Source: an uncultured Eubacteriales bacterium
GTDB taxonomy: Bacteria; Bacillota; Clostridia; Christensenellales; Aristaeellaceae
Assembly: GCA_902764875.1 (NCBI GenBank)
Contig: CACWXP010000011.1
Location: forward strand, 1 to 64,000
DNA length: 64,000 nt
Reading direction: 5' to 3'
Shown: positions 1 through 64,000 of the stretch, piece after piece
Position numbering within the stretch: the first letter of the stretch is position 1
Layout: each line of letters begins with the position of its first letter
Made by a program: the position numbers and the translations under genes
The notes under the pieces: generated by a model
Told to the model about the DNA's origin: nothing
What the model saw: the letters and a program-made list of their open reading frames with translations, nothing else
The model's database searches: none

Positions 1-440
1 CCTCCATATCGGACGACGTCCGCGCCCTTCTGGAAGCCTCTGGCACCGGCATCCAGTTACTGTCCTTTCCGGGAGAGGACTCGCAACCGCTGCGCGGCAA
101 GGCGTATGTCGGCAAAGCATCGGATGCGATTGCATCCGCTCTGTCGCAGGCTTGTGCCCGTGGCTTCCTGACCCCAGCAGGCCTGCAGGTGATTCCGAAG
201 GAACCGCTGCCAGCCAGCCTCCATCTGACCGAAGCCGATCTGACCGACCGTCCTGTCTTCGCCGATGCCGGCTGGAAGATGATCCTGTCCACAAATGTCG
301 TCGGCTTCCAGCCTGGGGATGAGATGACGCTGTCCTTTGAGGGCACGACCACAAAGGGCCTGATCGTCTCCCGACTTGTGGACGCCGATTCCTATGCCGG
401 TCCCTGGAAAACGGAACTGCTGATCGAAATCCATTCATAA
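1..440 (+). CDS. Phage tail/baseplate hub-like protein, 3' part only
   Basis: The reading frame is already open at the window edge (first full codon at base 3) and stops at 438-440, so only the C-terminal ~145 residues are present. The end of the protein is a beta-rich segment (GLIVSRLVDADSYAG) directly upstream of a spike-like gene, the place where contractile phages and PBSX-like particles encode the hub or LysM/XkdQ-type protein. The family was assigned from position, not from a diagnostic motif. The next gene starts 26 bases downstream, so the two are probably co-transcribed. Confidence 0.55.
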   Translation, partial: SISDDVRALLEASGTGIQLLSFPGEDSQPLRGKAYVGKASDAIASALSQACARGFLTPAGLQVIPKEPLPASLHLTEADLTDRPVFADAGWKMILSTNVVGFQPGDEMTLSFEGTTTKGLIVSRLVDADSYAGPWKTELLIEIHS

Positions 441-466
441 AGCCTTAACCAGAACGGAGAAGCTAT

Positions 467-835
467 ATGAACAACACCCTTTCCCATGAAGAGCGCGAAG
501 CGCTGAAGCAGGAGATTTTTCATTCCCTGCATTGCGCCCTGCCCGGCAACATCCTTAGTTTCACCCCTGAGACCCAGACCGCCAGTATCCAACCAGCGGT
601 GAAACTCGGCTCCCTCCCGTATCCTGTCCTGACCGATGTCCCGGTTTTCATGCCTGTTCCCTTTGAGATCAACCCAGGCGACGCCTGTCTGGTGATCTTC
701 TCCGACGTCGATATCGACAACTGGTTCGAAACAGGAGAAACCTCCGCGCCGAATTCGCCGCGGAGGCATTCACTGTCGGATGGTTTTGCGTTTGTGGGGT
801 TTCGGGTGGCCGGGTCTCCAGAGAGCAACGGATAA
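467..835 (+). CDS. Gp138 N-terminal-like baseplate spike protein
   Basis: A 122-residue protein with a GGAG ribosome site (454-457) 9 bases before the ATG. It shows the pattern of the Gp138 N-terminal domain: an OB-fold-like start (ILSFTPETQTASIQPAV), PVLTDVPVFMP, then GDACLVIFSDVDIDNWF and a final RRHSLSDGFAFVGF block. This family forms the tip or central spike of contractile tails. It ends right after the N-terminal domain and has no long needle or enzymatic C-terminus. It fits the order hub, spike, gp25-like, baseplate J seen in Mu-like and PBSX-like modules. Confidence 0.7.
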   Translation: MNNTLSHEEREALKQEIFHSLHCALPGNILSFTPETQTASIQPAVKLGSLPYPVLTDVPVFMPVPFEINPGDACLVIFSDVDIDNWFETGETSAPNSPRRHSLSDGFAFVGFRVAGSPESNG

Positions 836-895
836 CTTCCGGTTATCGGTGCATCAATTCGTCGTCAGCGGCGTCTGCGGGCTGAAAGCCGGCGG

Positions 896-1150
896 TTATC
901 CTTTGTAAACCGTTGAAGGGTGGTCCCAGAATGTCTGGACGTATTCGCAGACTGCGTCAAGGTACTCTTTGTCCTTGTCTGTTCTTTTCCTGACCGCTTC
1001 CAAGGTTTTTTCCTTGGACAAGCCGAGCAAATTGCAACCTTGGATAAATGCGGTTTCAAATTTGCATTCTTTCGGGGACAGGCGTCCGTGGTACAAGCCG
1101 CCGGATACTTTTTCCAGCTGTTCAGGATTCATCTCTTTAATATCGCTCAT
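896..1150 (-). CDS. Double-glycine-leader small peptide (bacteriocin-like precursor)
   Basis: An 84-residue minus-strand ORF within a plus-strand phage tail module. A good ribosome site (AGAAGGAG) lies 9 bases upstream of the ATG. The N-terminus, MSDIKEMNPEQLEKVSGG, matches the GG-type leader of class II bacteriocins, lanthipeptides and Nif11-like precursors (E-L-x-x-V-x-GG). Cleavage after G18 would release a 66-residue product with cysteines at 29, 39 and 68. No peptidase-transporter or modification enzyme is in the window. A -10-like TATAAA lies at 1217-1222. The surrounding DNA (about 1150-1395) is visibly more AT-rich than its neighbours, which suggests a separate origin. The product could also be a non-bacteriocin GG-secreted peptide. 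Confidence 0.65.
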   Translation of the reverse strand: MSDIKEMNPEQLEKVSGGLYHGRLSPKECKFETAFIQGCNLLGLSKEKTLEAVRKRTDKDKEYLDAVCEYVQTFWDHPSTVYKG

Positions 1151-1395
1151 GGTCTTTATTCTCCTTCTTTTTCTGACTTTTTTATTTCTGTCAGGCGTTT
1201 ATCGTGCTGACATTCATTTATACGCAGCCGAAGAGGGGGATGGCAGGAATCGTTTGCAAAAAAGTTATTTTCATTTGTTTTGCCGCAATTATCATATCCG
1301 AAAACAGGGAATCGGTCAAACGGTTTTGTACCGAAAATTTTAATGTTGGGAAGTCTATTCTCACTGATTATACACCAAAGGGAGGTGTTTGTCCC

Positions 1396-1755
1396 GTGCT
1401 TCTTCGTCCTGTCGATGCTACCGGCGATATTCTGCCGGTGCGTTCTTCTTCTGATCTGCTTTCTGGCCCGGAAGCTGTGGCCAGGCTGGCCGCGTATAAG
1501 CTATCGCTGTTGAAAGGCGACTGGTGGGAATATCCGGAGGATGGGTTCTTCGTGCTGGAGTTCATGCGCGAGGAACGATTCTCTGAAGCCAACGCCGGGA
1601 TGTTTGCTTCGCGGGTGACGGAGTTTATTCGCGGAGTGGAAGGCGTTTTCGAGGTGGATGATGTGAAGTTTGAAACCGACGGTCGGGTGTTCCGCTATTC
1701 CTGTCAGCTTCCGACGGAAGAGGGCCCGGTGGCGCTGGAATATGCATTTGATTGA
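1396..1755 (+). CDS. gp25/DUF2634-like baseplate wedge protein
   Basis: The open frame runs from further upstream, but the GTG at 1396 has a strong SD (AAGGGAGGTG, 1379-1386 region), and sequence upstream of it is AT-rich and not protein-like, so I start here (119 residues). The protein begins LRPVDATGDILPV and contains WWEYPEDG and FIRGVEGVFEVDDV, typical of the small gp25-like/XkdS (DUF2634) proteins that build the baseplate wedge. It lies directly upstream of baseplate J, as in PBSX (xkdS-xkdT). Family assignment rests on size, motifs and order. Confidence 0.65.
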   Translation: MLLRPVDATGDILPVRSSSDLLSGPEAVARLAAYKLSLLKGDWWEYPEDGFFVLEFMREERFSEANAGMFASRVTEFIRGVEGVFEVDDVKFETDGRVFRYSCQLPTEEGPVALEYAFD

Positions 1756-1765
1756 TAGCAAAGAA

Positions 1766-1833
1766 AAAGTGGGGCTAAAAGAACCGGAAACAACGCAGGA
1801 GCCACTGGCTCCTGCGCCCCATAGGCCCACTTT
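1766..1833 (+). repeat. Structured intergenic repeat A (nested hairpin)
   Basis: Between the gp25-like stop and the baseplate J start. Outer arms AAAGTGGG (1766-1773) and CCCACTTT (1826-1833) enclose a perfect 9-bp hairpin GCAGGAGCC-ACT-GGCTCCTGC (1795-1815). A related copy lies before the next tail gene (2803-2823) with one compensatory pair change. It is not a standard terminator because no T-run follows the inner hairpin; the outer stem does end in TTTTT. Confidence 0.7.
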
Positions 1834-1853
1834 TTGCAAGGAGGTTTCGGGTT

Positions 1854-2771
1854 ATGGCCTACTTTGCTCCCTATATTGATGAAACCGGCATTCACATGCC
1901 GACGTATGAAGACCGGCTGCAGGATCTGTGCGACAAGTATCGCTCGATCTTTGGGCAGGACGCCATGCTGGACCCGGCAGTGCCGGATTATCAGCTGCTT
2001 TCGGTTTTCGCGAAGGCGCTGGATGATACTTCCGCGTATGTGCTGGCGGCTTACAATTCCCGGAATCCGGGATATGCTTCCGGCCAGGCGCTGGATCTGC
2101 TGCTGCCTTTGTACGGCATCAGCCGGGAGGCAGGGGAAACGGATGCCTCCGTTCGCGGGCGCATGAACGCCGCCATTGCCTCCCGGGGCATCTTCACCTT
2201 TGACGCCCTGGCGGCGGCCTTGCGGGAGATTGCCGGGGTATCCCATTTCCTGATCCGGGCCAATGACGAGGATTCTGCTGTCGACGGAATTCCGGCACAT
2301 ACGCTGGCCGTTCTGGTGCAGGGAGGGAACGCCAACCGGATTGCGGAGGCGATCTGGAACAAAAAGCCGCCGGGTATTGGGACAGACGGGTCATTGAGCC
2401 GGGTTGTGACAGACGAAAAAGGCCAGGAGCACACAGTGAAGTTCTCCCGGCCGGGGATGCTAACGGTGCACTTCAATATCACGATCAAAACCTACGACGG
2501 TTTCAGCCTGGATGCGGTGCAGCCGCTTATTCGGGCGGCGTTGATGGACCTGATGAACAACAAGTTCGAGATCGGACAGGAGCTGATTGTTCCGCAGCTT
2601 TACGGGCTGCTGTATCAGGCTGTAGGGGCATATGCTTCAACTTTCGCCATTACGGACATCGTTGTCAGCGGAAACTACGGGGTTTCGCGCGACAAGGTGA
2701 CGCCGGCGTGGAACCAGATCTTCACAATGGTGAGTTCGAGCGAAGCTGTGATCGTAATTGACAACGGCTAA
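1854..2771 (+). CDS. Baseplate J family protein
   Basis: A 305-residue protein with an AAGGAGG ribosome site about 9 bases before the ATG. It has the hallmarks of the baseplate_J family (Mu gp47, PBSX XkdT, P2 gpJ): an N-terminal DRLQDLCDKYRSIFG segment, a central ETDASVRGRM motif where the polypeptide enters the conserved core, FTFDALAAALREIAGV, and a C-terminal beta-rich region. It forms the outer wedge of the contractile-tail baseplate. Length is in the normal range for the shorter (XkdT-type) members. It is flanked on both sides by related structured repeats. Confidence 0.85.
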   Translation: MAYFAPYIDETGIHMPTYEDRLQDLCDKYRSIFGQDAMLDPAVPDYQLLSVFAKALDDTSAYVLAAYNSRNPGYASGQALDLLLPLYGISREAGETDASVRGRMNAAIASRGIFTFDALAAALREIAGVSHFLIRANDEDSAVDGIPAHTLAVLVQGGNANRIAEAIWNKKPPGIGTDGSLSRVVTDEKGQEHTVKFSRPGMLTVHFNITIKTYDGFSLDAVQPLIRAALMDLMNNKFEIGQELIVPQLYGLLYQAVGAYASTFAITDIVVSGNYGVSRDKVTPAWNQIFTMVSSSEAVIVIDNG

Positions 2772-2802
2772 AAACGGACCGGAAGAACCAGATCGATCCA
2801 AC

Positions 2803-2823
2803 GCAGGCGGCACTGTGGCCTGC
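2803..2823 (+). repeat. Structured intergenic repeat B (hairpin copy)
   Basis: Second copy of the element at 1795-1815. The 9-base lead CAACGCAGG and the tail CCTGCGCCCC are identical; the stem is GCAGGC/GCCTGC with an inner CAC/GTG. One A-T pair of copy A is replaced by a C-G pair, a compensatory change. It is followed by a direct repeat of AAAAACGGA (before 2780 and before 2842) and the motif GAACCGTCCCT (2867-2877), which recurs elsewhere in the window. Confidence 0.65.
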
Positions 2824-2918
2824 GCCCCGTGGACCAAAAACGGATCGTGGGAAAGTGAACCCAAAAGAACCGTCCCTGTAGGCCCATTGTGATTGATAAC
2901 GGGTGATGAGGTGATTCT

Positions 2919-3323
2919 TTGGACTACATGACACTCTTCCCGGGCTACACCCGGGACAAGCCGCGGTTCGCGGCTCTGGCCGCTGCCGTGCTGCAGCAGG
3001 TTTACGACCTGATCGCCCTGATTCCGGAGCTGGAATCAGGGTTTTCTGTTGCCCACGCGGTGGGCGCACAGCTCGACGCCCTCGGCGTCTCGCTTTCAAT
3101 CCCGCGGCAGAGCGGCTGGAATGATGAAACCTACCGGAGCATTCTTCTGCGGAAGCTCCGGCGAAACCAGTGGAACGGGCTGAATGACAGCGCTTTTGAG
3201 TATGTCGATGAAGGCGAGACCTTCACCGACAACTGCAACGGAACAGTCACCGCCGTGACAGTGGAGGCGGTTCCCGCCAAAGAAGTCATGCCTGTACCGA
3301 TTGGAATTAGGACTATCGGGTAA
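2919..3323 (+). CDS. DUF2612/DUF2313-like phage tail protein
   Basis: A 134-residue protein read from the TTG at 2919 (GATGAGGTG lies upstream); no better ATG precedes the conserved core. The block VGAQLDALGVSLSIPRQSGWNDETYRSILLRKLRRNQWNG is characteristic of the tail proteins placed between baseplate J and the tail fibre (Mu gp48/XkdU/DUF2612 class), which close the baseplate. The C-terminus is short. No tail fibre gene follows, although one would be expected here. The next gene is a minus-strand reductase. Confidence 0.7.
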   Translation: MDYMTLFPGYTRDKPRFAALAAAVLQQVYDLIALIPELESGFSVAHAVGAQLDALGVSLSIPRQSGWNDETYRSILLRKLRRNQWNGLNDSAFEYVDEGETFTDNCNGTVTAVTVEAVPAKEVMPVPIGIRTIG

Positions 3324-3341
3324 CGGTGAGCCCTCCGGTTC

Positions 3342-3368
3342 AAAAAAACGGCAGCTGGGCGGCTGCCG
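3342..3368 (-). terminator. Rho-independent terminator after the aldo/keto reductase
   Basis: On the minus strand a 7-bp stem CGGCAGC/GCTGCCG with a 6-base loop is followed by seven Ts (plus-strand A-run 3342-3348). It lies 25 bases past the reductase stop. Confidence 0.85.
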
Positions 3369-3392
3369 GATCAGGGGTGTTGCGGTGGAATA

Positions 3393-4382
3393 TCACAGAG
3401 AGAGGGCGTCGATTTCCTGCAACTCTTCTGCGGTGAAGGAGGTGTTCTGAATTGCCTTTACATTATCGAGAATCTGGGCAGGGCGGGAGGCACCGATGAG
3501 CACGCTGGTGACGGCTCCGTCGCGGAGGATCCAGGCCAGCGCCATTTCCGCGAGGGTCTGGCCGCGCCGAAGGGCGATTTCATTGAGACCGCGGATTTTG
3601 TTCAGGGTTTCTTCGGAGAGCTGGGACTCCTTGAGGAAACGTCCGTCCGTACGGACGCGGCTGTCGGCGGGGATGCCGTTCAAATAACGATCCGTGAGCA
3701 AGCCCTGGGCCAGGGGGCTGAAGGTGATGATGCCTTTGCCGAGCTGCACAGAGGTTTCCTTGAGGCCGTTTCTTTCAATCGTACGGTCGAAAATGGAATA
3801 ACGGTTCTGATTGATGACGAAGGGGACGCGCTCTTCCTTCAGGATGGCCTCCGCCTTGCGGAGGGTTGGTCCGTCATAATTGGAAAGGCCGACATAGAGC
3901 GCTTTTCCGCTGCGGACCGCCTGGGCCAGGGCGCCCATCGTTTCCTCCAGCGGGGTGGCGGGATCCATGCGATGATGATAGAAAATATCCACATAATCGA
4001 GGCCCAGGCGATTCAGACTCTGGTCCAGACTTGCGAGAAGATATTTGCGGCTGCCCCAGTCGCCGTAAGGGCCTTCCCACATATAATAACCGGCCTTGGT
4101 GGAGATGACAAGCTCGTCCCGGTATGCATGAAAATCCTCCCGGAGGATGCGGCCCACGTTGGCTTCGGCGGAGCCGGCCTCGGGGCCGTAGTTATTGGCC
4201 AGGTCGAAATGGGTGATGCCGGCATCGAAAGCGGCGCAGCACATGGCCTTCATATTCGCCAGGGAGGCGGTATCGCCGAAATTATGCCAGAAGCCGAGGG
4301 AAACCATGGGCAGCTTGAGGCCGCTGTTTCCGGAGGGGACGTAGGTCATGGACTGATATCTTTCTTTGGACGGTTGATACAT
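3393..4382 (-). CDS. Aldo/keto reductase (YghZ / glyceraldehyde-3-P reductase type)
   Basis: A 329-residue NADPH-dependent (alpha/beta)8 reductase of the AKR superfamily, closest in pattern to E. coli YghZ and Kv-beta-like members. The catalytic tetrad is present: D60 and Y65 (THFDLANNYGP), K96 (VISTKAG) and H136 (DIFYHH). The cofactor-binding C-terminal block VLIGASRPAQILDN is also intact. GGAGG lies 8 bases before the ATG at 4382. It is monocistronic with its own terminator. The substrate is unknown; family members reduce L-glyceraldehyde 3-phosphate and methylglyoxal. Confidence 0.9.
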   Translation of the reverse strand: MYQPSKERYQSMTYVPSGNSGLKLPMVSLGFWHNFGDTASLANMKAMCCAAFDAGITHFDLANNYGPEAGSAEANVGRILREDFHAYRDELVISTKAGYYMWEGPYGDWGSRKYLLASLDQSLNRLGLDYVDIFYHHRMDPATPLEETMGALAQAVRSGKALYVGLSNYDGPTLRKAEAILKEERVPFVINQNRYSIFDRTIERNGLKETSVQLGKGIITFSPLAQGLLTDRYLNGIPADSRVRTDGRFLKESQLSEETLNKIRGLNEIALRRGQTLAEMALAWILRDGAVTSVLIGASRPAQILDNVKAIQNTSFTAEELQEIDALSL

Positions 4383-4466
4383 GGCGGATGCCTCCGTTTC
4401 GGTTTTTTGTTTATCTTACCATAAATTCCGCCAAAGAAGAAGGAAAAAACGCCTGAACTTTCCGCA

Positions 4467-5468
4467 TTATTTCTGCATGATTTCGGCGGCGATGGCCGTG
4501 AGATCCAGGCCGTCCAGATCCTTCGCACGGGCGGAGAGGGAATACATGACGCCGGCTTCCTTATCATACCAGAGGCAGCGCTGGACCGAGAATTCACCGT
4601 CCCTGGCCGAGGCGATCGAACCGGCGCAGTTGCCGACCGTGATGGCTTCCTCGTTTTCCCAGGTGTAATACATACCGGAATTGTCGGACAGATGGCCGTC
4701 CTCGAGGGTCATCGCCTCGGCACGGGCGTTAAACTCGGTGTCATTCCAGGTGAACTGGATTTCGGCGAGCTTTTCACTGCTCATAAAGCGATAGGCCACT
4801 TCCCTGGCTTCGGCCGGCACATTGAGGGAGAGACCGGAGAGTTCCTTCAGCTGTTCGGCGGAGACATCCTGCCAGGGATTGGCGAGGGACATGCCGGTTT
4901 CAGCCCGGAAGGACACGAAACCGCTCTGATTCTTTTCGCTGGAAAGGAACCAGGAATCCAGCTCGTGGATGGTATCTTCGGTATCGAAGAGATGGGCCCA
5001 CATCTGCATATCCTCGGAGAGAACGGTGACCGGGGTTCCGGGCTGATAGAGGAGCATATCGTCGCCGGCGCTGATGCCGTAAGGCTCGGTGTAGACAAAA
5101 CGCATGCCATCCTCGATGATTTCCTTTTCTTCGGGGACTTCGGGTTTCAGCTCGTCCACATGCAGCTTCCAGGTGTTTTCATCCACCTGCTCCACAAAGG
5201 AGAAGCGGCCGGTGAAGGAGCAGAAGTAGACGGTTCCGTCGGGATAGGCATCGGTGGCTTCGCCCATTTCGGAATCGTGATACTCACCGGAGAAGGTTCC
5301 GTCCGGAAGGATCCGCATGTCGGTAGACCAACCGCCGGCGCCGCTGCTGAAGGTCCACTCCAGACCCTCCAGGCGGGTGAAGAAGGTATCGGTTTTTTCT
5401 TCCGCGCCCGCGCAGGCGAGGACGGCGACCAACAGCAGGGCCAGGATACAGGAAATCAGTTTCTTCAT
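4467..5468 (-). CDS. Secreted protein of unknown function
   Basis: A 333-residue protein beginning with a clear signal peptide (MKKLISCILALLLVAVLACAGA, then EEK); the likely signal peptidase I site is after AGA. The single Cys near the site is not in a good lipobox. The remainder is acidic and beta-rich, with FSSGAGGWSTDMRILPDGTFSG resembling a lipocalin-like or copper-homeostasis-like repeat strand. I do not recognise the family. SD GTGAGG precedes the start. It stands alone, 84 bases upstream of the reductase and divergent from the mreB-like gene. Confidence 0.75.
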   Translation of the reverse strand: MKKLISCILALLLVAVLACAGAEEKTDTFFTRLEGLEWTFSSGAGGWSTDMRILPDGTFSGEYHDSEMGEATDAYPDGTVYFCSFTGRFSFVEQVDENTWKLHVDELKPEVPEEKEIIEDGMRFVYTEPYGISAGDDMLLYQPGTPVTVLSEDMQMWAHLFDTEDTIHELDSWFLSSEKNQSGFVSFRAETGMSLANPWQDVSAEQLKELSGLSLNVPAEAREVAYRFMSSEKLAEIQFTWNDTEFNARAEAMTLEDGHLSDNSGMYYTWENEEAITVGNCAGSIASARDGEFSVQRCLWYDKEAGVMYSLSARAKDLDGLDLTAIAAEIMQK

Positions 5469-5625
5469 AAATATACCTCACTTTCTTTTCGGGGCGCTTT
5501 TCGCGCTCCACTATTATATACGCACTAAAACGGGCGTTGGTTCCCGGAGGCGGTTGTTTTTTTTATGGGATGATGGTAAGATAGTCGGCGTTGAATTTTT
5601 ACTGACTGAGCGAAGGGAATGCGGT

Positions 5626-6633
5626 ATGGCGGCAAGCGGAGACATCGGAATTGACCTGGGGACATCCAACGTTGTGATTTACATGAAGGGGCGCGGCGTC
5701 GTTTTCCGCGAACCCTCCGTGATTGCGATTGAGCGGGAAAGCGAGCAGATTATTGCCTTCGGCATGGAAGCCTATCGGATGATCGGGCGGACGCCCGCCA
5801 ACATCAACATCGTGCGGCCGCTGGCGCAGGGAGAGATTGCTGACTTTGACCTTACAAGCTCGATGCTGCGGTATTACGTTTCCAACGTGATCGGCAAAAA
5901 GTTCTTTGCCCGGCCGCGGGCGATCCTGGCCGTGCCCAGCGGCGTTAAAGAACTTGAGAAAAAGGCGCTGATTACGTCGATGTTCGACGCGGGGCTGCGG
6001 CGGACGCAGATTCTGGACCGGACGATCGCGGCGGCCCTGGGGGCGCAGCTGAACTTCCTCGGATCGTACGGGTGCATGGTGGCAGACCTGAGCGCGGGAG
6101 GGACGGATCTGGCCGTGCTGAGCAACGGGATCGTTGCGGTTATGAGCTCGGTGCCGGTCGGCGGCGACCAATTCGACGATTCGATTATCCGTTTTCTTCG
6201 GAAGAAATACAACATGCTGATCGGCGAACGCACGGCGGAGCAGGTTAAGATTACACTGGGCGGGGCCATGCGGCGGAACCCGAAGGTGACGATGGACATT
6301 ACCGGGAGAAACCTGATTTCCGGACTTCCCAAGACGATCTCCGTCGATTCGGACGAAATTTATGAGGCGCTGGTTGACAACGTTAACGAACTGATTGAAA
6401 GCATTCAGGCGGTGATTGAAAGAACGCCGCCGCAGCTGGCCAGCGACATCCTTGAAGGCGGGGTTACGCTGACGGGCGGCGCCGCGATGCTTTACGGGCT
6501 GAGCGAGGCGATTTCGGACGCGATCCGGATTCCGAGCCGCGTTGCGGAAGAAGCGCGGGACTGCGTCGTGCTGGGCTGCGCAAAGGTGCTGATGAATCCT
6601 TCGTCGATGCGGCATCTGCTGTCGGTTTCCTGA
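5626..6633 (+). CDS. MreB-family actin-like protein with an altered nucleotide pocket
   Basis: A 335-residue MreB/Mbl homologue: phosphate-1 loop GIDLGTSN (7-14), EPSVIAI, RPLAQGEIADF, the GGDQFDDSIIRFLRKKYNMLIGERTAEQVK block and the adenosine loop LTGGAAM. Compared with ordinary MreB, the phosphate-2 loop DIGGGTT is DLSAGGT (154-160), and the catalytic-Glu segment EPMAAAIGAG is DRTIAAALGA (131-140). It polymerises beneath the membrane if it behaves as MreB; nucleotide hydrolysis may be changed. No mreC/mreD is adjacent. Start ATG at 5626 is chosen for the GAAGGGA site 7 bases upstream; longer in-frame sequence is antisense to the neighbouring gene. Confidence 0.85.
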   Translation: MAASGDIGIDLGTSNVVIYMKGRGVVFREPSVIAIERESEQIIAFGMEAYRMIGRTPANINIVRPLAQGEIADFDLTSSMLRYYVSNVIGKKFFARPRAILAVPSGVKELEKKALITSMFDAGLRRTQILDRTIAAALGAQLNFLGSYGCMVADLSAGGTDLAVLSNGIVAVMSSVPVGGDQFDDSIIRFLRKKYNMLIGERTAEQVKITLGGAMRRNPKVTMDITGRNLISGLPKTISVDSDEIYEALVDNVNELIESIQAVIERTPPQLASDILEGGVTLTGGAAMLYGLSEAISDAIRIPSRVAEEARDCVVLGCAKVLMNPSSMRHLLSVS

Positions 6634-6647
6634 CAGACCGGAGTCGC

Positions 6648-6679
6648 AAAAAGCAGACCGAAGTTCGGTCTGCTTTTTT
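6648..6679. terminator. Bidirectional terminator
   Basis: A 10-bp perfect stem (AGCAGACCGA / TCGGTCTGCT, 6652-6674) is flanked by AAAAA on the left and TTTTT on the right. It serves both the plus-strand mreB-like gene and the minus-strand synthetase fusion, which stop on either side. Confidence 0.9.
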
Positions 6680-6681
6680 GC

Positions 6682-9204
6682 TTACGGATTTTTGGCCGGG
6701 TTGCCGGCGGTGTCTATACCGGCGGCTCCCACAAGGCCCAGGCGCTGGGCGGCTTCCTCGCGCATCTTATACTTGAGGACCTTGCCGGCGGCGTTGAGCG
6801 GGAAGGCATCCACAAACTCGATATACTGGGGGACCTTATGGCGGGCCATATGGCTCTTGATATAATCGGTCATTTCCTGCGCCGTCAGCTGCGCGCCGGC
6901 TTTTTTGATGATGCAGGCCATGACGGCTTCGCCATAGCGGGCATCCGGCACGCCGATGACCTGGACATCCTCAACGGCGGGATGGGTGTAGATAAACTCT
7001 TCGATTTCCTTGGGGTAGATGTTTTCTCCGCCGCGGATGATCATATCCTTGAGGCGGCCGGTGATGAGGAAGGTTCCGTCCGGATTGCGGCGGGCCAGAT
7101 CGCCGGAATGGAGCCAGCCGTCGGCATCGATGGCGGCGGCGGTGGCATCGGGCATTTTATAGTAGCCCTTCATGATGTGATAACCGCGGGAGCAGAACTC
7201 GCCGTCCTTACCGTCAGGCAGTTCCTCGCCGGTTTCGGGATCGATGACCTTGCACTGGACATGGGGGAAGGCATAGCCGACGGTCTCGGTGCGGAGCTCG
7301 AGAGAATCGGTCCAGGCGGACATGGTGCTGCCGGGGGAAGACTCGGTCTGGCCATAGACACTTACGATGCCGCGCATATTCATTTCATCCGGCCGGGCGG
7401 CGCGCTTCATGAGTTCGGGCGGGCAGCCGGAACCGGCCATGATGCCTGTGCGCATATAGGAGAAATCCGTCTTGCGGTAGTCCTCGTGGTTAAACATGGC
7501 GATAAACATGGTGGGGACGCCGTGGAAACAGGTGATCCGCTCCTGGTTGATACAGGCGAGGGAGTTTTTCGCCGAGAAATAGGGCAAGGGGCAGATGGTG
7601 GTTCCATGGGTCATGGAGGCCGTCATGGCCAGGACCATGCCAAAGCAATGGAACATGGGGACCTGGATCATCATACGGTCGGCGGTGGAAAGGCCCATGC
7701 GGTCGCCGATACACTTGCCGTCGTTGACGACGTTGTAATGGGTGAGCATGACGCCCTTGGGGAAACCGGTGGTTCCGGAGGTGTACTGCATATTGCAGAC
7801 ATCGTCGGGCTTGACGTTTGCGATCATGGAGCGGAGGGTTTCCAGCGGGACGGTATCCGCCCGGCGCATGGCCTGGTCAAAGGTGAGGCAGCCGGGCTGG
7901 GTGAAATCGACAGTGATCACATTCCGGAGGAAGGGGAGACGCTTGCAATGCAGGGGTTCGCCGGGCTTGCTGGCCGCGATTTCCGGGCAGAGCTCGTTGA
8001 TGATCTGGCGGTAATTGCTGTCCAGGGCCTTTTCGATCATGACGAGGGTATGGGTATCGCTCTGGCGGAGCAGATAATCCGCCTCGTGGATTTTATAGGC
8101 CGTATTCATGGTGACGAGGACGGCGCCGATGCGGGAGCAGGCCCAGAAGGAAATATACCAGGCAGGGACATTCGTGGCCCAGACGGCGACCTTGGAACCG
8201 GCGGTTACGCCGAGGGAGATCAGGGCCCGGGCAAAGCGGTCCACATCGTCGCGGAACTCGGTGTAGGTTCGGGTGTAATTCAGGGTCGTGTACTTGAAGG
8301 CATACTGGTCCGGGAATTCCTCCGCCATGCGGTCCAGGACCTGGCCGAAGGTTTCATCGATGAGCTCGTCCTTCTTCCAGACATAGCGGCCGGTGCCGTC
8401 ATGGTTGAAATAAAGGGATTTCTTCTTGCCCTTGGGGTTGTCGAAACGGTTCATATAGTTGACGAAATGGGAGAAGATGATTTCACGGTCGGTGAGATCT
8501 TCCATCCACTCCGTTTTCCATTCCAGGGAGATGAAACCGCTGTAATCGATGGAGGAGAGGGCGTTCATCATGCCGGCGACCGGGAGGGTGCCTTCACCGA
8601 TGAGGTTATAGGACCCATCGTCGTTGGAATCGCGGAGATGGACATGCTTCACATAGCCGCCGAGGTTGCGGATGGTGGTATCCGGGGTTTCATTGAAATC
8701 CCGGTAGGGATGGTGAATATCCCAGAGGGCGGCCAGCTCGTCGCAGGCGTAATCGTCCATGAGGGCGCGGAGGCGGGAAGTATCCGCAAAAATGCCGGTG
8801 GTTTTGATGAGCAGGGTGACCTTTGCCTTCGCGGCATCCGGCAGCACTTCGGAGAGGAAGAGGCGGACCTGATCCTCATTGTCCTGCAGGGCGCAGACGG
8901 AGACATATGGCACATGCATGGCGCCGGCGGTTTCGAAGAGCAGGCGGACTTCGGCCGGATCGGTCTTCGAATCGGAAATATCAAGAGACGTATCGAAGCA
9001 GGGGATCTTCAGCCCGTACTCCTCGAGGAGGCGCTCGGTTTCGTTGCGGTTATACTTATGAAAGGGGCCGCCGCGATCCGTGAGGGCGCTGATTTTATTC
9101 AGATTGTAGACCTCGATGCCGCGGAACTGCATTTCGCAGGCATCCTCGACCTGGCGGATCCAGTCGTTATCGCGCCAGCCGCGGGTTGAAAAAGAAAGAT
9201 TCAC
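6682..9204 (-). CDS. Fusion: TIM-barrel sugar isomerase/epimerase-like domain + acyl-CoA synthetase
   Basis: An 840-residue two-domain protein. Residues ~1-265 are a xylose-isomerase-like TIM barrel (IolE/Hyi/AP-endonuclease-2 superfamily) with the usual metal-site segments FRGIEVYN, LWDIHHPYRDF, KHVHLRDSN and SLEWKTEW. Residues ~290-825 are a complete AMP-forming acyl-CoA ligase: P-loop YTSGTTGFPKGV (~473), YGQTESSP, GWLHSGDLA, ITGRLKDMIIRGGENIYP and the catalytic Lys motif NAAGKVLK (~807). It should activate a carboxylic acid to its CoA thioester in the cytoplasm; the role of the isomerase-like half is unknown. It starts at a GTG that overlaps the stop of the LeuA-like gene by 4 bases (GTGA), with GAGGAGG 7 bases upstream, so the two are translationally coupled. 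Confidence 0.88.
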   Translation of the reverse strand: MNLSFSTRGWRDNDWIRQVEDACEMQFRGIEVYNLNKISALTDRGGPFHKYNRNETERLLEEYGLKIPCFDTSLDISDSKTDPAEVRLLFETAGAMHVPYVSVCALQDNEDQVRLFLSEVLPDAAKAKVTLLIKTTGIFADTSRLRALMDDYACDELAALWDIHHPYRDFNETPDTTIRNLGGYVKHVHLRDSNDDGSYNLIGEGTLPVAGMMNALSSIDYSGFISLEWKTEWMEDLTDREIIFSHFVNYMNRFDNPKGKKKSLYFNHDGTGRYVWKKDELIDETFGQVLDRMAEEFPDQYAFKYTTLNYTRTYTEFRDDVDRFARALISLGVTAGSKVAVWATNVPAWYISFWACSRIGAVLVTMNTAYKIHEADYLLRQSDTHTLVMIEKALDSNYRQIINELCPEIAASKPGEPLHCKRLPFLRNVITVDFTQPGCLTFDQAMRRADTVPLETLRSMIANVKPDDVCNMQYTSGTTGFPKGVMLTHYNVVNDGKCIGDRMGLSTADRMMIQVPMFHCFGMVLAMTASMTHGTTICPLPYFSAKNSLACINQERITCFHGVPTMFIAMFNHEDYRKTDFSYMRTGIMAGSGCPPELMKRAARPDEMNMRGIVSVYGQTESSPGSTMSAWTDSLELRTETVGYAFPHVQCKVIDPETGEELPDGKDGEFCSRGYHIMKGYYKMPDATAAAIDADGWLHSGDLARRNPDGTFLITGRLKDMIIRGGENIYPKEIEEFIYTHPAVEDVQVIGVPDARYGEAVMACIIKKAGAQLTAQEMTDYIKSHMARHKVPQYIEFVDAFPLNAAGKVLKYKMREEAAQRLGLVGAAGIDTAGNPAKNP

Positions 9205-10622
9205 GCCTCTTCCTCCTCATAGATGATTTTGTTCAGGGCGTTGATATAGGCCATGATGCCGGCGCCGACAATATCGGTGGAAATGCCCTTGCCGGAATAG
9301 AGCTTGCCTTCGGAACGGAGGCGGACCAGGGTTTCGCCCATGGCCTCGCGGCCCTCGGTGACCGACTGGATCTGGAAATCGTCCAGCTCGAAATGGCGGC
9401 CGGTGGCCTTTTCGATGGAATTGAAGGCGGCGTCGATGGCGCCGTCGCCGGTGGAGATGCCCTCCAGGGGCTTGCCGTGGAAGGAGAGCTTCATATGGGA
9501 CATGGCGCCGATGGCGCTGCCGGTATTGATAACATACTGGACATCGGTGTAGGCCGGGGGAACCTGGAGCGCCTCGGTGGCCACGATGGCTTCCAGCTCC
9601 TTGAGGGTGATGGACTCCTTGGAGCCGGCGAGGGCGCCGAAGCGCTGCCAGACCTTTTCCAGATCCTCCTCGGTGAGATCGTAACCCATTTTGATGATGG
9701 CCCGGGAAACGGACTCCCTGGACTCATGGGTATTGACGGTGGCGTTTGAGCGGCCGTCGTCCCCGGCACGCTCCTGACGGAAGGAATGGCCCAGGCCCGT
9801 ACGGCAGAGATTCTCGATCTGGGCCGTAAGGGTGAAGAGTTTCTCCACGCCCATCCGGATCACGACATTGAACATCTTCTGCTTGATATTCAGGATATTG
9901 ACGATATGCTTCATGGAAATGCCATCCGTTCGGAAGGCGGCGGCCTTGATTTCGCGGACGCCGCACTGGACCGCGGAGATGGCGCAGGCATCGGCCAGGT
10001 TCAGGGCGTCGGAGCAGGAATAGCCGACGGTGACTTGGGCAAGTTCCGGCACGTCTTCAAAGAGGGATTTCAGGAAAACGGCGGTTTCCTCCGGCAGCAT
10101 GGAACCGGCAGTATCGCAGACGGTGACGGTGGTTGCGCCGGCTTCGACGACCTTTTTCAGGAGGGAGCGGAGGAAAATTCCGTCGGCACGGGTGGCATCG
10201 ACGGCGATGAATTCCACATCGGAGGTGACTGCGCGGCACTTCTTCACGGTGTTCACAATCCGCTCGGACAGGGCGTCGGGCTTCAGATGGGAAAGATATT
10301 CCATCTGGACGGAGCTGACGGGGGCCGAGACCTGGAGCCGGGGCTCCCGGGCGTCCTTCAGGGCGGAGAAGACGAGATCCACTCCGTCGTCCTCAAAGGA
10401 GACGGGCACGGCGATGCGGGCGTTCCGGACGGTCTGGGAGACGGAACGAATGAGCAGGGAATCGATCTTTTTCTGGCTGATGGGTTTGAGCTCGATGAGA
10501 TCGATACCCAGCTTGTCCAGGAGCCGGCAGAGCTCGATGGTTTCGCGGAAGCTGAGCTGCGGACTCTTTTCGCCCTGGCGCAGGGTGCAGTCACAGATCC
10601 GGATTGTTTCGGTATTTCCCAT
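9201..10622 (-). CDS. 2-isopropylmalate synthase-like protein, catalytic metal site degenerate
   Basis: A 473-residue protein with the two-part LeuA architecture: a DRE-TIM HMGL-like barrel (~1-280) and a LeuA allosteric domain (~345-470; LEGISTGDGAIDAAFNSIE, IVGAGIMAYINALNKI). The signature DTTLRDGEQ is DCTLRQGEK (11-19), and the metal-binding HxHND motif is YSCSD (201-205). The later GERAGN motif is replaced. CDTAGSMLPEE is kept. It is therefore unlikely to be a normal isopropylmalate synthase; it may do other chemistry or be regulatory. The start at 10622 has AAAGGAGG about 10 bases upstream; the longer in-frame N-terminus would be translated leader RNA. It is preceded by a T-box-like leader and its own promoter. 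Confidence 0.85.
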   Translation of the reverse strand: MGNTETIRICDCTLRQGEKSPQLSFRETIELCRLLDKLGIDLIELKPISQKKIDSLLIRSVSQTVRNARIAVPVSFEDDGVDLVFSALKDAREPRLQVSAPVSSVQMEYLSHLKPDALSERIVNTVKKCRAVTSDVEFIAVDATRADGIFLRSLLKKVVEAGATTVTVCDTAGSMLPEETAVFLKSLFEDVPELAQVTVGYSCSDALNLADACAISAVQCGVREIKAAAFRTDGISMKHIVNILNIKQKMFNVVIRMGVEKLFTLTAQIENLCRTGLGHSFRQERAGDDGRSNATVNTHESRESVSRAIIKMGYDLTEEDLEKVWQRFGALAGSKESITLKELEAIVATEALQVPPAYTDVQYVINTGSAIGAMSHMKLSFHGKPLEGISTGDGAIDAAFNSIEKATGRHFELDDFQIQSVTEGREAMGETLVRLRSEGKLYSGKGISTDIVGAGIMAYINALNKIIYEEEEA

Positions 10623-10644
10623 GGTTGAATAACCTCCTTTGGTT

Positions 10645-10893
10645 ATTGCGAAAATAAAAGCCCCAAAAGCGATTGCTCCGGGGACGAAAAGGGAGTGCAG
10701 TTTCATCTCGGACTCAATCAAGTCCACAGCCGATAACGGGGCATCCGGGCTTCATTACTGGAGCAAAACTCGTTCACAAAACCGGCTCCGGAAGCAGTCA
10801 GCTCTCTTTCCTGTGCTGCCTCACACCAACCGGCAGCTCTCTGCAACATTCGGGAGAGAATTCTTTCCTTCATTGCCTTTGGTCTATGAAATT
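10645..10893 (-). ncRNA. T-box-like leader riboswitch upstream of the LeuA-like operon
   Basis: The transcript from 10893 downwards contains the hallmark T-box Stem I apex AGAGAGCUGCC-GGUUGGUGUGA-GGCAG (10814-10842). It then returns through GAAAGAGAG to a specifier-loop-like stretch CUGACUGCUUCCGGAGC (around 10785-10801). By spacing to the conserved GGAGC the specifier would be CUG (Leu, plus 10795-10797), but UGC (Cys) in the next register is possible. The 3' end is a hairpin CGUCCCCGGAGC...GCUUUUGGGGC followed by UUUUAUUUU (10651-10686), a terminator just before the SD. I could not find the canonical GGGUGGNACCGCG T-box sequence, so the antiterminator half is atypical. Expected role: read tRNA charging and gate the operon. 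Confidence 0.65.
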
Positions 10894-10899
10894 AGTGGC

Positions 10900-10928
10900 A
10901 TCCTACCATAATTCAGGTGCGGTGTCAA
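10900..10928 (-). promoter_or_regulatory. Promoter of the leader/LeuA-like operon
   Basis: Minus-strand TTGACA (10923-10928), 17-bp spacer, TAGGAT (10900-10905). Transcription would start near 10893 and give a ~270-base leader. Confidence 0.8.
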
Positions 10929-11013
10929 CCGAGGAGGCGGTGCGCAGTGTTTTTTTCCTGTTCTTCAGGGCGGCGGAAAGGCCGGAAACACAAGGGCCGG
11001 AAGGCATAAGAAA

Positions 11014-11041
11014 TTGACAAATAGCCAAAAAGAAGTATCAT
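11014..11041 (+). promoter_or_regulatory. Promoter of the phoH-pgpH-ybeY-era operon
   Basis: TTGACA (11014-11019), 16-bp spacer, TATCAT (11036-11041), about 38 bases before the first gene. Confidence 0.7.
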
Positions 11042-11078
11042 ATATATGTGACTGAAACATGCATTCGGAAGGGAAGGT

Positions 11079-12080
11079 TTGCTGAATTTGACAGACACCC
11101 GTGAAATCGTGCTGACCGCGGATACCATGGACGCATATATCGCGCTTTTCGGCCTGAACGACCGGAACATCTCCATGATCGAACAGGAATGCTCCGTGCA
11201 CATTGCGCTGCGCGGAAACCAGCTTCAGATTCAGGGAGAGACGGAGCATCTGCGGATTGCCGAGGAAACCATTCATATTCTTTTCGGAATGATCGAAAGA
11301 AACGAGCCCGTGGACCGGGTACGGATCCGGTACGTGATCTCGATGGTAAAGGAAGGAAACGGCGACCGGATTGAGGAATCACTGCGGAAAGTGATCGCCA
11401 TTACGCACCGGGGGAAGCAGGTGACCTGCAAAACGCTGGGGCAGCAGGTTTACATCGACACCATCCGGAAAAACACGCTGACCTTCGCCGTGGGGCCCGC
11501 GGGCACCGGCAAAACCTATCTGGCCATGGCGCTGGGCGTGATGGCGCTGAAAAACAAGGAAGCGGAGCGGATTATCCTGACCCGGCCCGCCGTTGAGGCG
11601 GGGGAAAAACTGGGCTTTCTTCCCGGAGACCTGACGCAGAAGGTGGACCCCTATCTTCGGCCTCTTTACGACGCGATGTACGACTTTATGGGGGCGGACA
11701 GCTATACCCGGCTGCTGGAGCGGGGAACGGTTGAAGTTGCGCCGCTGGCTTATATGCGTGGGCGGACGCTGAGCGACGCCTTCATCATCCTGGACGAGGC
11801 GCAGAACACAACCAGCGAACAGATGAAAATGTTCCTGACGCGGATCGGGTTCAATTCCAAGGTGATCGTGACCGGCGACATCACCCAGACAGACCTGCCG
11901 AGCGGCAAGAAATCCGGCCTGGCCGAGGCCATCCGCATTCTGGACGGCATTCCCGGGATCGGCATCGTTCAGCTTACGGGGAAGGACATCGTTCGGCACG
12001 AACTGGTTCAGCAGATTGTGGAAGCCTATGCCGCGAACGAGAAAAACGGTACGGACCGGGAAGGGAATGAACGCGTATGA
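11079..12080 (+). CDS. phoH: PhoH-family ATPase (PhoH/PhoL)
   Basis: A 333-residue cytoplasmic RNA-linked ATPase. The N-terminal ~110 residues form the PhoH-L type KH-like domain. The ATPase core carries the Walker A GPAGTGKTYLA (~139), the EKLGFLPGDL motif and the Walker B IILDEAQNTT. The start is a TTG (11079 as given, or the TTG at 11088) behind GGAAGGGAAGG; no ATG fits. It overlaps the next gene by ATGA. In Firmicutes this gene leads the phoH-pgpH-ybeY-era operon that links RNA quality control and 16S rRNA maturation. Confidence 0.92.
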   Translation: MLNLTDTREIVLTADTMDAYIALFGLNDRNISMIEQECSVHIALRGNQLQIQGETEHLRIAEETIHILFGMIERNEPVDRVRIRYVISMVKEGNGDRIEESLRKVIAITHRGKQVTCKTLGQQVYIDTIRKNTLTFAVGPAGTGKTYLAMALGVMALKNKEAERIILTRPAVEAGEKLGFLPGDLTQKVDPYLRPLYDAMYDFMGADSYTRLLERGTVEVAPLAYMRGRTLSDAFIILDEAQNTTSEQMKMFLTRIGFNSKVIVTGDITQTDLPSGKKSGLAEAIRILDGIPGIGIVQLTGKDIVRHELVQQIVEAYAANEKNGTDREGNERV

Positions 12081-14500
12081 CTGAAACGAAAACCGTTAAA
12101 ATCAAGCGTTCCAAAGGCGAGGCCTTCATGGCTTGGCTGCGATCGGCCGGTTTCAAGTGTATCCTGATGGAAATCGGCGCGTTTGCGCTGATTCTGATCA
12201 TCTTCTTCCTGGTGTGCGTTCCGAAGAAATACACGCTTTCGGTCGGATCCATTTCCCACGACACGATCAACGCGACGAAGGACGTTGTTGACGAGGTGAC
12301 CACGGAGGACAAGAAGAGCGCGGCGGCCTCGACGGTGGAGCCGACGTACCGGTTTCAGCAGGGCGTGAAGGAAGAAGTGATGCTGGCGCTGAACGACGCT
12401 TTTGACGAGCTTCGGACCATACAGCAGTACGGGCTGACGCTGCGGAGCGAATCCAGCATCCGGCTGAATTCCTTTTCCGAAGAGGAAATTGCCTATGCCA
12501 TGGGGCTGCTGAACAACCTGAACCTGAACCGGAACCAGATTGTGACGATGCTGCGGACGGAAACCACGGTGTTTGACGACATGGTGAACCTGGTGACCAC
12601 GGCGGTTGACAACACGATGAACTCCTCCGTTCGTGAAGGTCAAATTACCCAGGCGATTCAGACCATTCTTCAGATCGTCGGATATAAGGTGGATATCTCG
12701 CTGACGCAGAACATTCTGCCCTCGGTGCTTCGGTCCTGCATCAAACCGAACATGACCATTGACCAGGAAGCCACGGAAGAGGCCAAGCAAAGCGCCATGG
12801 ACGCCGTTGATCCCGTTGTTTATGTTCAGGGACAGAACATTATTCGGGAAGGCGACCGGGTTACGAGAGCGCAGCTTGAGATGCTGCGGGCGCTGGGGCT
12901 GCTGAACGACAACACGCTGGATTATTCCTCCTACTGGGGCAGCGGGATCGCGGTGGTGCTGTCGATGATGATTCTGATCATCACGCTGTATCTGCTTCGG
13001 CCGGACCTGCTGCACGACGTGCGGCAGATGGCGGTCATCCTGCTGCTGCTGGTGCTTGGCGTTGTGATGGGCGCGCTTTGCTACATGCTGCCGAGCGTTT
13101 ATATTACGCCGGTGGCGCTGAGCGCCGTGCTGGCGACGGTGCTGATCGGCCACAGGGTCGGCATCAGCATGACGCTTTGCATGACGCTGCTGCTGAGCTC
13201 GCTGGCGGCGGGCAACAGCCAGAGCTCCTTCTATACGGTGACGCTGATGTCCACGATGACGCTTGCCGAGAGCATGGTGGCTATCTGGTTCCTGAAGGGA
13301 CGGCCGCAGCGTACGCGGGTGCTTCTTTCCGGCGCGCTTTGCTCCATCATCGGACTGGCCGTGATTTACGGCATCAAACTGCTGACCTCGGCGGAATCGC
13401 TGGACACCATGGAAATCATCGGATGGGCCATCGTGGGCGGTATTCTGAGCGGGGCGCTGGCCATCGCGCTGCAGCCGATTTTTGAATTCGTATTCCGGCT
13501 GGCCACGCCCACGCGGCTGCTGGAGCTTACAAACCCGGGACAGCCGCTGATGCGGCGGCTGATGATCGAAGCGCCGGGGACGTACCATCACTCCATCATC
13601 GTGGCCAACCTGGCCGAATCGGCCGCGGGGAGGATCGGGGCCAACGCCTATCTTGCCCGCGCAGGCGCCTATTACCACGACATCGGCAAGCTGAAGCGTC
13701 CGATGTATTTCAAGGAAAACCAGATGGGCGAAAACCCGCACGAGAACACGGATCCCTATGTTTCCGCGGCCATTCTGATCAGCCATACGAAGGACGGCAT
13801 GCTGATGGCCCAGAAGGAGCATATTCCGCCGGAAATTCAGAACATCATCCTTCAGCACCACGGAGTTACGCCGGTGATGTATTTCTATCACAAGGCGCTG
13901 CAGCTTTCAAACGGACAGCAGGTTGACATCAACGAATTCAGGTATGCCGGACCGAAACCGAACACGAAGGAATCCGCCATCGTGATGCTGGCGGACACGA
14001 TTGAGGCGGCGGTACGTTCCATGAAAGATCCGACGCCGAAGGCCATCGACCAGTTTATTGTGCGTCTGGTGCGCGGAAAACTGGAGGACGGGCAGCTTTC
14101 GGAATCGCCGCTTTCGCTGCGCGATATTGACGCGATCTGTGAAGCTTTTTCGGACATTCTGAAGGGCGTTTATCACGAGCGAATTGAATATCCGAACGTG
14201 CCGCACTACGCGGCGCAGGGCGGCAGCGTTTCCGGAACCGTTGCGGCGGAGGCTGCGGCAGAAGCCACTGGGGAGGCGGCCGCGCAGAGCGCCGAAGAGA
14301 CCGGGAAGGCGGCGGATGCGCAGAACGCCAAGGAGGCCGCTCCCGCGCAGAGCGCCGAAGAGGCCGGGAAGTCGGCTCCCGCGCAGAACGCAAAAGAGGC
14401 CGGGAAGGCGGCGGACGCAGACCCGCAGAAAGAAACCGCAGGCGAGGACGCCGAAAAGAGCCCGGCAGCACCGGCAACGGACGGGGAGAAAGCGCCATGA
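12077..14500 (+). CDS. pgpH: PgpH/YqfF-type 7TM HD-domain cyclic-di-AMP phosphodiesterase
   Basis: An 807-residue membrane protein. It has an N-terminal TM segment (~28-50), a long extracytoplasmic 7TMR-HDED region (~50-285), a cluster of about six to seven TM segments (~290-470) and a cytoplasmic HD phosphohydrolase domain with TYHHSIIVANLAE and the HD pair at ~534-535 (YYHDIGKLKRP). Family members hydrolyse c-di-AMP. The last ~80 residues are an unusual Ala/Glu/Lys-rich tail made of a 12-residue repeat (AQSAEEAGKAAD type). It overlaps phoH and ybeY by 4 bases each, so the operon is tightly coupled. Confidence 0.92.
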   Translation: MTETKTVKIKRSKGEAFMAWLRSAGFKCILMEIGAFALILIIFFLVCVPKKYTLSVGSISHDTINATKDVVDEVTTEDKKSAAASTVEPTYRFQQGVKEEVMLALNDAFDELRTIQQYGLTLRSESSIRLNSFSEEEIAYAMGLLNNLNLNRNQIVTMLRTETTVFDDMVNLVTTAVDNTMNSSVREGQITQAIQTILQIVGYKVDISLTQNILPSVLRSCIKPNMTIDQEATEEAKQSAMDAVDPVVYVQGQNIIREGDRVTRAQLEMLRALGLLNDNTLDYSSYWGSGIAVVLSMMILIITLYLLRPDLLHDVRQMAVILLLLVLGVVMGALCYMLPSVYITPVALSAVLATVLIGHRVGISMTLCMTLLLSSLAAGNSQSSFYTVTLMSTMTLAESMVAIWFLKGRPQRTRVLLSGALCSIIGLAVIYGIKLLTSAESLDTMEIIGWAIVGGILSGALAIALQPIFEFVFRLATPTRLLELTNPGQPLMRRLMIEAPGTYHHSIIVANLAESAAGRIGANAYLARAGAYYHDIGKLKRPMYFKENQMGENPHENTDPYVSAAILISHTKDGMLMAQKEHIPPEIQNIILQHHGVTPVMYFYHKALQLSNGQQVDINEFRYAGPKPNTKESAIVMLADTIEAAVRSMKDPTPKAIDQFIVRLVRGKLEDGQLSESPLSLRDIDAICEAFSDILKGVYHERIEYPNVPHYAAQGGSVSGTVAAEAAAEATGEAAAQSAEETGKAADAQNAKEAAPAQSAEEAGKSAPAQNAKEAGKAADADPQKETAGEDAEKSPAAPATDGEKAP
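14282..14416 (+). repeat. In-frame 36-bp tandem repeat in the pgpH tail
   Basis: Four consecutive in-frame units of 36, 27, 36 and 36 bases, each starting GCGCAGA(G/A)CGC and encoding AQ(S/N)A(E/K)E(A/T)GK(A/S)A(D/P). The second unit lacks three codons. Such repeats can change number by slippage. Confidence 0.85.
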
Positions 14501-14991
14501 CCATTGAATGGATCCGGGACGCAGAGCTGCCGGAGGAGATTCTGGCGCAGATGGAAAGGGCCGCTTCCGGGGCGCCGGCATGCGAGGGAATTCACGTTCC
14601 ATGCGGCATTACGGTACGCCTTTGCGACGACGAGACCATCCGGAAGATCAACGCAGAATGCCGGGGAATTGATCGATCCACGGACGTGCTGAGTTTTCCG
14701 ACGGTGGCCTATCCGGCCGGACAGACGGCAGGGAAGAGCGAAAAGCTTTTGAAAAGGGAATTCGACGACGAAACGGGATGCTGTTTCCTGGGAGATATTA
14801 TTATTTCCGTTCCGCACCTTTATGCCCAGGCCGAGGAATACGGCCATTCACCCCTGCGGGAGGCCACCTATCTGCTTGTGCACGGGATCTGCCACCTGAT
14901 GGGGTACGACCATATGGAAGAGGACGAGAAGGCGCGGATGCGGAAGATGGAAGAGCGGATTATTCATAAAGGAGCAACAGATTTATTATGA
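14497..14991 (+). CDS. ybeY: Endoribonuclease YbeY (16S rRNA maturation)
   Basis: A 164-residue UPF0054 protein. The zinc-binding signature HGICHLMGYDH is intact (H129, H133, H139), as is the STDVLSFP motif. It acts in the cytosol in 16S rRNA 3'-end processing and ribosome quality control. It is coupled by ATGA overlaps to pgpH upstream and era downstream. About 25 residues between SFP and the conserved LGDIIIS block are longer than in the shortest homologues but within family variation. Confidence 0.95.
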   Translation: MTIEWIRDAELPEEILAQMERAASGAPACEGIHVPCGITVRLCDDETIRKINAECRGIDRSTDVLSFPTVAYPAGQTAGKSEKLLKREFDDETGCCFLGDIIISVPHLYAQAEEYGHSPLREATYLLVHGICHLMGYDHMEEDEKARMRKMEERIIHKGATDLL

Positions 14992-15875
14992 GCAACGGGT
15001 TTCATTCCGGTTTTGTTACGATAACGGGACTGCCGAACGTCGGAAAGTCCTCGATTATGAACGCGATGATCGGCGAGAAGGTCGCCATTGTTTCCAGCCG
15101 GCCGCAGACCACGCGGAACAGGATTATGGGCGTCGTGACCCACGAGAACGACCAGATCGTTTTTCTGGACACGCCCGGCGTTCACCGGCCGCGGACGAAA
15201 CTGGGCGAATACATGATGCAGTCCGTGACCAACGCCATGGACGGCATGGACTGCGTGCTGATGCTGGCGGACGTTTCGCACATTACGGAGAAGGATATTC
15301 AGCTGGCGCAGGATGTGATGAAATATAAGGTACCGAAGATTCTGGCGCTGAACAAGATCGACCTGGTGCATCCGGAAAGCGTGCTTGCCGCGACAGCCAG
15401 GTTCGCCGAGATGGGATTCAACGACATCATTCCCGTGAGCGCGCGGAAAAAGAGCGGACTGGACGAACTAGTTTCGTGCATCGTGAAATATCTGCCGGAA
15501 GGGCCCAAATATTTCCCGGACGACATGATGACGGACCAGCCGGAGCGGGTGATCATCGCCGAAATCATCCGGGAAAAGGCGCTGCGCCATCTGCGCGAAG
15601 AAGTTCCGCACGGGATCGGCGTTGAGATCATGGGGATTGAAAAAATCAGCGACACACTGACGGAAATTCACGCGACCATCTATTGCGAACGGGAAGCGCA
15701 CAAGGGAATCATCATCGGGAAGCACGGATCCATGCTGCAGACCATCGGAACGGAAGCGCGGGCCGACATTGAAAAGCTGCTGGACACCCATGTGAACCTG
15801 AAACTTTGGGTTAAAATCCGGCCGGACTGGCGCAACAATCCGGCGGATCTGAAAAATCTTGGGTATGAAAAATAA
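14988..15875 (+). CDS. era: GTPase Era
   Basis: A 295-residue ribosome-assembly GTPase. G1 is GLPNVGKSS (14-22), G3 is DTPGVHRP, G4 is NKID. The C-terminal KH domain carries the family signature ending IIGKHGSMLQTIG. It binds 16S rRNA near its 3' end and the inner membrane. Length is standard. Its ATG overlaps the ybeY stop. The last gene of the operon proper; the next gene has its own SD 26 bases on. Confidence 0.96.
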   Translation: MSNGFHSGFVTITGLPNVGKSSIMNAMIGEKVAIVSSRPQTTRNRIMGVVTHENDQIVFLDTPGVHRPRTKLGEYMMQSVTNAMDGMDCVLMLADVSHITEKDIQLAQDVMKYKVPKILALNKIDLVHPESVLAATARFAEMGFNDIIPVSARKKSGLDELVSCIVKYLPEGPKYFPDDMMTDQPERVIIAEIIREKALRHLREEVPHGIGVEIMGIEKISDTLTEIHATIYCEREAHKGIIIGKHGSMLQTIGTEARADIEKLLDTHVNLKLWVKIRPDWRNNPADLKNLGYEK

Positions 15876-15901
15876 AACAAAAGGATGAAGGAGGGATTTC
15901 A

Positions 15902-16990
15902 ATGAAAAAGATCACTGCCGTACTTTTAACACTGGCCATGCTGCTGCTTTTCGCGGCAAACGCATTTGCGGAACAGGAAGAGGACCTTTTTGCGGACTGG
16001 AACAAGGAAGCTCCCGCACTGAAGGCCCTGATTGAATTTGTCGAAACGGTAACGGACGAATCCTCCCCGGATTTCATTCCGCCGGCTGACCGGATCGCGA
16101 CATTTGACATGGACGGGACACTTTGCGGAGAACTGTATCCGACCTATCTTGAATATTATCTTCTTGAACGGCGCATTTTCTGCGATCCATCCTACACGCC
16201 GGACGAAGAGATGCTCGAGTTTGGTCGGATGCTGCGGGACCACGCGCTGGACAAATCCTTTCCGGACGGGATGGATGTTCTGCACGGCGAGCACGCCGCC
16301 AAGGCCTATGCGGGCATGACGCTGAACGAGTTCGCGGACTTTGTTACGAACCAGCTGGTTCGGGAAGTGGACGGCTTTGAAGGCATGACATATGCCAACA
16401 CGTTCTATACACCCATGGTGGAAGTTGTTGAATACCTGGAAGACAACGACTTCAAGGTGTATGTTTGCAGCGGCAGCGACCGCTATATCTGCCGGACCTT
16501 CATTGAAGGCGTTCTGGACATTCCCTTTGAACAGATCATCGGCATGGACGTGGATGTGGAAGCCACCAACGAGGACGGCGCGGACGGACTGAAGTATGTT
16601 TACACCAGCGAGGATACCATCCTTCGGACGGACAGGATGCTGATTAAGAACCTTAAGATGAACAAGGTTAAGGCGATCGTGAAGGAGATCGGGCGGCAGC
16701 CTGTGCTCTCGTTCGGCAACAGCAGCGGCGACGTGAGCATGCATAACTATACGATCTTCAACAACCGCTATAAGAGCGCGGCTTTCATGCTGATCGCGGA
16801 CGACGAAGAACGCGACTACGGCAATACCGAGAAAACACAAAGCCTGCGGCAAAAGTGGGAGGAAAGCGGCTATCACGTGATCTCCATGAAGGATGATTTC
16901 CGGACCATTTACGGAGACGACGTTAAAAAGACCGGCAGCTTCCACTGGCTGGAAGAGTTTGCCGATCCGGAGGAGAAAAAGGCCGAATAA
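15902..16990 (+). CDS. Secreted HAD-superfamily phosphatase
   Basis: A 362-residue protein with a signal peptide (cleavage likely after AFA at residue 23) followed by an HAD fold: motif I FDMDGTL with D69 and D71, motif II VCSGSDRY, and a late FGNSSGDVSMH acidic motif. The cap lies between motifs I and II. The pattern is that of phosphoserine-phosphatase-like HAD hydrolases (class C1), exported here rather than cytoplasmic. Substrate unknown. GAAGGAGGG precedes the ATG. It follows era by 26 bases and may be read through from that operon. Confidence 0.85.
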   Translation: MKKITAVLLTLAMLLLFAANAFAEQEEDLFADWNKEAPALKALIEFVETVTDESSPDFIPPADRIATFDMDGTLCGELYPTYLEYYLLERRIFCDPSYTPDEEMLEFGRMLRDHALDKSFPDGMDVLHGEHAAKAYAGMTLNEFADFVTNQLVREVDGFEGMTYANTFYTPMVEVVEYLEDNDFKVYVCSGSDRYICRTFIEGVLDIPFEQIIGMDVDVEATNEDGADGLKYVYTSEDTILRTDRMLIKNLKMNKVKAIVKEIGRQPVLSFGNSSGDVSMHNYTIFNNRYKSAAFMLIADDEERDYGNTEKTQSLRQKWEESGYHVISMKDDFRTIYGDDVKKTGSFHWLEEFADPEEKKAE

Positions 16991-17011
16991 ACACATAAAC
17001 CGGAAGACTGA

Positions 17012-18187
17012 CTACACCGGGAAGACCTGGTAGATTCCGCACTTGAGATATTCGGTTTCGGGAGACTGGGGCAGGATCGGGTGATCCTTGCCCTGGGTGC
17101 GGAATTCCACCTGGCGGAGAAGGACACGGGCATCGGACGCGGCGTCCTGCACCATGCGGCGGAACATATCCGGCAGGACATGCTGGCTGCAGGAGCAGGT
17201 GATCAGATATCCGCCGGGAACGATCATTTTCATGGCCCGGAGGTTGATTTCCTTGTAGCCGCGCATGGCGTTTTCCAGGGTGGATTTTGACTTTGTAAAA
17301 GCCGGGGGATCCAGGATGATGACGTCATACTGATCACCGGAGCGGCTTTTTTCCGCCAGGAGATCGAAAGCATTGGCTTCGACAAAATGCACCCGGTCCT
17401 CCAGGCCGTTGAGCTTCGCGTTTTTTTCTGCAAACTCACAGGCAAAGCCGCTGATATCGACGCCGGTGACTTCCTTCGCGCCGTAATGGCCCGCATGGAG
17501 GGCAAAGGAACCCGTGTGGGTGAAGCAGTCGAGGACACGCTTATTTTTGACAAAGGGCGCGATGGCCGCGCGGTTTTCCTTCTGATCGAGGAAGAAGCCG
17601 GTTTTCTGGCCCTCCTTGACATCCACATAGAAACGGACGCCGTTTTCCTGAATCTCCACGAGATCCGGGACTTCACCCCAGAGGAGGCCTGTGGTCATTT
17701 CCAGACCTTCCAGCCGGCGGACGGGCACATCGTTGCGTTCCCAGATGCCGCGGGGGCTTACTTCCTGCACCAGGGCGTCGACCACATCCTGCTTGAACCT
17801 TTCCATACCGAGGGAAAGGCACTGGAGGACGAGGACATCGCCGAATGCATCCACGATCAGGGCCGGGAGGCGGTCGCTTTCCGCGAAGATGAGGCGGCAG
17901 CTCTTCAGATCGGCAAAGGTGCGGCGATATTCCACCGCTTCGCGCACGCGGCGGAAGATGAAATCGCGGTTGACGGGCTCTTCACGGTAAGTGAGGATCC
18001 GGAGGGCGATCTGGCTGGCGGGATTGTAGAAGGCTTTGGCCAGGAATTTGCCCTTGGAAGAACGGATATCCACGACGTCTCCGGGGCTGACCGCGGCGTC
18101 CGCGCTGTCGATATCGCTGCGGAAGACCCAGGGGTGGCGGGTGTAGACACGTTTTTCCTTGCCGGGTTTCAAGGTGACTGACGACAT
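17012..18187 (-). CDS. rlmI: 23S rRNA m5C1962-type methyltransferase (RlmI family)
   Basis: A 391-residue class I SAM-dependent rRNA cytosine methyltransferase. It has an N-terminal PUA-like domain (VYTRHPWVFRSDI ... GDVVDIRSSKGKFLAKA), the linker, then the Rossmann domain with VLDCFTHTGSFALHA, VTGVDISGFA and the catalytic-loop motif DPPAFTKSK, followed by ITCSCSQHV. The start at 18187 (MSSVTLKPG) has AAAGGAG 9 bases upstream; the longer open frame runs into the divergent promoter and is rejected. Convergent with the HAD gene with a 21-base gap. Confidence 0.9.
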   Translation of the reverse strand: MSSVTLKPGKEKRVYTRHPWVFRSDIDSADAAVSPGDVVDIRSSKGKFLAKAFYNPASQIALRILTYREEPVNRDFIFRRVREAVEYRRTFADLKSCRLIFAESDRLPALIVDAFGDVLVLQCLSLGMERFKQDVVDALVQEVSPRGIWERNDVPVRRLEGLEMTTGLLWGEVPDLVEIQENGVRFYVDVKEGQKTGFFLDQKENRAAIAPFVKNKRVLDCFTHTGSFALHAGHYGAKEVTGVDISGFACEFAEKNAKLNGLEDRVHFVEANAFDLLAEKSRSGDQYDVIILDPPAFTKSKSTLENAMRGYKEINLRAMKMIVPGGYLITCSCSQHVLPDMFRRMVQDAASDARVLLRQVEFRTQGKDHPILPQSPETEYLKCGIYQVFPV

Positions 18188-18210
18188 TGGTTTTTGCTCC
18201 TTTTCTTTGT

Positions 18211-18241
18211 TTGACGGATTGATTGACAGAGACTGTATAAT
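18211..18241 (+). promoter_or_regulatory. Promoter of the small Cys-rich gene
   Basis: TTGACG (18211-18216), 19-bp spacer, perfect TATAAT (18236-18241). The start codon is 27 bases downstream. Confidence 0.6.
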
Positions 18242-18268
18242 GGCAGCTGCAATAAGGGGGAATTTCGG

Positions 18269-18463
18269 ATGGTTCGGGAATGCGTGCTTTACGACAGGGA
18301 GTGCATCGGATGCGGCGAATGCGACCGGTGCGACCTGGATCCGGAGAAGATCTGCGACAACTGCATGAAATGCGTGCAGGGGGACGCGGAATTCCGGGGC
18401 ATCATGATCGACGGGATTCAGCTTGAGCACGAAACCGACCAGGGGTCGGTCAGTCCGGTTTGA
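18269..18463 (+). CDS. Small eight-cysteine protein, unknown function
   Basis: A 64-residue protein with cysteines at 5, 12, 15, 18, 21, 29, 32 and 35. The two clusters, CIGCGECDRC and CDNCMKC, resemble ferredoxin-type or zinc-ribbon ligands and suggest two metal sites. The C-terminal half is acidic and Cys-free. A purine-rich AAGGGGGAA precedes the ATG. It has its own promoter and runs divergent from rlmI. Its 3' end overlaps the tail-to-tail tyrosine recombinase gene by 14 bases. I do not recognise a named family. Confidence 0.75.
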   Translation: MVRECVLYDRECIGCGECDRCDLDPEKICDNCMKCVQGDAEFRGIMIDGIQLEHETDQGSVSPV

Positions 18464-19544
18464 ACTCCGGATCGCCGGGCAGATGCACATGCTCGGCCGC
18501 CATGCGGCGGCGGGCATCGGTCATATCCGCGTAGTGCTTGCGGGTTGTATCCACGGAGGAATGGCCGAGGACGTCCGCCACGAGATAGATATCGCCGGTT
18601 TCATTATATAAATTCGTCGCGTAGGTGCTGCGCAGCTTGTGGGGGCTGATTTTCGGCTTCAGCGGGGCAGCCACCGCGGCGTATTTTTTAACGAGATTCT
18701 GGACGGCGCGCTGGGTGATGCGCTTGCGCTGGAGGCTGAGGAAGAGAGCGACCTCGTTTCCGGGGAGGGTTTCCACCTGCTTTCGTTCCTCGACATATTC
18801 GGCCAGGGCGTCGGCCACCTCCGGCGAAAAATACAGCACGACCTGATTGCCGCCTTTACGGGTGACCACAAAGGCATTGTTTTCAAAATCCACATCGGAG
18901 AGGTTCATTCCGACGCACTCACTGACGCGGATGCCGGTGCCCAGAAAAAGGGAGAGCAGGGCAAAATCGCGTTTGGCGGTGATTTTCTGGTATTTCTGCT
19001 GGCCTTTGGACATTTGATCGCCGGACTGGGCCGTAGAGAGGATGCGCGCCAGTTCGTCCTTGGAGAGGCGGATGATTGGCTTCTCGTGAACCTTCGGCAG
19101 GGGAACGAGCTCCGTTACATTGGCGGTGATCCGCTGGTTTTTGAAGAGATAATCATAAAAGGAACGGATGGAACAGAGTTTTCTTTTAATGGACAGTTCG
19201 TGATTGACATACGCTTTGTTAGGTACCGAAGCGTCATCTGATTTTAAATAATAAGTCAGATATTCGGTGTAAGCGGTGAGATCGCTGCGGGTCAGCTTTT
19301 CGAGATCCTGATCAGTCAGGAGCGTGAGCTTCTGATCGGCGAAGGAGACGCGCTCGGACTGCAGAAAATGAAAAAACGTCCGCAGATCGATGGCGTAGGC
19401 CAGCCTGGTGAGCGTACTGGTCGTTACAGCGATCGAACGAATGTAATCCGAGCAGGCCTGCGGGAGCTCGCGCAGAATGGCGCGGATCTGGAGAATGCGT
19501 TTCGCGTCGGATTCCTCACGATACTGATTGACAGGATAAGCCAT
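18450..19544 (-). CDS. Tyrosine recombinase (Xer-like integrase family)
   Basis: A 364-residue site-specific recombinase. An N-terminal SAM-like DNA-binding domain (~25-140) is followed by the catalytic domain with all core residues: R206 (GTGIRVSE), K230, H302 and R305 (SPHKLRSTY), H328 (LGHSS) and the nucleophile Y338 (TTRKHYADM). It is longer than XerC/XerD (~300 residues), mainly at the N-terminus. GGAGG lies 10 bases before the ATG. It sits among housekeeping genes, not in an obvious mobile element, and a 34-bp palindrome lies 64 bases upstream. In B. subtilis the xerC homologue codV lies between trmFO and hslV; that slot is empty here, so this gene might be the relocated Xer. Confidence 0.9.
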   Translation of the reverse strand: MAYPVNQYREESDAKRILQIRAILRELPQACSDYIRSIAVTTSTLTRLAYAIDLRTFFHFLQSERVSFADQKLTLLTDQDLEKLTRSDLTAYTEYLTYYLKSDDASVPNKAYVNHELSIKRKLCSIRSFYDYLFKNQRITANVTELVPLPKVHEKPIIRLSKDELARILSTAQSGDQMSKGQQKYQKITAKRDFALLSLFLGTGIRVSECVGMNLSDVDFENNAFVVTRKGGNQVVLYFSPEVADALAEYVEERKQVETLPGNEVALFLSLQRKRITQRAVQNLVKKYAAVAAPLKPKISPHKLRSTYATNLYNETGDIYLVADVLGHSSVDTTRKHYADMTDARRRMAAEHVHLPGDPEFKPD

Positions 19545-19607
19545 GGGTTCAAGTGCCTCCGAGCCTTTGATTTACGACGGTTTCAGGATATACCGGTTTA
19601 TTGCCTC

Positions 19608-19641
19608 AACTATTCATAAAACTATGGTTTAGCGAATAGTT
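19608..19641. promoter_or_regulatory. 34-bp imperfect palindrome upstream of the recombinase (possible recombination site or operator)
   Basis: Left arm AACTATTCATAAA (19608-19620), 8-bp centre ACTATGGT, right arm TTAGCGAATAGTT (19629-19641). The arms match as inverted repeats at 11 of 13 positions, and the outer 8 bp are perfect. The 13-8-13 layout is the same as that of lox-type sites. It could instead be an autoregulatory operator. Confidence 0.5.
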
Positions 19642-19649
19642 CCAAGCGA

Positions 19650-19952
19650 TTATAACCCCTCTTCCGAGGGTATGTCAATGACGCTTCCTTCCTCGGATTC
19701 ATTGTTTTTTCGCGGGTGCATCGAGCGGAAACCATTCCCTGTATGCGTCGTAGCCTGTTTGAATACTCTCTTCCGTTCCGGATTGTAGCTGAGAAGCTTT
19801 GCGAAGGGCTGCAGGCTCTTTGCCGGGCTGTATCCCTGGTTCCGAAGCGCCAGATAGGCTCTGAGGGTTTCAGGCTTTCCGACGATCACGATCCAGTCAA
19901 ACCGTTCGCTTTCTGGCTGATCGAGATTTTTTTCGTGATAAGGGATCAGTTC
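19650..19952 (-). pseudogene. Coding-like open frame in phase after the rnhA stop
   Basis: The frame of rnhA continues for about 100 codons past its TAA (19953-19955) to a stop at 19650. The first ~65 codons read like a real protein (ESERFDWIVIVGKPETLRAY, then LRNQGYSPAKSLQPFAKLL). The first possible starts are the GTG at 19889 or a CTG near 19949; neither has a clear SD. It may be a degraded gene, a small protein with a weak start, or a former C-terminal extension. Apart from this ORF and the palindrome at 19608, nothing else is seen in 19545-19952. Confidence 0.35.
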
Positions 19953-20435
19953 TTATTCGGCGGGTCTTCTTGATTCTTCTTCCATCTTCATCAGCTGCTG
20001 CACGGCTTCCCTTGCCAGTTCGTCGCAGCGGTTGTTTTCGGGATGATCGGCATGGCCTTTGACCTTGATGAACTCCACGTTGTGCTTTTTGGTCTGGGCC
20101 GTGAGGATAAACCAGAGATCCTGGTTTTCGACCTTGGTGCCGTTGCTGGTTTTCCAGCCATTCTTTTTCCAGTTATCGATCCAATGGTCATTGAAGGCCT
20201 GGACAAGATAGTTGCTGTCGGAATAGAGTTTGACGTTGCAGGGCTCCTTCAGGGCGCCGAGGGCGCTGATGGCGGCAAAAAGCTCCATGCGGTTGTTGGT
20301 GGTGCCGGCAACGAAGCCGGACATTTCCTTGCGGTGGGGGCCGAACTCGAGAATGGCGCCCCAGCCGCCGGGGCCGGGATTGCCGCTGCAGGCTCCGTCG
20401 GTATAGATATTCACGGTTTTCCGGTTTTCACTCAT
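19953..20435 (-). CDS. rnhA: Ribonuclease HI
   Basis: A 160-residue RNase H type 1 that cuts the RNA strand of RNA-DNA hybrids. The catalytic carboxylates are in place: D13 ([12 protein letters not shown]), E51 (NNRMEL), D73 (YSDSNYL) and the late D in NNRCDELAR. The basic protrusion ([15 protein letters not shown]) is present. It follows proC by 18 bases on the same strand and is probably co-transcribed with it. Confidence 0.95.
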
Positions 20436-20453
20436 GGAAGTACCTCTTCAGGA

Positions 20454-21263
20454 TTATTTGGACATTTCGCGGCTCTTTTCCGCGCAGACCTTCATCGCGT
20501 CCATAATGGCGGCGCGGAAACCTTTCCTCTCCAGCTCTTCAACGGCTTCGATGGTCGTTCCGCCGGGAGAACAGACCGCATCTTTCAGGGCGGCGGGATG
20601 GGTTCCCGTTGAGAGCACCATCAGGGCGCTGCCGAGGACGCTCTGGGCAGCCATTTCATAGGCATGCACGCGCGGAATTCCCTCTTTGACCGCGGCGTCG
20701 GCCATGGCCTCGATCATCATATAGACATAGGCCGGGCTGCTTCCGCTGAGGGCCACGACGCCGTCAAAGAGGCGTTCCGGGAGAATACGGGTTTTTCCTA
20801 TGGAATCGAAGATGCCCTTGACGAACTCAAAATCCTCCTTGGAAAAGGTGGACTCGTCGCACAGGGCGGTCATTCCCTCGCCGACCAGGGCCGGTGTGTT
20901 GGGCATGACGCGCATATAGGCCGCGTCCGTCCCCCGGAGCTCTTTTTCGAGCATTTTCACCGTCCAGCCGGCTGCGATGCTGAGCACTGCCTTGCCCGAA
21001 AGGGCGGAGCGGATTTCTTCGATCACATCGCGGACAAAGATCGGTTTGACGGCGAGGACGATCAGATCCGCCTCCTCGGCCACCTGGAGACAGTCGGACG
21101 CCGTGCGGATGCCGGGAAGATCCTCCTCCAGCTCGCGCATTCTTTTACGGTTTGTATCGAAAGCGATGATCTGGGACGCGCGGACGTATTCCGCCTCCAC
21201 AATGCCGCGGAGAATCGCGGAACCCATATTGCCCGCGCCGATCATTCCGATGGTTCGAATCAT
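20454..21263 (-). CDS. proC: Pyrroline-5-carboxylate reductase
   Basis: A 269-residue enzyme for the last step of proline synthesis (P5C to proline with NAD(P)H). It has the Rossmann motif IGMIGAGNMGSAI, the VLAVKP motif and the P5CR signature (ALSGSSPAYVYMMIEAMADAAVKEG) with the substrate loop. GGGAGG lies 7 bases before the ATG. It has its own promoter, separating it from hslVU upstream, and leads a two-gene unit with rnhA. Confidence 0.95.
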   Translation of the reverse strand: MIRTIGMIGAGNMGSAILRGIVEAEYVRASQIIAFDTNRKRMRELEEDLPGIRTASDCLQVAEEADLIVLAVKPIFVRDVIEEIRSALSGKAVLSIAAGWTVKMLEKELRGTDAAYMRVMPNTPALVGEGMTALCDESTFSKEDFEFVKGIFDSIGKTRILPERLFDGVVALSGSSPAYVYMMIEAMADAAVKEGIPRVHAYEMAAQSVLGSALMVLSTGTHPAALKDAVCSPGGTTIEAVEELERKGFRAAIMDAMKVCAEKSREMSK

Positions 21264-21296
21264 ATGCCAGCCTCCCCTTCTGTTTTGCTCCCTGTC

Positions 21297-21337
21297 ATTA
21301 TATACGACAAGAGTGCGGTCTGCAACGAGACCGCACT
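21297..21337 (-). promoter_or_regulatory. proC promoter overlapping an inverted repeat after hslU
   Basis: Minus-strand TTGCAG (21320-21325), 17-bp spacer, TATAAT (21297-21302). A 10-bp perfect stem AGTGCGGTCT/AGACCGCACT (21312-21337) lies just after hslU and includes the -35. It lacks a T-run, so it is at best a weak hslU terminator. Confidence 0.7.
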
Positions 21338-21348
21338 GAGAAATTCGT

Positions 21349-22722
21349 TTAAAGAATGTATTTTCGGATATCCACGGGTTTATTCTCGCTCTTCAGGTGG
21401 TCTTCCACGTATTTCCGGTCGATCGTGAGCTCAAAGGGCGGCATGTTTTCATCCCCGGCGTTGAAGGAGATATCCTCCAGGAGCTGCTCGAAGATCGCGT
21501 GGAGTCTTCTGGCGCCGATATCCTCGGCGTTTTCGTTGGCCGCGCAGGCTGCCTCGGCGATGGCGTCGATGGCGGTTTCGTCAAACTTCAGGAGCACCTT
21601 ATCCACTTCGAGGAGGGCCCGGTACTGCTTGGTGAGGGCATTTTCCGGAACGGTCAGGATCTGGCGGAAATCATCCCGCGTGAGGCTCTGGAGATTGACG
21701 CGGACCGGGAAACGGCCCTGCAGTTCGGGAATGAGGTCGGTGACCTTGCTGACATGGAAGGCGCCGGCGGCGATGAAAAGCATATAATCCGTGCGGACCG
21801 CGCCGTATTTCGTGTTGACGGTGCAGCCTTCAACGATGGGCAGAATATCGCGCTGGACGCCTTCGCGGCTGACATCCGGGCCGCCGCCCATGCGGCTGCT
21901 TCCGGCGATTTTGTCGATTTCGTCAATGAAGACGATGCCGTTCTGCTCGGTGCGGCGGATGGCTTCCTCCTGCACGGCGTCGTTGTCGATAAGCTTGGCG
22001 GCTTCCTGATCGGTCAGAATCTTGCGGGCTTCCTTTACCTTTACATGGCGCATGCGGGTGCGCTTGGGCATCATGTTGCCCATCATATCGCCGAGGCTGA
22101 TGCTGGAACCGCCGACTTCCAGGGTCGGGGCTTCCTCTTCCACCTCCAGCTCCAGCTCGTTTTCCTCGATTTCACCGCGGAGGAGCTGCTGGCGGATTTC
22201 TTCCTTTTTCTTCGCCAGCTCGGTGGTTTCCTCGGAGGAGGCCTGCTGTTCCTTCTGCTTTCCGAGGAGGAAATCCAGCGGATTGGAGGCGGCGTTCTTT
22301 TTGCGGGGATGGGACAGGAGTTCGGAGAGCTGTTCTTCCGCCAGGACCCGGGCCCGCGGGAGGACCTTTTCCTCATGCTCCTTGCGGACCATGCGGACGG
22401 CATTTTCCGCCAGATCGCGGATGATGCTTTCGACATCGCGGCCCACATAGCCTACCTCGGTGAACTTGGTGGCTTCCACCTTGATGAAAGGCGCGTTCAC
22501 CAGTCGGGCCAGGCGGCGGGCGATTTCGGTTTTGCCGACGCCGGTGGGACCCACCATCAGGATATTCTTCGGGATGATTTCATCGCGGAGGGACTCGTCC
22601 ACCCGGCTGCGGCGGTAGCGGTTGCGCAGGGCGATGGCGACGGCCTTCTTGGCCTCGTTCTGGCCGACGATATAGCGGTCGAGTTCATGGACAATCTGTC
22701 TTGGGGTCAGCTGTTCACTCAT
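21349..22722 (-). CDS. hslU: HslU (ClpY) ATPase of the HslVU protease
   Basis: A 457-residue AAA+ unfoldase. It shows the HslU N-terminus ([23 protein letters not shown]), Walker [16 protein letters not shown], the pore-loop motif GYVGRD, the variable I domain (~110-240), Walker [13 protein letters not shown], sensor motifs, and the C-terminal RKYIL tail that docks into HslV. The start at 22722 (MSEQL) has GAGGTGAAG upstream; the longer frame is not family-like. It is 20 bases behind hslV. CodY, which follows in B. subtilis, is absent. Confidence 0.96.
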
Positions 22723-22742
22723 TTTTTCTTCACCTCGGTTCC

Positions 22743-23282
22743 TTACAGGGTTTCCACGGTAATGTTGTCGTTGGTGTAGACGCAAATGCTGGCGGCGATA
22801 TGCAATGCCTTTTCCGCGATTTCGGGGGCCGGCAGATCCGTGTTCTGCATGAGGGCTCGTGCCGCGGCCAGGGCATAGTTTCCGCCGGAACCGATGGCAG
22901 CGATGCCTTCATCGGGATCGATGACCTCGCCGGTGCCGCTGAGGATCAGAAGCCGGTCCCTGTTGGCGGCGATCATCATGGATTCCAGCTGGCGCATGGC
23001 CTGATCGCCGCGCCAGGTCTGGGCCAGGGCCACGGCGGCCTTTTCCAGATTTCCGCCGGTTTTCTGGAGCTGCTCTTCAAACTTTTCGCAGAGGGCGAAG
23101 GCATCCGCAACACTGCCGGCAAAGCCGACGGCCACTTCGCCGTTATAGAGGCGGCGGACTTTCTTCGCGGTGGTTTTGAAAATGGTATGCTCTCCCATGG
23201 TGACCTGGCCGTCGCCGGCGATCGCGGTGACGCCGTTTTTGCGGACGGCGCAGATGGTGGTTCCTTTGAACGGACTGCTCAT
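22743..23282 (-). CDS. hslV: HslV (ClpQ) peptidase subunit
   Basis: A 179-residue proteasome-beta-like peptidase that pairs with HslU. The core [24 protein letters not shown] and the [14 protein letters not shown] helix are typical. The N-terminus is MSSPFKGTT, so, as in B. subtilis CodW, the mature protein may begin with Ser2 rather than with the usual Thr1. The 112 bases between trmFO and this gene contain no xerC/codV but hold a copy of the GAACCGTCCCT motif. Confidence 0.95.
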
Positions 23283-23383
23283 TTTGATTCTGTTTCCTTT
23301 CTCAGCTTTTCTTTTCAGCTGCTTTTGATATAAAAGGAGATCGTCACTGCAATTTACCTTTTATCCAATTGATTCGGTCCTGA

Positions 23384-23397
23384 AAGAACCGTCCCTA
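23384..23397. repeat. Copy of the dispersed AAGAACCGTCCCT motif
   Basis: AAAGAACCGTCCCTATAGG at 23383-23401 overlaps the end of trmFO. GAACCGTCCCT is identical at 2867-2877 and 53010-53020, and a reverse copy of its first 10 bases (with a preceding A) is at 52975-52984. All are at gene ends. Confidence 0.6.
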
Positions 23398-24708
23398 TAG
23401 GTTCAGGGTTTCGGCGATCCAGTCCAGGGATCGCCTGGAAACGGCTTCGTATCTTTCCCTTTTATCCCGGATTTTCTTCTGACCGGGAACATGCGGGAGG
23501 GGGTCGATGATACCGAAGGTGCAGTTCATGGGCTGGAAATGGCGGTTTTCAGTTGCCACATAGCGCCCCAAGGCACCCATGGCCGTGAAGGACGGGAGCG
23601 TCAGCACTTCCTCCCCTTTCAGCTCTGCAGTCAGGGTCATGGCCGCGTAGAGGCCGCTGGCCGCGCTTTCCACATAGCCCTCGACGCCGGTCATCTGGCC
23701 GGCGAAGAAGCACTGCGGCCTTGAAATCATTTCAAAACGTTCGTTCAGGAAGCCGGGACTGTTCAGGAAGGTGTTGCGGTGCATCATGCCGTAGCGGGCA
23801 TAGGAGGCGTTTTCCAGGCCGGGGATGAGACCGAAGACACGCTTCTGTTCCGGATACTTAAGGCGGGTCTGGAAACCGACGATATTGTACATGGTTTCGC
23901 TGAAATCGTCGCGCCGGAGCTGGACCACGGCGAAGGGCTCTTTGCCGGTTTTCGGATCCGGGAGGCCCACGGGCTTCATGGGGCCGAAGGCCGGCACCAT
24001 GCGGCCGCGCTTCGCCATGCTTTCGATGGGCATGCATCCCTCGAAGACGTTCTTTTCCTCAAAGCCGTGGATTTCAGCGGTTTCGGCGGCGATCAGCTCG
24101 TCGACAAAGCGGTTGTATTCCTCCTTTGTCATCGGGCAGTTGAGATAATCGTCTCCCCTGCCGTAGCGGCTGAGGCGGTACATTTTGCTTTTGTCCAGGG
24201 ATTCCCGGTACACAATGGGTGCGGCGGCATCATAAAAATTCAGGGTGGAAAGGCCGGGAAGCTGCGCGATGGCGGACACCATTTTTTCGCTGGTGAGCGG
24301 GCCGGTGGCAATAATCACCGGTCCCTCCGGAATCGCATCCGCCTCCTCACGGACGATTTCAACGAGGGGGTGATGTTCCAGGGTTTCGGTGATGCCGGCG
24401 GAGAAGCCCTCCCGGTCCACGGCCAGGGCGTCGCCCGCGGGCACGCGGGTTTGATCTGCCCAGCGCATGACCAGAGAATCAAACCGGCGCATTTCTTCCT
24501 TCAGGAGACCGACGGCATTGGAAAGCCGGTCGCCCCGGAAACTGTTGGAACAGACCAATTCGGCAAAGGCGGCGGTGTGATGCGCGGGAGACGGGACGGC
24601 GGGCCGCATTTCGACAAGGCGGACGCGAATGCCCCGTTTTGCCAGCTGCCAGGCGGCTTCGGAGCCCGCCAGGCCGGCGCCGATCACAGCGGCCTTCAGA
24701 TCATTCAT
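23395..24708 (-). CDS. trmFO: Methylenetetrahydrofolate-tRNA-(uracil-54) methyltransferase TrmFO
   Basis: A 437-residue FAD enzyme that makes m5U54 in the tRNA T-loop using CH2-THF. FAD motif [21 protein letters not shown] at the start, then LVCSNSFRG, the [12 protein letters not shown] motif with the conserved Cys, and the C-terminal [17 protein letters not shown] signature. The start at 24708 overlaps the end of topA by 8 bases (stop 24701), with AGAGGAAG inside topA acting as the SD. The order topA-trmFO-hslV-hslU is conserved in Firmicutes. Confidence 0.96.
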
Positions 24709-26824
24709 CAGCGTCTTCCTCTTCGCGGTCAACGGTTTTACGAAAACGGCAGTTCTCGTTGGCACAGAGAAGCACGGTTTCTCCGCGGGCGGTTCTCTTT
24801 TCGACCATATAGCTGCCGCAGGTCGGGCATTTCTCGGTGACTGGCTTGTCCCAGCTGACGAAATCGCAGTCTGGATAACCCTCGCAACCGTAGAACCGGC
24901 GGTTTTTGCGGCTGACCTTTTCGAGGAGGCGCTTGCCGCACTTCGGGCAGGGGGCGTCGATATAGGTCAGGAGCGGCTTGGTGTTGCGGCACTGGGGGAA
25001 GTTCGGGCAGGCCAGGAATTTGCCGAATTTGCCCATCTTGTAGACCATGAGGGCGCCGCACTGATCGCAGGGGACATCGCTGACCTCGTCGTGAATATCG
25101 ATTTTCTCGATTTCTTCCTCGGCGACCTTCAGGGTTTTTTCGAACTCGGGGTAGAATTCACGCAGGATCTGCTTCCAGTCCTCTTTCCCCTCTTCCACGG
25201 CGTCGAGCCGGTTTTCCATGGAGGCGGTGAATTCGGTATCCACAATATCGGCAAAGTAGCTGTTCATCATATCCGTAACCATGATGCCCAACTCAGTCGG
25301 GAAAAGGCGCTTTTTCTCGCGCGCAACATAGCCGCGGGAGATGATCGTCGAGATGGTCGGCGCGTAGGTGGAGGGGCGACCGATGCCGTTTTCCTCCAGG
25401 GTGCGGACCAGACTGGCCTCGGTATAGCGGGACGGGGGCTGGGTGAAATGCTGTTCGCTGTCGATTTTGTCGATGGAGACCTCCTGACCCTCCTTCAGGG
25501 TCGGGAGATTCATTTCGACGGAATCGACATTTTCATCGGAGCTTTCCTCGTAGAGGGTCGTAAAGCCGGCGAAGGATTTATGCTCGCCGTAGAAACGCAG
25601 GGCCACGCGGCTTCCGGTGATGTCGGCCGTTAGGGTCTGATAGACCGCGGCGGACATCTGGCTGGCCACAAAGCGGTTCCAGATCAGCCGATAGAGCATA
25701 TACTGCTCGCGGGAAAGGGAGCTTTTGATGCTGTCCGGCGTACGATCGATCCGGGTCGGGCGGATGGCCTCGTGGGCGTCCTGGGCGTTTTTGCGGCCCT
25801 TGTATTCGTTTTTCTCCTGCGGCAGGAATTCCAGTCCGAACCGTTCCGGAATATAGGCGCGGACGGCGTCCATCGCTTCGTCGCTGATGCGGACGGAGTC
25901 GGTACGAATATAGGTGACCAGACCCTGGATCCCCTCGCCCTCGATTTCCACGCCTTCATAGAGCTGCTGGACGATCTGCATGGTACGGGAGGTAGTGAAG
26001 GAGAGCTTGCGGCCGGCTTCCTGCTGCATGCTGGAGGTGGTGAAAGGCGGGGCGGGCATCCTGCGCCGTTCCTTGCTTTTGACCTCGGAAACGGTGAAGG
26101 TATCGCTTTGGATCAGACTGCAGACTTCATCGGCGCCCTTCTTATCGGAAACGGCGGCCTTTTTGCCGTCCACCGAGGAAAGGCGGGCGCGAAACTGCTG
26201 CTTCTTTTTGTCCTTCCCCGTGCTGCAGTCGGCGGCGATTTCCCAGTATTCCTCTGGAATGAAAGCATTGATTTCGTTTTCACGGTCGACCACCATGCGG
26301 GTGGCGACGCTTTGCACCCGGCCGGCGGACAGCCCTTTTTTCACTTTGGCCCAAAGCAGCGGGCTGATTTTATAACCCACCAGCCGGTCGAGAGCACGGC
26401 GGGCCTGCTGGGCGTCGATGCGGCCCATATCCAGCTTTCGGGGATGTTTGATCGCGTTCTGGACGGCTTTCTTCGTGACCTCGTTGAACTCGATGCGGCA
26501 GGGCTTGTCTTCATCAACACCGAGAACATGGTACAGATGCCAGCTGATGGCCTCTCCCTCGCGGTCAGGGTCTGTTGCGAAGTAAATCTGGGAAGCGTTG
26601 CGGGCTTCCTTGCGGATGCGGCTGAGGATATCACCGCGGCCGCGGATCGTGATATATTTCATTTCAAAGTCTTTATCCGGATCGACGCCGAGCTGACTTT
26701 TCGGGAGGTCGCAAACATGGCCCTGGGAGGCCTCGACCTTATAGCCTTTGCCCAGATAGCGGCCGATGGTTTTTGCCTTGGCCGGAGACTCGACGATAAT
26801 GAGTTTCTGCTTTGTGGATGCCAT
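24701..26824 (-). CDS. topA: DNA topoisomerase I
   Basis: A 707-residue type IA topoisomerase that relaxes negative supercoils. TOPRIM domain [18 protein letters not shown] with [13 protein letters not shown]; catalytic Tyr in [11 protein letters not shown]; and three C-terminal four-Cys zinc motifs (CDQCGAL...CPNFPQC, CPKCGKR...CEGYPDC, CPTCGSY...CANENC). The start at 26824 (MASTKQK) has AAAGGAG 11 bases upstream; ten further N-terminal codons are open but not family-like. It overlaps neither dprA nor its promoter but follows dprA by 26 bases. Confidence 0.97.
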
Positions 26825-26850
26825 TTGGTTCAGTACTCCTTTTTGAGGGA

Positions 26851-27969
26851 TCATTTCCGGACGAGCTGATATCTTTTGCCCGGCAGGATTTCGACCGTTT
26901 TTCGGATCTGCATCACCGTGAGGGTGCTCATCAGCGCCGAAGAAGTCAGGCCGGTTGCCGCGATCAGCTCGTCAAATCCCAGATTCCCTTTCTCCAGGGC
27001 CAGGTATACCGCCCTTTCCGAAGGATCATCCGGGACCGTTTTCGGGGAACATTCGATATTTTGCCCTACATAAGATAGATTGTCAAGCCAGTTCATATCC
27101 TCGAGGACGTCTTTTGCTTCCGTGAAGTATCGCGCGCCCTCGCGGAGGAGAAGCCGGTTGGCCTCGGAAAGCGGCGAAACCGGATCGCCGGGATATGCAA
27201 AAACTTCCTTGCCCTGGCGCAGGGCATGCCCCACCGTTGTCATGCTTCCGGAGCGAACCTTTGCCTCCATCAGGATAACGGCATCGGCCAGGCCGCTGAT
27301 GATGCGGTTCCTGTAGGGAAAATGATAGGAGGACGGCCGGACGCCTGGCGCATACTCGCTGATGAGCAGGCCGCCAGCCTTCAGGATGTCATTCATCAGC
27401 CCTTCGTTCTGAGGCGGATACACCTTATCCAGGCCGCCGCCCATGACCGCCACCGTCGGGCTTCCGCCCTTCAGGCAACCCTTATGGGACGCCGCATCGA
27501 TGCCCAGCGCCAGGCCGCTGATGACCGTGACGCCGGCGCGGCTGAGGCCTTCGGCGATTCTTTCCGCGGCTTTCAGACCGTTCCAGGATGCACTGCGGCT
27601 GCCGACCATGGCAGCCGGCTTTTCCGCCTTCAGCACCTGCGGGTTTCCCCGGAAAAAAAGCACTCCGGGCGGATCCGGAAGATCCCGGAGGCAGTGCGGG
27701 AATGCCTCCTCCAGAATCGTGACGGATTGTATGCCGTGGGTTTGGGCAAGATCACGATAACCTCGCAGGGATTCTTCGGAGGCGGTTTCATTCATCCGTT
27801 TGCGGCACGCCGGCGGAACCGCTTTGAAAAGCGGATGCTCCTCCCGTTTTTTCCAGGCCGAAAAGACCGCATCGGCACCGCCGAATTCGTGCAGGAGCGG
27901 AATCAGCAGGTCATAAGGCAGTTCGGCACCGGCCAGCCAGGCGTCAAAAACCGTTTTCTCAGTTGCCAT
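26851..27969 (-). CDS. dprA: DNA-processing protein DprA/Smf
   Basis: A 372-residue protein with an N-terminal SAM-like region, the central Rossmann-like DprA domain (AMVGSRSASWNGLKAAERIAEGL; GGGLDKVYPPQN; YHFPYRNRIISGLADAVILMEA; GSMTTVGHAL) and a C-terminal winged-helix DprA_WH domain (~310-370). It loads RecA on incoming single-stranded DNA during transformation. It follows comM by 6 bases, so the two DNA-uptake-related genes are in one unit together with topA and trmFO. Confidence 0.94.
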   Translation of the reverse strand: MATEKTVFDAWLAGAELPYDLLIPLLHEFGGADAVFSAWKKREEHPLFKAVPPACRKRMNETASEESLRGYRDLAQTHGIQSVTILEEAFPHCLRDLPDPPGVLFFRGNPQVLKAEKPAAMVGSRSASWNGLKAAERIAEGLSRAGVTVISGLALGIDAASHKGCLKGGSPTVAVMGGGLDKVYPPQNEGLMNDILKAGGLLISEYAPGVRPSSYHFPYRNRIISGLADAVILMEAKVRSGSMTTVGHALRQGKEVFAYPGDPVSPLSEANRLLLREGARYFTEAKDVLEDMNWLDNLSYVGQNIECSPKTVPDDPSERAVYLALEKGNLGFDELIAATGLTSSALMSTLTVMQIRKTVEILPGKRYQLVRK

Positions 27970-27975
27970 GGTTCA

Positions 27976-29529
27976 TCATCTCCAGTATTTCTGGTCCAGT
28001 TCACGATACTGCACGGCTTCGGCCACATGGGCGGAGGCAATGATCTCCGCGTGGTCCAGATCGGCCACGGTGCGAGCCGTTTTCAGAATGCGGCTGTAGG
28101 CCCGCATGCTGAGGTGCATGGCCTCGACCGCCGCGCTGAGCAGCGCCTCCGCATCCGGGGACATGGTGCAATATCTTCGGAGGGCATCGTTTGAAAGCTG
28201 GGCGTTGCAGAAGAAGGGCTCTTTCCGGTATCTTTCCTGCTGGATTTTCCGGGCGGCAGCCACGCGCAGCGCCACCTGTGCGGAGGATTCGCAAAGAACG
28301 GAAGCGTTGATCTCCTTCACCGGGACGGCGTCCACCTCGATCTGTAGGTCGATACGGTCCAGAAGCGGGCCGGAGATCCGGTCCAGGTATTTGCGGATCT
28401 CATTGGGCGTGCAGCGGCAGACGCGGGTACTGCTGCCGAAATAGCCGCAGGGACAGGGGTTCATGGCGGCGACGAGCATGAAAGAAGACTGATACTGCGC
28501 CTGGCGGCGGATTCTCGAAATGGAAACAACGCCATCCTCCAGGGGTTGACGTAGCGCCTCGAGGGCGGACCGGCTGAACTCCGGCAGTTCATCGAGAAAG
28601 AGGACTCCGTTATGCGCCAGTGAGACCTCACCGGGCTTCGCGTTGGGACCGCCGCCGATCAGGGAGATCACCGAAGTGCTGTGGTGCGGGGCGGAAAAGG
28701 GACGGATGACCATCAGACCGCTGCCGGGCGCCAACCGTCCGCTGATGGAATGAATCCGCGTGGTTTCGAGGGATTCTTCCAGGGTCATGGGCGGCAGGAT
28801 GCCGGGAAGGCAGCGGGCCAGCATGGTTTTGCCGCTTCCGGGAACGCCGATCATCAGCATGTTGTGACCGCCGGCAGCGGCTACTTCCAGGGCCCGGCGG
28901 GCGGCCTGCTGGCCGCGGATCCGGCTCATATCAGCAGTGATGATTCTTTCCTGGCAGAGATCGCCGTAGGACAGCTGCTGCTGGGGAACGATTTCTTCGG
29001 TTCCCTCGATATGGCGGATGACCTGCGCAAGGGTTGACGCCGGAAGGATGCGCATTCCTTCAATACAGGCCACTTCGCGGGCATTGTCCGCCGGGAGAAT
29101 GACGCTTTTATAGCCGCACTCCCTGGCACTGATGACCATGGGCAGGGCGCCGTTGATGGGGCGCACCTGTCCGTCGAGACTGAGCTCGCCGAAGAGAACA
29201 GTATCCTCTGGATCGTAGTCGGGAGACGGGAGCAGTTCCCGCATACCGGTGAGGACGCCGACGGCGATGGGCAAATCGAAACTGGGACCTTCCTTTTTCA
29301 TATCGGCGGGGGCCAGATTCACCGTGATCCGCCGGGGAAGCATCTGACGGCCGCTGTTGATGACGGCGGCGCTGACACGGTCGCGGCTTTCGCGAACAGA
29401 CGCGTCCGGCAGGCCGATAATCTCCATGCCCGGAATGCCGCCCGTTGCAAACACTTCCACATGGACGGGGAATCCGTTGACGCCCGCGACGCCCATGCTC
29501 AGCGCTTTTGCCATTAAAGCGTAGTCCAT
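27976..29529 (-). CDS. comM: ComM/YifB-family Mg-chelatase-like ATPase
   Basis: A 517-residue AAA+ protein. N-terminal ChlI/Lon-like domain ([31 protein letters not shown]), Walker [34 protein letters not shown], Walker [12 protein letters not shown], and a Cys-rich [15 protein letters not shown] insertion. It is a hexameric branch-migration helicase in transformation, and is also common in non-competent bacteria. AGAGGGAAG precedes the ATG. Immediately downstream of the glycosyltransferase gene on the same strand (28 bases). Confidence 0.93.
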
Positions 29530-29557
29530 AGCTTCCCTCTTTTCAGCGATTTCCGCG

Positions 29558-32500
29558 TCAGTACCAGATATGCAGCAGGCTCCTGCCGATGTTCAGCCAC
29601 CAGACGGGCGCGGCCATGCCTGCAGCATAGGGCAGGAAAATGATGAAAGCAACGAAGGCCAGGCCGAGGAAACAGCCGCCGGCAATGCGGGCCGCTTTCG
29701 GCCGGACTTCATCCCCGTCGGTCAGCAGAAGGGAGAGAATGAGAATCAGGAACGGGACGCTGGCGAAATAATGGTAGATATAGGTTCCCCGGGGAACCAA
29801 CACCCAGGGCAGATACTGGGCCAGCAAGCCCACAAAGACAAAGGCGTAGCGCCGGTCGCCGGAAAGGCTGCGCAGATGCCAGCGGGCTTCACTTTCCTCG
29901 CGGAGATAATGCCTGTCGCGGATCCGGAGGAAAACCGCCGCCAGAAGCGCGGGCAGCGCACCCCACCAGAGGACGGGATTGCCAAAGCTGAAGATGCTGT
30001 GGGACAATGCGCTGTCGGCCGGGAGATACTGCTTAGAGGCGTAATACATTGGCTTGCCGATGATGGGCCACTGCCACCAGGGAGAATAGAAAGGATGATC
30101 CATGCCGAGACCCGGGGTGCCGTGGTAGCTGAGCATGCTCTCCTGGGAACGCCAGACGGCGGCCAGGAAGTCGCCGAAATTCGCGATCCGGGTATTATAG
30201 GCCATATAAGGAATATAGCTGAGGAGATAAATGGCCAGGGGGACGACCACAAAGAAGGGCACACACCACAGGCAGAGCACAAGGAAACGGCGAGCCGGGA
30301 GGCCGAGGCGAATCTGGCGGACACAATGGGCAAAGAAGATGACCGCCAGACCCATTCCTGCGTAGATGCCGATCCACTTGCTGGCGATGGACAGGCCCAT
30401 GAAGAGGCCGGAGCATGCCAGCGGTAGCAGAGACGCCTTCAGGCCGGCTTCGCGAAGATCCGTCTGGGCGAAGCGGAGCATGAAGAAGAAGGCAAAGATG
30501 ATAAAGAGAACGGGGAAACTGTCGATGGTGGCGATTTGGGTCTGGGTCAGGTGCATACAGTCCAACGCCATAAGCGCGCAGGCGAAGGCCGCCGGCCAGG
30601 TTTTCTTTGTGAGCTGTTTTGCGAGGAGGTACACGCCCGGGAGCATCAGGATGCCCGCCAGGGCACCGGCGAAACGCCAGCCGAAGGGCGTCATGCCGAA
30701 CAGGGTGATGGTCCAGCTGATGAAGATTTTGCCGAGGGGCGGATGGCTTGTTTCGTAGGGCACGGTGCCGTTCAGGAATTCAAACCCGGTGCGGGCATGG
30801 TAGATTTCGTCGAAATATGTGCTGTTCCACCAGGAGGGCTGGGCTTCCCCTTCCTGTTGCAGGCCGAAGAAACCGGGCAGGTTTTCCAGGGTATCCTGTT
30901 CATCCAGAAGGTTTTCCGGATCGGACCGGAGGGCGGAGCCTTCCGTTTCCCCTGTTCTTTCAATCACCTTCGCGGGGATGATTTCTCCTTTTTCATCCCG
31001 GAAGATCACTTCGCTCAGGGTAAGTCCCACCTGGCAGGAGGTGATGCGGACATAGCGGCCGGAGAAACGCCAGATGTAATCCGTGTCGTTATAGAAGGTG
31101 CGGCCGCCGGTGCCGTCTTCCCAGGACTGGGTGACATATTTCCATTTCCAGCACTGGCCCTGGTCCATCTGGGCCCAGACGGGATCCTCCCAGCCTTCGC
31201 CATCGGTGCTTGTCGCGACTTTGAAGTTTTCACGGCTGACCTGGGCAAAATAGAGCATGGTGAATTCGTCGTAGTCCGTGCCGAGGTCGAAGGTGACCTG
31301 TTCCTCCTCGCCGGAAGAGGTCCAGGCGGTTTGCGGCGCCTTTGTGCTTCCGAGGGTGGTCAGGGTGAGGACGGTGAAAAGCGCGGTGATGCAAAGCAGG
31401 ATCACAGTATCCTTTTTGTTCCAGTAGAGCTTCCGGTCGGGCGCCTTTTTGCTGCCGATTTTCCCGCCGACCTTCCGGATCGGCAGGAAGGAGGGCAGCT
31501 GCTTTACATCGCCGGGAAGTTTGCCCTTCATAAGGGCATAGCCGAGCAGCACCGAAAGCACGGCGCCGAGGACGTTCAGGACGCTGAGAATATCCGCCAG
31601 AGCGGTCGTATCGTTATTCAGATGGCCGAGGGCGGAGCCCAGGCGGATGCTGTTGTCAAGGACGACGCCTTCGTTGATAAAGACCGTTGAGGAGAAAAGG
31701 ATGAGCAGATAGAGAATGCGGCGGTCCCTCTGCAGCACCCAGGCGAACATCAGCAGCACGAAGGCCGGGAAAAGATAGCGTTCGTGCATTTTGACGCCGA
31801 AGACATAAAGCAGGATGAAGAGCAGGGCGCCGAGATACGGCAGGAAGCGGATTTCCCCGTTGCGCACGGCCATGGAGATCACGATCACAAAGGCCCAGGC
31901 CATGGCGCCGATACCGACAAAAGACCAGCTGAACCGGAAAACGGCGCAGGCGACGAACCACAGCACAAAGAGGGCGGCCAGGGCGGACTCGATCCAGGCG
32001 TGTTTTCTGTCCCTGTTTTTCAGATACCAGAGCACCCCGTGCAGCGCGCAGGCGGCGGCGAAGAGGATCGGGGCCAGCAGATGCGCCGGATTGCCGATGG
32101 CGTTCCAGTTACCGCCGAGAAGATAATAGAAATTGGCGGTGTTGACCGTTGCATAGGGATAGGAGGAAAGCGTTTCGATGTAGCGCTGAATGAGCCAGCC
32201 GGGCTGCTGCCGGAGGCCGAAGGGCAGAATGTATACGACCATCAGTGCCGCGCCGACAGCGACGCCGATGAGGATCTTTTTCAGCTGCGACCGGTCGCGG
32301 ATGACGGCGAGGATCATATAAGCCAGGCCCAGGAAACCCAGCATCAGCGTCTGGGGCTTCACCAGGACGGCCGTGACATACAGGGCGATGGCTGCCGGCC
32401 ACTTCCCTTCCACGGCGAATACGGCGACACCCAGGAGCAGCAGGCACAGGACGCTGTCCATCTGGCCCCAGGCTGCGCTGTTGATGATTGTGACCGGATT

Positions 32501-33637
32501 GAAAGCCAGGAGCAGCAGGACGGCCTTTGTATACAGATCCTTACGGTTTTCCTTCTGTTTTGCCCAGGAAAGGAGGATGCCGCAGGCAGCCACATCGCAC
32601 AGGCAGGGGATCAGACGGAAAATGACGCGGGTCCAGGATGTGTCGGCCCCGGTGATATTGGAAAGCCAGGAATTGACGCCAATCACATAGGTGTAGAGCG
32701 GCGGATAGTCGCAGAAGCTCGTTGCCTGGTAGAAGCCGGCGGGGCCGTTCTGCGCCATGGTGGCGCCCCAGCTGAGGAAGCAGTTAACGTCGACACTGTA
32801 TCCTTCGACAAGGAAGGAGATGACCAACCGGATCAGCAGGGCCAGGAGCAGAACCGGTCCGGTTTTAATCCTGTCGCCGTCGGACCGGGCCAGATCGGTT
32901 TTTCCGTCGCGGAAAGTGTAGATGAGGGCGAACGCGATCAGCGCGCTGAGCACGCCAACGGCCGTGAGGGCGGGCCAGGCGGGATCGGCCGCGCGTTCTT
33001 CCTCTTCATAATACTCGTCGGTCCATTCATCCTCTTCATAAACCGGTTCCGGTTCATACCAGAGGTCGGCCAGAACGCCGTCGGGCAGCTCTTCTACTTC
33101 TTCCAGGGAAAGATTGCAGAAGGCAGCGGCGCCTTTGCTTTCACCGCTGTACCCGCCGACACGGGCAAAAACCGTGACTTCATGCTGATCGGGACCGGTT
33201 TCCCCGTAGTATTCTATTTTCTGCCATTGACCATCGGTATCGTATTTCTTTTCGCTGAAGGCGTAGAGACCCTCGACGCTGAGGTTTGCGCCGTGGCCTT
33301 CGCGGACGCCGTCGGCGCGGACGTAGGCGCTGAAGCAATAAAGCGATTCGGGCCTGACGGAAACTGTCTGGGCCAGGCGGGCGTCGTTCTTCGCCGTGTT
33401 CTGAATGAGGATGGCGGAGGTTTCTCCGTCCTTTCCTTCGGTCATGCTGAAAACGGAGTATCCGGGATCGAGCCGGTAGGCATCCACAAACCAGCTTTCG
33501 GGAAGGCCGTCGTTGTTCAGAATATTAAAATCGCCGTTAACCAGGAGATTGTCCCCTTCCGCGCCTGCCGGCGCGGCGAGGAGGAACATCTCGATGACAA
33601 TCAGAATGAAAAGCAGCGGCAGCGCCTTTCTCTTCAT
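29558..33637 (-). CDS. Large tandem GT-C membrane glycosyltransferase (PMT/GT39-like)
   Basis: A 1359-residue membrane protein with two glycosyltransferase-C modules. After a signal-anchor (1-26) comes a CBM4/9-like lumenal domain (~30-195; NLLVNGDFNILNNDGLPESW), a TM (~222-242), then a first multi-TM module (~255-720) with SVDVNCFLSWG as the likely catalytic-Asp loop. A TM and a discoidin-like domain (~775-895) follow, then a second PMT-type module (~920-1359) with YFDEIYHART as the Asp-Glu motif and SHPPLGK. Such enzymes move sugars from lipid-phosphate carriers to proteins or polymers outside the membrane. It lies oddly between yraN and comM in a DNA/RNA metabolism operon. Confidence 0.85.
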   Translation of the reverse strand: MKRKALPLLFILIVIEMFLLAAPAGAEGDNLLVNGDFNILNNDGLPESWFVDAYRLDPGYSVFSMTEGKDGETSAILIQNTAKNDARLAQTVSVRPESLYCFSAYVRADGVREGHGANLSVEGLYAFSEKKYDTDGQWQKIEYYGETGPDQHEVTVFARVGGYSGESKGAAAFCNLSLEEVEELPDGVLADLWYEPEPVYEEDEWTDEYYEEEERAADPAWPALTAVGVLSALIAFALIYTFRDGKTDLARSDGDRIKTGPVLLLALLIRLVISFLVEGYSVDVNCFLSWGATMAQNGPAGFYQATSFCDYPPLYTYVIGVNSWLSNITGADTSWTRVIFRLIPCLCDVAACGILLSWAKQKENRKDLYTKAVLLLLAFNPVTIINSAAWGQMDSVLCLLLLGVAVFAVEGKWPAAIALYVTAVLVKPQTLMLGFLGLAYMILAVIRDRSQLKKILIGVAVGAALMVVYILPFGLRQQPGWLIQRYIETLSSYPYATVNTANFYYLLGGNWNAIGNPAHLLAPILFAAACALHGVLWYLKNRDRKHAWIESALAALFVLWFVACAVFRFSWSFVGIGAMAWAFVIVISMAVRNGEIRFLPYLGALLFILLYVFGVKMHERYLFPAFVLLMFAWVLQRDRRILYLLILFSSTVFINEGVVLDNSIRLGSALGHLNNDTTALADILSVLNVLGAVLSVLLGYALMKGKLPGDVKQLPSFLPIRKVGGKIGSKKAPDRKLYWNKKDTVILLCITALFTVLTLTTLGSTKAPQTAWTSSGEEEQVTFDLGTDYDEFTMLYFAQVSRENFKVATSTDGEGWEDPVWAQMDQGQCWKWKYVTQSWEDGTGGRTFYNDTDYIWRFSGRYVRITSCQVGLTLSEVIFRDEKGEIIPAKVIERTGETEGSALRSDPENLLDEQDTLENLPGFFGLQQEGEAQPSWWNSTYFDEIYHARTGFEFLNGTVPYETSHPPLGKIFISWTITLFGMTPFGWRFAGALAGILMLPGVYLLAKQLTKKTWPAAFACALMALDCMHLTQTQIATIDSFPVLFIIFAFFFMLRFAQTDLREAGLKASLLPLACSGLFMGLSIASKWIGIYAGMGLAVIFFAHCVRQIRLGLPARRFLVLCLWCVPFFVVVPLAIYLLSYIPYMAYNTRIANFGDFLAAVWRSQESMLSYHGTPGLGMDHPFYSPWWQWPIIGKPMYYASKQYLPADSALSHSIFSFGNPVLWWGALPALLAAVFLRIRDRHYLREESEARWHLRSLSGDRRYAFVFVGLLAQYLPWVLVPRGTYIYHYFASVPFLILILSLLLTDGDEVRPKAARIAGGCFLGLAFVAFIIFLPYAAGMAAPVWWLNIGRSLLHIWY

Positions 33638-33658
33638 CTCTTCCTGTCCGTCCTTTCG

Positions 33659-34024
33659 TCAGTGCTGAAAATTCCCGTAGGGCTGGAACGCGTTGGGGAT
33701 GTGGAGGATTTCGGATCCGTGTACCTCCACCAGGTCGAAACGGATCAGCGCGTTCATACAATGGTTCTGCATCATCCAGACGGTGGCCGCCCGGGCGATT
33801 CGCCGCTGCTTTGCGGTTTTCACGGCGGAAAGCCCCCAGCCGGCCTCGCCGGTGAGGCGGGTTTTCACTTCGACAAAAACAACCGTGTCGCCGTCCTTCA
33901 TGATGAGATCGATTTCGCCGGGCTTTGCCCTGTACCTGTGCGCCAGGAGAACCATGCCTTTTTCACACAGATATGCGGCGGCGGTGTCTTCGCCGAAGAG
34001 GCCGGTTTCATAGGTCTGTTTCAT
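33659..34024 (-). CDS. yraN: YraN/UPF0102-family nuclease-like protein
   Basis: A 121-residue UPF0102 protein: KQTYETGLFGEDTAAAYLCEKG, the PGEIDLIMKDGDTVVFVEVKTR nuclease-fold core (D, ExK of the endonuclease-like superfamily) and the AVKTAKQRRI helix. The function is unproven in most species. The start at 34024 overlaps the rnhB stop (ATGA); the longer open frame is out of family. The rnhB-yraN-comM-dprA-topA order is widespread. Confidence 0.93.
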   Translation of the reverse strand: MKQTYETGLFGEDTAAAYLCEKGMVLLAHRYRAKPGEIDLIMKDGDTVVFVEVKTRLTGEAGWGLSAVKTAKQRRIARAATVWMMQNHCMNALIRFDLVEVHGSEILHIPNAFQPYGNFQH

Positions 34025-34632
34025 ACGAAATTCCCGATGAAGGATCGCCGGTGGATCGGGCACGGGCCGTATTTCTTCAGGGCTTCGATATGCTCCCTTG
34101 TGCCGTATCCCTTGTTGCGGGCAAAGCCGTATTCGGGCCAAAGGCGATCGGCCTCGGCCATCTGGCGGTCTCTCGTAACCTTTGCGACGATGCTGGCGGC
34201 GGCAATACTGTAGGAGTTCGCATCGCCCTTGATGATCGGAACTTCCGTTCCGTTCAGACCGAGGTTTGTCACCGCATCGATGAGGAAACAATCCGCCGGC
34301 ACCTTTGAAGCCGCAAGGCGCATGGCGCTTTTTGTAGCCTGAAGAATGTTGATCCGGTCGATTTCCTCAGGGCTCATTTCACCGATGCCGACATGGAGAG
34401 CGGCCTGCATGATTTCATCGAAAACCTTTTCCCGGCGAGATTCGCTGAGCTTTTTGCTGTCGTCGATCCAGAGGATCAGGGGCTGTTCCGGCATGACGAC
34501 ACAGGCCGTGACCACATTGCCGGCCAGGGGGCCCCTTCCCACCTCGTCCATACCGGCGAGGACGATGCCGGGGGTTCTGTATTGCGCGTCGAAAGCTATC
34601 AGAGCTTTCGCATGCTCCAACCGGTTGATCAT
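34021..34632 (-). CDS. rnhB: Ribonuclease HII
   Basis: A 203-residue RNase HII that removes single ribonucleotides from DNA. The GMDEVGRGPLAG motif with the catalytic DE pair, DSKKLS, and the later Asp in IKGDANSYSIAAASIVAKVTRD are all present. GAGGTGAA lies before the ATG. It overlaps both neighbours by 4 bases (rbgA upstream, yraN downstream). Confidence 0.96.
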   Translation of the reverse strand: MINRLEHAKALIAFDAQYRTPGIVLAGMDEVGRGPLAGNVVTACVVMPEQPLILWIDDSKKLSESRREKVFDEIMQAALHVGIGEMSPEEIDRINILQATKSAMRLAASKVPADCFLIDAVTNLGLNGTEVPIIKGDANSYSIAAASIVAKVTRDRQMAEADRLWPEYGFARNKGYGTREHIEALKKYGPCPIHRRSFIGNFV

Positions 34633-35591
34633 GGATTCACCTCTTCCGTGCTTTTGCTGCCCCGGCCGGGGGCAGCGGCTTCTCCTTCATCATTCTGTCC
34701 GGTTCCGGCAGGTTTCTCATTCACGTCTTTTCCCTGCTCCGGCGCCTTTTCAAGGGTGATCCTGCCGAGCTTTCCGCCGCGGAACTCGTCGAGAATGACG
34801 CGGGAAGCGCGGTCGTAATCGCATTCCCCGCCCTTCAGCAGCCACCCGCGACCCCGGCAGACCGCATCAATAAGTTCCTGCCCCCGGAGGGACGGATCGT
34901 TCACATGGAACCGATCCATGACCCTGTCCGGGCAGGTTTCCATCATTTCTTCCAAAAGGGAAAGGGAGAGCAGGTACAGGTCGGTCACATCGTCCTTGAC
35001 GGAACCGATGTAGCACAGGCGTTTCGCCGCCTGCTGATCATCCAGGCGGGGCCAGAGCATGCCGGGCGTGTCGAGCAGCTCGAGATACGGGGAGATGCGG
35101 ATCCACTGATTACTCTTTGTAACGCCGGGGCGATCCCCCGTCCGGGCGATTCCTTTTCCCCGAAGCGCGTTGATCAGCGTGCTTTTTCCTACATTCGGAA
35201 CGCCGAGAACCATGACCTTCACCGTTTTCCGGACGCCCCGGGCCAGCGCTCTGTCCACTGCATCTTTGGTGGATTTCTGGATGAGCTGGATGATTTCTTT
35301 GGTTTTTAACATTGTGGAATTGATCGCAAAGGCATCTGTACCGGATGCACGGATGACCTTCAGCCATTTGGCCGTTTCGGCCGGATCGGCCAGATCGGCC
35401 TTATTCAGCAGGACGATGTGCTTTTTGCCTCCGGCGAGCCGGTTGATTTCCGGATTGCGGCTTGAATGCGGAAGGCGGGCATCGCAAAGTTCGAGGATGA
35501 GATCGACCTTTCGGATCTGGTCGGAAAGAAGTCGCTTTGTTTTAGCCATATGCCCCGGGTACCAGTTTATGGGCATTGCGGAATTCTCCAT
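34629..35591 (-). CDS. rbgA: Ribosome biogenesis GTPase RbgA (YlqF)
   Basis: A 320-residue circularly permuted GTPase needed for late 50S assembly. The order of motifs is permuted: INWYPGHMAK at the N-terminus, G4 NKADLAD, then G1 GVPNVGKSTLINALRG, then G3 DTPGMLWP. The C-terminal ANTAR-like domain follows, with a charged tail (~285-320). The start MENSAM has GGAGG about 7 bases upstream. It heads the long rbgA-rnhB-yraN operon and has its own good promoter. Confidence 0.96.
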   Translation of the reverse strand: MENSAMPINWYPGHMAKTKRLLSDQIRKVDLILELCDARLPHSSRNPEINRLAGGKKHIVLLNKADLADPAETAKWLKVIRASGTDAFAINSTMLKTKEIIQLIQKSTKDAVDRALARGVRKTVKVMVLGVPNVGKSTLINALRGKGIARTGDRPGVTKSNQWIRISPYLELLDTPGMLWPRLDDQQAAKRLCYIGSVKDDVTDLYLLSLSLLEEMMETCPDRVMDRFHVNDPSLRGQELIDAVCRGRGWLLKGGECDYDRASRVILDEFRGGKLGRITLEKAPEQGKDVNEKPAGTGQNDEGEAAAPGRGSKSTEEVNP

Positions 35592-35629
35592 ACCTGACCT
35601 CCAATCCGAACCTCGTGAATTTCTTCTTC

Positions 35630-35658
35630 ATTATATAACAAGCCATATTGCACATCAA
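35630..35658 (-). promoter_or_regulatory. Promoter of the rbgA operon
   Basis: Minus-strand TTGATG (35653-35658), 17-bp spacer, TATAAT (35630-35635), 38 bases before the rbgA start. Confidence 0.8.
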
Positions 35659-35738
35659 GGCGAACAAAAATAAAAAATCCCGGTTTCTTTGACAGGCCCC
35701 AGGATCAGGCAGACCGAAGTTTGGAAAACACAAAAACA

Positions 35739-35764
35739 GAACGCGGTCTTTACAAACCGCGTTC
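35739..35764 (-). terminator. Terminator after the GH3-DUF2461 unit
   Basis: 9-bp stem GAACGCGGT/ACCGCGTTC with an 8-base loop; on the minus strand it is followed by CTGTTTTTGTGTTTT. Confidence 0.85.
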
Positions 35765-35770
35765 CGAAAC

Positions 35771-36451
35771 TTAACCGAGTTCATCCACGTAACCGCGGAG
35801 CAGCCGATAAAGCGGTGCCAGCGCTTTGAAATCCCTGCGGACTTCCTTGAGGATTTTGTCGGAATAGATCATTTTGTAATCGGGATTTTCCTTAAAGATA
35901 TAGAAATCCTTTGCCAGATACCAGCGCTTCAGGCGTTCCGGGATTTCCGGCGGTACAGGCATCTTTTTATGAGCGGTTCCGCCGAGAATCATCTTCCTGC
36001 GGGGCAGATCCAGATCATCCAGCAGGGCAAGGGTTCCTTCGGGATTGGCCCGCATCCTTTTGCGGAAAAGATCAAGCGCCTCGCGGTTTTCATCCCAGAA
36101 TCCCATCCCCCAGCCAAGGCGGTCCGGGCCTGCTTCAAAATAATAGAACAGGGATTTTTCCCGCGGCTCCGCCGCATGGCGGAAAAGGTACCAGAGATGA
36201 TCCCGGTAGGGGCTTTTATCCCGGGTGAAGCGGGTATCGCGGTGGATTCTGGAGAGGCACTTGTGGGGACGGACTTCCATCTGCGGATCAATTTTCAGCA
36301 TGTCCGGAGCGAGATCCTCGATCATCGCATAGAACACCTGCTGCACTTCCTCCACATAGCGGTCATGCTCCTGATGGAAGTATTCCGTGTTGTTATGAAA
36401 TTTCAGATCCAGAAAGAAACGGATTGTTTCGTCCGTAAAACCGGTGAACAT
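35771..36451 (-). CDS. DUF2461 (TIGR02453) family protein
   Basis: A 226-residue protein of the DUF2461 family: FTDETIRFFLDLKFHNNTEYFH at the N-terminus, RIHRDTRFTRDKSPYRDHLW in the middle and the YFEAGPDRLGWGMGFW strand. The biochemical role is unknown. The start at 36451 has AAAGGAAA upstream; 17 further codons are open but not conserved-looking. It follows the GH3 gene by 20 bases and ends at a terminator. Confidence 0.88.
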   Translation of the reverse strand: MFTGFTDETIRFFLDLKFHNNTEYFHQEHDRYVEEVQQVFYAMIEDLAPDMLKIDPQMEVRPHKCLSRIHRDTRFTRDKSPYRDHLWYLFRHAAEPREKSLFYYFEAGPDRLGWGMGFWDENREALDLFRKRMRANPEGTLALLDDLDLPRRKMILGGTAHKKMPVPPEIPERLKRWYLAKDFYIFKENPDYKMIYSDKILKEVRRDFKALAPLYRLLRGYVDELG

Positions 36452-36471
36452 AAGATTTCCTTTCAAACGGA

Positions 36472-38541
36472 TTATTCGATGACGACGGGCCTGACGCCGC
36501 ACATTTGAACACTCTTTTCGTCCGGCTGGCTGACGCCGACAAAGAAAGTCAGCTTTCCGGCGGGGATTCTTTCGCCGTCTTTATTCACGACGGTATCGGT
36601 CCATTTGTCCAGGGGAATCGCAACGGTTTCGGAGGCCCCCGCCTTCACAAAGACGCGGCGGAAGCCGCAGAGCCGCGGATGCGCCGGCGCATCGGGACTG
36701 TCGGCAGCGACATAAACCTGCAGGACCGTTTCGCCGTCCGTTTTCCCGGTGTTTTCGACCGTTGCCGTGATGGTGTTTCCATCTTTCTTCGCGGAAACGA
36801 CCTTCCAGGTGGTATAGCTGAGACCGAAACCGAAGGGATACAGAACATCGCCGGTGAAATAGCGGTAGGTTCTGTTCTTCATACTGTAATCCTCAAAGGC
36901 GGGCAGATCCTTCACATCCTTGTAGAAGGTCAGGGGCAGATGACCGCCGGGGTTCTTTTCGCCGAAAAGAATTTCCGCCAGAGCCGTTCCGCCGGCCTGG
37001 CCCGGATACCAGGCGAAGAGCTTCGCGTTGCCTTCCGGAACGTTCAGGGAACTGCCGGCCGCGATGACCGTGACGAGCTTCTTCGCACTCTTTTCAAGGG
37101 TTTTCAGGAGTTTACGCTGGCTTTCAGGGATCAGCAGATCGTTCTTGTCGCCGCTGAAGTATTCGTTGCCGGTGTCGCCCTCTTCCCCTTCCAGACCGGC
37201 ATCGAGGCCGACGCAGGCAATCGTCACATCCGCCGTTTCCGCATACATGGCCGCCTCGGCCAGGCGGTCGTCCGCCTGGGCCAGGTTGGAAGTTCTGTCC
37301 TTGAACAGATGGCTTCCGAGGCTGTACAACACGCGGATGCCGCGGGCCTTGCAGTAAGCCCGGATACCTTCCAGGAAGGTGACATAGCGGGAACTTGTGC
37401 CGTTGTAGTTACCCTCCAGCGCCGGGATGCTGTCCGCATTCGGGCCGATGACGGCGATCGTTTTGATTTTTGCGGGATCCAGGGGCAGGGTTCCGTCGTT
37501 TTCCAGAAGAACCATGCTCTTTTCTGCCGCCTTCAGAGCCAGCGCATCGTTTTCATCGGTATCGGCGTCGGTGACGGGGATACGGTTGTATTCGCAGTTT
37601 TCATCGAAGAGGCCCAGGAGATACCGGGTTGTGAAAAGACGTTCACAGGCCGTCGTGATCTGTTCTTCCGTCACCAATCCCTGTTTCAGGGCCTGGAGCA
37701 TATGGAGATAGGTGTTGCCGCAGTTCAGGTCGCAGCCGTTTTTCAGTGCCAGGGCGGCGCTTTCTTCAGCCGTGTCGGTCACTTTATGATTCTCATGGAA
37801 ATCGCGGACGGCCCAGCAGTCGCTGACCACATGACCGCGGAACCCCCATTTTTCGCGCAAGGTTTTCTTCAGCAGCGTTTCGCTTCCGCAGGCGGGCTCG
37901 CCGTTGACGCGGTTGTAGGCGCCCATGACGGACTCCACTTCCGCTTCCTTCACTGTTTCTTCAAAGGCGGTGAGGTAGGTTTCAACCATGTCTTTTGGAT
38001 TTGCCACGGCGTTGAACTCATGCCGCAGGGCCTCGGGACCGCTGTGGACGGCAAAATGCTTGCTGCAGGCGGCGACCTTCAGGTATTTTCCGTCTCCCTG
38101 GAGGCCTTTGATGAAGCGGATGCCCAGACGGGTGGTCAGATAGGGATCCTCGCCGTAGGTTTCGTGACCACGGCCCCACCGAGGATCGCGGAAAATGTTG
38201 ATATTCGGGCTCCAAACCGTCAGTCCCTTATAGATATCCCTGTCGCCGTGGGCGCTTTGGCCGTTATATTTCGCACGGGCCTCCCGGGAAATTGCGGAGG
38301 CGATTTCTTCCTGGAAATCCTCGTCGAAGATGGCGGCCAGGCCGATGGCCTGGGGAAAAACGGTGGCCGTTCCGGCGCGGGCAACCCCGTGGAGCACTTC
38401 ATTCCACCAGTTGTAGGCGGGAATACCGAGCCGCGGGATGGCAGGCGCGTCGTATTTCAGCTGGGAAGCTTTTTCCTCAATCGTCATTTTTGCGACCAGT
38501 TCTCTGGCCTTTGCGGCAGCTTCTTCTCTGTTTCTCATCAT
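36472..38541 (-). CDS. Glycoside hydrolase family 3 (beta-xylosidase/arabinosidase-like)
   Basis: A 689-residue cytoplasmic GH3 enzyme (no signal peptide). N-terminal barrel with IPAYNWWNEVLHGVAR and SPNINIFRDPRWGRGHETYGEDP, typical of xylosidase/arabinosidase-type GH3. The nucleophile Asp is in GHVVSDCWAV. A second alpha/beta sandwich domain (~350-560; GEEGDTGNEYFSGDK) and a C-terminal fibronectin III-like domain (~590-685) follow. I start at 38541, where AGGAG lies 9 bases upstream; the upstream ATGs at 38565 and 38562 have no SD. It trims imported xylo- or arabino-oligosaccharides. It sits between rplS and rbgA, which are normally close together. Confidence 0.9.
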   Translation of the reverse strand: MMRNREEAAAKARELVAKMTIEEKASQLKYDAPAIPRLGIPAYNWWNEVLHGVARAGTATVFPQAIGLAAIFDEDFQEEIASAISREARAKYNGQSAHGDRDIYKGLTVWSPNINIFRDPRWGRGHETYGEDPYLTTRLGIRFIKGLQGDGKYLKVAACSKHFAVHSGPEALRHEFNAVANPKDMVETYLTAFEETVKEAEVESVMGAYNRVNGEPACGSETLLKKTLREKWGFRGHVVSDCWAVRDFHENHKVTDTAEESAALALKNGCDLNCGNTYLHMLQALKQGLVTEEQITTACERLFTTRYLLGLFDENCEYNRIPVTDADTDENDALALKAAEKSMVLLENDGTLPLDPAKIKTIAVIGPNADSIPALEGNYNGTSSRYVTFLEGIRAYCKARGIRVLYSLGSHLFKDRTSNLAQADDRLAEAAMYAETADVTIACVGLDAGLEGEEGDTGNEYFSGDKNDLLIPESQRKLLKTLEKSAKKLVTVIAAGSSLNVPEGNAKLFAWYPGQAGGTALAEILFGEKNPGGHLPLTFYKDVKDLPAFEDYSMKNRTYRYFTGDVLYPFGFGLSYTTWKVVSAKKDGNTITATVENTGKTDGETVLQVYVAADSPDAPAHPRLCGFRRVFVKAGASETVAIPLDKWTDTVVNKDGERIPAGKLTFFVGVSQPDEKSVQMCGVRPVVIE

Positions 38542-38601
38542 TTCCGGTCTCCTGTTCCTCATCATTTTATGCCTGGAAACACGTCATCTACGCTGTATAT
38601 C

Positions 38602-38630
38602 ATCATAACACGAATAAGCCGTACGTACAA
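38602..38630 (-). promoter_or_regulatory. Promoter of the GH3-DUF2461 unit
   Basis: Minus-strand TTGTAC (38625-38630), 17-bp spacer, TATGAT (38602-38607). A GTACGTAC palindrome (38621-38628) overlaps the -35 and may be an operator. Confidence 0.7.
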
Positions 38631-38680
38631 CCTTAAAATGTTCGTGTTTTTCGGGATCTTTCGAGAAATCAAAAGCGGGA

Positions 38681-38717
38681 CATATAAAAGAACCGTTCTC
38701 TCTTTTCAGAGGAACGG
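38681..38717 (-). terminator. Terminator after rplS
   Basis: Arms CCGTTC (38693-38698) and GAACGG (38712-38717), extended by TCT/AGA with a bulge; on the minus strand it runs into GTTCTTTTATAT. It contains an AAAAGAACCG run like the dispersed motif. Confidence 0.7.
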
Positions 38718-38735
38718 CCCTTCACAGGACACAGA

Positions 38736-39086
38736 TCACACGCGTTTGACTTCCTTAATTTTGGCCGCTTTGCCCTGAAGGCTGCGCAGATAGTACAGCT
38801 TGGCGCGGCGAACCTTACCGCGGCGGATGACGTCGACGTGATCCACGCGGGGGGAATTGATCGGGAACGTACGTTCGACGCCGATCCCGTAGGACACCCG
38901 GCGAACAGTGAATGTTTCGCGGATGCCGCCGTTACGCTTGGCGATCACAGTACCTTCGAAGGCCTGCAGCCGTTCACGGTTACCTTCAACAACCTTGACC
39001 CAAACGCGGACAGTATCGCCGACATTGAACTGGGGAAGATCGCTGCGGATCTGCTTCGCCTCGATGGAACGAATAATCTCATTCAT
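38736..39086 (-). CDS. rplS: 50S ribosomal protein L19
   Basis: A 116-residue L19: [45 protein letters not shown]..., the signature [20 protein letters not shown] and the basic C-terminus [18 protein letters not shown]. It lies at the 30S-50S interface. AGGAGG lies 9 bases before the ATG. It has its own promoter and terminator here, unlike the common rpsP-rimM-trmD-rplS operon. Confidence 0.98.
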
Positions 39087-39186
39087 GATGTGTGCCTCCT
39101 TCCCTTATAGACGTTCTTGCTCCGGGGACGGAACCGAACGGAACCGTCACGCAGACCGGACAGAGGACCGTCCGCATAACTTTGAT

Positions 39187-39215
39187 ATATTATCATATCG
39201 CGAGAGGAAATTCAA
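39187..39215 (-). promoter_or_regulatory. rplS promoter
   Basis: Minus-strand TTGAAT (39210-39215), 17-bp spacer, TAATAT (39187-39192). It leaves a ~95-base 5' leader before rplS with a GGAACCGAACGGAACC direct repeat. Confidence 0.7.
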
Positions 39216-39234
39216 GATGTTTTTTGGCGACAGA

Positions 39235-39846
39235 TCAGAGACCGGTGGTTTCATAGGATGATGCGCCGTTGTTCGTCGGGCAGACGTACAGGATGGCATA
39301 TTTTTCGGGAGTGAAATAATAAAGGAAGACGCTGGTTCCGTCCTCTGCGGTCCATTCCAGCGCGCTGCGAATCAGATCCTGCTGATAATAATTCTGGTAG
39401 ATCCGATCCATCCATCCCTTGATGATCAGGGGATTGGCTTCCCGGCTGTCCCCGTAAACAGAACAGAGGGCACCGGTGAGATACTGATAATTCAGGGAGG
39501 TGCAGTCCTGCGTGAACTCATAAGTAATCATCCTGAGTGCATCCTGCTTGAACATATACACCAGATCGGCAGAAAAGCGGCTGACCTGAACCGGAGATTC
39601 GGAGATCAGCACCGCCCAGTCGGAAGAGACAGACTGCTTCATCGGAATATTTTCTATTGCGATGACCTGCTGCTGATTCATGGCCCAGGATACACCGTTT
39701 CGGAAGGAAAAAGGCTTTGCCTGCTGTTGTTCCGTTGTCACCAGATCGCGAATGCTGGAGCCGGAAACCGGTGTGCCTTCACCAAAGGCGCCGCAAACGC
39801 TAAATAACAACGCCAGGCCGCAAACCATTGCAATGATCCGTTTCAT
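39235..39846 (-). CDS. Secreted protein of unknown function
   Basis: A 203-residue protein with a signal peptide (MKRIIAMVCGLALLFSVCGAFG, then EGT). The mature part is mixed alpha/beta with conserved-looking NGVSWAMNQQQVIAIE and YYFTPEKYAILYV. The family was not recognised. Its ATG overlaps the stop of the acyltransferase-domain gene (39843-39846), so it is translated with it and may act on the same envelope substrate. Confidence 0.75.
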   Translation of the reverse strand: MKRIIAMVCGLALLFSVCGAFGEGTPVSGSSIRDLVTTEQQQAKPFSFRNGVSWAMNQQQVIAIENIPMKQSVSSDWAVLISESPVQVSRFSADLVYMFKQDALRMITYEFTQDCTSLNYQYLTGALCSVYGDSREANPLIIKGWMDRIYQNYYQQDLIRSALEWTAEDGTSVFLYYFTPEKYAILYVCPTNNGASSYETTGL

Positions 39847-41900
39847 ATTTCTTTCCCCTTTCGCGCATTTTCCGCGTTTTGATTTTCGATTCCGCGGATC
39901 TGCCGAAGTGTTTCCGCCACGATCCTCTCCTGCTCCTGCTTCAGAGGCGCATCCGGATTGTATTCAAATATTTCGCCGAAGGTGATGCTCCGATGCGTTT
40001 TATCTGCGTACATCGGAAGCATCCGAAGCTTCTTTTTCTTCCGCTTCCAGTAAATATTGGCCAGCATTACAAAGCCGGGAGACAGATCACCGATACCCTC
40101 CTGGGGATACTTCTGCTCCGGATTCTCCGGGAAAATAAGGATATTATCTCCGGTTTCCATAGCCTCCAGCGTTAAACGGAAGGTTTCCCGGAGCTTCAGG
40201 GGGGACTCCTTGTAAACGGGGATGCACTCCAGCTGTCCCATGACATTCACGCTGAGCCAGGCGGCCATTCTTGCCAACAGGCGCTTTTCGAACTCGGGCA
40301 TACCTTCCTGGCGGCTGGTAGTGTTTTCATAGATATACTCGGTAACCGATTTCTTGTCGAACATCATGGTGGAATTCGCCCAGGCGCGAATCGGAACCGG
40401 AATATAGATTTTACAGGCCATGGGTCCGTAGAATTCACCGTGATTGCAGAGGAACACCAGCGGATTGTCGTCATCGGTGACAATATGATCCTTATTGTAA
40501 ACCCTGCAGCGAAAATGGAGGCGGCAGAGGAAGATCAGGAACCGGGACAGCCAGGGCTGGCGGTAAGGTTCACTGATCACACGGGTTACCTGTTCCTGCA
40601 GCGCCGGGTTTTCGACACCGCTTTCCTTCAGCTTGAGCAATTTTCTTATTTTTTGAATATAGCGGCTGCTGAGAGGAAAGCGGAAGGCACTGATCAACGC
40701 GCCGATCAACACCAGGAAAACGGGAACGGCCATCACCGGCTGAAAGCGGGCGGCCCATTCCTCCGCGGACTGCGGCAGGCCCCTGCGGTTCACGAAGCAT
40801 ACGATTCCCAGGGCAATCAGCGCCAGAACATCCCCCAGGAGACGGGCCAGATTCCAGTTGGTGAGACGGAGCTTCCAGTACCCCTTGGGAACCTCCGATC
40901 CGCTGGCGTGTACGGCTTCCGGCATCAGTTCCTCGATACGGCCGAGTCCGGTAAGGCTGAGGGATCCGCCCACGGTGCATATGATCAGGGAAATAAAAAT
41001 TCTTGTATAATCAACCTTTCCGGCGACGAGCATCTGGATACAGAGAATAATACCGGCCAGCCACATGATGAGCCCGGAGCAAAGCAGCCAGGTCGGATCC
41101 TTCATGCCCTTACGTTCGGATTTGCGAATGAGCAAAAAGCCGATTTCGGCGGGAATCACGGTACACAGCACTGCGGTAATCATCGCGTGGAAAAGGCTTT
41201 CCCGGTTTGTTGCCACCAGGGCATAAATACAGGTGACAGTCAGTTCCACGGCCATCACCAGGAGGAGACTGACCCACTCCATCGTGTGATAGGCGTGCGC
41301 CTTACGAAAGTCTGCTTCTCCGAGATCCGATTCCTGTTCGATCTGTTCACGGCTTCCGCGAAGACGCCAGGTGACGTAAATCCGATATGCGATCAGGATC
41401 ATAAACCCGGCGGCCGGCATCCACCCGTCTTTCCAACCGAAGTTTGTGAAAATAATGGCGGACATGCCGCCCATGATCAGCAGCTGGATGACGACGCCGC
41501 TGATCTTCGCCCGGAGCGGCAGTTTTTCATCCGCATTGAAAAAACGGGATACCCGGTCGATATTCGCCTCTGCACAGATGCACAGCACAACAGCCGCAAA
41601 AAGAATCCAGGTTTTGCCGCTTTGAATGGTACCCGGGAAAATGCCGACCAGCAGCACCCCGATGGCCAGCAGGACGATCAGGATCAACACCGTCCAGCGC
41701 TTTGCGTAGGACGGCAGAAACGCACGGTCTTTTCCGTAGGTTTTGGCAAAGACCAGAACCGCTTTTCCGCAAAGATAGAGCACGCCGCCGTAGAGCGGCA
41801 TCCCTGTGAGCATGTTTGAAAGAATCATGCAGTAGATATAGCCGTAGAGCTGGGTTATGGCAGCACGCAGAGGCATTTTTTCCGCTGTTTTCGCAATCAT
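39843..41900 (-). CDS. Polytopic membrane protein with C-terminal PlsC-like acyltransferase domain
   Basis: A 685-residue protein. The first ~435 residues hold about twelve TM segments and look like an MFS-type transporter or flippase-like bundle. The C-terminal ~230 residues are a PlsC-type 1-acyl-glycerol-3-phosphate acyltransferase-like domain. The usual HxxxxD box is NHGEFYG (H487, with Gly at the Asp position), and the FPEG(T) box is IFPENPEQ (~590). It could be an acyltransferase with a changed site, or an inactive lipid-binding domain. The pairing recalls MFS-PlsC (LplT-Aas-like) fusions. ATGA overlap with the Lgt-like gene upstream and with the secreted-protein gene downstream. Confidence 0.75.
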   Translation of the reverse strand: MIAKTAEKMPLRAAITQLYGYIYCMILSNMLTGMPLYGGVLYLCGKAVLVFAKTYGKDRAFLPSYAKRWTVLILIVLLAIGVLLVGIFPGTIQSGKTWILFAAVVLCICAEANIDRVSRFFNADEKLPLRAKISGVVIQLLIMGGMSAIIFTNFGWKDGWMPAAGFMILIAYRIYVTWRLRGSREQIEQESDLGEADFRKAHAYHTMEWVSLLLVMAVELTVTCIYALVATNRESLFHAMITAVLCTVIPAEIGFLLIRKSERKGMKDPTWLLCSGLIMWLAGIILCIQMLVAGKVDYTRIFISLIICTVGGSLSLTGLGRIEELMPEAVHASGSEVPKGYWKLRLTNWNLARLLGDVLALIALGIVCFVNRRGLPQSAEEWAARFQPVMAVPVFLVLIGALISAFRFPLSSRYIQKIRKLLKLKESGVENPALQEQVTRVISEPYRQPWLSRFLIFLCRLHFRCRVYNKDHIVTDDDNPLVFLCNHGEFYGPMACKIYIPVPIRAWANSTMMFDKKSVTEYIYENTTSRQEGMPEFEKRLLARMAAWLSVNVMGQLECIPVYKESPLKLRETFRLTLEAMETGDNILIFPENPEQKYPQEGIGDLSPGFVMLANIYWKRKKKKLRMLPMYADKTHRSITFGEIFEYNPDAPLKQEQERIVAETLRQIRGIENQNAENARKGKEI

Positions 41901-42853
41901 GCCGGTCTCTCCCGTTTTACAAGCAGCAGAATGCCCAGGACGACCGGTACGGCCAGGCCAAGGAACATGACCGCGTAAAGCACATAGTGGCTGATACTCA
42001 TGCGGTCGAGGGCAAACTCGATGCCGCCAGCAAGGCCGATGGACAAAGGAAGCGAAATGATCGCTGCGCGGAAGATCCCCTTATGGGCTCCGCGGTTGCG
42101 GATGCCGGCAAGGGTCACACCCCAGACCAGAAGGATCGCGGCAAAAATCTGCTGAAAGCAAACGAAGCTGTATTCCAGAAAATGGTCATAGCGCAGGCTT
42201 TCCAGAATAATGCCGCCGGCGCCGCAAAGCATCATGAAAAGGATCCAGAGATCACCGTCAGCCCGGTTTCGGGTGAGGAAAAACACAAGAACCAGGAACA
42301 GCACCACCGCGCAGATCGCGCAGAGCAGGTGCGTTGCCAGAAAAGAAACGTCTTCATAGTAAGCGTCTTTTACCGAGAGGAAAGTTCCGTCCGGAAAGCT
42401 TCCGAAAGCAAGCTGACGGCTTATATTGAACCCTTCCGTTACCCGTTCGCCGAAGCGCTCGGCAGCCATCATCAGCGGCAGTGCTACAGAAACAATATCC
42501 AGCAGGATATCTGCTTTTTCCCCCACGGCTTTCGAACAGATCCATGCGCCGAGGAAAACGCCGAAGATCATACCGAAAAGGCTGAAGCCTCCGATAGAAA
42601 GGTTAAACCATGCACGAAAAGGCACGCCGCCCAGAGCCACATCGTTCAGCAGGCAAAAGACCAGTCTTGAACAGATGATCCCGCACAGGAGACTGAGCAG
42701 GGACAGCAGGGCGGCAGTCCCCTTTTTCAGCCTTTCCGCGCGGCAAAGAACACAAACGGCCGCAACGGCACAGAGGGCGCCGATAGCGCAATAAAGCCCG
42801 AAGGTGTAGACCTGGATCCCGAAGATTTCGGTTTTTGGCGCTTCTTCCCACAT
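41897..42853 (-). CDS. Lgt-like membrane protein (divergent prolipoprotein diacylglyceryl transferase)
   Basis: A 318-residue membrane protein with seven to eight TM segments. GGFSLFGMIFGVFLGAWI matches the Lgt loop around its catalytic His region, and AAERFGERVTEGFN sits where Lgt has GRxGNFxNxE. Only R, G and the last E of that signature are kept. A true Lgt moves diacylglyceryl to prelipoprotein cysteines; this one may have another acceptor or lipid. ATGA overlap with the acyltransferase-domain gene. A second, shorter Lgt-like protein lies at 45113-45829. Confidence 0.65.
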   Translation of the reverse strand: MWEEAPKTEIFGIQVYTFGLYCAIGALCAVAAVCVLCRAERLKKGTAALLSLLSLLCGIICSRLVFCLLNDVALGGVPFRAWFNLSIGGFSLFGMIFGVFLGAWICSKAVGEKADILLDIVSVALPLMMAAERFGERVTEGFNISRQLAFGSFPDGTFLSVKDAYYEDVSFLATHLLCAICAVVLFLVLVFFLTRNRADGDLWILFMMLCGAGGIILESLRYDHFLEYSFVCFQQIFAAILLVWGVTLAGIRNRGAHKGIFRAAIISLPLSIGLAGGIEFALDRMSISHYVLYAVMFLGLAVPVVLGILLLVKRERPA

Positions 42854-42886
42854 GTTCGAACCTCTTTCCTTCCGGAAAAGAGCAGA

Positions 42887-43996
42887 TTAATTCCGCTCGT
42901 TTTCCGGCACAGCGGTGGCAAAATAGATAATATCGCTTTGAGATCTGTATTCAGACGCGGTCTGGTCTCCCTTTACATGGAACATCACATTGTCGGCATC
43001 GGGTCCGATCATGATCATTTCGGCGGTGTTTCCTCCGTCGAGATTATAGGCCTGGACGCAGCCCAGATCTTTCATGAGATAGGCCAGCTCCTCGTGGCTC
43101 ACGCCCCGGCTTTTTCCCCTCGCTTCAACCACAACGCAGACATAGCTGAGAGGGCCGGTCTGGCCGATGGCGGAACGGCTGGTTCTCCCCGTCCTGTCAT
43201 AGTCATAGTTGTCATGGGTATTGATCTCCCCGTTTACCACCAATGCCGGACCGAACATGAAGGCATTGACGATCTCATTGCCGTGCTGCTTCACATATTC
43301 CTCCATCCCGTCGGACAGGACGAAGAGATGAAAATCGCCGTTCCGGTCAATCATCAGCGTATCTTTAACCTTGCTGGTTTTGTTCCTCTTCGGTATCTTT
43401 TCGGTCATACGGACTTCAAAGCGTTTCTTTTCGGGCATTTGGATGAAAAGATCACCGTTCATAGCGATCACCGCGTTGTTCTGCTTTGCGATGTTGAACA
43501 TCTTGAGGGCACGGGAGCTCTTGACGCCGTAAGCCGTGGCTGTTCGGACCTGGCTCGGATCCGCCACTTCGATCCGCGCCACGTGAACCGTAGACTCCAT
43601 GACCTCAAGCGTTTCGACAGTGACGCGGATTGAAGCATCCTCGTATCCATTTTCATTAAACTTTTCCGGATCCGGCATGGGCGGTACGGAAAAATCGAAA
43701 GGAAGCTTCCATGCGTCCGGAATGCTCAGATTTCCGCCGGAAACAGACTCGGAAGTCTTTTCGGCAAAGGGATCTTCTGCATCCGTCTCTTCCATGACAA
43801 ATTCCTCTTCTGCCGCGGCAGATGGGAAAAGCAGACGCCCGAAATCCAGGGATTCGCCTTCATCTTCTTTCTCATCCTCGTTCAACAGCGTGTCCTTCGC
43901 TTCCTGAATCATCATCGGCGCAGACAGATAAAACGGCATGCCGCAAATCAGCGCTGCACAAAGCAGGGCGCACAGAATTCTCAGCCATGTTTTCAT
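42887..43996 (-). CDS. Phosphodiester glycosidase (NAGPA-domain) secreted protein
   Basis: A 369-residue protein with an N-terminal signal-anchor (MKTWLRILCALLCAALICG) and an acidic linker (~35-105), then a NAGPA/DUF2233 phosphodiester glycosidase domain: AVIAMNGDLF near the start and the signature CVQAYNLDGGNTAEMI (~318) at the end. The family cleaves N-acetylglucosamine-1-phosphodiester alpha-GlcNAc and is found in exopolysaccharide or teichoic-acid loci. It is 3 bases after the DUF1292 gene and 33 bases before the Lgt-like gene, so it belongs to the same envelope unit. Confidence 0.85.
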   Translation of the reverse strand: MKTWLRILCALLCAALICGMPFYLSAPMMIQEAKDTLLNEDEKEDEGESLDFGRLLFPSAAAEEEFVMEETDAEDPFAEKTSESVSGGNLSIPDAWKLPFDFSVPPMPDPEKFNENGYEDASIRVTVETLEVMESTVHVARIEVADPSQVRTATAYGVKSSRALKMFNIAKQNNAVIAMNGDLFIQMPEKKRFEVRMTEKIPKRNKTSKVKDTLMIDRNGDFHLFVLSDGMEEYVKQHGNEIVNAFMFGPALVVNGEINTHDNYDYDRTGRTSRSAIGQTGPLSYVCVVVEARGKSRGVSHEELAYLMKDLGCVQAYNLDGGNTAEMIMIGPDADNVMFHVKGDQTASEYRSQSDIIYFATAVPENERN

Positions 43997-43999
43997 TGC

Positions 44000-44308
44000 T
44001 TATTCTTCCTCGTCGTCGGCCACGCGGGTATTCGCGATTTCGATGAGCTTTTCAGCCAGAGTTTCATCCTCAACAAGCTCGAATTCCTCGTCTTCCTCGC
44101 CGTTTTCGCCTTCAGCGGCCACAACTTTGCAGACGATACATTCCTCGCCGTTTTCGTCGGCCTCCTGACCCATTTCAGTCAGGAGCGCGTATTCATCGCC
44201 GTTGTAGAAGAAATAATCCCGGACGATAAATTCGTATTCCTTTCCGTCTTCGTCCTCAAAGATGATGGTATCGGGTTCCATGCTGTTGTTCATTTCCAGA
44301 TCGTCCAT
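44000..44308 (-). CDS. DUF1292 (YrzB-type) acidic protein
   Basis: A 102-residue, very acidic protein with the DUF1292 core (DTIIFEDEDGKEYEFIVRDYFFYNGDEYALL). In many Firmicutes it is found with yrrK and ureX-like genes; no function is known. The C-terminus is almost all Asp/Glu. It leads the operon toward the NAGPA gene and has a good promoter. Confidence 0.9.
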   Translation of the reverse strand: MDDLEMNNSMEPDTIIFEDEDGKEYEFIVRDYFFYNGDEYALLTEMGQEADENGEECIVCKVVAAEGENGEEDEEFELVEDETLAEKLIEIANTRVADDEEE

Positions 44309-44343
44309 TTTCTGCCTTCCTTCCTTAAATCGCTGACTTTCAG

Positions 44344-44372
44344 ATTATAATCAACCTGGCTTTGTTTGACAA
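44344..44372 (-). promoter_or_regulatory. Promoter of the DUF1292-NAGPA-Lgt-like-acyltransferase operon
   Basis: Minus-strand TTGTCA (44367-44372), 17-bp spacer, perfect TATAAT (44344-44349). A hairpin AACCTGGCTT...AAGCCGGGTT lies across it and may be a weak plus-direction terminator. Confidence 0.8.
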
Positions 44373-44391
44373 GCCGGGTTTTCCTGCTCTA

Positions 44392-44610
44392 TCATTGTAC
44401 AGGCGGCGGATCCTTCCGTTTCAGGGGATGGCGCGATCCGTCCTTCTCCTGAACTACGATGTTATCCAGCATCGCCTTCAGATTTTCGCGATAGCCGTCG
44501 AGGTATTCCTTTCGGAGGGCGGCCTGTTCGGCTGCCTCCTGTTCGGTGAGCGTTCCCGCCTTCTTTTTTCGGGCCAGCTCGTTGATCCGTTCAATCTTTT
44601 TCGGGTCCAT
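44392..44610 (-). CDS. DUF896 family protein (YnzC-like)
   Basis: A 72-residue protein: KIERINELARKKKAGTLTEQEAAEQAALRKEYLDGYRENLKAMLDNI. This is the complete DUF896 signature, a helical hairpin. The YneA-YneB-YnzC operon of B. subtilis carries a member under SOS control; here it is alone. Start at 44610 has GTGAGGTG upstream; the longer open frame is antisense to the GNAT gene. Confidence 0.93.
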   Translation of the reverse strand: MDPKKIERINELARKKKAGTLTEQEAAEQAALRKEYLDGYRENLKAMLDNIVVQEKDGSRHPLKRKDPPPVQ

Positions 44611-44658
44611 TTGGTTCACCTCACATTCATACTTCATCCTTGCCGGGAGGGAAAATAC

Positions 44659-45108
44659 ATGATTCAGGGAAAATGGTTTGCTCCGGGAGAAAATCTTTCC
44701 GCGGAGGTTCTGCCCGTTCGGGCGGAGGTTTTCGGCGGTTCCGGACCTGCGGCGGATCCGGAGGGGTGGAACACTGTTGTTTTCGCAGACGGCGTGCCGG
44801 CGGCTTCCGGGCGCATCTGGTGGGCAGACGGGGCGTTCCGGCTCGGGGAGATCGGGGTCATCCCCTCCCATCGCGGACGCAAACTCGGCGACCTTGTGCT
44901 GCGGCTGCTTCTTTTCAAGGCGCAATCCCATTTCGCCCGGGAAGTCCGCCTGATCTGCCCGGAAGACACGGAAGGATTCTTCGCCCGGCTCGGCTTCCGG
45001 CCGGTTTCCCGGCTGGACGGAACAGTTGAAATGATGATCCCCGGGGATGAGATTGAACTCGACTCCTGCAAAAACTGCAAAAAAGAAAACTGTCCGAACC
45101 GGAAATGA
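44659..45108 (+). CDS. GNAT-family acetyltransferase
   Basis: A 149-residue acetyltransferase. The acetyl-CoA loop is GEIGVIPSHRGRKLGDLVLRLLL (V/I-x-P-x-x-R-G-x-G/K), followed by a strand-helix FFARLGFRPVSRLDGTVEMM. The tail carries a CKNCKKENCPNRK cluster, which might bind a metal. ATG at 44659 has GGGAGGG about 7 bases upstream. It runs divergent from DUF896 and convergent with the Lgt-like gene (4-base gap). Substrate unknown. Confidence 0.88.
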   Translation: MIQGKWFAPGENLSAEVLPVRAEVFGGSGPAADPEGWNTVVFADGVPAASGRIWWADGAFRLGEIGVIPSHRGRKLGDLVLRLLLFKAQSHFAREVRLICPEDTEGFFARLGFRPVSRLDGTVEMMIPGDEIELDSCKNCKKENCPNRK

Positions 45109-45112
45109 GAGA

Positions 45113-45829
45113 CTATTTCCGGCTGTCCATACCGGCAGGAAGCATCAAAAGCATACACAGGAGCAAGCAGCCCGCAGCGACGGCCGCATCGCCGATCTGA
45201 CTTCCGGCGGACAGCACGCCCGCAGTCATGAGCACGGTTACTGCTTCACAGCTGAGCACCGCAATCCACTCCAAAACGGAGGATGCGGTGTTTTTTTGCG
45301 TTGCATCGAGACGCACGGTCCAGACAGCAAAAGCAGCATCGGCCAGGAGAAACATCAGGATCTGCGTCAGGTTCACACTTCCGACTCGAAGAAGCGTTTC
45401 CCCGCGGAAACTTTCGGTGAAACCCCGAATCAGACCCCAGAGGCAGAGCGCCGTGAGGAACAGATCCCCGTTATCGGGAAGATCCTTCTTCCGGGCAATC
45501 AGCCAGATCACAAAGCCCACAAAGCAAAGGCAGGCAAGCATCATTTCCACCCGGGAAACGGCGAACCTTCCTTCTTCAGTGATAAAGGTCATTCCGCCCA
45601 GTGGCTCAAAGCAATTCATTCCCTTTGCAAGGGGTGTTGCCTGTTCGAAAAGCTTCCAGACGGCAAGCCCAGGGAAAAAACCGAAGCCGGCAGCGTTCAG
45701 CGTTTTACCGGCGGGCGTTTCGACGGCTGTTTTCTTCCGGACTTCCAGCAGGCGAAAGAAAGCAAACAGCAGAAACACCGCCAACGAAGACGGGATACCG
45801 ACGGTGGTAACAGTGAGCTTCAATATCAT
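45113..45829 (-). CDS. Small Lgt-like membrane protein
   Basis: A 238-residue membrane protein of about six TM segments. GFFPGLAVWKLFEQATPLAKGMNCFEPLGG and LWGLIRGFTESFRGETLLRVGSVNLTQI align in style with the middle and C-terminal (R-F-x-E-x-x-R) parts of Lgt, but the GRxGNFxNxE signature is missing. Its AGGAGG is only 1 base from the ATG; translation is likely coupled to the gene before it (ATGA overlap), or starts at the TTG two codons on. Confidence 0.6.
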   Translation of the reverse strand: MILKLTVTTVGIPSSLAVFLLFAFFRLLEVRKKTAVETPAGKTLNAAGFGFFPGLAVWKLFEQATPLAKGMNCFEPLGGMTFITEEGRFAVSRVEMMLACLCFVGFVIWLIARKKDLPDNGDLFLTALCLWGLIRGFTESFRGETLLRVGSVNLTQILMFLLADAAFAVWTVRLDATQKNTASSVLEWIAVLSCEAVTVLMTAGVLSAGSQIGDAAVAAGCLLLCMLLMLPAGMDSRK

Positions 45830-46950
45830 GCCTCCTCTTTAAAAACCCACTGCTGCTGAACCCGGTAGCTGACAAAATAGAGCAGTGTGTCGACAATTAC
45901 TTTTGCCAGCCAGGGGGCCATGCCCAGCTTTCCAAGGCCCTTGATGCCAAGGGTGGACAGAATGACAATGCCGACAGCCACAAGCGCATAGCGCCAGCCA
46001 GCGCCCTTGCTTCCCCTGACCTTGAACACCATATCCTTGTTCAGGCGGAAATTCAGGATCGCGCTGAAAAGGCGGGCCGTATAGTTGGCCAGGGATGTAT
46101 TGTCCAGATGAATGCCCAAAGGCAGCGATACATTCAGATGGATGCCCAGGAGCGGAAAGAGCCAGCCGCTGAACAGATTGAAAAGGAGATGATCGGCCAG
46201 AAAGCTGATGATGGAGGCACCCATGAATTTGAAAAAGCTTCCGAGGATGACTTTGTAGATCTTCCAGCTGTCCTTGATCGGATGAAAATGGGTCCCCTTG
46301 TTTTCATTCTCATAGATCGTTTCGATGGTGACCGGAATCATGGGAATGCCCGCGCGGGAGCAGGCGATCAGCACTTTCATCTCGTATTCAAAGCGCTCAC
46401 CCTCGACGTTGATCATGAACGGAAGCTCTTCCCTGCGGAAGGCCCGGAGTCCGGTTTGTGTATCCGGGAGATACTGACCGTAAAGGAGCTTGAAAACAAC
46501 AGAAGTGATTTTGTTGCCGCTGCGGCTTTTGGGCGGAATGTTTTCCAGGGAGAAATCGCGGCTTCCGAGATAAAGGGCTTTCTCCCCTTTCCCGATCTCT
46601 TCCGCCAGGCGGATGCAATCCGGGACGGTGTGCTGTCCGTCGGCATCGGCAGTGATGACGCCGGCGACATCCGGAAGATTGTCCAGAATATATTTGTATC
46701 CCGTTTTCAGGGCCACGCCCTTGCCGTGGTTCACATCATGGTGCAAGACAACGGCCCGGTCGACCCCTTCGACCTCTTTGAAAATCGGCTGATAGGCCTC
46801 GCTGCTACCGTCGTCGACGACGACAATGTGGCCGAAACCGCTTTCCGACAGCTTTTGAATATACGCCGGAAGCCTTTCATCCGGCTCCAGCGAGGGAATC
46901 AGAATGACCGCTTTGCGCGCATCGGGAATGTGCTTTTCCTGACCGTTCAT
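45826..46950 (-). CDS. GT2-GtrA fusion glycosyltransferase
   Basis: A 374-residue protein. Residues ~10-235 are a GT-A family 2 transferase of the DPM1 type: VILIPSLEPDERL, IVVVDDGSS and ADADGQHTVPD (DXD-like). Residues ~240-370 are a GtrA-like four-TM domain (FMGASIISFLADHLLFNLF). Such fusions make a lipid-phosphate sugar and/or flip it for use by GT-C enzymes, like the tandem one at 29558-33637. It runs toward the small Lgt-like gene, with a 4-base overlap. Confidence 0.92.
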   Translation of the reverse strand: MNGQEKHIPDARKAVILIPSLEPDERLPAYIQKLSESGFGHIVVVDDGSSEAYQPIFKEVEGVDRAVVLHHDVNHGKGVALKTGYKYILDNLPDVAGVITADADGQHTVPDCIRLAEEIGKGEKALYLGSRDFSLENIPPKSRSGNKITSVVFKLLYGQYLPDTQTGLRAFRREELPFMINVEGERFEYEMKVLIACSRAGIPMIPVTIETIYENENKGTHFHPIKDSWKIYKVILGSFFKFMGASIISFLADHLLFNLFSGWLFPLLGIHLNVSLPLGIHLDNTSLANYTARLFSAILNFRLNKDMVFKVRGSKGAGWRYALVAVGIVILSTLGIKGLGKLGMAPWLAKVIVDTLLYFVSYRVQQQWVFKEEA

Positions 46951-47040
46951 CCGTTTCTCCTTCCCGTTTCACAGGTGATAAACCAATTTATTATAACAGA
47001 AACGCCTTGAAAGCACAACATGTATGGCGATTTCCGGCCG

Positions 47041-47069
47041 TTGACATACAATACCTGTGACGATATAAT
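47041..47069 (+). promoter_or_regulatory. Promoter of the CofE-like/DUF1643/thioesterase operon
   Basis: TTGACA (47041-47046), 17-bp spacer, TATAAT (47064-47069): consensus sigma-70/A promoter. GGAGG at 47087-47091. Confidence 0.93.
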
Positions 47070-47099
47070 AATATATCCATTGAATCGGAGGTGTCCTTG

Positions 47100-47846
47100 A
47101 TGGGAAGTGCTTCGAAAAATCTTGAAGAACAGCGCCGTGAAAAAAACGGCATAACGTATTTTGACCGGGGAACCCTTACCGGCCGAAACGGCCGACGGTA
47201 CGACCGCTATGCGATCCAGACCCACTTCATCGAAGTTGGCGAAGACCAGTCGGAAATCGTTCGCAAATACGTACTGCCCATTGCTCAGGACGGTGATGTG
47301 CTTGCCTTCGGCGCAAAGGTGATGGCCATGTGCACCCGAAACGTTTTCACCAAAGAACAGATTCAGCCCGGATTCTGGGCCAAACTGCTCTCTCCCCACG
47401 CCAGCGAAACTGTGGCGGGTATCGGGATGCACGATCCCTACAAGCTTCAGCTTGCGATCAATATGGTCGGCGCGCCGCGGGTGGTTCTGGCTTCCGTCGT
47501 TTCCGCCGTGACCAAGCCCTTCGGCGTGAAAGGGCTGTTCTACAAAATCGTGGGCAAGGGCGTAGCCGGGATTGACGGCTTTTACTACCGTTCCTCCTTT
47601 GACCGGTACAAGGATCTGGCACTGGTGAACAACGAAAACGCCGAGGAGCTTTGCAACGCGCTTGAAAAAGAAACGGGGATTCCGGTGGTGCTGATGGACG
47701 CCAACGACATCGACCAGAACCAGCTTGGCAAATGCACGGACTTCCCTCTGTTGGACGACGAGATACAGGACGCCATGAAAGACAACCCCTCCGGACAGGG
47801 AGACGAACTTACGCCCCTGATCCTGATCCGGCCCCTGTCGAACTGA
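47100..47846 (+). CDS. Coenzyme F420-0:L-glutamate ligase-like (CofE-family) protein
   Basis: A 248-residue protein resembling the CofE/F420-ligase fold seen in many Firmicutes that do not make F420: YAIQTHFIEVGEDQSEIVRKYVLP, DGDVLAFGAKVMAMC, and a terminal DLALVNNENAEELCNALEKETGIPVVLMDANDIDQNQLG. It probably ligates an amino acid to some other acceptor; the substrate is unknown. ATG at 47100 is chosen for GGAGG 8 bases upstream; upstream GTG and TTG are also in frame. First gene of a three-gene operon. Confidence 0.8.
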   Translation: MGSASKNLEEQRREKNGITYFDRGTLTGRNGRRYDRYAIQTHFIEVGEDQSEIVRKYVLPIAQDGDVLAFGAKVMAMCTRNVFTKEQIQPGFWAKLLSPHASETVAGIGMHDPYKLQLAINMVGAPRVVLASVVSAVTKPFGVKGLFYKIVGKGVAGIDGFYYRSSFDRYKDLALVNNENAEELCNALEKETGIPVVLMDANDIDQNQLGKCTDFPLLDDEIQDAMKDNPSGQGDELTPLILIRPLSN

Positions 47847-47847
47847 C

Positions 47848-48471
47848 ATGCGGCACATTCCAACTTCCGACACGTTTCACACGAAGGTTCTGACCTTCGA
47901 GGAAGCGCTTGTGCCCACAGCAGACGATTTTGACCGGGACAGATGGATCTATGTCCCCGATCATTACAGCGAGTACCGCTATATTCTCGGAACAAAGGGA
48001 AGCCGGCCGCTGATCTGCATCGGGATCAATCCGTCCACCGCTGCGCCGGACCGGCTTGACAACACGCTGAAAAGCGCCCAGCGCATCGCGCTTGGCAACG
48101 GATACGATTCGTTTATCATGTTCAACGTGTATGCCCAGCGGGCGACGATTCCGGACGACATGGAAAAAACGCTGAATCCGGAGCTGCACCGGGAGAACAT
48201 GAAGGCCTTTGAATGGATCCTGGAGCGGACGGCGGCGCCGGCATCTGTGTGGGCCGCCTGGGGCGCGATCATTGAAAAGCGGGATTATCTGGCTGGATGT
48301 GTTCGGGAGATAGCAGCCATCGGCAACCGCTACGGGGCCCGGTGGTTTACTGCCGGGAAACGCAGCAAGGCCGGCCATCCGCACCATCCGCTGTATCTTC
48401 CGAAGGATTCGGCGCTGGATCCTTTCGACGATCTTCTTCCCTATCTGGATGCCCTTTCGCAGGCAAAATAA
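47848..48471 (+). CDS. DUF1643 family protein
   Basis: A 207-residue protein of the DUF1643 family: CIGINPSTAAPDRLDNTLKSAQRIALGNGYDSFIMFNVYAQRAT, then AAWGAIIEKRDYL. The pattern LxxIxLNPSxAxxxxxDxT is diagnostic of this family, often found near mobile or accessory genes; no function is established. It starts one base after the CofE-like stop, with the SD inside that gene. Confidence 0.88.
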   Translation: MRHIPTSDTFHTKVLTFEEALVPTADDFDRDRWIYVPDHYSEYRYILGTKGSRPLICIGINPSTAAPDRLDNTLKSAQRIALGNGYDSFIMFNVYAQRATIPDDMEKTLNPELHRENMKAFEWILERTAAPASVWAAWGAIIEKRDYLAGCVREIAAIGNRYGARWFTAGKRSKAGHPHHPLYLPKDSALDPFDDLLPYLDALSQAK

Positions 48472-48497
48472 ATCAGCTGAATCGGAGGCGATTCTTT

Positions 48498-49232
48498 ATG
48501 ATGAAAACATACACAGAAACCTTTACCCTGCGGACCAGGGACTGCGACCTGAAAGGCACCTGGCGCTTGAGTGCTGTGCTGGAGGCCATGCAGGAAGCGG
48601 CCGGCACTCACAGCATGCTGCTGGGGTGCGGACGGGACGAACTGCTGAAGAAAAACATTGTATGGGTGCTTTCCCGGAGCGAACTGCACATGGACCGGTA
48701 TCCCGGGGCCGGCGAAAAGATCACGCTGCACACCTTCCCGATGCCGAACCGGATTTGTTTCTTTCCGCGGTACTATATCTTCACGGACGAGCGGGGCGAA
48801 ATGATCGGTAAGGCCGGGACGCTTTGGCTGCTGCTGGACATTGAGACCCGGAAGATGCTGCCCCCGGGAGACATCGCGAACCTGATTCCGGACAACCGGG
48901 ACCTTGCCGTTCCGATGAACCTGCCAGCCACAGTGGGCAACCTTCAGGGTGAAGAATTCATCAGCGAATACACACCGGTTTACACGGATCTGGACGTGAA
49001 CCAGCACGTGAACAACACCAGGTATGCCGACTGGCTCTGCAACACGCTGGGGATTAAAACCATGTCGGAGAATGAACCGGAAACGGTCATCTTCAATTAT
49101 AACCACGAAATTCTTCCGGGGCAGAAGATCCGCCTTCGGAAAATCCTTCACGGAAACGAATACCGGCTGACCGGCTTTGTCGGAGACACAAACGCCTTTG
49201 AAATCGGCGGCGTTCTGCGGCCGCGGGTATAA
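48498..49232 (+). CDS. Acyl-ACP thioesterase (FatA/FatB-like)
   Basis: A 244-residue double-hotdog thioesterase that releases fatty acids from acyl carrier protein. N-terminal hotdog: RTRDCDLKGTWRLSAVLEAMQEAAGTHS. The catalytic helix of the second hotdog: DVNQHVNNTRYADWL, with the Asn-His pair typical of plant FatA/B and bacterial TesA-like ACP thioesterases. GGAGG lies 10 bases before the ATG. Last gene of the operon; a clear terminator follows. Confidence 0.9.
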   Translation: MMKTYTETFTLRTRDCDLKGTWRLSAVLEAMQEAAGTHSMLLGCGRDELLKKNIVWVLSRSELHMDRYPGAGEKITLHTFPMPNRICFFPRYYIFTDERGEMIGKAGTLWLLLDIETRKMLPPGDIANLIPDNRDLAVPMNLPATVGNLQGEEFISEYTPVYTDLDVNQHVNNTRYADWLCNTLGIKTMSENEPETVIFNYNHEILPGQKIRLRKILHGNEYRLTGFVGDTNAFEIGGVLRPRV

Positions 49233-49258
49233 GCCAACGAATTGAGTCGTTTTAAACG

Positions 49259-49289
49259 CCCGGATTCCGAAAGGAAACCGGGTCTTTTT
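49259..49289 (+). terminator. Terminator after the thioesterase operon
   Basis: CCCGGATTCC-GAAA-GGAAACCGGG (one mismatch) followed by TCTTTTT. Its T-run overlaps the stop of the convergent GGDEF gene. Confidence 0.88.
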
Positions 49290-51201
49290 ACTCCCCATGT
49301 TTCTCTTTGTACATTTCCTTGTCGGCTTTCCCAAGCCAGGTTTCGGCCTCACTTTGAATTGAAGCGGTTCCTTCGCTTTCAGGAACTTTTCGATAGCAGC
49401 CGATGCTCACGGATACGCCGTAATTCTTTTCTGCCCGCCGGATGCTTTGACCGATGGCTTCCCGGACCATCCACATATAGGTATCCGCCTTCTTCTGGTC
49501 ATAATTCTTTGCCAGCACAACGAACTCATCGCCGCCGGTCCGGATGCAAATTTCATCCAGGCATGCGCTTTTTTTCATGGCGTCGGCAATGGTGCAGAGA
49601 CAGAAGTCTCCTTCCGCATGGCCATAGCGGTCGTTGATCTTCTTCATACCGTTCATATCAATCAGGAAAACCGCCAGCTCCGTTCCGGCCGTCCGGCATT
49701 CCTCATAGTAGCTTTCGAAAAAGCGGTAATATCCGCGGCGGTTGTAGAGACCGGTCAGCATATCCGTCTGGTAAAGATATTCCAGCTCTTTCACTGATTC
49801 CGTCAGCTGATTACGGAAGAGCCAGCTGATCAAAACGGTGCTGACCGAGACGAGCCAGGACTTGATATGCAGCTGCTCCATTTCCTTCAGTTCCGGGTTG
49901 ATAATGAAATAGCCGAGGAAGTACTGAAGATGATGAACCGGAAAAATATAATAAGGGGTCGGATCATTCATGATCTCGTCTGGAAGGAGACAGCCCCTGG
50001 GGAGCTTTTGCCTTTTGACGGGTGCGCCGTTCCACTGTCCGCAGACGACGTTGAAGGATTCCTCCTTCAGGGAATACCTGTGCTGAATCAGCTTTTTCTC
50101 TTCCCAGCCGTCGATCAGGCAGAGGACGGCGTCTTTAAAACCGGTTTCCCGAAGGCAGCCTTTTTCGATTTCGTCGTAGATTTCCTCAATGGAATCATCC
50201 GTGGCACCGCCAAGGATCATATTTGTATTGGAAAGGGCCAGGTTTTCGAGATTGGACACCGTTCGGATATATTTTTCGCGGATCATATCCCGGCGGGCCG
50301 GACCCGGGGTCTCACAGCCGCAGGACTTGCGCAGACAGAGGGCTCCGGGAACAGCGGTGATGTCGTCTGGATGATCGCCGCGAAGCACGCGTTTGAGGAT
50401 TTCCATACCCGTCTGGCCTACACGGAAAAAGGGTTGCGCAGAGGTTGTAAGGGAAGGATCGTTGTATTGGGCACGGAGAATGTCGTCATATCCGGTTACG
50501 AGCACATCATCGGGAACACGGAAGCCTTTTTTCTCCAGCGCGCGGATGATTCCGATGGCCGTGTAGTCATTGACGCAGACGATGGCATCCGGGAGCTTTT
50601 TGTCGCCTTCCGCTGCATAGGCCTCCAAAATGTCATCCACGATGCCGAAACCGCATTCCGGACGGAGGGTACCGTAATATATCCGGTCTTCCCCGCAGTC
50701 CAAACCCCAGTCCGCGAGGGTGTTCTTGAAAATGTCGATCCTTTCCCGGCAGAAGGAACGCTCCAGTGGACCGGCCACATGGACGATATCCCGACAGTTG
50801 TGCTTTTCGATCAGATGCTCGATGACTTCCCGGAAGGAACGGTCCTGATCGTTGACGATGCTGTAGGTTCCTTCCTTCACCGTGCCCATGGTGACAACCG
50901 GGATGGAAACCGCATCCTTCAGTTCGTTGATCGGGCCGATAAAGGAACCCGTCATATAGGTATCAAAGGAGATCAGCGCGTCGTATTCCTTCAGATCCGG
51001 CAGCAGGTAGACAACAAAGTCACCCTTATCGTAATCCTGATAAAGATCATAGCTTCGGCTTGTGTGGTTGTCGGCAAAACTGGTGAAGAAGAGGATTTTC
51101 ATATCCTCTCCCCGGGCTGCGCTGAGCAGGCCCTCCATCGTCTGGCGCACCATATCCTCATAGAGCGCAGAGATAAAAACAGCAATGGTTTTCCGACCCA
51201 T
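49288..51201 (-). CDS. GGDEF diguanylate cyclase with LacI-type sugar-binding sensor
   Basis: A 637-residue cytoplasmic protein. Residues ~4-290 are a periplasmic-binding-protein/LacI-type ligand domain (TIAVFISALYEDMVRQTMEGLLSAA; ICVNDYTAIGIIRALEKKGFRVPDDVLVTGYDD) without a DNA-binding head or signal peptide. A linker/GAF-like region follows (~300-465). The C-terminal GGDEF domain has DMLTGLYNRRGYYRFF and an intact RTGGDEF (~556), so it can make c-di-GMP. The RxxD inhibitory site is not present (SACLD). It follows the GH5 gene by 37 bases, suggesting a carbohydrate-sensing signal. Confidence 0.9.
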   Translation of the reverse strand: MGRKTIAVFISALYEDMVRQTMEGLLSAARGEDMKILFFTSFADNHTSRSYDLYQDYDKGDFVVYLLPDLKEYDALISFDTYMTGSFIGPINELKDAVSIPVVTMGTVKEGTYSIVNDQDRSFREVIEHLIEKHNCRDIVHVAGPLERSFCRERIDIFKNTLADWGLDCGEDRIYYGTLRPECGFGIVDDILEAYAAEGDKKLPDAIVCVNDYTAIGIIRALEKKGFRVPDDVLVTGYDDILRAQYNDPSLTTSAQPFFRVGQTGMEILKRVLRGDHPDDITAVPGALCLRKSCGCETPGPARRDMIREKYIRTVSNLENLALSNTNMILGGATDDSIEEIYDEIEKGCLRETGFKDAVLCLIDGWEEKKLIQHRYSLKEESFNVVCGQWNGAPVKRQKLPRGCLLPDEIMNDPTPYYIFPVHHLQYFLGYFIINPELKEMEQLHIKSWLVSVSTVLISWLFRNQLTESVKELEYLYQTDMLTGLYNRRGYYRFFESYYEECRTAGTELAVFLIDMNGMKKINDRYGHAEGDFCLCTIADAMKKSACLDEICIRTGGDEFVVLAKNYDQKKADTYMWMVREAIGQSIRRAEKNYGVSVSIGCYRKVPESEGTASIQSEAETWLGKADKEMYKEKHGE

Positions 51202-51238
51202 GTCAACGATCCTTCTTTCCGGTTCCGAAAGTTCTTCT

Positions 51239-52189
51239 TTACAGCAGAGGAATCAGGCGGCTGCGGACACCGTCCATTCTTTCGTCAATCAGACCGAAGT
51301 CCATTTGCCTGTAACTCCAGGCAGCCCGGGAAATTTCGTGTTTTTCAAAGGTATCATGGATCACCCGGAACCAATTCACGGTATCCTCCGGTGAAGCGAT
51401 ATCAATCACGCCGTATTCCCCGCAGTAAAGAGCCGTTTTGTGCTTCTCAGCCGTTTCAATGGCAGAAGCGAAAGTACGTTCGAAGAAATCTTCATCCACG
51501 CCGGCTTCCTCAAAGGAGACCCTTGCCTTCGGATCAAGCCAGGGAACCCAGTAGGCACCCTGGTGCGTGAAACTGATGGGATCGTAGCAGTGGAAATTGT
51601 AAATGACCTTTGGATCGGCCGGCGGATCCAGATCCTTCAGGGCATCGGGCGCGTTATTGTGATAGCTTCCGATCAGGATCAGGGAATCCGGGGCGATCTT
51701 CCGAATACGGCAGATGGACTCGGTGGAAATTTTGTTCCAGGAAGTGATAAAGGATTCATCCGTCACTTCGTTCAGGAGTTCAAAAGCCACGTTTTTCGCG
51801 TCAGTAAAATTCTTGGCCATTTCCTCCCAAAGTCGGTAAAACCGCTGCTGGCAGGGCTCACTGGAAAAGAAGCCTTCTTCCTTTTCACCTGCGTCAAAAG
51901 AAAAACCGGCGGTTTTATGCAAATCCAGGACGAGCTTCAGGCCGTTTTTCTGTGCCCAGGTGATGGCTTTTTCAATGCGGCGAAAGCCATCGGCCTTCCA
52001 TGTTCCGTCATCAGCCTCCATTACATTGTAATCCACGGGGAGGCGGACATGATCCAGACCCCAGTCCGCGATGATGCCGAAATCCTTTTCCGTGATAAAG
52101 TGGTCCATCCGATTCTCGGAATAATCACACTGGGAAAACCACCCGCCCAGGTCCACTCCCCTGTAAAATCCGAAATCTTTCATCTTCAT
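51239..52189 (-). CDS. GH5 endoglucanase-like, cytoplasmic
   Basis: A 316-residue GH5 (cellulase-fold) glycosidase. It begins FGFYRGVDLGGWFSQCDYSE, has RLPVDYNVM, the acid/base E141 (FELLNEV) and the nucleophile E258 (LYCGEYGV). There is no signal peptide, so it would act on imported beta-glucan oligosaccharides. GGAGG precedes the ATG. Same strand as, and just upstream of, the GGDEF sensor gene. Confidence 0.9.
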   Translation of the reverse strand: MKMKDFGFYRGVDLGGWFSQCDYSENRMDHFITEKDFGIIADWGLDHVRLPVDYNVMEADDGTWKADGFRRIEKAITWAQKNGLKLVLDLHKTAGFSFDAGEKEEGFFSSEPCQQRFYRLWEEMAKNFTDAKNVAFELLNEVTDESFITSWNKISTESICRIRKIAPDSLILIGSYHNNAPDALKDLDPPADPKVIYNFHCYDPISFTHQGAYWVPWLDPKARVSFEEAGVDEDFFERTFASAIETAEKHKTALYCGEYGVIDIASPEDTVNWFRVIHDTFEKHEISRAAWSYRQMDFGLIDERMDGVRSRLIPLL

Positions 52190-52278
52190 ACCGTTTTCCT
52201 CCGCTCTTTCTTTCTGTTTCCGGGTTTAATGCAGGATATTTTGCGCTTTTAAATAGAATCAGTATACTCTTTTTCTCC

Positions 52279-52935
52279 TTATTTGTACAGACAAAGATAA
52301 ATGCCGAACCAATGGGCAACCGCGCCGAAAAGAACAAAGAAATGCCAGATGAAATGTGCGCCTTTTTTCTTCATCGCAAAGGGGACGATGCCTATGGTAT
52401 ACAGCAAGCCACCGGCCAGGATCCAGACAAAGAGCGGCATATTGTCGGAGAGCATTTTCGGCAGGAATACCAGTCCGCACCAGCCGAGGATGATATAGAG
52501 GGTGATATGAACCTTTGTGGCCCTTTCCGGACCGAAAACAGCGATCAGCGTAACGCCGGCCAGTATGACCGCCCATTGGACGATGCAGAAGGCCACGCCC
52601 TGCGCCCCGCCCCAGTAAAGAAGCCAGAGGGGCGTGAAGGTTCCGCCGATCAGCAGATAAATGGAGATATAGTCAAAGCGGCGCCAGAGGCGCTTTACGC
52701 GGGTACCCCATTTAAAGCTGTGGTACAGGCAGCTCATGAGGAACATCATGATGAGACAGATGCCATAGACCAGCGCAGCGCAGAGCTTCAGCCCCGTATC
52801 GGACTGAAGCAGCAACAGGACCAGGGCCGCGACGGAGAACAGGGCGCCGACACCATGGGTAACAGCGTTGCCGACTTCCTCGAGGACCGAGCGTTTCGGC
52901 GGTTCCTTTCGCGGGGTTTTGTTTTCAGGGCTCAA
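52279..52935 (-). CDS. Hemolysin III (PAQR-family) membrane protein
   Basis: A 218-residue seven-TM protein of the HlyIII/YqfA (PAQR) family: EEVGNAVTHGVGALFSVAAL, SCLYHSFKWGTRVKRLWRRFDYISIYLLIGGTFTP and the late HFIWHFFVLFGAVAHW, which provides the metal-binding His residues. Start is TTG at 52935 with AAAGGAG 8 bases upstream. Role in membrane homeostasis; hemolysis is unproven for most members. Confidence 0.92.
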   Translation of the reverse strand: MSPENKTPRKEPPKRSVLEEVGNAVTHGVGALFSVAALVLLLLQSDTGLKLCAALVYGICLIMMFLMSCLYHSFKWGTRVKRLWRRFDYISIYLLIGGTFTPLWLLYWGGAQGVAFCIVQWAVILAGVTLIAVFGPERATKVHITLYIILGWCGLVFLPKMLSDNMPLFVWILAGGLLYTIGIVPFAMKKKGAHFIWHFFVLFGAVAHWFGIYLCLYK

Positions 52936-52965
52936 TTTGGAGGCTCCTTTCCCGGATTTTCAGAA

Positions 52966-53092
52966 ATTGTAAAAGGACGGTTCTCTTACAGCCAGTTCTG
53001 GCCGCAGTTGAACCGTCCCTCATGCTGCCGAGAAGGAACAGCCTTTGCGTTTTGAATGATCGGCCAGCCGTAAAGGAACCTTCCCCTACGGC
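52966..53092. repeat. Palindromic intergenic elements between hlyIII and lysS
   Basis: GGACGGTTC (52975-52983) and GAACCGTCC (53010-53018) form a 9-bp inverted pair, the same motif as at 2867 and 23386. A second pair, CAGCCGTA/TACGGCTG, encloses GGAACCTTCCC (about 53062-53091). Neither is followed by a T-run on the lysS strand. Otherwise this gap holds no gene. Confidence 0.55.
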
Positions 53093-53095
53093 TGT

Positions 53096-54610
53096 TTATG
53101 CCTCTTTGTTCTCGGCTTCTTCGCTTTCCTTCCTGTCCAGGGGCTTCATAGTCGGGAAAAGAAGAACATCGCGGATGGCCTGAGAATCCGTGAGGAGCAT
53201 ACACATCCGGTCGATGCCGAAGCCGATGCCTCCGGTGGGCGGCATGCCGATTTCCAGTGCGTTCAGGAAGTCCTCATCGGTATGGTTGGCTTCCTCATCG
53301 CCGGCGGCAAACTGCTCCTCCTGAAGGGCGAAGCGGTGACGCTGGTCGATGGGATCGTTCAGTTCGGAATAGGCATTGGCCATTTCCCAGCCGTTCATGA
53401 AAAACTCGAAGCGCTCCACATACTCCGGATTGTCCGGCTTCATTTTGGTGAGCGGGCTGATATCCGTCGGGTGGTCCATGATGAAGGTGGGCTGGATCAT
53501 GTACTCCTCGCAGAACTGCTCGAAGAACAGATTCAGAATTTCACCCTTCTTATGCCGTGGCTCGAACTCGACATGATGCGCCTTTGCGGCTTCGCGGGCT
53601 TCTTCCAGGGTGTGGATCTGGTCGAAATCCACGCCGGAATACTGCCTGACCGCTTCGGTCATGGTGAGACGGGCGAAAGGTTTGCCAAGATCCATTTCGA
53701 TACCGTTGTAGACGATTTTCGTGGTTCCCAGGACTTCCTGCGCTACATAGCGATAGAGATTCTCCGTGAGGTCCATCATGCCGTGGTAATCGGTATAGGC
53801 CTGATAGAGCTCCATGAGGGTGAACTCCGGATTGTGCCGGGTGTCGAGGCCCTCGTTGCGGAAAACACGGCCGATTTCATAGACCCTTTCCAGACCGCCG
53901 ACGATCAGGCGCTTTAGATAAAGCTCAAGAGAAATACGGAGCTTGAAATCCTCGTCCAGGGCGTTGAAGTGGGTTTCAAAAGGCCGGGCCGCGGCACCGC
54001 CGGCATTGGCCACTAGCATGGGCGTTTCGACCTCCATGAAGCCCTGACCGTCCAGATAGCGGCGAATGGCACTGATGATCTTTGACCGCTTGATGAAGGT
54101 GTCCTTCACTTCCGGATTCATGATCAGATCCACATACCGCTGGCGGTAGCGCAAATCGGTGTTGGTGAGTCCGTGATACTTTTCAGGAAGGATCTGAAGG
54201 CTCTTGCTGAGGAGCACGAGTTCGACGGCATGGACGGAAATTTCCTCCGTTTTCGTTTTGAAAACGGTTCCCTTCAGGCCGACGATATCGCCGATATCCA
54301 TCTTTTTGAAATCCTTGTAGGATTCCTCACCGACGAAATCACGGGCGACATAGCACTGGATGGTTCCCTGCAGGTCCTGGATATGGCAGAAGGAAGCCTT
54401 TCCCATGATCCGTTTGGACATCATCCGGCCGGCAATGCAGACTTCCTGCCCTTCAAGTTTGTCATAATTATCCTTGATTTCGGCACTGTGGTGCGTTACG
54501 CCGTATTTCGTGATGACAAATGGATTCTTTCCGGCCTGCTGCAGCTCGGTCAGCTTGTCCCTTCGGATCTGGAGAAGCTCGTTTACATTTCCGGTTTCCT
54601 GTCCTGCCAT
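53096..54610 (-). CDS. lysS: Lysyl-tRNA synthetase, class II
   Basis: A 504-residue class II LysRS. N-terminal OB-fold anticodon-binding domain ([23 protein letters not shown]), motif 2 [30 protein letters not shown] and motif 3 [16 protein letters not shown]. It charges tRNA-Lys. GGAGAA lies 7-10 bases before the ATG. It is 15 bases downstream of greA; greA-lysS is a common clostridial pair. The C-terminus ends in a short acidic tail ([12 protein letters not shown]). Confidence 0.97.
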
Positions 54611-54625
54611 GGTGATTCTCCTTAA

Positions 54626-55108
54626 TTACAGCTTTTTGATCGACAGCACCTTGAACCGAATGGTTCCGGCGGGGATCGTGATGGTTACGGTCTGGTTCCG
54701 CTTCGCTCCCAGCAGGCCGGCGCCTACGGGGCTCTCGTTGGAAATCCGATTTTCGACGGGGTCTGCTTCATTGGCGCCCACAATCGCGTATTCATAGGTT
54801 TCGTTTTCATCGAGATCCTTGACCTTGACGACGGTTCCGATGGAGACCCGCTCGGTGGTAATTTCGTCATCAGCGACGACGGTGGCCGTGCGGATGGTGG
54901 CCTGGAGGCGGTTAATTTCTTCCTCTACCTTGGCCTGTTCCTTTTTCGCCTCGTCGTATTCCGCGTTTTCACTGAGGTCGCCGAAACCGCGGGCGATCGC
55001 GATCTGTTCGCTGATTTCATTGCGGCGGACAGACACGAGATAATCCAGCTGCTCCTGCAGCTTTTTCAGTCCGCTCTCTGTGAGAATAGTTCCTTTTTCT
55101 TCGGCCAT
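54626..55108 (-). CDS. greA: Transcription elongation factor GreA
   Basis: A 160-residue Gre factor that reactivates backtracked RNA polymerase. The N-terminal coiled coil (~8-75) has GDLSENAEYDEAKKEQ with the tip acidic residues; the C-terminal FKBP-like domain has VSIGTVVKVKDLDENETYEYAIVG and RISNESPVGAGLLG. A consensus promoter lies about 90 bases upstream. First gene of the greA-lysS unit. Confidence 0.97.
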   Translation of the reverse strand: MAEEKGTILTESGLKKLQEQLDYLVSVRRNEISEQIAIARGFGDLSENAEYDEAKKEQAKVEEEINRLQATIRTATVVADDEITTERVSIGTVVKVKDLDENETYEYAIVGANEADPVENRISNESPVGAGLLGAKRNQTVTITIPAGTIRFKVLSIKKL

Positions 55109-55198
55109 TTTTGTTCAGGCTCCTTTCACATACAAGAAACACCCTGCGGCCGGCGGCCATGACAAGGTGTTTCAGAGTTTCTTCTGAAGAATAACGGG

Positions 55199-55227
55199 AT
55201 TATACCCGTTTTCAGGATCTTTGTCAA
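55199..55227 (-). promoter_or_regulatory. greA-lysS promoter
   Basis: Minus-strand TTGACA (55222-55227), 17-bp spacer, TATAAT (55199-55204): a consensus promoter starting right after the wHTH/nuclease-like gene. Confidence 0.93.
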
Positions 55228-55229
55228 CT

Positions 55230-56003
55230 TTATCCCAGAAATCCAATGGCCTCATTGAAAACGTTGAAGAGCATATCGCCTGAGCAAACCGGCAGAACGC
55301 AGTCTGTTTTGCCGATCTGTGCTTCGGTGAAAAGCTCTGAAGTGCCTGTTAAGACAAGAGCCGGATAGATATCCGTCCCCGGGCCGAAGAGGATTTCCAG
55401 AAACGGGACATACTTGGCCGCCTGCAGCACTTCATCGGGATCGACAGCGTTCTTCATCTTGAATTCCAGCGGAAAAACCCGTTCCGGCGTGATCACAAGC
55501 ACATCAGCATAGATCCGGATCATCCGCCGGAGATTGAGGCGGAGCTCGAAGACAATCTCCCAGGAAGAGGTATCCAGAGAGGACATTTCCCGGAGATCCT
55601 CAAAAAGGCGTCGCATGGTTTCACGGCAGTCACGGAAAGAATGAATCAGTCCGCGGGTATCGTTCAAATTCCGGCCGATGCGGCGGCATCCCTGTTCCAG
55701 TTCATTCAGCCAGGTGTTTTCGTCTTCAGCCATAAACTCCTGAACGGTTCCATACCACCCGGAGAACTCATAAAGCCCTTCATAAGGCGGCTGCTGGCGA
55801 ACCAGAGCATGCCAGTTATATTCTTTATCCTGATAGCAGAGTTCCCGCATGAGGGCAGAGGACACCATCCAGCGGCTGATTTCAGTTTTTTCCAGACCCA
55901 GCTCCCGGGCAATTTCGCGGGCTTTGATGCCGCTGCTCCGGGAGATCAGGGAATAAATTTGTAGCTCCGCCGGGGTAAAGAGCCGGGTTGCATCTTTTGC
56001 CAC
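55230..56003 (-). CDS. Winged-helix plus PD-(D/E)XK nuclease-like protein
   Basis: A 257-residue protein. Residues ~10-55 are a winged helix (FTPAELQIYSLISRSSGIKAREIARELGLEKTEISR). The C-terminal half reads as a restriction-endonuclease fold: E153, D167 (RIYADVLVI), E180-F-K182 (FPLEFKMK) and Q194-x-x-x-Y198 (LQAAKY), the QxxxY motif of RecB/Cas4-like nucleases. No known name fits. GTG start at 56003 with GGAGG 8 bases upstream. It follows metA by 14 bases and precedes the greA promoter. Possible roles are defence, DNA repair or a nuclease-fold regulator. Confidence 0.7.
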   Translation of the reverse strand: MAKDATRLFTPAELQIYSLISRSSGIKAREIARELGLEKTEISRWMVSSALMRELCYQDKEYNWHALVRQQPPYEGLYEFSGWYGTVQEFMAEDENTWLNELEQGCRRIGRNLNDTRGLIHSFRDCRETMRRLFEDLREMSSLDTSSWEIVFELRLNLRRMIRIYADVLVITPERVFPLEFKMKNAVDPDEVLQAAKYVPFLEILFGPGTDIYPALVLTGTSELFTEAQIGKTDCVLPVCSGDMLFNVFNEAIGFLG

Positions 56004-56017
56004 GGTTATTTCCTCCG

Positions 56018-56938
56018 TCAGCGTGAAATCTCGCTGAGGTCGTAGGGCGTGGTCTGGTAGACCATATAGTTGAGCCAGTTCGCGTAGAGCAGATTCGCGT
56101 GGCTGCGCCAGGAAACGATCGGCTCCTTTGTATCATCGTCGTTCGGATAATAGTTCTTCGGCACTTCGATGGACAGTCCGGCGTTTTTGTCCCGGAGATA
56201 TTCCTTTTCCAGGGTGCGGGGATCGTATTCACTGTGGCCCATGATGAAGACCTGGCGGCCGTTTTCCGTCGTTGCGGCATAGACGCCGGCCTCATCGGAG
56301 GAGGCCAGAATTTTCAGCTTGCCGCAGGCCTCCAGATCTTCCCGGCGGACGGTGGTATGACGACTGTGGGGCGCCATGAATACATCGTCAAAGCCACGGA
56401 GAAGAATATAGTTCTTCCGCTCGGCATGATGCGGAAAGACACCGAAAATCTTTTTCTCCAAAGGATATTTCGGTATGCCGAAATGATAATAGAGCGCGGC
56501 CTGGGCGCCCCAGCAGATATGAAAAGTGGAATGTACATGTTCCTTGCTCCACTCCATGATTTCGCAAAGTTCATCCCAGTATTCCACCTGTTCGAAAGGC
56601 AGGTGCTCCACCGGTGCGCCGGTGATGATCATTCCGTCGAACTTCATTTCTCTGATTTCATCGAAAGTTTTATAGAAAGCAGTCAGATGCTCTGCGGATG
56701 TGTTCTTTGAGACATGGGACTCCATCTTGATCAGCTCGGTTTCAACCTGAAGCGAAGTGTTGCCCAGGAGGCGCAGGAGCTGCGTTTCAGTGTCGATTTT
56801 GGTGGGCATCAGGTTCACAATCGCGATCCGTAGCGGACGGATATCCTGGGTCATGGCCCGGGTTTCCGTCATCACAAATATATTCTCATCCGTCAGCGTT
56901 CTGTAGGCCGGGAGTTCATTCGGAATCTTGATCGGCAA
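56018..56938 (-). CDS. metA: Homoserine O-acyltransferase MetA (probably acetyl-CoA specific)
   Basis: A 306-residue class I glutamine-amidotransferase-like enzyme of methionine synthesis. The nucleophile C142 (HICWGAQA) and the dyad H235 and E237 (IMGHSEYDP) are present. Position 111 is Glu (TGAPVEHL), which in the tested B. cereus enzyme selects acetyl-CoA; Gly here would mean succinyl-CoA. So the product is probably O-acetylhomoserine. Start is TTG at 56938 behind AAAGGAA. No SAM riboswitch is visible in the 163 bases upstream. Confidence 0.95.
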
Positions 56939-56981
56939 CTTTTTTCATTCCTTTCCGGAAATCCGTTGATCACAAGACAAG

Positions 56982-57010
56982 AGTCTACCACATTTTCCGT
57001 CAAATCACAA
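56982..57010 (-). promoter_or_regulatory. Possible metA promoter
   Basis: Minus-strand TTGTGA (57005-57010), 17-bp spacer, TAGACT (56982-56987): 4/6 matches in each box. Confidence 0.45.
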
Positions 57011-57044
57011 GGAATCGCGCGGAGATCGGCCGGTTTCATGCATG

Positions 57045-57077
57045 AAAAAAACAGCGCCCGGAGAAACCCGGGCACCG
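57045..57077 (-). terminator. Terminator of the groESL operon
   Basis: Minus-strand CGGTGCCCGG...CCGGGCGCTG stem with a 6-base loop followed by seven Ts (plus A-run 57045-57051). Confidence 0.9.
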
Positions 57078-57101
57078 TTTTTGCAATGCTTATTCAGGGG
57101 A

Positions 57102-59060
<1,959 letters not shown>

Positions 59061-59078
59061 TCATAACATCTTTCCGTT

Positions 59079-59105
59079 TTAGCACTCGCCTTGCACGAGT
59101 GCTAA
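59079..59105. promoter_or_regulatory. CIRCE operator (HrcA binding site)
   Basis: TTAGCACTC (59079-59087), 9 bases, GAGTGCTAA (59097-59105): a perfect CIRCE inverted repeat between the promoter and groES, so groESL is repressed by HrcA. hrcA is not in the window. Confidence 0.98.
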
Positions 59106-59116
59106 CAACGTAATGT

Positions 59117-59145
59117 AATATATCTCATCCGTTCATTTCATGCAA
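59117..59145 (-). promoter_or_regulatory. groESL promoter
   Basis: Minus-strand TTGCAT (59140-59145), 17-bp spacer, TATATT (59117-59122), just upstream of CIRCE. Confidence 0.88.
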
Positions 59146-59302
59146 GCACCGACATGCCCGGTATTCTTCTGTTTTCTGCATATTACGTTGTATTTCTCAT
59201 CTGTTCTTTACGATTCTCCGTTTTTCTGCTGTTCTGCATTCCGATTCCTTGTGATACAATCTGTTCCGGTATTTTCATTCCGCACAAAAGGACGGCCTTT
59301 TT

Positions 59303-60361
59303 ATGAACCGTTATCGCGAAATCTCTTCTGCCCTTCTTTCCTGGTATGACCGATGCGCCCGGGACCTCCCCTGGCGCGGTATCCATGATGCCTATCGAAC
59401 GTGGATCAGCGAAATCATGCTGCAGCAGACAAGGGTCGATACCGTTATTCCCTATTATAAGCGTTTTCTTGCCCGTTTTCCTTCCCTTACGGATCTGGCG
59501 GCAGGAGATGAAGCGGAAGTGCTGAAGCTTTGGGAGGGACTGGGATATTATTCCCGGGCTCGCAACCTGCTGAAGGGCGCACGGCAGGTAGTAGAGGAAT
59601 ACAGCGGAAAGCTTCCTAAAGATCCGCGGCTGCTGGCCAAAATCAGCGGTATCGGCCCCTATACGGCAGGCGCTATTGCTTCCATCGCATATGACATTCC
59701 CGTTCCGGCAGTGGACGGAAACGTGCAGCGGGTTTATTCCCGGGTTTTCGGCGTCCGGGAGAATATCCGTCTTCCTGCAGAAAGAAGCAAACTGGACAAA
59801 CTCGCCGAAGTACTTGTACCGCAGGACCGCCCCGGCGACTATAACCAGGCAGTGATGGATCTCGGGGCTACGGTCTGTATTCCCGGCACGCCGAATTGCG
59901 ATCAGTGTCCCCTTTCCGATTTCTGCAATGCCTTTGAACGGGGCGACGCCGCGGATCTTCCCCTGATTCCCGGAAAACCGGCGTCGAGAATCATTCGATG
60001 GACCGTAGCCGTGATTACGGACGGAAAAAGAACACTGGTTCGGCAGCGGACGGAATCCCTGCTCCAGGGGCTTTGGTGTTTTCCGATGCTGGAATGTTCC
60101 TCCGAAGAAACGCCCTCAATGCTGGTACGCAAGTTTCATCTTGCGGCAGAGCCCATCAGGAATTCCATACATGCCCGCCATGTTTTCACGCACCTGGTCT
60201 GGGAGATGGATGTTCTGCCCCTGAGAACCGCAGCCGGGAAGAAAGTTCCCGCCGGATACCGGTGGGTCTCGACGGACGAACTGAACGCGCTTGCTTTTCC
60301 GGCGGCTATGAACGCCGCCCTGCGGACCGCAAAAGAGCTCCTCCGGGAAGAGGAGCTCTGA
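59303..60361 (+). CDS. mutY: Adenine DNA glycosylase MutY
   Basis: A 352-residue A/G-mismatch glycosylase that removes A opposite 8-oxoG. E37 (SEIMLQQTRVDTV) and D138 (VPAVDGNVQRV) are the catalytic pair; HhH GIGPYTAGAIASIAY; 4Fe-4S ligands C193, C200, C203 and C209. The C-terminal Nudix-like MutT domain (~230-345) that reads 8-oxoG is present. The end of the gene (ELLREEEL) is a 10-bp perfect inverted repeat that doubles as a minus-strand terminator. A TGATACAAT extended -10 lies at 59252-59260. Confidence 0.96.
   Translation: MNRYREISSALLSWYDRCARDLPWRGIHDAYRTWISEIMLQQTRVDTVIPYYKRFLARFPSLTDLAAGDEAEVLKLWEGLGYYSRARNLLKGARQVVEEYSGKLPKDPRLLAKISGIGPYTAGAIASIAYDIPVPAVDGNVQRVYSRVFGVRENIRLPAERSKLDKLAEVLVPQDRPGDYNQAVMDLGATVCIPGTPNCDQCPLSDFCNAFERGDAADLPLIPGKPASRIIRWTVAVITDGKRTLVRQRTESLLQGLWCFPMLECSSEETPSMLVRKFHLAAEPIRNSIHARHVFTHLVWEMDVLPLRTAAGKKVPAGYRWVSTDELNALAFPAAMNAALRTAKELLREEEL
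60334..60359 (-). terminator. Terminator of the aminopeptidase gene, inside the mutY 3' end
   Basis: AGAGCTCCTC / GAGGAGCTCT (10 bp, 6-base loop). On the minus strand it is followed by TTTTGCGG. It lies 22 bases past the aminopeptidase stop but within the convergent mutY coding sequence. Confidence 0.75.
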
Positions 60362-60381
60362 GAGATCCGACTGTTATATCA

Positions 60382-61764
60382 TTACGCGTTGAGCATAAAA
60401 GCCCGGTACGCCTTGTCGGCCTCATACAGGTCCGCTTTGGAAATAATTTCCATTGGAGCGTGCATATTCAGCACCGCAACGCCGCTGTCGATGACCTCCA
60501 TACCGTAAAGAGCACAGATATAGGCGATGGTACCGCCGCCGCCCTGATCCACACGGCCAAGCTCGGCCGTTTGCCAGGAAACCTTGCAGTCGTCCATAAT
60601 GCGGCGAACTTTTCCGATGAATTCGGCATTGGCATCGTTGGATCCGCTTTTCCCGCGGGTGCCGGTAAACTTATTGTAGCAAACACCGCGGCCGAGGAAA
60701 GCGGCATTTTTCTTTTCAAAAGCAGAAGCATACAGCGGATCGAAGCCGGCGCTGACGTCGCAGGAAAGCATTCGGCTGTTCTGCAGGGCGCGGCGAACGG
60801 TGAGTTCGCTGTACTGCCCCATCAGATTCGCAATTTCGGCCAGGGCGTTTTCCAGATACCTTGCCCGCATGCCGGTTGCGCCGACGCTGCCGATTTCTTC
60901 TTTATCCACAAGCATACCGCAGCATGTGAACTCCGGAATGGACGGCAGTGAAAGGAGCGCATCCAGTTCGGCAAAAGCACAGCTTCTGTCGTCATGGCCA
61001 TAGCCGATGATCATGGAACGGTCGAGACCAAAGTCCCTGGCCTTTTCCGCGGGAACGGCCTCAATCTCGGCAGAAAGCATGTCTTCTTCCTCGATACCGT
61101 ATTCGTCTTTCAGAATTCTAAGGAGCTGAGCCTTGACGGGTTCCTTTTCCTCTTCTTCGAGGGGTTTCCCGGCAAGAATGATATCCAGGTTTTCGCCGGT
61201 GATCGCCTCGCTGAGCTTCTTTGACGCCTGGTCCTGGGAAAGGTGGACCAGGAGGTCGCTGATGCCGACAACCGGATCATCGTCTTTTTCGCCGATACAG
61301 ATGTTGATCATCGTTCCGTCTTTCCTGACAACGACACCGTGAAGCGCCATCTGCCTGGCTACCCACTGGTATTTCTTGATTCCGCCGTAGTAATGCGTGT
61401 CGGCCAAAGCAAAATCGGCGTCCTCGTAGAAGGGATTCTGTTTCAGATCAACCCGCGGGGAATCGATATGAGCGCCGACAATATTCATTCCGGCTTCCAG
61501 CGGATGCTTTCCGATATGGAATGCGACAACCGCCTTGTTCATCTGATTCAGATAGACTTTATCGCCAGATTTCAGCTTTTTCTTTTCATGGACCGCCTTT
61601 TCGAGGGAAAGGTAACCTTTCTTCTCCAGCGCATCCACAATGTAATTCACGCATTCCCGTTCCGTTTTTCCCCGGTTCAGAAAGTCTTTATACCGTTCCG
61701 CCAGCAGATCGACCTTTTTCAGATCGGTCTTATTATAGGTTTTCCATGCATTGGGTCTTTCCAT
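60382..61764 (-). CDS. M18-family aminopeptidase
   Basis: A 460-residue cytosolic metallo-aminopeptidase. M18 features in order: GAHIDSPRVDLKQNPFYE, KYQWVARQMALHG, GYGHDDRSCAFAELDAL, DKEEIGSVGATGM and NMHAPMEIISKADLYEA, which supply the two-zinc ligands. Length is normal for the clostridial ApeA/PepC-like group. GGTGG lies before the ATG. Role: peptide turnover; prefers acidic or hydrophobic N-termini in the family. Confidence 0.95.
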   Translation of the reverse strand: MERPNAWKTYNKTDLKKVDLLAERYKDFLNRGKTERECVNYIVDALEKKGYLSLEKAVHEKKKLKSGDKVYLNQMNKAVVAFHIGKHPLEAGMNIVGAHIDSPRVDLKQNPFYEDADFALADTHYYGGIKKYQWVARQMALHGVVVRKDGTMINICIGEKDDDPVVGISDLLVHLSQDQASKKLSEAITGENLDIILAGKPLEEEEKEPVKAQLLRILKDEYGIEEEDMLSAEIEAVPAEKARDFGLDRSMIIGYGHDDRSCAFAELDALLSLPSIPEFTCCGMLVDKEEIGSVGATGMRARYLENALAEIANLMGQYSELTVRRALQNSRMLSCDVSAGFDPLYASAFEKKNAAFLGRGVCYNKFTGTRGKSGSNDANAEFIGKVRRIMDDCKVSWQTAELGRVDQGGGGTIAYICALYGMEVIDSGVAVLNMHAPMEIISKADLYEADKAYRAFMLNA

Positions 61765-61823
61765 TTATTTTCCACCATCCTTTTCCTGGGGAATTTTACC
61801 ACGAATGGCAATGAAAAACAACG

Positions 61824-61848
61824 AATAAAAATCCCCGCGGCAGCGGGG
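61824..61848 (-). terminator. Terminator of the LexA-like regulator pair
   Basis: CCCCGC/GCGGGG stem with a 4-base loop; on the minus strand followed by ATTTTTATT. It lies 9 bases past the end of the small LexA-DBD gene. Confidence 0.88.
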
Positions 61849-61856
61849 ACTCCGGA

Positions 61857-62111
61857 TTATCCGGCTTGGCGCATTTCCATCAGGGCTACGCGGGTTAAAT
61901 AGTACTTTCTTTTTGATTCGGTTCCCTGCCTGAGGAGGCCTTCGTTAACCATGCGCTGGAGATACCCGGCGGTGGTCGAAGTGGACATGAGACCGGCGGC
62001 TTCTCCGATTTCACGGACACTGGGCTGGCGGCCCGTTTCGTTTGAGAAGGAGAGAATGTAGCGGAGAATGAGTTCTCTCGTCTGGGTGTTTCTCGGTGAG
62101 CGACTGTACAT
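61857..62111 (-). CDS. LexA-type winged-helix DNA-binding protein without peptidase domain
   Basis: An 84-residue protein that is a LexA N-terminal domain alone: TQTRELILRYILSFSNETGRQPSVREIGEAAGLMSTSTTAGYLQRMVNEGLLRQ, then KRKYYLT and a stop. It lacks the S24 autocleavage half. I choose the ATG at 62111 (MYSRSPRN), 9 bases after GGAAAGG; the ATG at 62120 has no spacing to that site and the open frame otherwise begins at a TTG (62129). It follows the XRE-S24 gene by 20 bases (2 from the TTG), so the two are made together. It may compete for or share the same operators. Confidence 0.85.
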   Translation of the reverse strand: MYSRSPRNTQTRELILRYILSFSNETGRQPSVREIGEAAGLMSTSTTAGYLQRMVNEGLLRQGTESKRKYYLTRVALMEMRQAG

Positions 62112-62131
62112 GCTTTTCATCCTTTCCAATC

Positions 62132-62923
62132 TTATATGTCATTCAATTCATCTTCACTGGCAAACAATTCATCATCAATGATTCCGAGCACCTTTCCGAT
62201 GCAACGAACTTCGTCGCCTTCTCCGAAATGCATAACGGGGTATCTGGGGTTCAGACTGTGGAGGCCGTCGCGCTGGTATACCTTGATGTATCCGGCATCG
62301 CCGCAGACGAAGATCGCAACGTCGCCGGGGCGAATTTTTGCCCCATGCTGGACAAGGACACGGTCGCCGTCATGGAACTCGGGCTCCATGCTGTCTCCGC
62401 TGACGCGAATAATTTCATCGGCAAGGATGGTCAACGGCGTTTCCTCAATCCAAACCTTTTCTCCGCAGCTTTCCCCGAGAAAGGCGCAGGGGCCGGCACA
62501 GGCAGAAAGATCGCTCATGAACACAGAGATCAGCTTCCTCTTTTTTGCCGGATTCAGATCGGGTTTTTGAAGCTCAATCAGGGTATCCATCTGGCGGAGG
62601 ATGATTTTCCGGTGGTAATCCGTGAGACTGGCGTATCTCCTCCGAAACTCATCGGGGACACTGAGCTCCTCCTTGTCGTTCGGAATCCCGAAAAACTCAT
62701 TGAGAGGAATATCCAGCGCATCACAGATTACGGGAACGCTGCTGATATCCGGACGGCTGCGGCCTGCCTCCCACGCGCCGACAGCATTCTTCCGGACGGA
62801 GACGAGGGCGCCGAGTTCTTCCTGGCTCATTTTTTTGCGGCGGCGATTCTCCCTGATCAGCTCAGCGAAGGGAACGCCGGCAGCATTCAGCATATCAGTG
62901 TTCTTCAGTTCCTGTCTTCCCAT
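62132..62923 (-). CDS. XRE-type repressor with S24 (LexA-like) autocleavage domain
   Basis: A 263-residue regulator. Residues ~18-80 are a Cro/CI helix-turn-helix (MSQEELGALVSVRKNAVGAWEAGRSRP). Residues ~135-255 are a LexA/CI S24 peptidase: cleavage site A143-G144 (SACAG), Ser178 (RVSGDSMEPEF) and Lys214 (GYIKVYQ). The spacings Ala-Gly to Ser (35) and Ser to Lys (36) match LexA (35, 37). It should self-cleave when RecA filaments form. AGGAGTGAT precedes the ATG. A perfect palindrome and GTTCCC half-sites in the promoter suggest autoregulation. Confidence 0.92.
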   Translation of the reverse strand: MGRQELKNTDMLNAAGVPFAELIRENRRRKKMSQEELGALVSVRKNAVGAWEAGRSRPDISSVPVICDALDIPLNEFFGIPNDKEELSVPDEFRRRYASLTDYHRKIILRQMDTLIELQKPDLNPAKKRKLISVFMSDLSACAGPCAFLGESCGEKVWIEETPLTILADEIIRVSGDSMEPEFHDGDRVLVQHGAKIRPGDVAIFVCGDAGYIKVYQRDGLHSLNPRYPVMHFGEGDEVRCIGKVLGIIDDELFASEDELNDI

Positions 62924-62947
62924 AACGCATCACTCCTTTGCGGGAAC

Positions 62948-62977
62948 ATTATAGCACAATTGTATTGTCGATGTAAA
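62948..62977 (-). promoter_or_regulatory. Promoter of the XRE-S24 gene
   Basis: Minus-strand TTTACA (62972-62977), 18-bp spacer, TATAAT (62948-62953). A GTTCCC half-site (62942-62947) touches the -10. Confidence 0.85.
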
Positions 62978-62978
62978 G

Positions 62979-63004
62979 GGGAACAAAATAATTTTTTTGT
63001 TCCC
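62979..63004. promoter_or_regulatory. Palindromic operator between the S24 regulator and argF
   Basis: Arms GGGAACAAAA (62979-62988) and TTTTGTTCCC (62995-63004) with a 6-bp centre: a perfect 10-bp inverted repeat between two divergent promoters. No T-run follows on either strand, so it is read as an operator rather than as a terminator. Confidence 0.7.
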
Positions 63005-63039
63005 TTCTGTGCTTTCTTTGTCCACAGGGTTTCTCCCGA

Positions 63040-63068
63040 TTGACCCGGCACCCTCTAGCCCCTATAAT
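63040..63068 (+). promoter_or_regulatory. argF promoter
   Basis: TTGACC (63040-63045), 17-bp spacer, TATAAT (63063-63068), 35 bases before the argF start. Confidence 0.9.
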
Positions 63069-63103
63069 ATCATTATATTATCATAACCAGAGGAGTGTAA
63101 AAC

Positions 63104-64000
63104 ATGTTCCACCTTCAGCAGAAATGTTTCCTGAAACTTCTTGACCTGAGCCCGGAAGAGATTACCGGACTGCTGGACCTGGCCGCAGATCTGAAAGCAA
63201 AGAAAAAGGCCGGCATCCCTCATGCTCTTCATGCGGGAAAAAATATTGCCCTTATTTTTGAAAAAACCAGCACGCGTACGCGCTGCGCCTTTGAGGTTGC
63301 AGCCTACGACCTGGGTATGAACTGTACTTATCTGGATCCTTCGGGAAGCCAGATCGGCAAAAAAGAAAGCATTGCCGATACTGCCCGGGTTCTGGGCCGT
63401 ATGTATGACGGCATTGAATACCGCGGTTTTGGCCAGCAGATCGTAGAAGATCTTGCCCGCTATTCAGGCGTTCCCGTTTGGAACGGACTGACAAACGAAT
63501 TCCATCCGACGCAGATTCTCGCGGACTTCCTCACGATCCGGGAGCATTTCGGATTCCTGAAAGGCATTAAGCTGGTTTATCTCGGAGACGCACGTTATAA
63601 CATGGGAAATTCACTGATGGTCGGCTGCGCGAAGATGGGCATGCACTTTGTTGCCTGCGCCCCAAAGAAATACTGGCCGGATGAAAAACTGATCACCGAC
63701 TGCCGGACCATCGCAGCCGTTACCGACGCCACGCTGGAATTCTCGGAAGACGTTTCGTCGGTTGCCGGTGCCCACGCGATCTATACGGACGTCTGGGTTT
63801 CCATGGGAGAGCCGGATTCCGTTTGGGAAGAAAGAATTCAGGATCTGATTCCCTACCGTGTTACGGGGGAAATCATGCGTAAGGCAGGATCCCAGTGCGT
63901 ATTCATGCACTGCCTGCCCTCTTTCCACGACCTTAACACGGCCATCGGAAAAAGTATCTTTGAAAAGTTCGGCGTGGACTGTATGGAAGTAACGGACGAA
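63104..64000 (+). CDS. argF: Ornithine carbamoyltransferase, 3' end outside window
   Basis: 299 codons of an OTCase open to the window edge. STRTR (carbamoyl-phosphate loop, ~residue 55), ADFLTI after HPTQ, a [11 protein letters not shown] strand and the ornithine-site HCLPSFHD are all present. It makes citrulline in arginine synthesis or, in reverse, in arginine catabolism. AGAGGAG lies 8 bases before the ATG and the gene has its own promoter. Roughly the last tenth of the protein is missing. Confidence 0.95.

Follow-up and report, generated by a model that had tools for sequence, protein, structure and literature searches.

What is the function of an operon in which a leucine-specifying T-box leader precedes a gene resembling leuA, and that gene is followed by one fusing a TIM barrel to an acyl-CoA ligase? 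Such an operon spans positions 6682-10928 on the minus strand of the window, the 64,000-nucleotide stretch of DNA analyzed here, whose host is a gut or rumen bacterium. We consider it probable that the operon serves as the leucine arm of a system for turning branched short-chain fatty acids into branched-chain amino acids, a reading that includes predicted substrates for the ligases involved.

Organization of the locus and its leader

The operon begins with a sigma-70-like promoter at 10900-10928 on the minus strand (TTGACA-17-TAGGAT, with TG ahead of the second hexamer; 10/12 matches in a consensus scan). On the same strand, the LeuA-like gene (9201-10622, 473 aa) starts with an ATG at 10622, with AAAGGAGG upstream, and ends with a TGA at 9201, and the fusion gene (6682-9204, 840 aa) starts with a GTG at 9204 and stops at 6682. 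The GTGA overlap of stop and start that the original prediction described is present at 9201-9204, suggesting that the two genes are translationally coupled. An inverted repeat flanked by A and T runs, seen by eye at 6644-6681 in the gap that separates the fusion gene from the upstream gene converging on it, is a probable terminator shared by both. The flanking genes, whose translations were read by eye, resemble MreB and PhoH; by the same reading no leu, ilv or further biosynthetic gene adjoins the operon, and the predicted lack of leu and ilv neighbors is borne out.

The 5' sensing part of the leader, from stem I up to the antiterminator (10703-10882, minus strand), aligns with ten relatives and matches the T-box family RF00230 in an Rfam search at 67.3 bits (E 1.8e-14), short of the gathering score (93); no Rfam family reaches its gathering score anywhere in the window. 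Stem I and the specifier loop are intact, and the specifier codon, located by reference to the paired stem of the specifier loop, is CUG (Leu) at 10795-10797 on the minus strand. The prediction of a T-box-like leader thus holds for the sensing part and fails at the antiterminator. All ten aligned relatives carry an antiterminator with a UGGN bulge (GGGUGGUACCGCG) at the site corresponding to 10684-10700 (minus strand), and it is missing here; next comes a terminator-like hairpin at 10661-10683 (minus strand), and then CTTTTATTTT. Because the antiterminator is missing, normal T-box readthrough is not expected from this leader, and expression would therefore be low or arise by read-through, or else the assembly is faulty there, a possibility since the source genome is a 67-contig draft. 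The missing antiterminator might also mark the operon as a decaying, silent remnant in this genome. However, both reading frames are intact, the promoter is good, an assembly fault would account for the gap, and the leaders of two sister ligase genes in the same genome, XL1 and XL2 (see below), keep the motif, so we regard a remnant as unlikely.

The LeuA-like protein

The hallmarks of 2-isopropylmalate synthase (LeuA) are the HxH metal ligands and the catalytic motifs LRDGEQ and GxGERAGN. The LeuA-like protein shares with LeuA an HMGL-like fold (104.3 bits) followed by a LeuA_dimer regulatory domain (97.9 bits against a cut-off of 24.9), both above the Pfam cut-offs, but differs from it in lacking catalytic residues. 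The metal-binding histidines are gone, as the original prediction had claimed: serine occupies both His columns of the alignment, and HxH is present in 0 of 71 family members compared with 11 of 11 canonical LeuA proteins. The Gly and Glu columns of GxGERAGN are gapped in all 71 members and the substrate-loop columns are gapped in the same 71-member comparison, while 70 keep the first metal Asp in their HMGL part. Scores against LeuA equivalogs are about half the NCBIfam cut-offs or less (best 283 against 532; leuA_bact 248.9 against 598.7). Judged by these residues, the protein is a pseudoenzyme that has lost, across the family compared, what is needed to make isopropylmalate, and isopropylmalate synthase activity is very unlikely. 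A canonical leucine operon was rejected, with the catalytic residues gone and neither a LeuC-sized nor a KARI gene found in the source genome, in a check that covered these two pathway genes. Labelling the gene as 2-isopropylmalate synthase would falsely predict leucine synthesis from pyruvate.

The best-conserved part of these proteins is the leucine-regulatory LeuA_dimer domain, which is under greater constraint than the catalytic part. In two columns of this domain where Glu predominates in canonical LeuA, 70 and 71 of the 71 members have Gly, and the ligand may therefore differ from leucine.

The fusion protein and conservation of the pair

That the second gene fuses a TIM barrel to an acyl-CoA synthetase, as predicted, is confirmed by three profile matches, each above its Pfam cut-off: AP_endonuc_2 (60.7 bits), the TIM barrel at 8401-9204, and AMP-binding (299.7 bits) with AMP-binding_C (67.4 bits), which make up the ligase domain at 6781-8334, all on the minus strand. 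The ligase is the most conserved domain overall among the relatives, and its core motifs are kept, four of them in 41/41 and one in 39/41 full ligase domains. The metal-site quartet of the barrel, E-D-H-E at positions assigned from the pattern of xylose-isomerase-like TIM-barrel enzymes, reads K-D-H-E in the window; it is complete in 3 and broken in 33 of 36 barrels. Because the site is broken in most members, the barrel is probably structural or regulatory.

The fusion gene lies directly next to the LeuA-like gene in 89 of 90 distinct loci, the lone miss being a contig end, and both barrels are kept in 87, that is, wherever the whole pair is readable. This side-by-side search excludes that the two genes are never conserved together, an outcome for which the original prediction had allowed, and because the pair and its leader are conserved across relatives they are more than a chance association. 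Such retention of both barrels, together with the first metal Asp and the few complete E-D-H-E sites, could also be explained if both the TIM barrel and the LeuA-like protein remained catalytic, carrying out a metal-free or differently liganded acyl-CoA or 2-oxoacid reaction that yields a novel compound or a new leucine route. The family-wide loss of HxH, the gapped substrate loop, a regulatory part more constrained than the catalytic one and the broken barrel sites make this improbable.

Genome-mining software uses the pairing of an HMGL-type synthase with a neighboring AMP-binding enzyme for beta-lactone clusters. The resemblance here is in the domain pairing only: the synthase part has no catalytic residues, so that a competent HMGL-type synthase is lacking, no other biosynthetic gene adjoins, and the pair occurs with a Leu T-box and in the context of genes for a 2-oxoacid:ferredoxin oxidoreductase (VOR) and an aminotransferase (see below). 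A beta-lactone-type biosynthetic cluster is thus scarcely credible.

Specifier codons and the sister ligases

The antiterminator is retained in 68 of 91 distinct leaders of the pair, and 64 of the 65 specifier readings that the 91 yielded are Leu, using three synonymous codons. XL1 and XL2 are HTH-cupin-AMP-binding fusions with T-boxes for the other two branched-chain amino acids, Ile in 32/32 readings for XL1 and Val in 27/30 for XL2. This wider set was purged of canonical LeuA loci, and L078 and leaders shorter than 350 nt were dropped; strict calling, on a set still including canonical LeuA loci, gave 57/57 Leu, 31/31 Ile (XL1) and 4/5 Val (XL2), and the shuffle controls of both analyses preserve base composition only. 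Two off-type readings, Ala for XL2 at L044, which has no motif, and TGA for the leucine-type leader L061, look like misreads by the caller. Besides the window's leader, 22 of the 91 have neither antiterminator motif nor specifier, and in about 13 of these the gene is directly 3' of VOR or aminotransferase genes.

At the class level, an XL homologue is found in 18 of 19 carriers and in 45 of 177 others, counts that ignore shared descent. Both in the gene cluster described below and in the source genome, the NCBIfam model that XL1 and XL2 match best is MbcS, the methylbutyryl-CoA synthetase of Staphylococcus aureus, at about half the cut-off; these two ligases differ from it by their added HTH and cupin domains, and the leucine-arm ligase is nearer to subfamily PRK12583, itself under the cut-off. 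MbcS activates 2-methylbutyrate and isobutyrate, and isovalerate only poorly (PMC10026030).

Linkage to VOR and aminotransferase genes

In some relatives all three ligase arms cluster with VOR and a branched-chain aminotransferase. VorB and the aminotransferase exceed the NCBIfam cut-offs both in this cluster and in the source genome, where XL1, XL2, VOR and the aminotransferase are located away from the operon. At least one XL, VOR or aminotransferase gene is present in the fetched flank of 28 of 47 loci (a VOR subunit in 16, the aminotransferase in 10). Among 18 evenly drawn carriers, an XL gene is nearby in 10, and VOR together with the aminotransferase in 3; the fetched stretch of the other 15 contains neither of these last two. 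KARI was found in none of the 37 genus genomes searched; at the class level it occurs in 4/19 carriers and 109/177 others, and is thus depleted, not absent, in a comparison that again ignores shared descent.

Support for the system comes from which genes are present, from their conservation and linkage, and from the specifier codons. The original prediction of a tRNA-sensing acyl-CoA pathway in place of a normal leucine operon is strengthened by the Leu specifiers, the loss of LeuA residues, the conservation of the pair and the partial linkage to VOR, aminotransferase and XL genes. Its proposal of a small pathway made up of the pair alone gives way to what looks like a leucine arm within a three-arm system, the remaining parts of which are encoded elsewhere in the genome.

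Clustering would look alike in either direction. VOR and aminotransferase are reversible and serve in amino-acid fermentation, and a route through them and the ligase could run from branched-chain amino acids to branched acids, gaining ATP at the ligase step. Against this, T-boxes for Leu, Ile and Val activate genes under shortage of those amino acids, which fits supply, and KARI is missing from every genus genome searched; we therefore find a catabolic role quite unlikely.

A proposed pathway and its precedents

In the direction of synthesis, which we favor, the ligase domain would convert isovalerate, a substrate suggested by specifier and context, to isovaleryl-CoA, VorBAC would form 2-oxoisocaproate from it by reductive carboxylation, and the branched-chain aminotransferase would yield leucine. 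XL1 would feed 2-methylbutyrate into the Ile arm and XL2 isobutyrate into the Val arm, and uncharged cognate tRNA would switch on each ligase gene via its T-box. The specifier codons match each branched-chain amino acid with one ligase and so give direct substrate predictions, and the carriers are likely to depend on branched acids from neighbors.

The chemistry is classical rumen biochemistry, known since the 1960s. Allison and colleagues reportedly described how rumen bacteria synthesize leucine by isovalerate carboxylation. The chemistry proposed here is the same, from acid to acyl-CoA, reductive carboxylation and amination, to which the present loci add candidate genes and a proposed tRNA control. 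Carboxylation of isovalerate to leucine in the rumen is also stated in PMC7356843. The leader has the RNA family (RF00230) and logic of known T-boxes, but stands, as do those of its sisters, ahead of a pseudo-LeuA or acyl-CoA ligases; 'acyl-CoA' is missing from the main text of the T-box paper compared. An abstract-level search of mainly open-access papers found neither T-box-controlled branched-acid ligases nor this pseudo-LeuA, nor a tRNA-controlled gene system containing one, nor a paper that names the ligases and explains how they are controlled.

The LeuA_dimer domain of the LeuA-like protein would sense leucine or a related compound and tune the co-made ligase. More specifically, and with chances that we place somewhat short of even, the pseudo-LeuA may read leucine by its old allosteric domain and shut off isovalerate activation, the Ile and Val arms using their fused HTH-cupin similarly. 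If so, one operon would contain two leucine sensors, an RNA acting via tRNA and a protein, and a leucine-synthesis enzyme would have become a leucine-sensing regulatory subunit, offering a pseudoenzyme-to-sensor case for testing.

Variation among carriers

At the cut-off applied, carrier G093 is without an XL homologue, and in two of the other 18, G084 and G165, the XL match lacks the HTH-cupin part. Six genus members (G001, G004, G008, G009, G016 and G035) carry LeuC-like ORFs of about 420-450 aa. In G035, the only one whose ORF was opened, the neighbors read by eye are a transporter gene and two ORFs, one LeuD-sized and one malic-enzyme-like, and because of this setting we do not assign the ORF to leucine synthesis. 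Several genus members have a second HMGL match, and that of G018, the only one opened, reads by eye as citramalate-synthase-type. At L023 and L024, and also at L048, an XL2-like gene has an Ile specifier with no XL1 in the fetched stretch, a pattern that we read as the presumed loss of XL1 beneath a retained leader.

Operon organization and conservation of the gene pair

The operon lies on the minus strand of the window, where a promoter (10928-10900) is followed by a T-box leader (10882-10703), a terminator-like hairpin (10683-10661), the gene for a 473 aa LeuA-like protein (10622-9201) and, with a GTGA overlap, a gene for an 840 aa TIM-barrel/acyl-CoA-ligase fusion (9204-6682). The original prediction gave the coordinates and described the operon correctly.

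The LeuA-like gene and the fusion form a unit, and the side-by-side arrangement first noted in the window recurs elsewhere. A scan of 84,980 species genomes yielded 47 loci, with contig titles mostly of rumen or gut Clostridia and Oscillospiraceae. Among relatives, 49 of 61 match at E 0.001, a figure that includes genomes having canonical LeuA only; the degenerate gene itself is present in 27 of 37 genus genomes and, elsewhere in the order, in 4 of 24; completeness of the ten genus genomes without it is 54-85%. After removal of identical genes 90 loci remain, and a barrel domain lies directly downstream of the LeuA-like gene in 89 of these, the one miss being a contig end. Two further contigs stop before the ligase, leaving 87 loci with both domains, and in 84 of them barrel and ligase share a single open frame; in two loci (L004 and L026) the fusion has a stop at its C-terminal end only, and in a third (L038) it is out of frame. 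Of 196 genomes drawn evenly from the class, 19, in 13 families and including the genome of the window, carry the degenerate gene; in all 19 barrel and ligase adjoin the LeuA-like gene, whose product lacks HxH in every case.

A putative pseudoenzyme coupled to a conserved ligase

The predicted loss of the metal-binding histidines holds in every member compared: HxH is present in none of 71 distinct LeuA-like members, which form one clade (support 0.975), as against 11/11 canonical LeuA proteins of the same order (a set of 12 sequences, from which the second at locus L169 was omitted for this count). Of the 71, 70 retain the first metal Asp. LRDGEQ is eroded in alignment with canonical LeuA, and 70 or 71 members have gaps at the Gly and Glu columns of GxGERAGN and at most columns in the loop after it. 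The pattern of constraint is inverted relative to canonical LeuA: among LeuA-like members the regulatory part has the higher mean pairwise identity (0.652, against 0.485 for the HMGL part), and in canonical LeuA the HMGL part does (0.570, against 0.411). The LeuA-like protein appears to be a pseudoenzyme whose regulatory domain is preserved, and from the constraint pattern we infer that it may sense leucine. However, the ligand may be a compound other than leucine: at two columns of the regulatory domain canonical LeuA mostly has Glu (8 and 10 of 11), whereas 70 and 71 of the 71 members have Gly.

The ligase is the most conserved part of the pair, with a median identity to the window of 78%, compared with 58% for the barrel and 50% for the LeuA part (95 loci, not de-duplicated). 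Four ligase motifs are retained in 41/41 ligase domains and one in 39/41. The barrel of the window has Lys in place of the first metal ligand of the E-D-H-E quartet, which is complete in only three of 36 aligned members (L034, L036 and L045), suggesting that the fusion may descend from a form whose barrel was an active enzyme.

T-box specifiers

A specifier caller blind to the amino acid gave a reading for 65 of the 91 distinct leaders preceding the LeuA-like gene: 64 Leu codons (CTG 33, CTC 24, CTT 7) and one TGA. Leaders of two HTH-cupin-AMP-binding ligases found near the pair, XL1 and XL2, gave 32 Ile (ATC) among 32 read of 34, and 27 Val, 2 Ile and 1 Ala among 30 read of 45. On 3400 shuffled leaders this caller fires 466 times, and the amino acids it then calls are scattered; a stricter one, firing in 46 of 3200 shuffles, returned Leu for 57/57 leaders of the LeuA-like gene, Ile for 31/31 of XL1 and, among five of XL2, Val for 4 and Ile for 1. 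Independently of either caller, Rfam places nine T-boxes above its gathering score in nine relatives' stretches. Because the specifiers change synonymously while the amino acid stays fixed, the conserved trait appears to be which tRNA is read, beyond sequence alone.

Thirty XL loci recovered by genome search, two from the window's own genome, comprise 13 Ile, 10 Val, 2 other and 5 failed calls with the stricter caller. All ten Val-specifier genes match XL2 queries better than XL1 queries, and 4 of the 13 Ile-specifier genes show no clear preference for XL1. The genome's own XL1 (contig 3) and XL2 (contig 4) leaders match the T-box model under its gathering score (E 3.8e-13 and 4.1e-16), with Ile and Val specifiers. 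At three loci (L023, L024 and L048) XL2-like genes lie under an Ile-specifier leader and XL1 was not found in the stretch; XL1 was possibly lost there beneath a retained T-box.

Aligned with ten relatives, the window leader is intact from stem I through the specifier loop (CUG) to its middle part. It scores 67.3 bits, below the gathering score of 93, because the antiterminator with GGGUGGUACCGCG, found in 10/10 of these relatives, is missing, either through true loss or through an assembly fault.

A candidate route from isovalerate to leucine

Neighbors of the pair in some relatives are XL1, XL2, a P-loop ATPase, the 2-oxoacid:ferredoxin oxidoreductase VorB-VorA-VorC (VOR) and a branched-chain aminotransferase. 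At least one is present in the fetched flank of 28 of the 47 scan loci, with a VOR subunit in 16 and the aminotransferase in 10, in a set that includes many close relatives; four loci (L094-L097) were picked for a nearby VorB and so do not test the linkage. Among 18 evenly drawn carriers, leaving out the window's genome, an XL gene occurs within the stretch in 10 and VOR plus aminotransferase in 3; in the window's genome the aminotransferase is on contig 2 and VOR on contig 18. Both VorB and the aminotransferase score above their NCBIfam cut-offs, and the best match of XL1 and XL2 is MbcS, the methylbutyryl-CoA synthetase of Staphylococcus aureus, at about half its cut-off.

The neighborhood points to a pathway of ligase, VOR and aminotransferase. 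Uncharged tRNA-Leu would allow transcription to continue past the leader, the fusion's ligase would form isovaleryl-CoA, VOR would add CO2 reductively, and the aminotransferase would yield leucine. The proposal of a tRNA-sensing acyl-CoA pathway is supported in part, by the Leu specifiers and the VOR/aminotransferase linkage, but 22 of the 91 LeuA-like leaders, the window leader not among them, have neither antiterminator motif nor specifier; for about 13 of them, VOR or aminotransferase genes lie immediately upstream of the LeuA-like gene.

Isovalerate carboxylation can give leucine in the rumen, according to one report (PMC7356843). MbcS is described as active on 2-methylbutyrate and isobutyrate and poor on isovalerate (PMC10026030), which fits XL1 and XL2 serving Ile and Val and another ligase subfamily serving Leu. 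For Geobacter and Pelobacter, leuA T-boxes are recorded in a survey of T-boxes whose main text never uses the term "acyl-CoA" (PMC2494555). No description of the gene system was found in the open full-text literature, judged on titles and abstract openings; the isovalerate-to-leucine chemistry is already known.

Genome-wide gene content

KARI was not found in any of the 37 genus genomes and is present in 10 of 24 others of the order. In the class sample it occurs in 4/19 carriers (G084, G093, G130 and G165) versus 109/177 non-carriers (p 0.001), an XL homologue (E 1e-200) occurs in 18/19 versus 45/177 (p 3e-9), and VorB exceeds its cut-off in 19/19 carriers, the same model also being passed by 3 of 14 control genomes; these association tests ignore shared descent. 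G093 is the sole carrier without an XL homologue at this threshold, and some matches, among carriers those in G084 and G165, are without the HTH-cupin part. The window's genome has no LeuC-sized ORF, only an aconitase-type ORF of 651 aa. In G035, LeuC/LeuD-sized ORFs (L102:5905-10426) adjoin, by eye, malic-enzyme-like and transporter ORFs; a role in leucine synthesis was set aside because these neighbors look like 2-hydroxyacid use.

The P-loop ATPase recurs just before VorB (L094:16164-16835 and relatives) and is weakly ParA/NUBPL-like (21 bits, under the cut-off). On contig 18 of the window's genome an FMN riboswitch (L098:2899-3024, 111.7 bits) shares a 14-kb stretch with the VOR genes. Two further indolepyruvate-type oxidoreductase loci with POR_N matches lie on contigs 3 (L099:5813-9512) and 27 (L100:2651-6687) of this genome, each with an AMP-binding or phenylacetate-CoA-ligase-like ORF beside it by eye, and may represent a similar route from aryl acids to aromatic amino acids.
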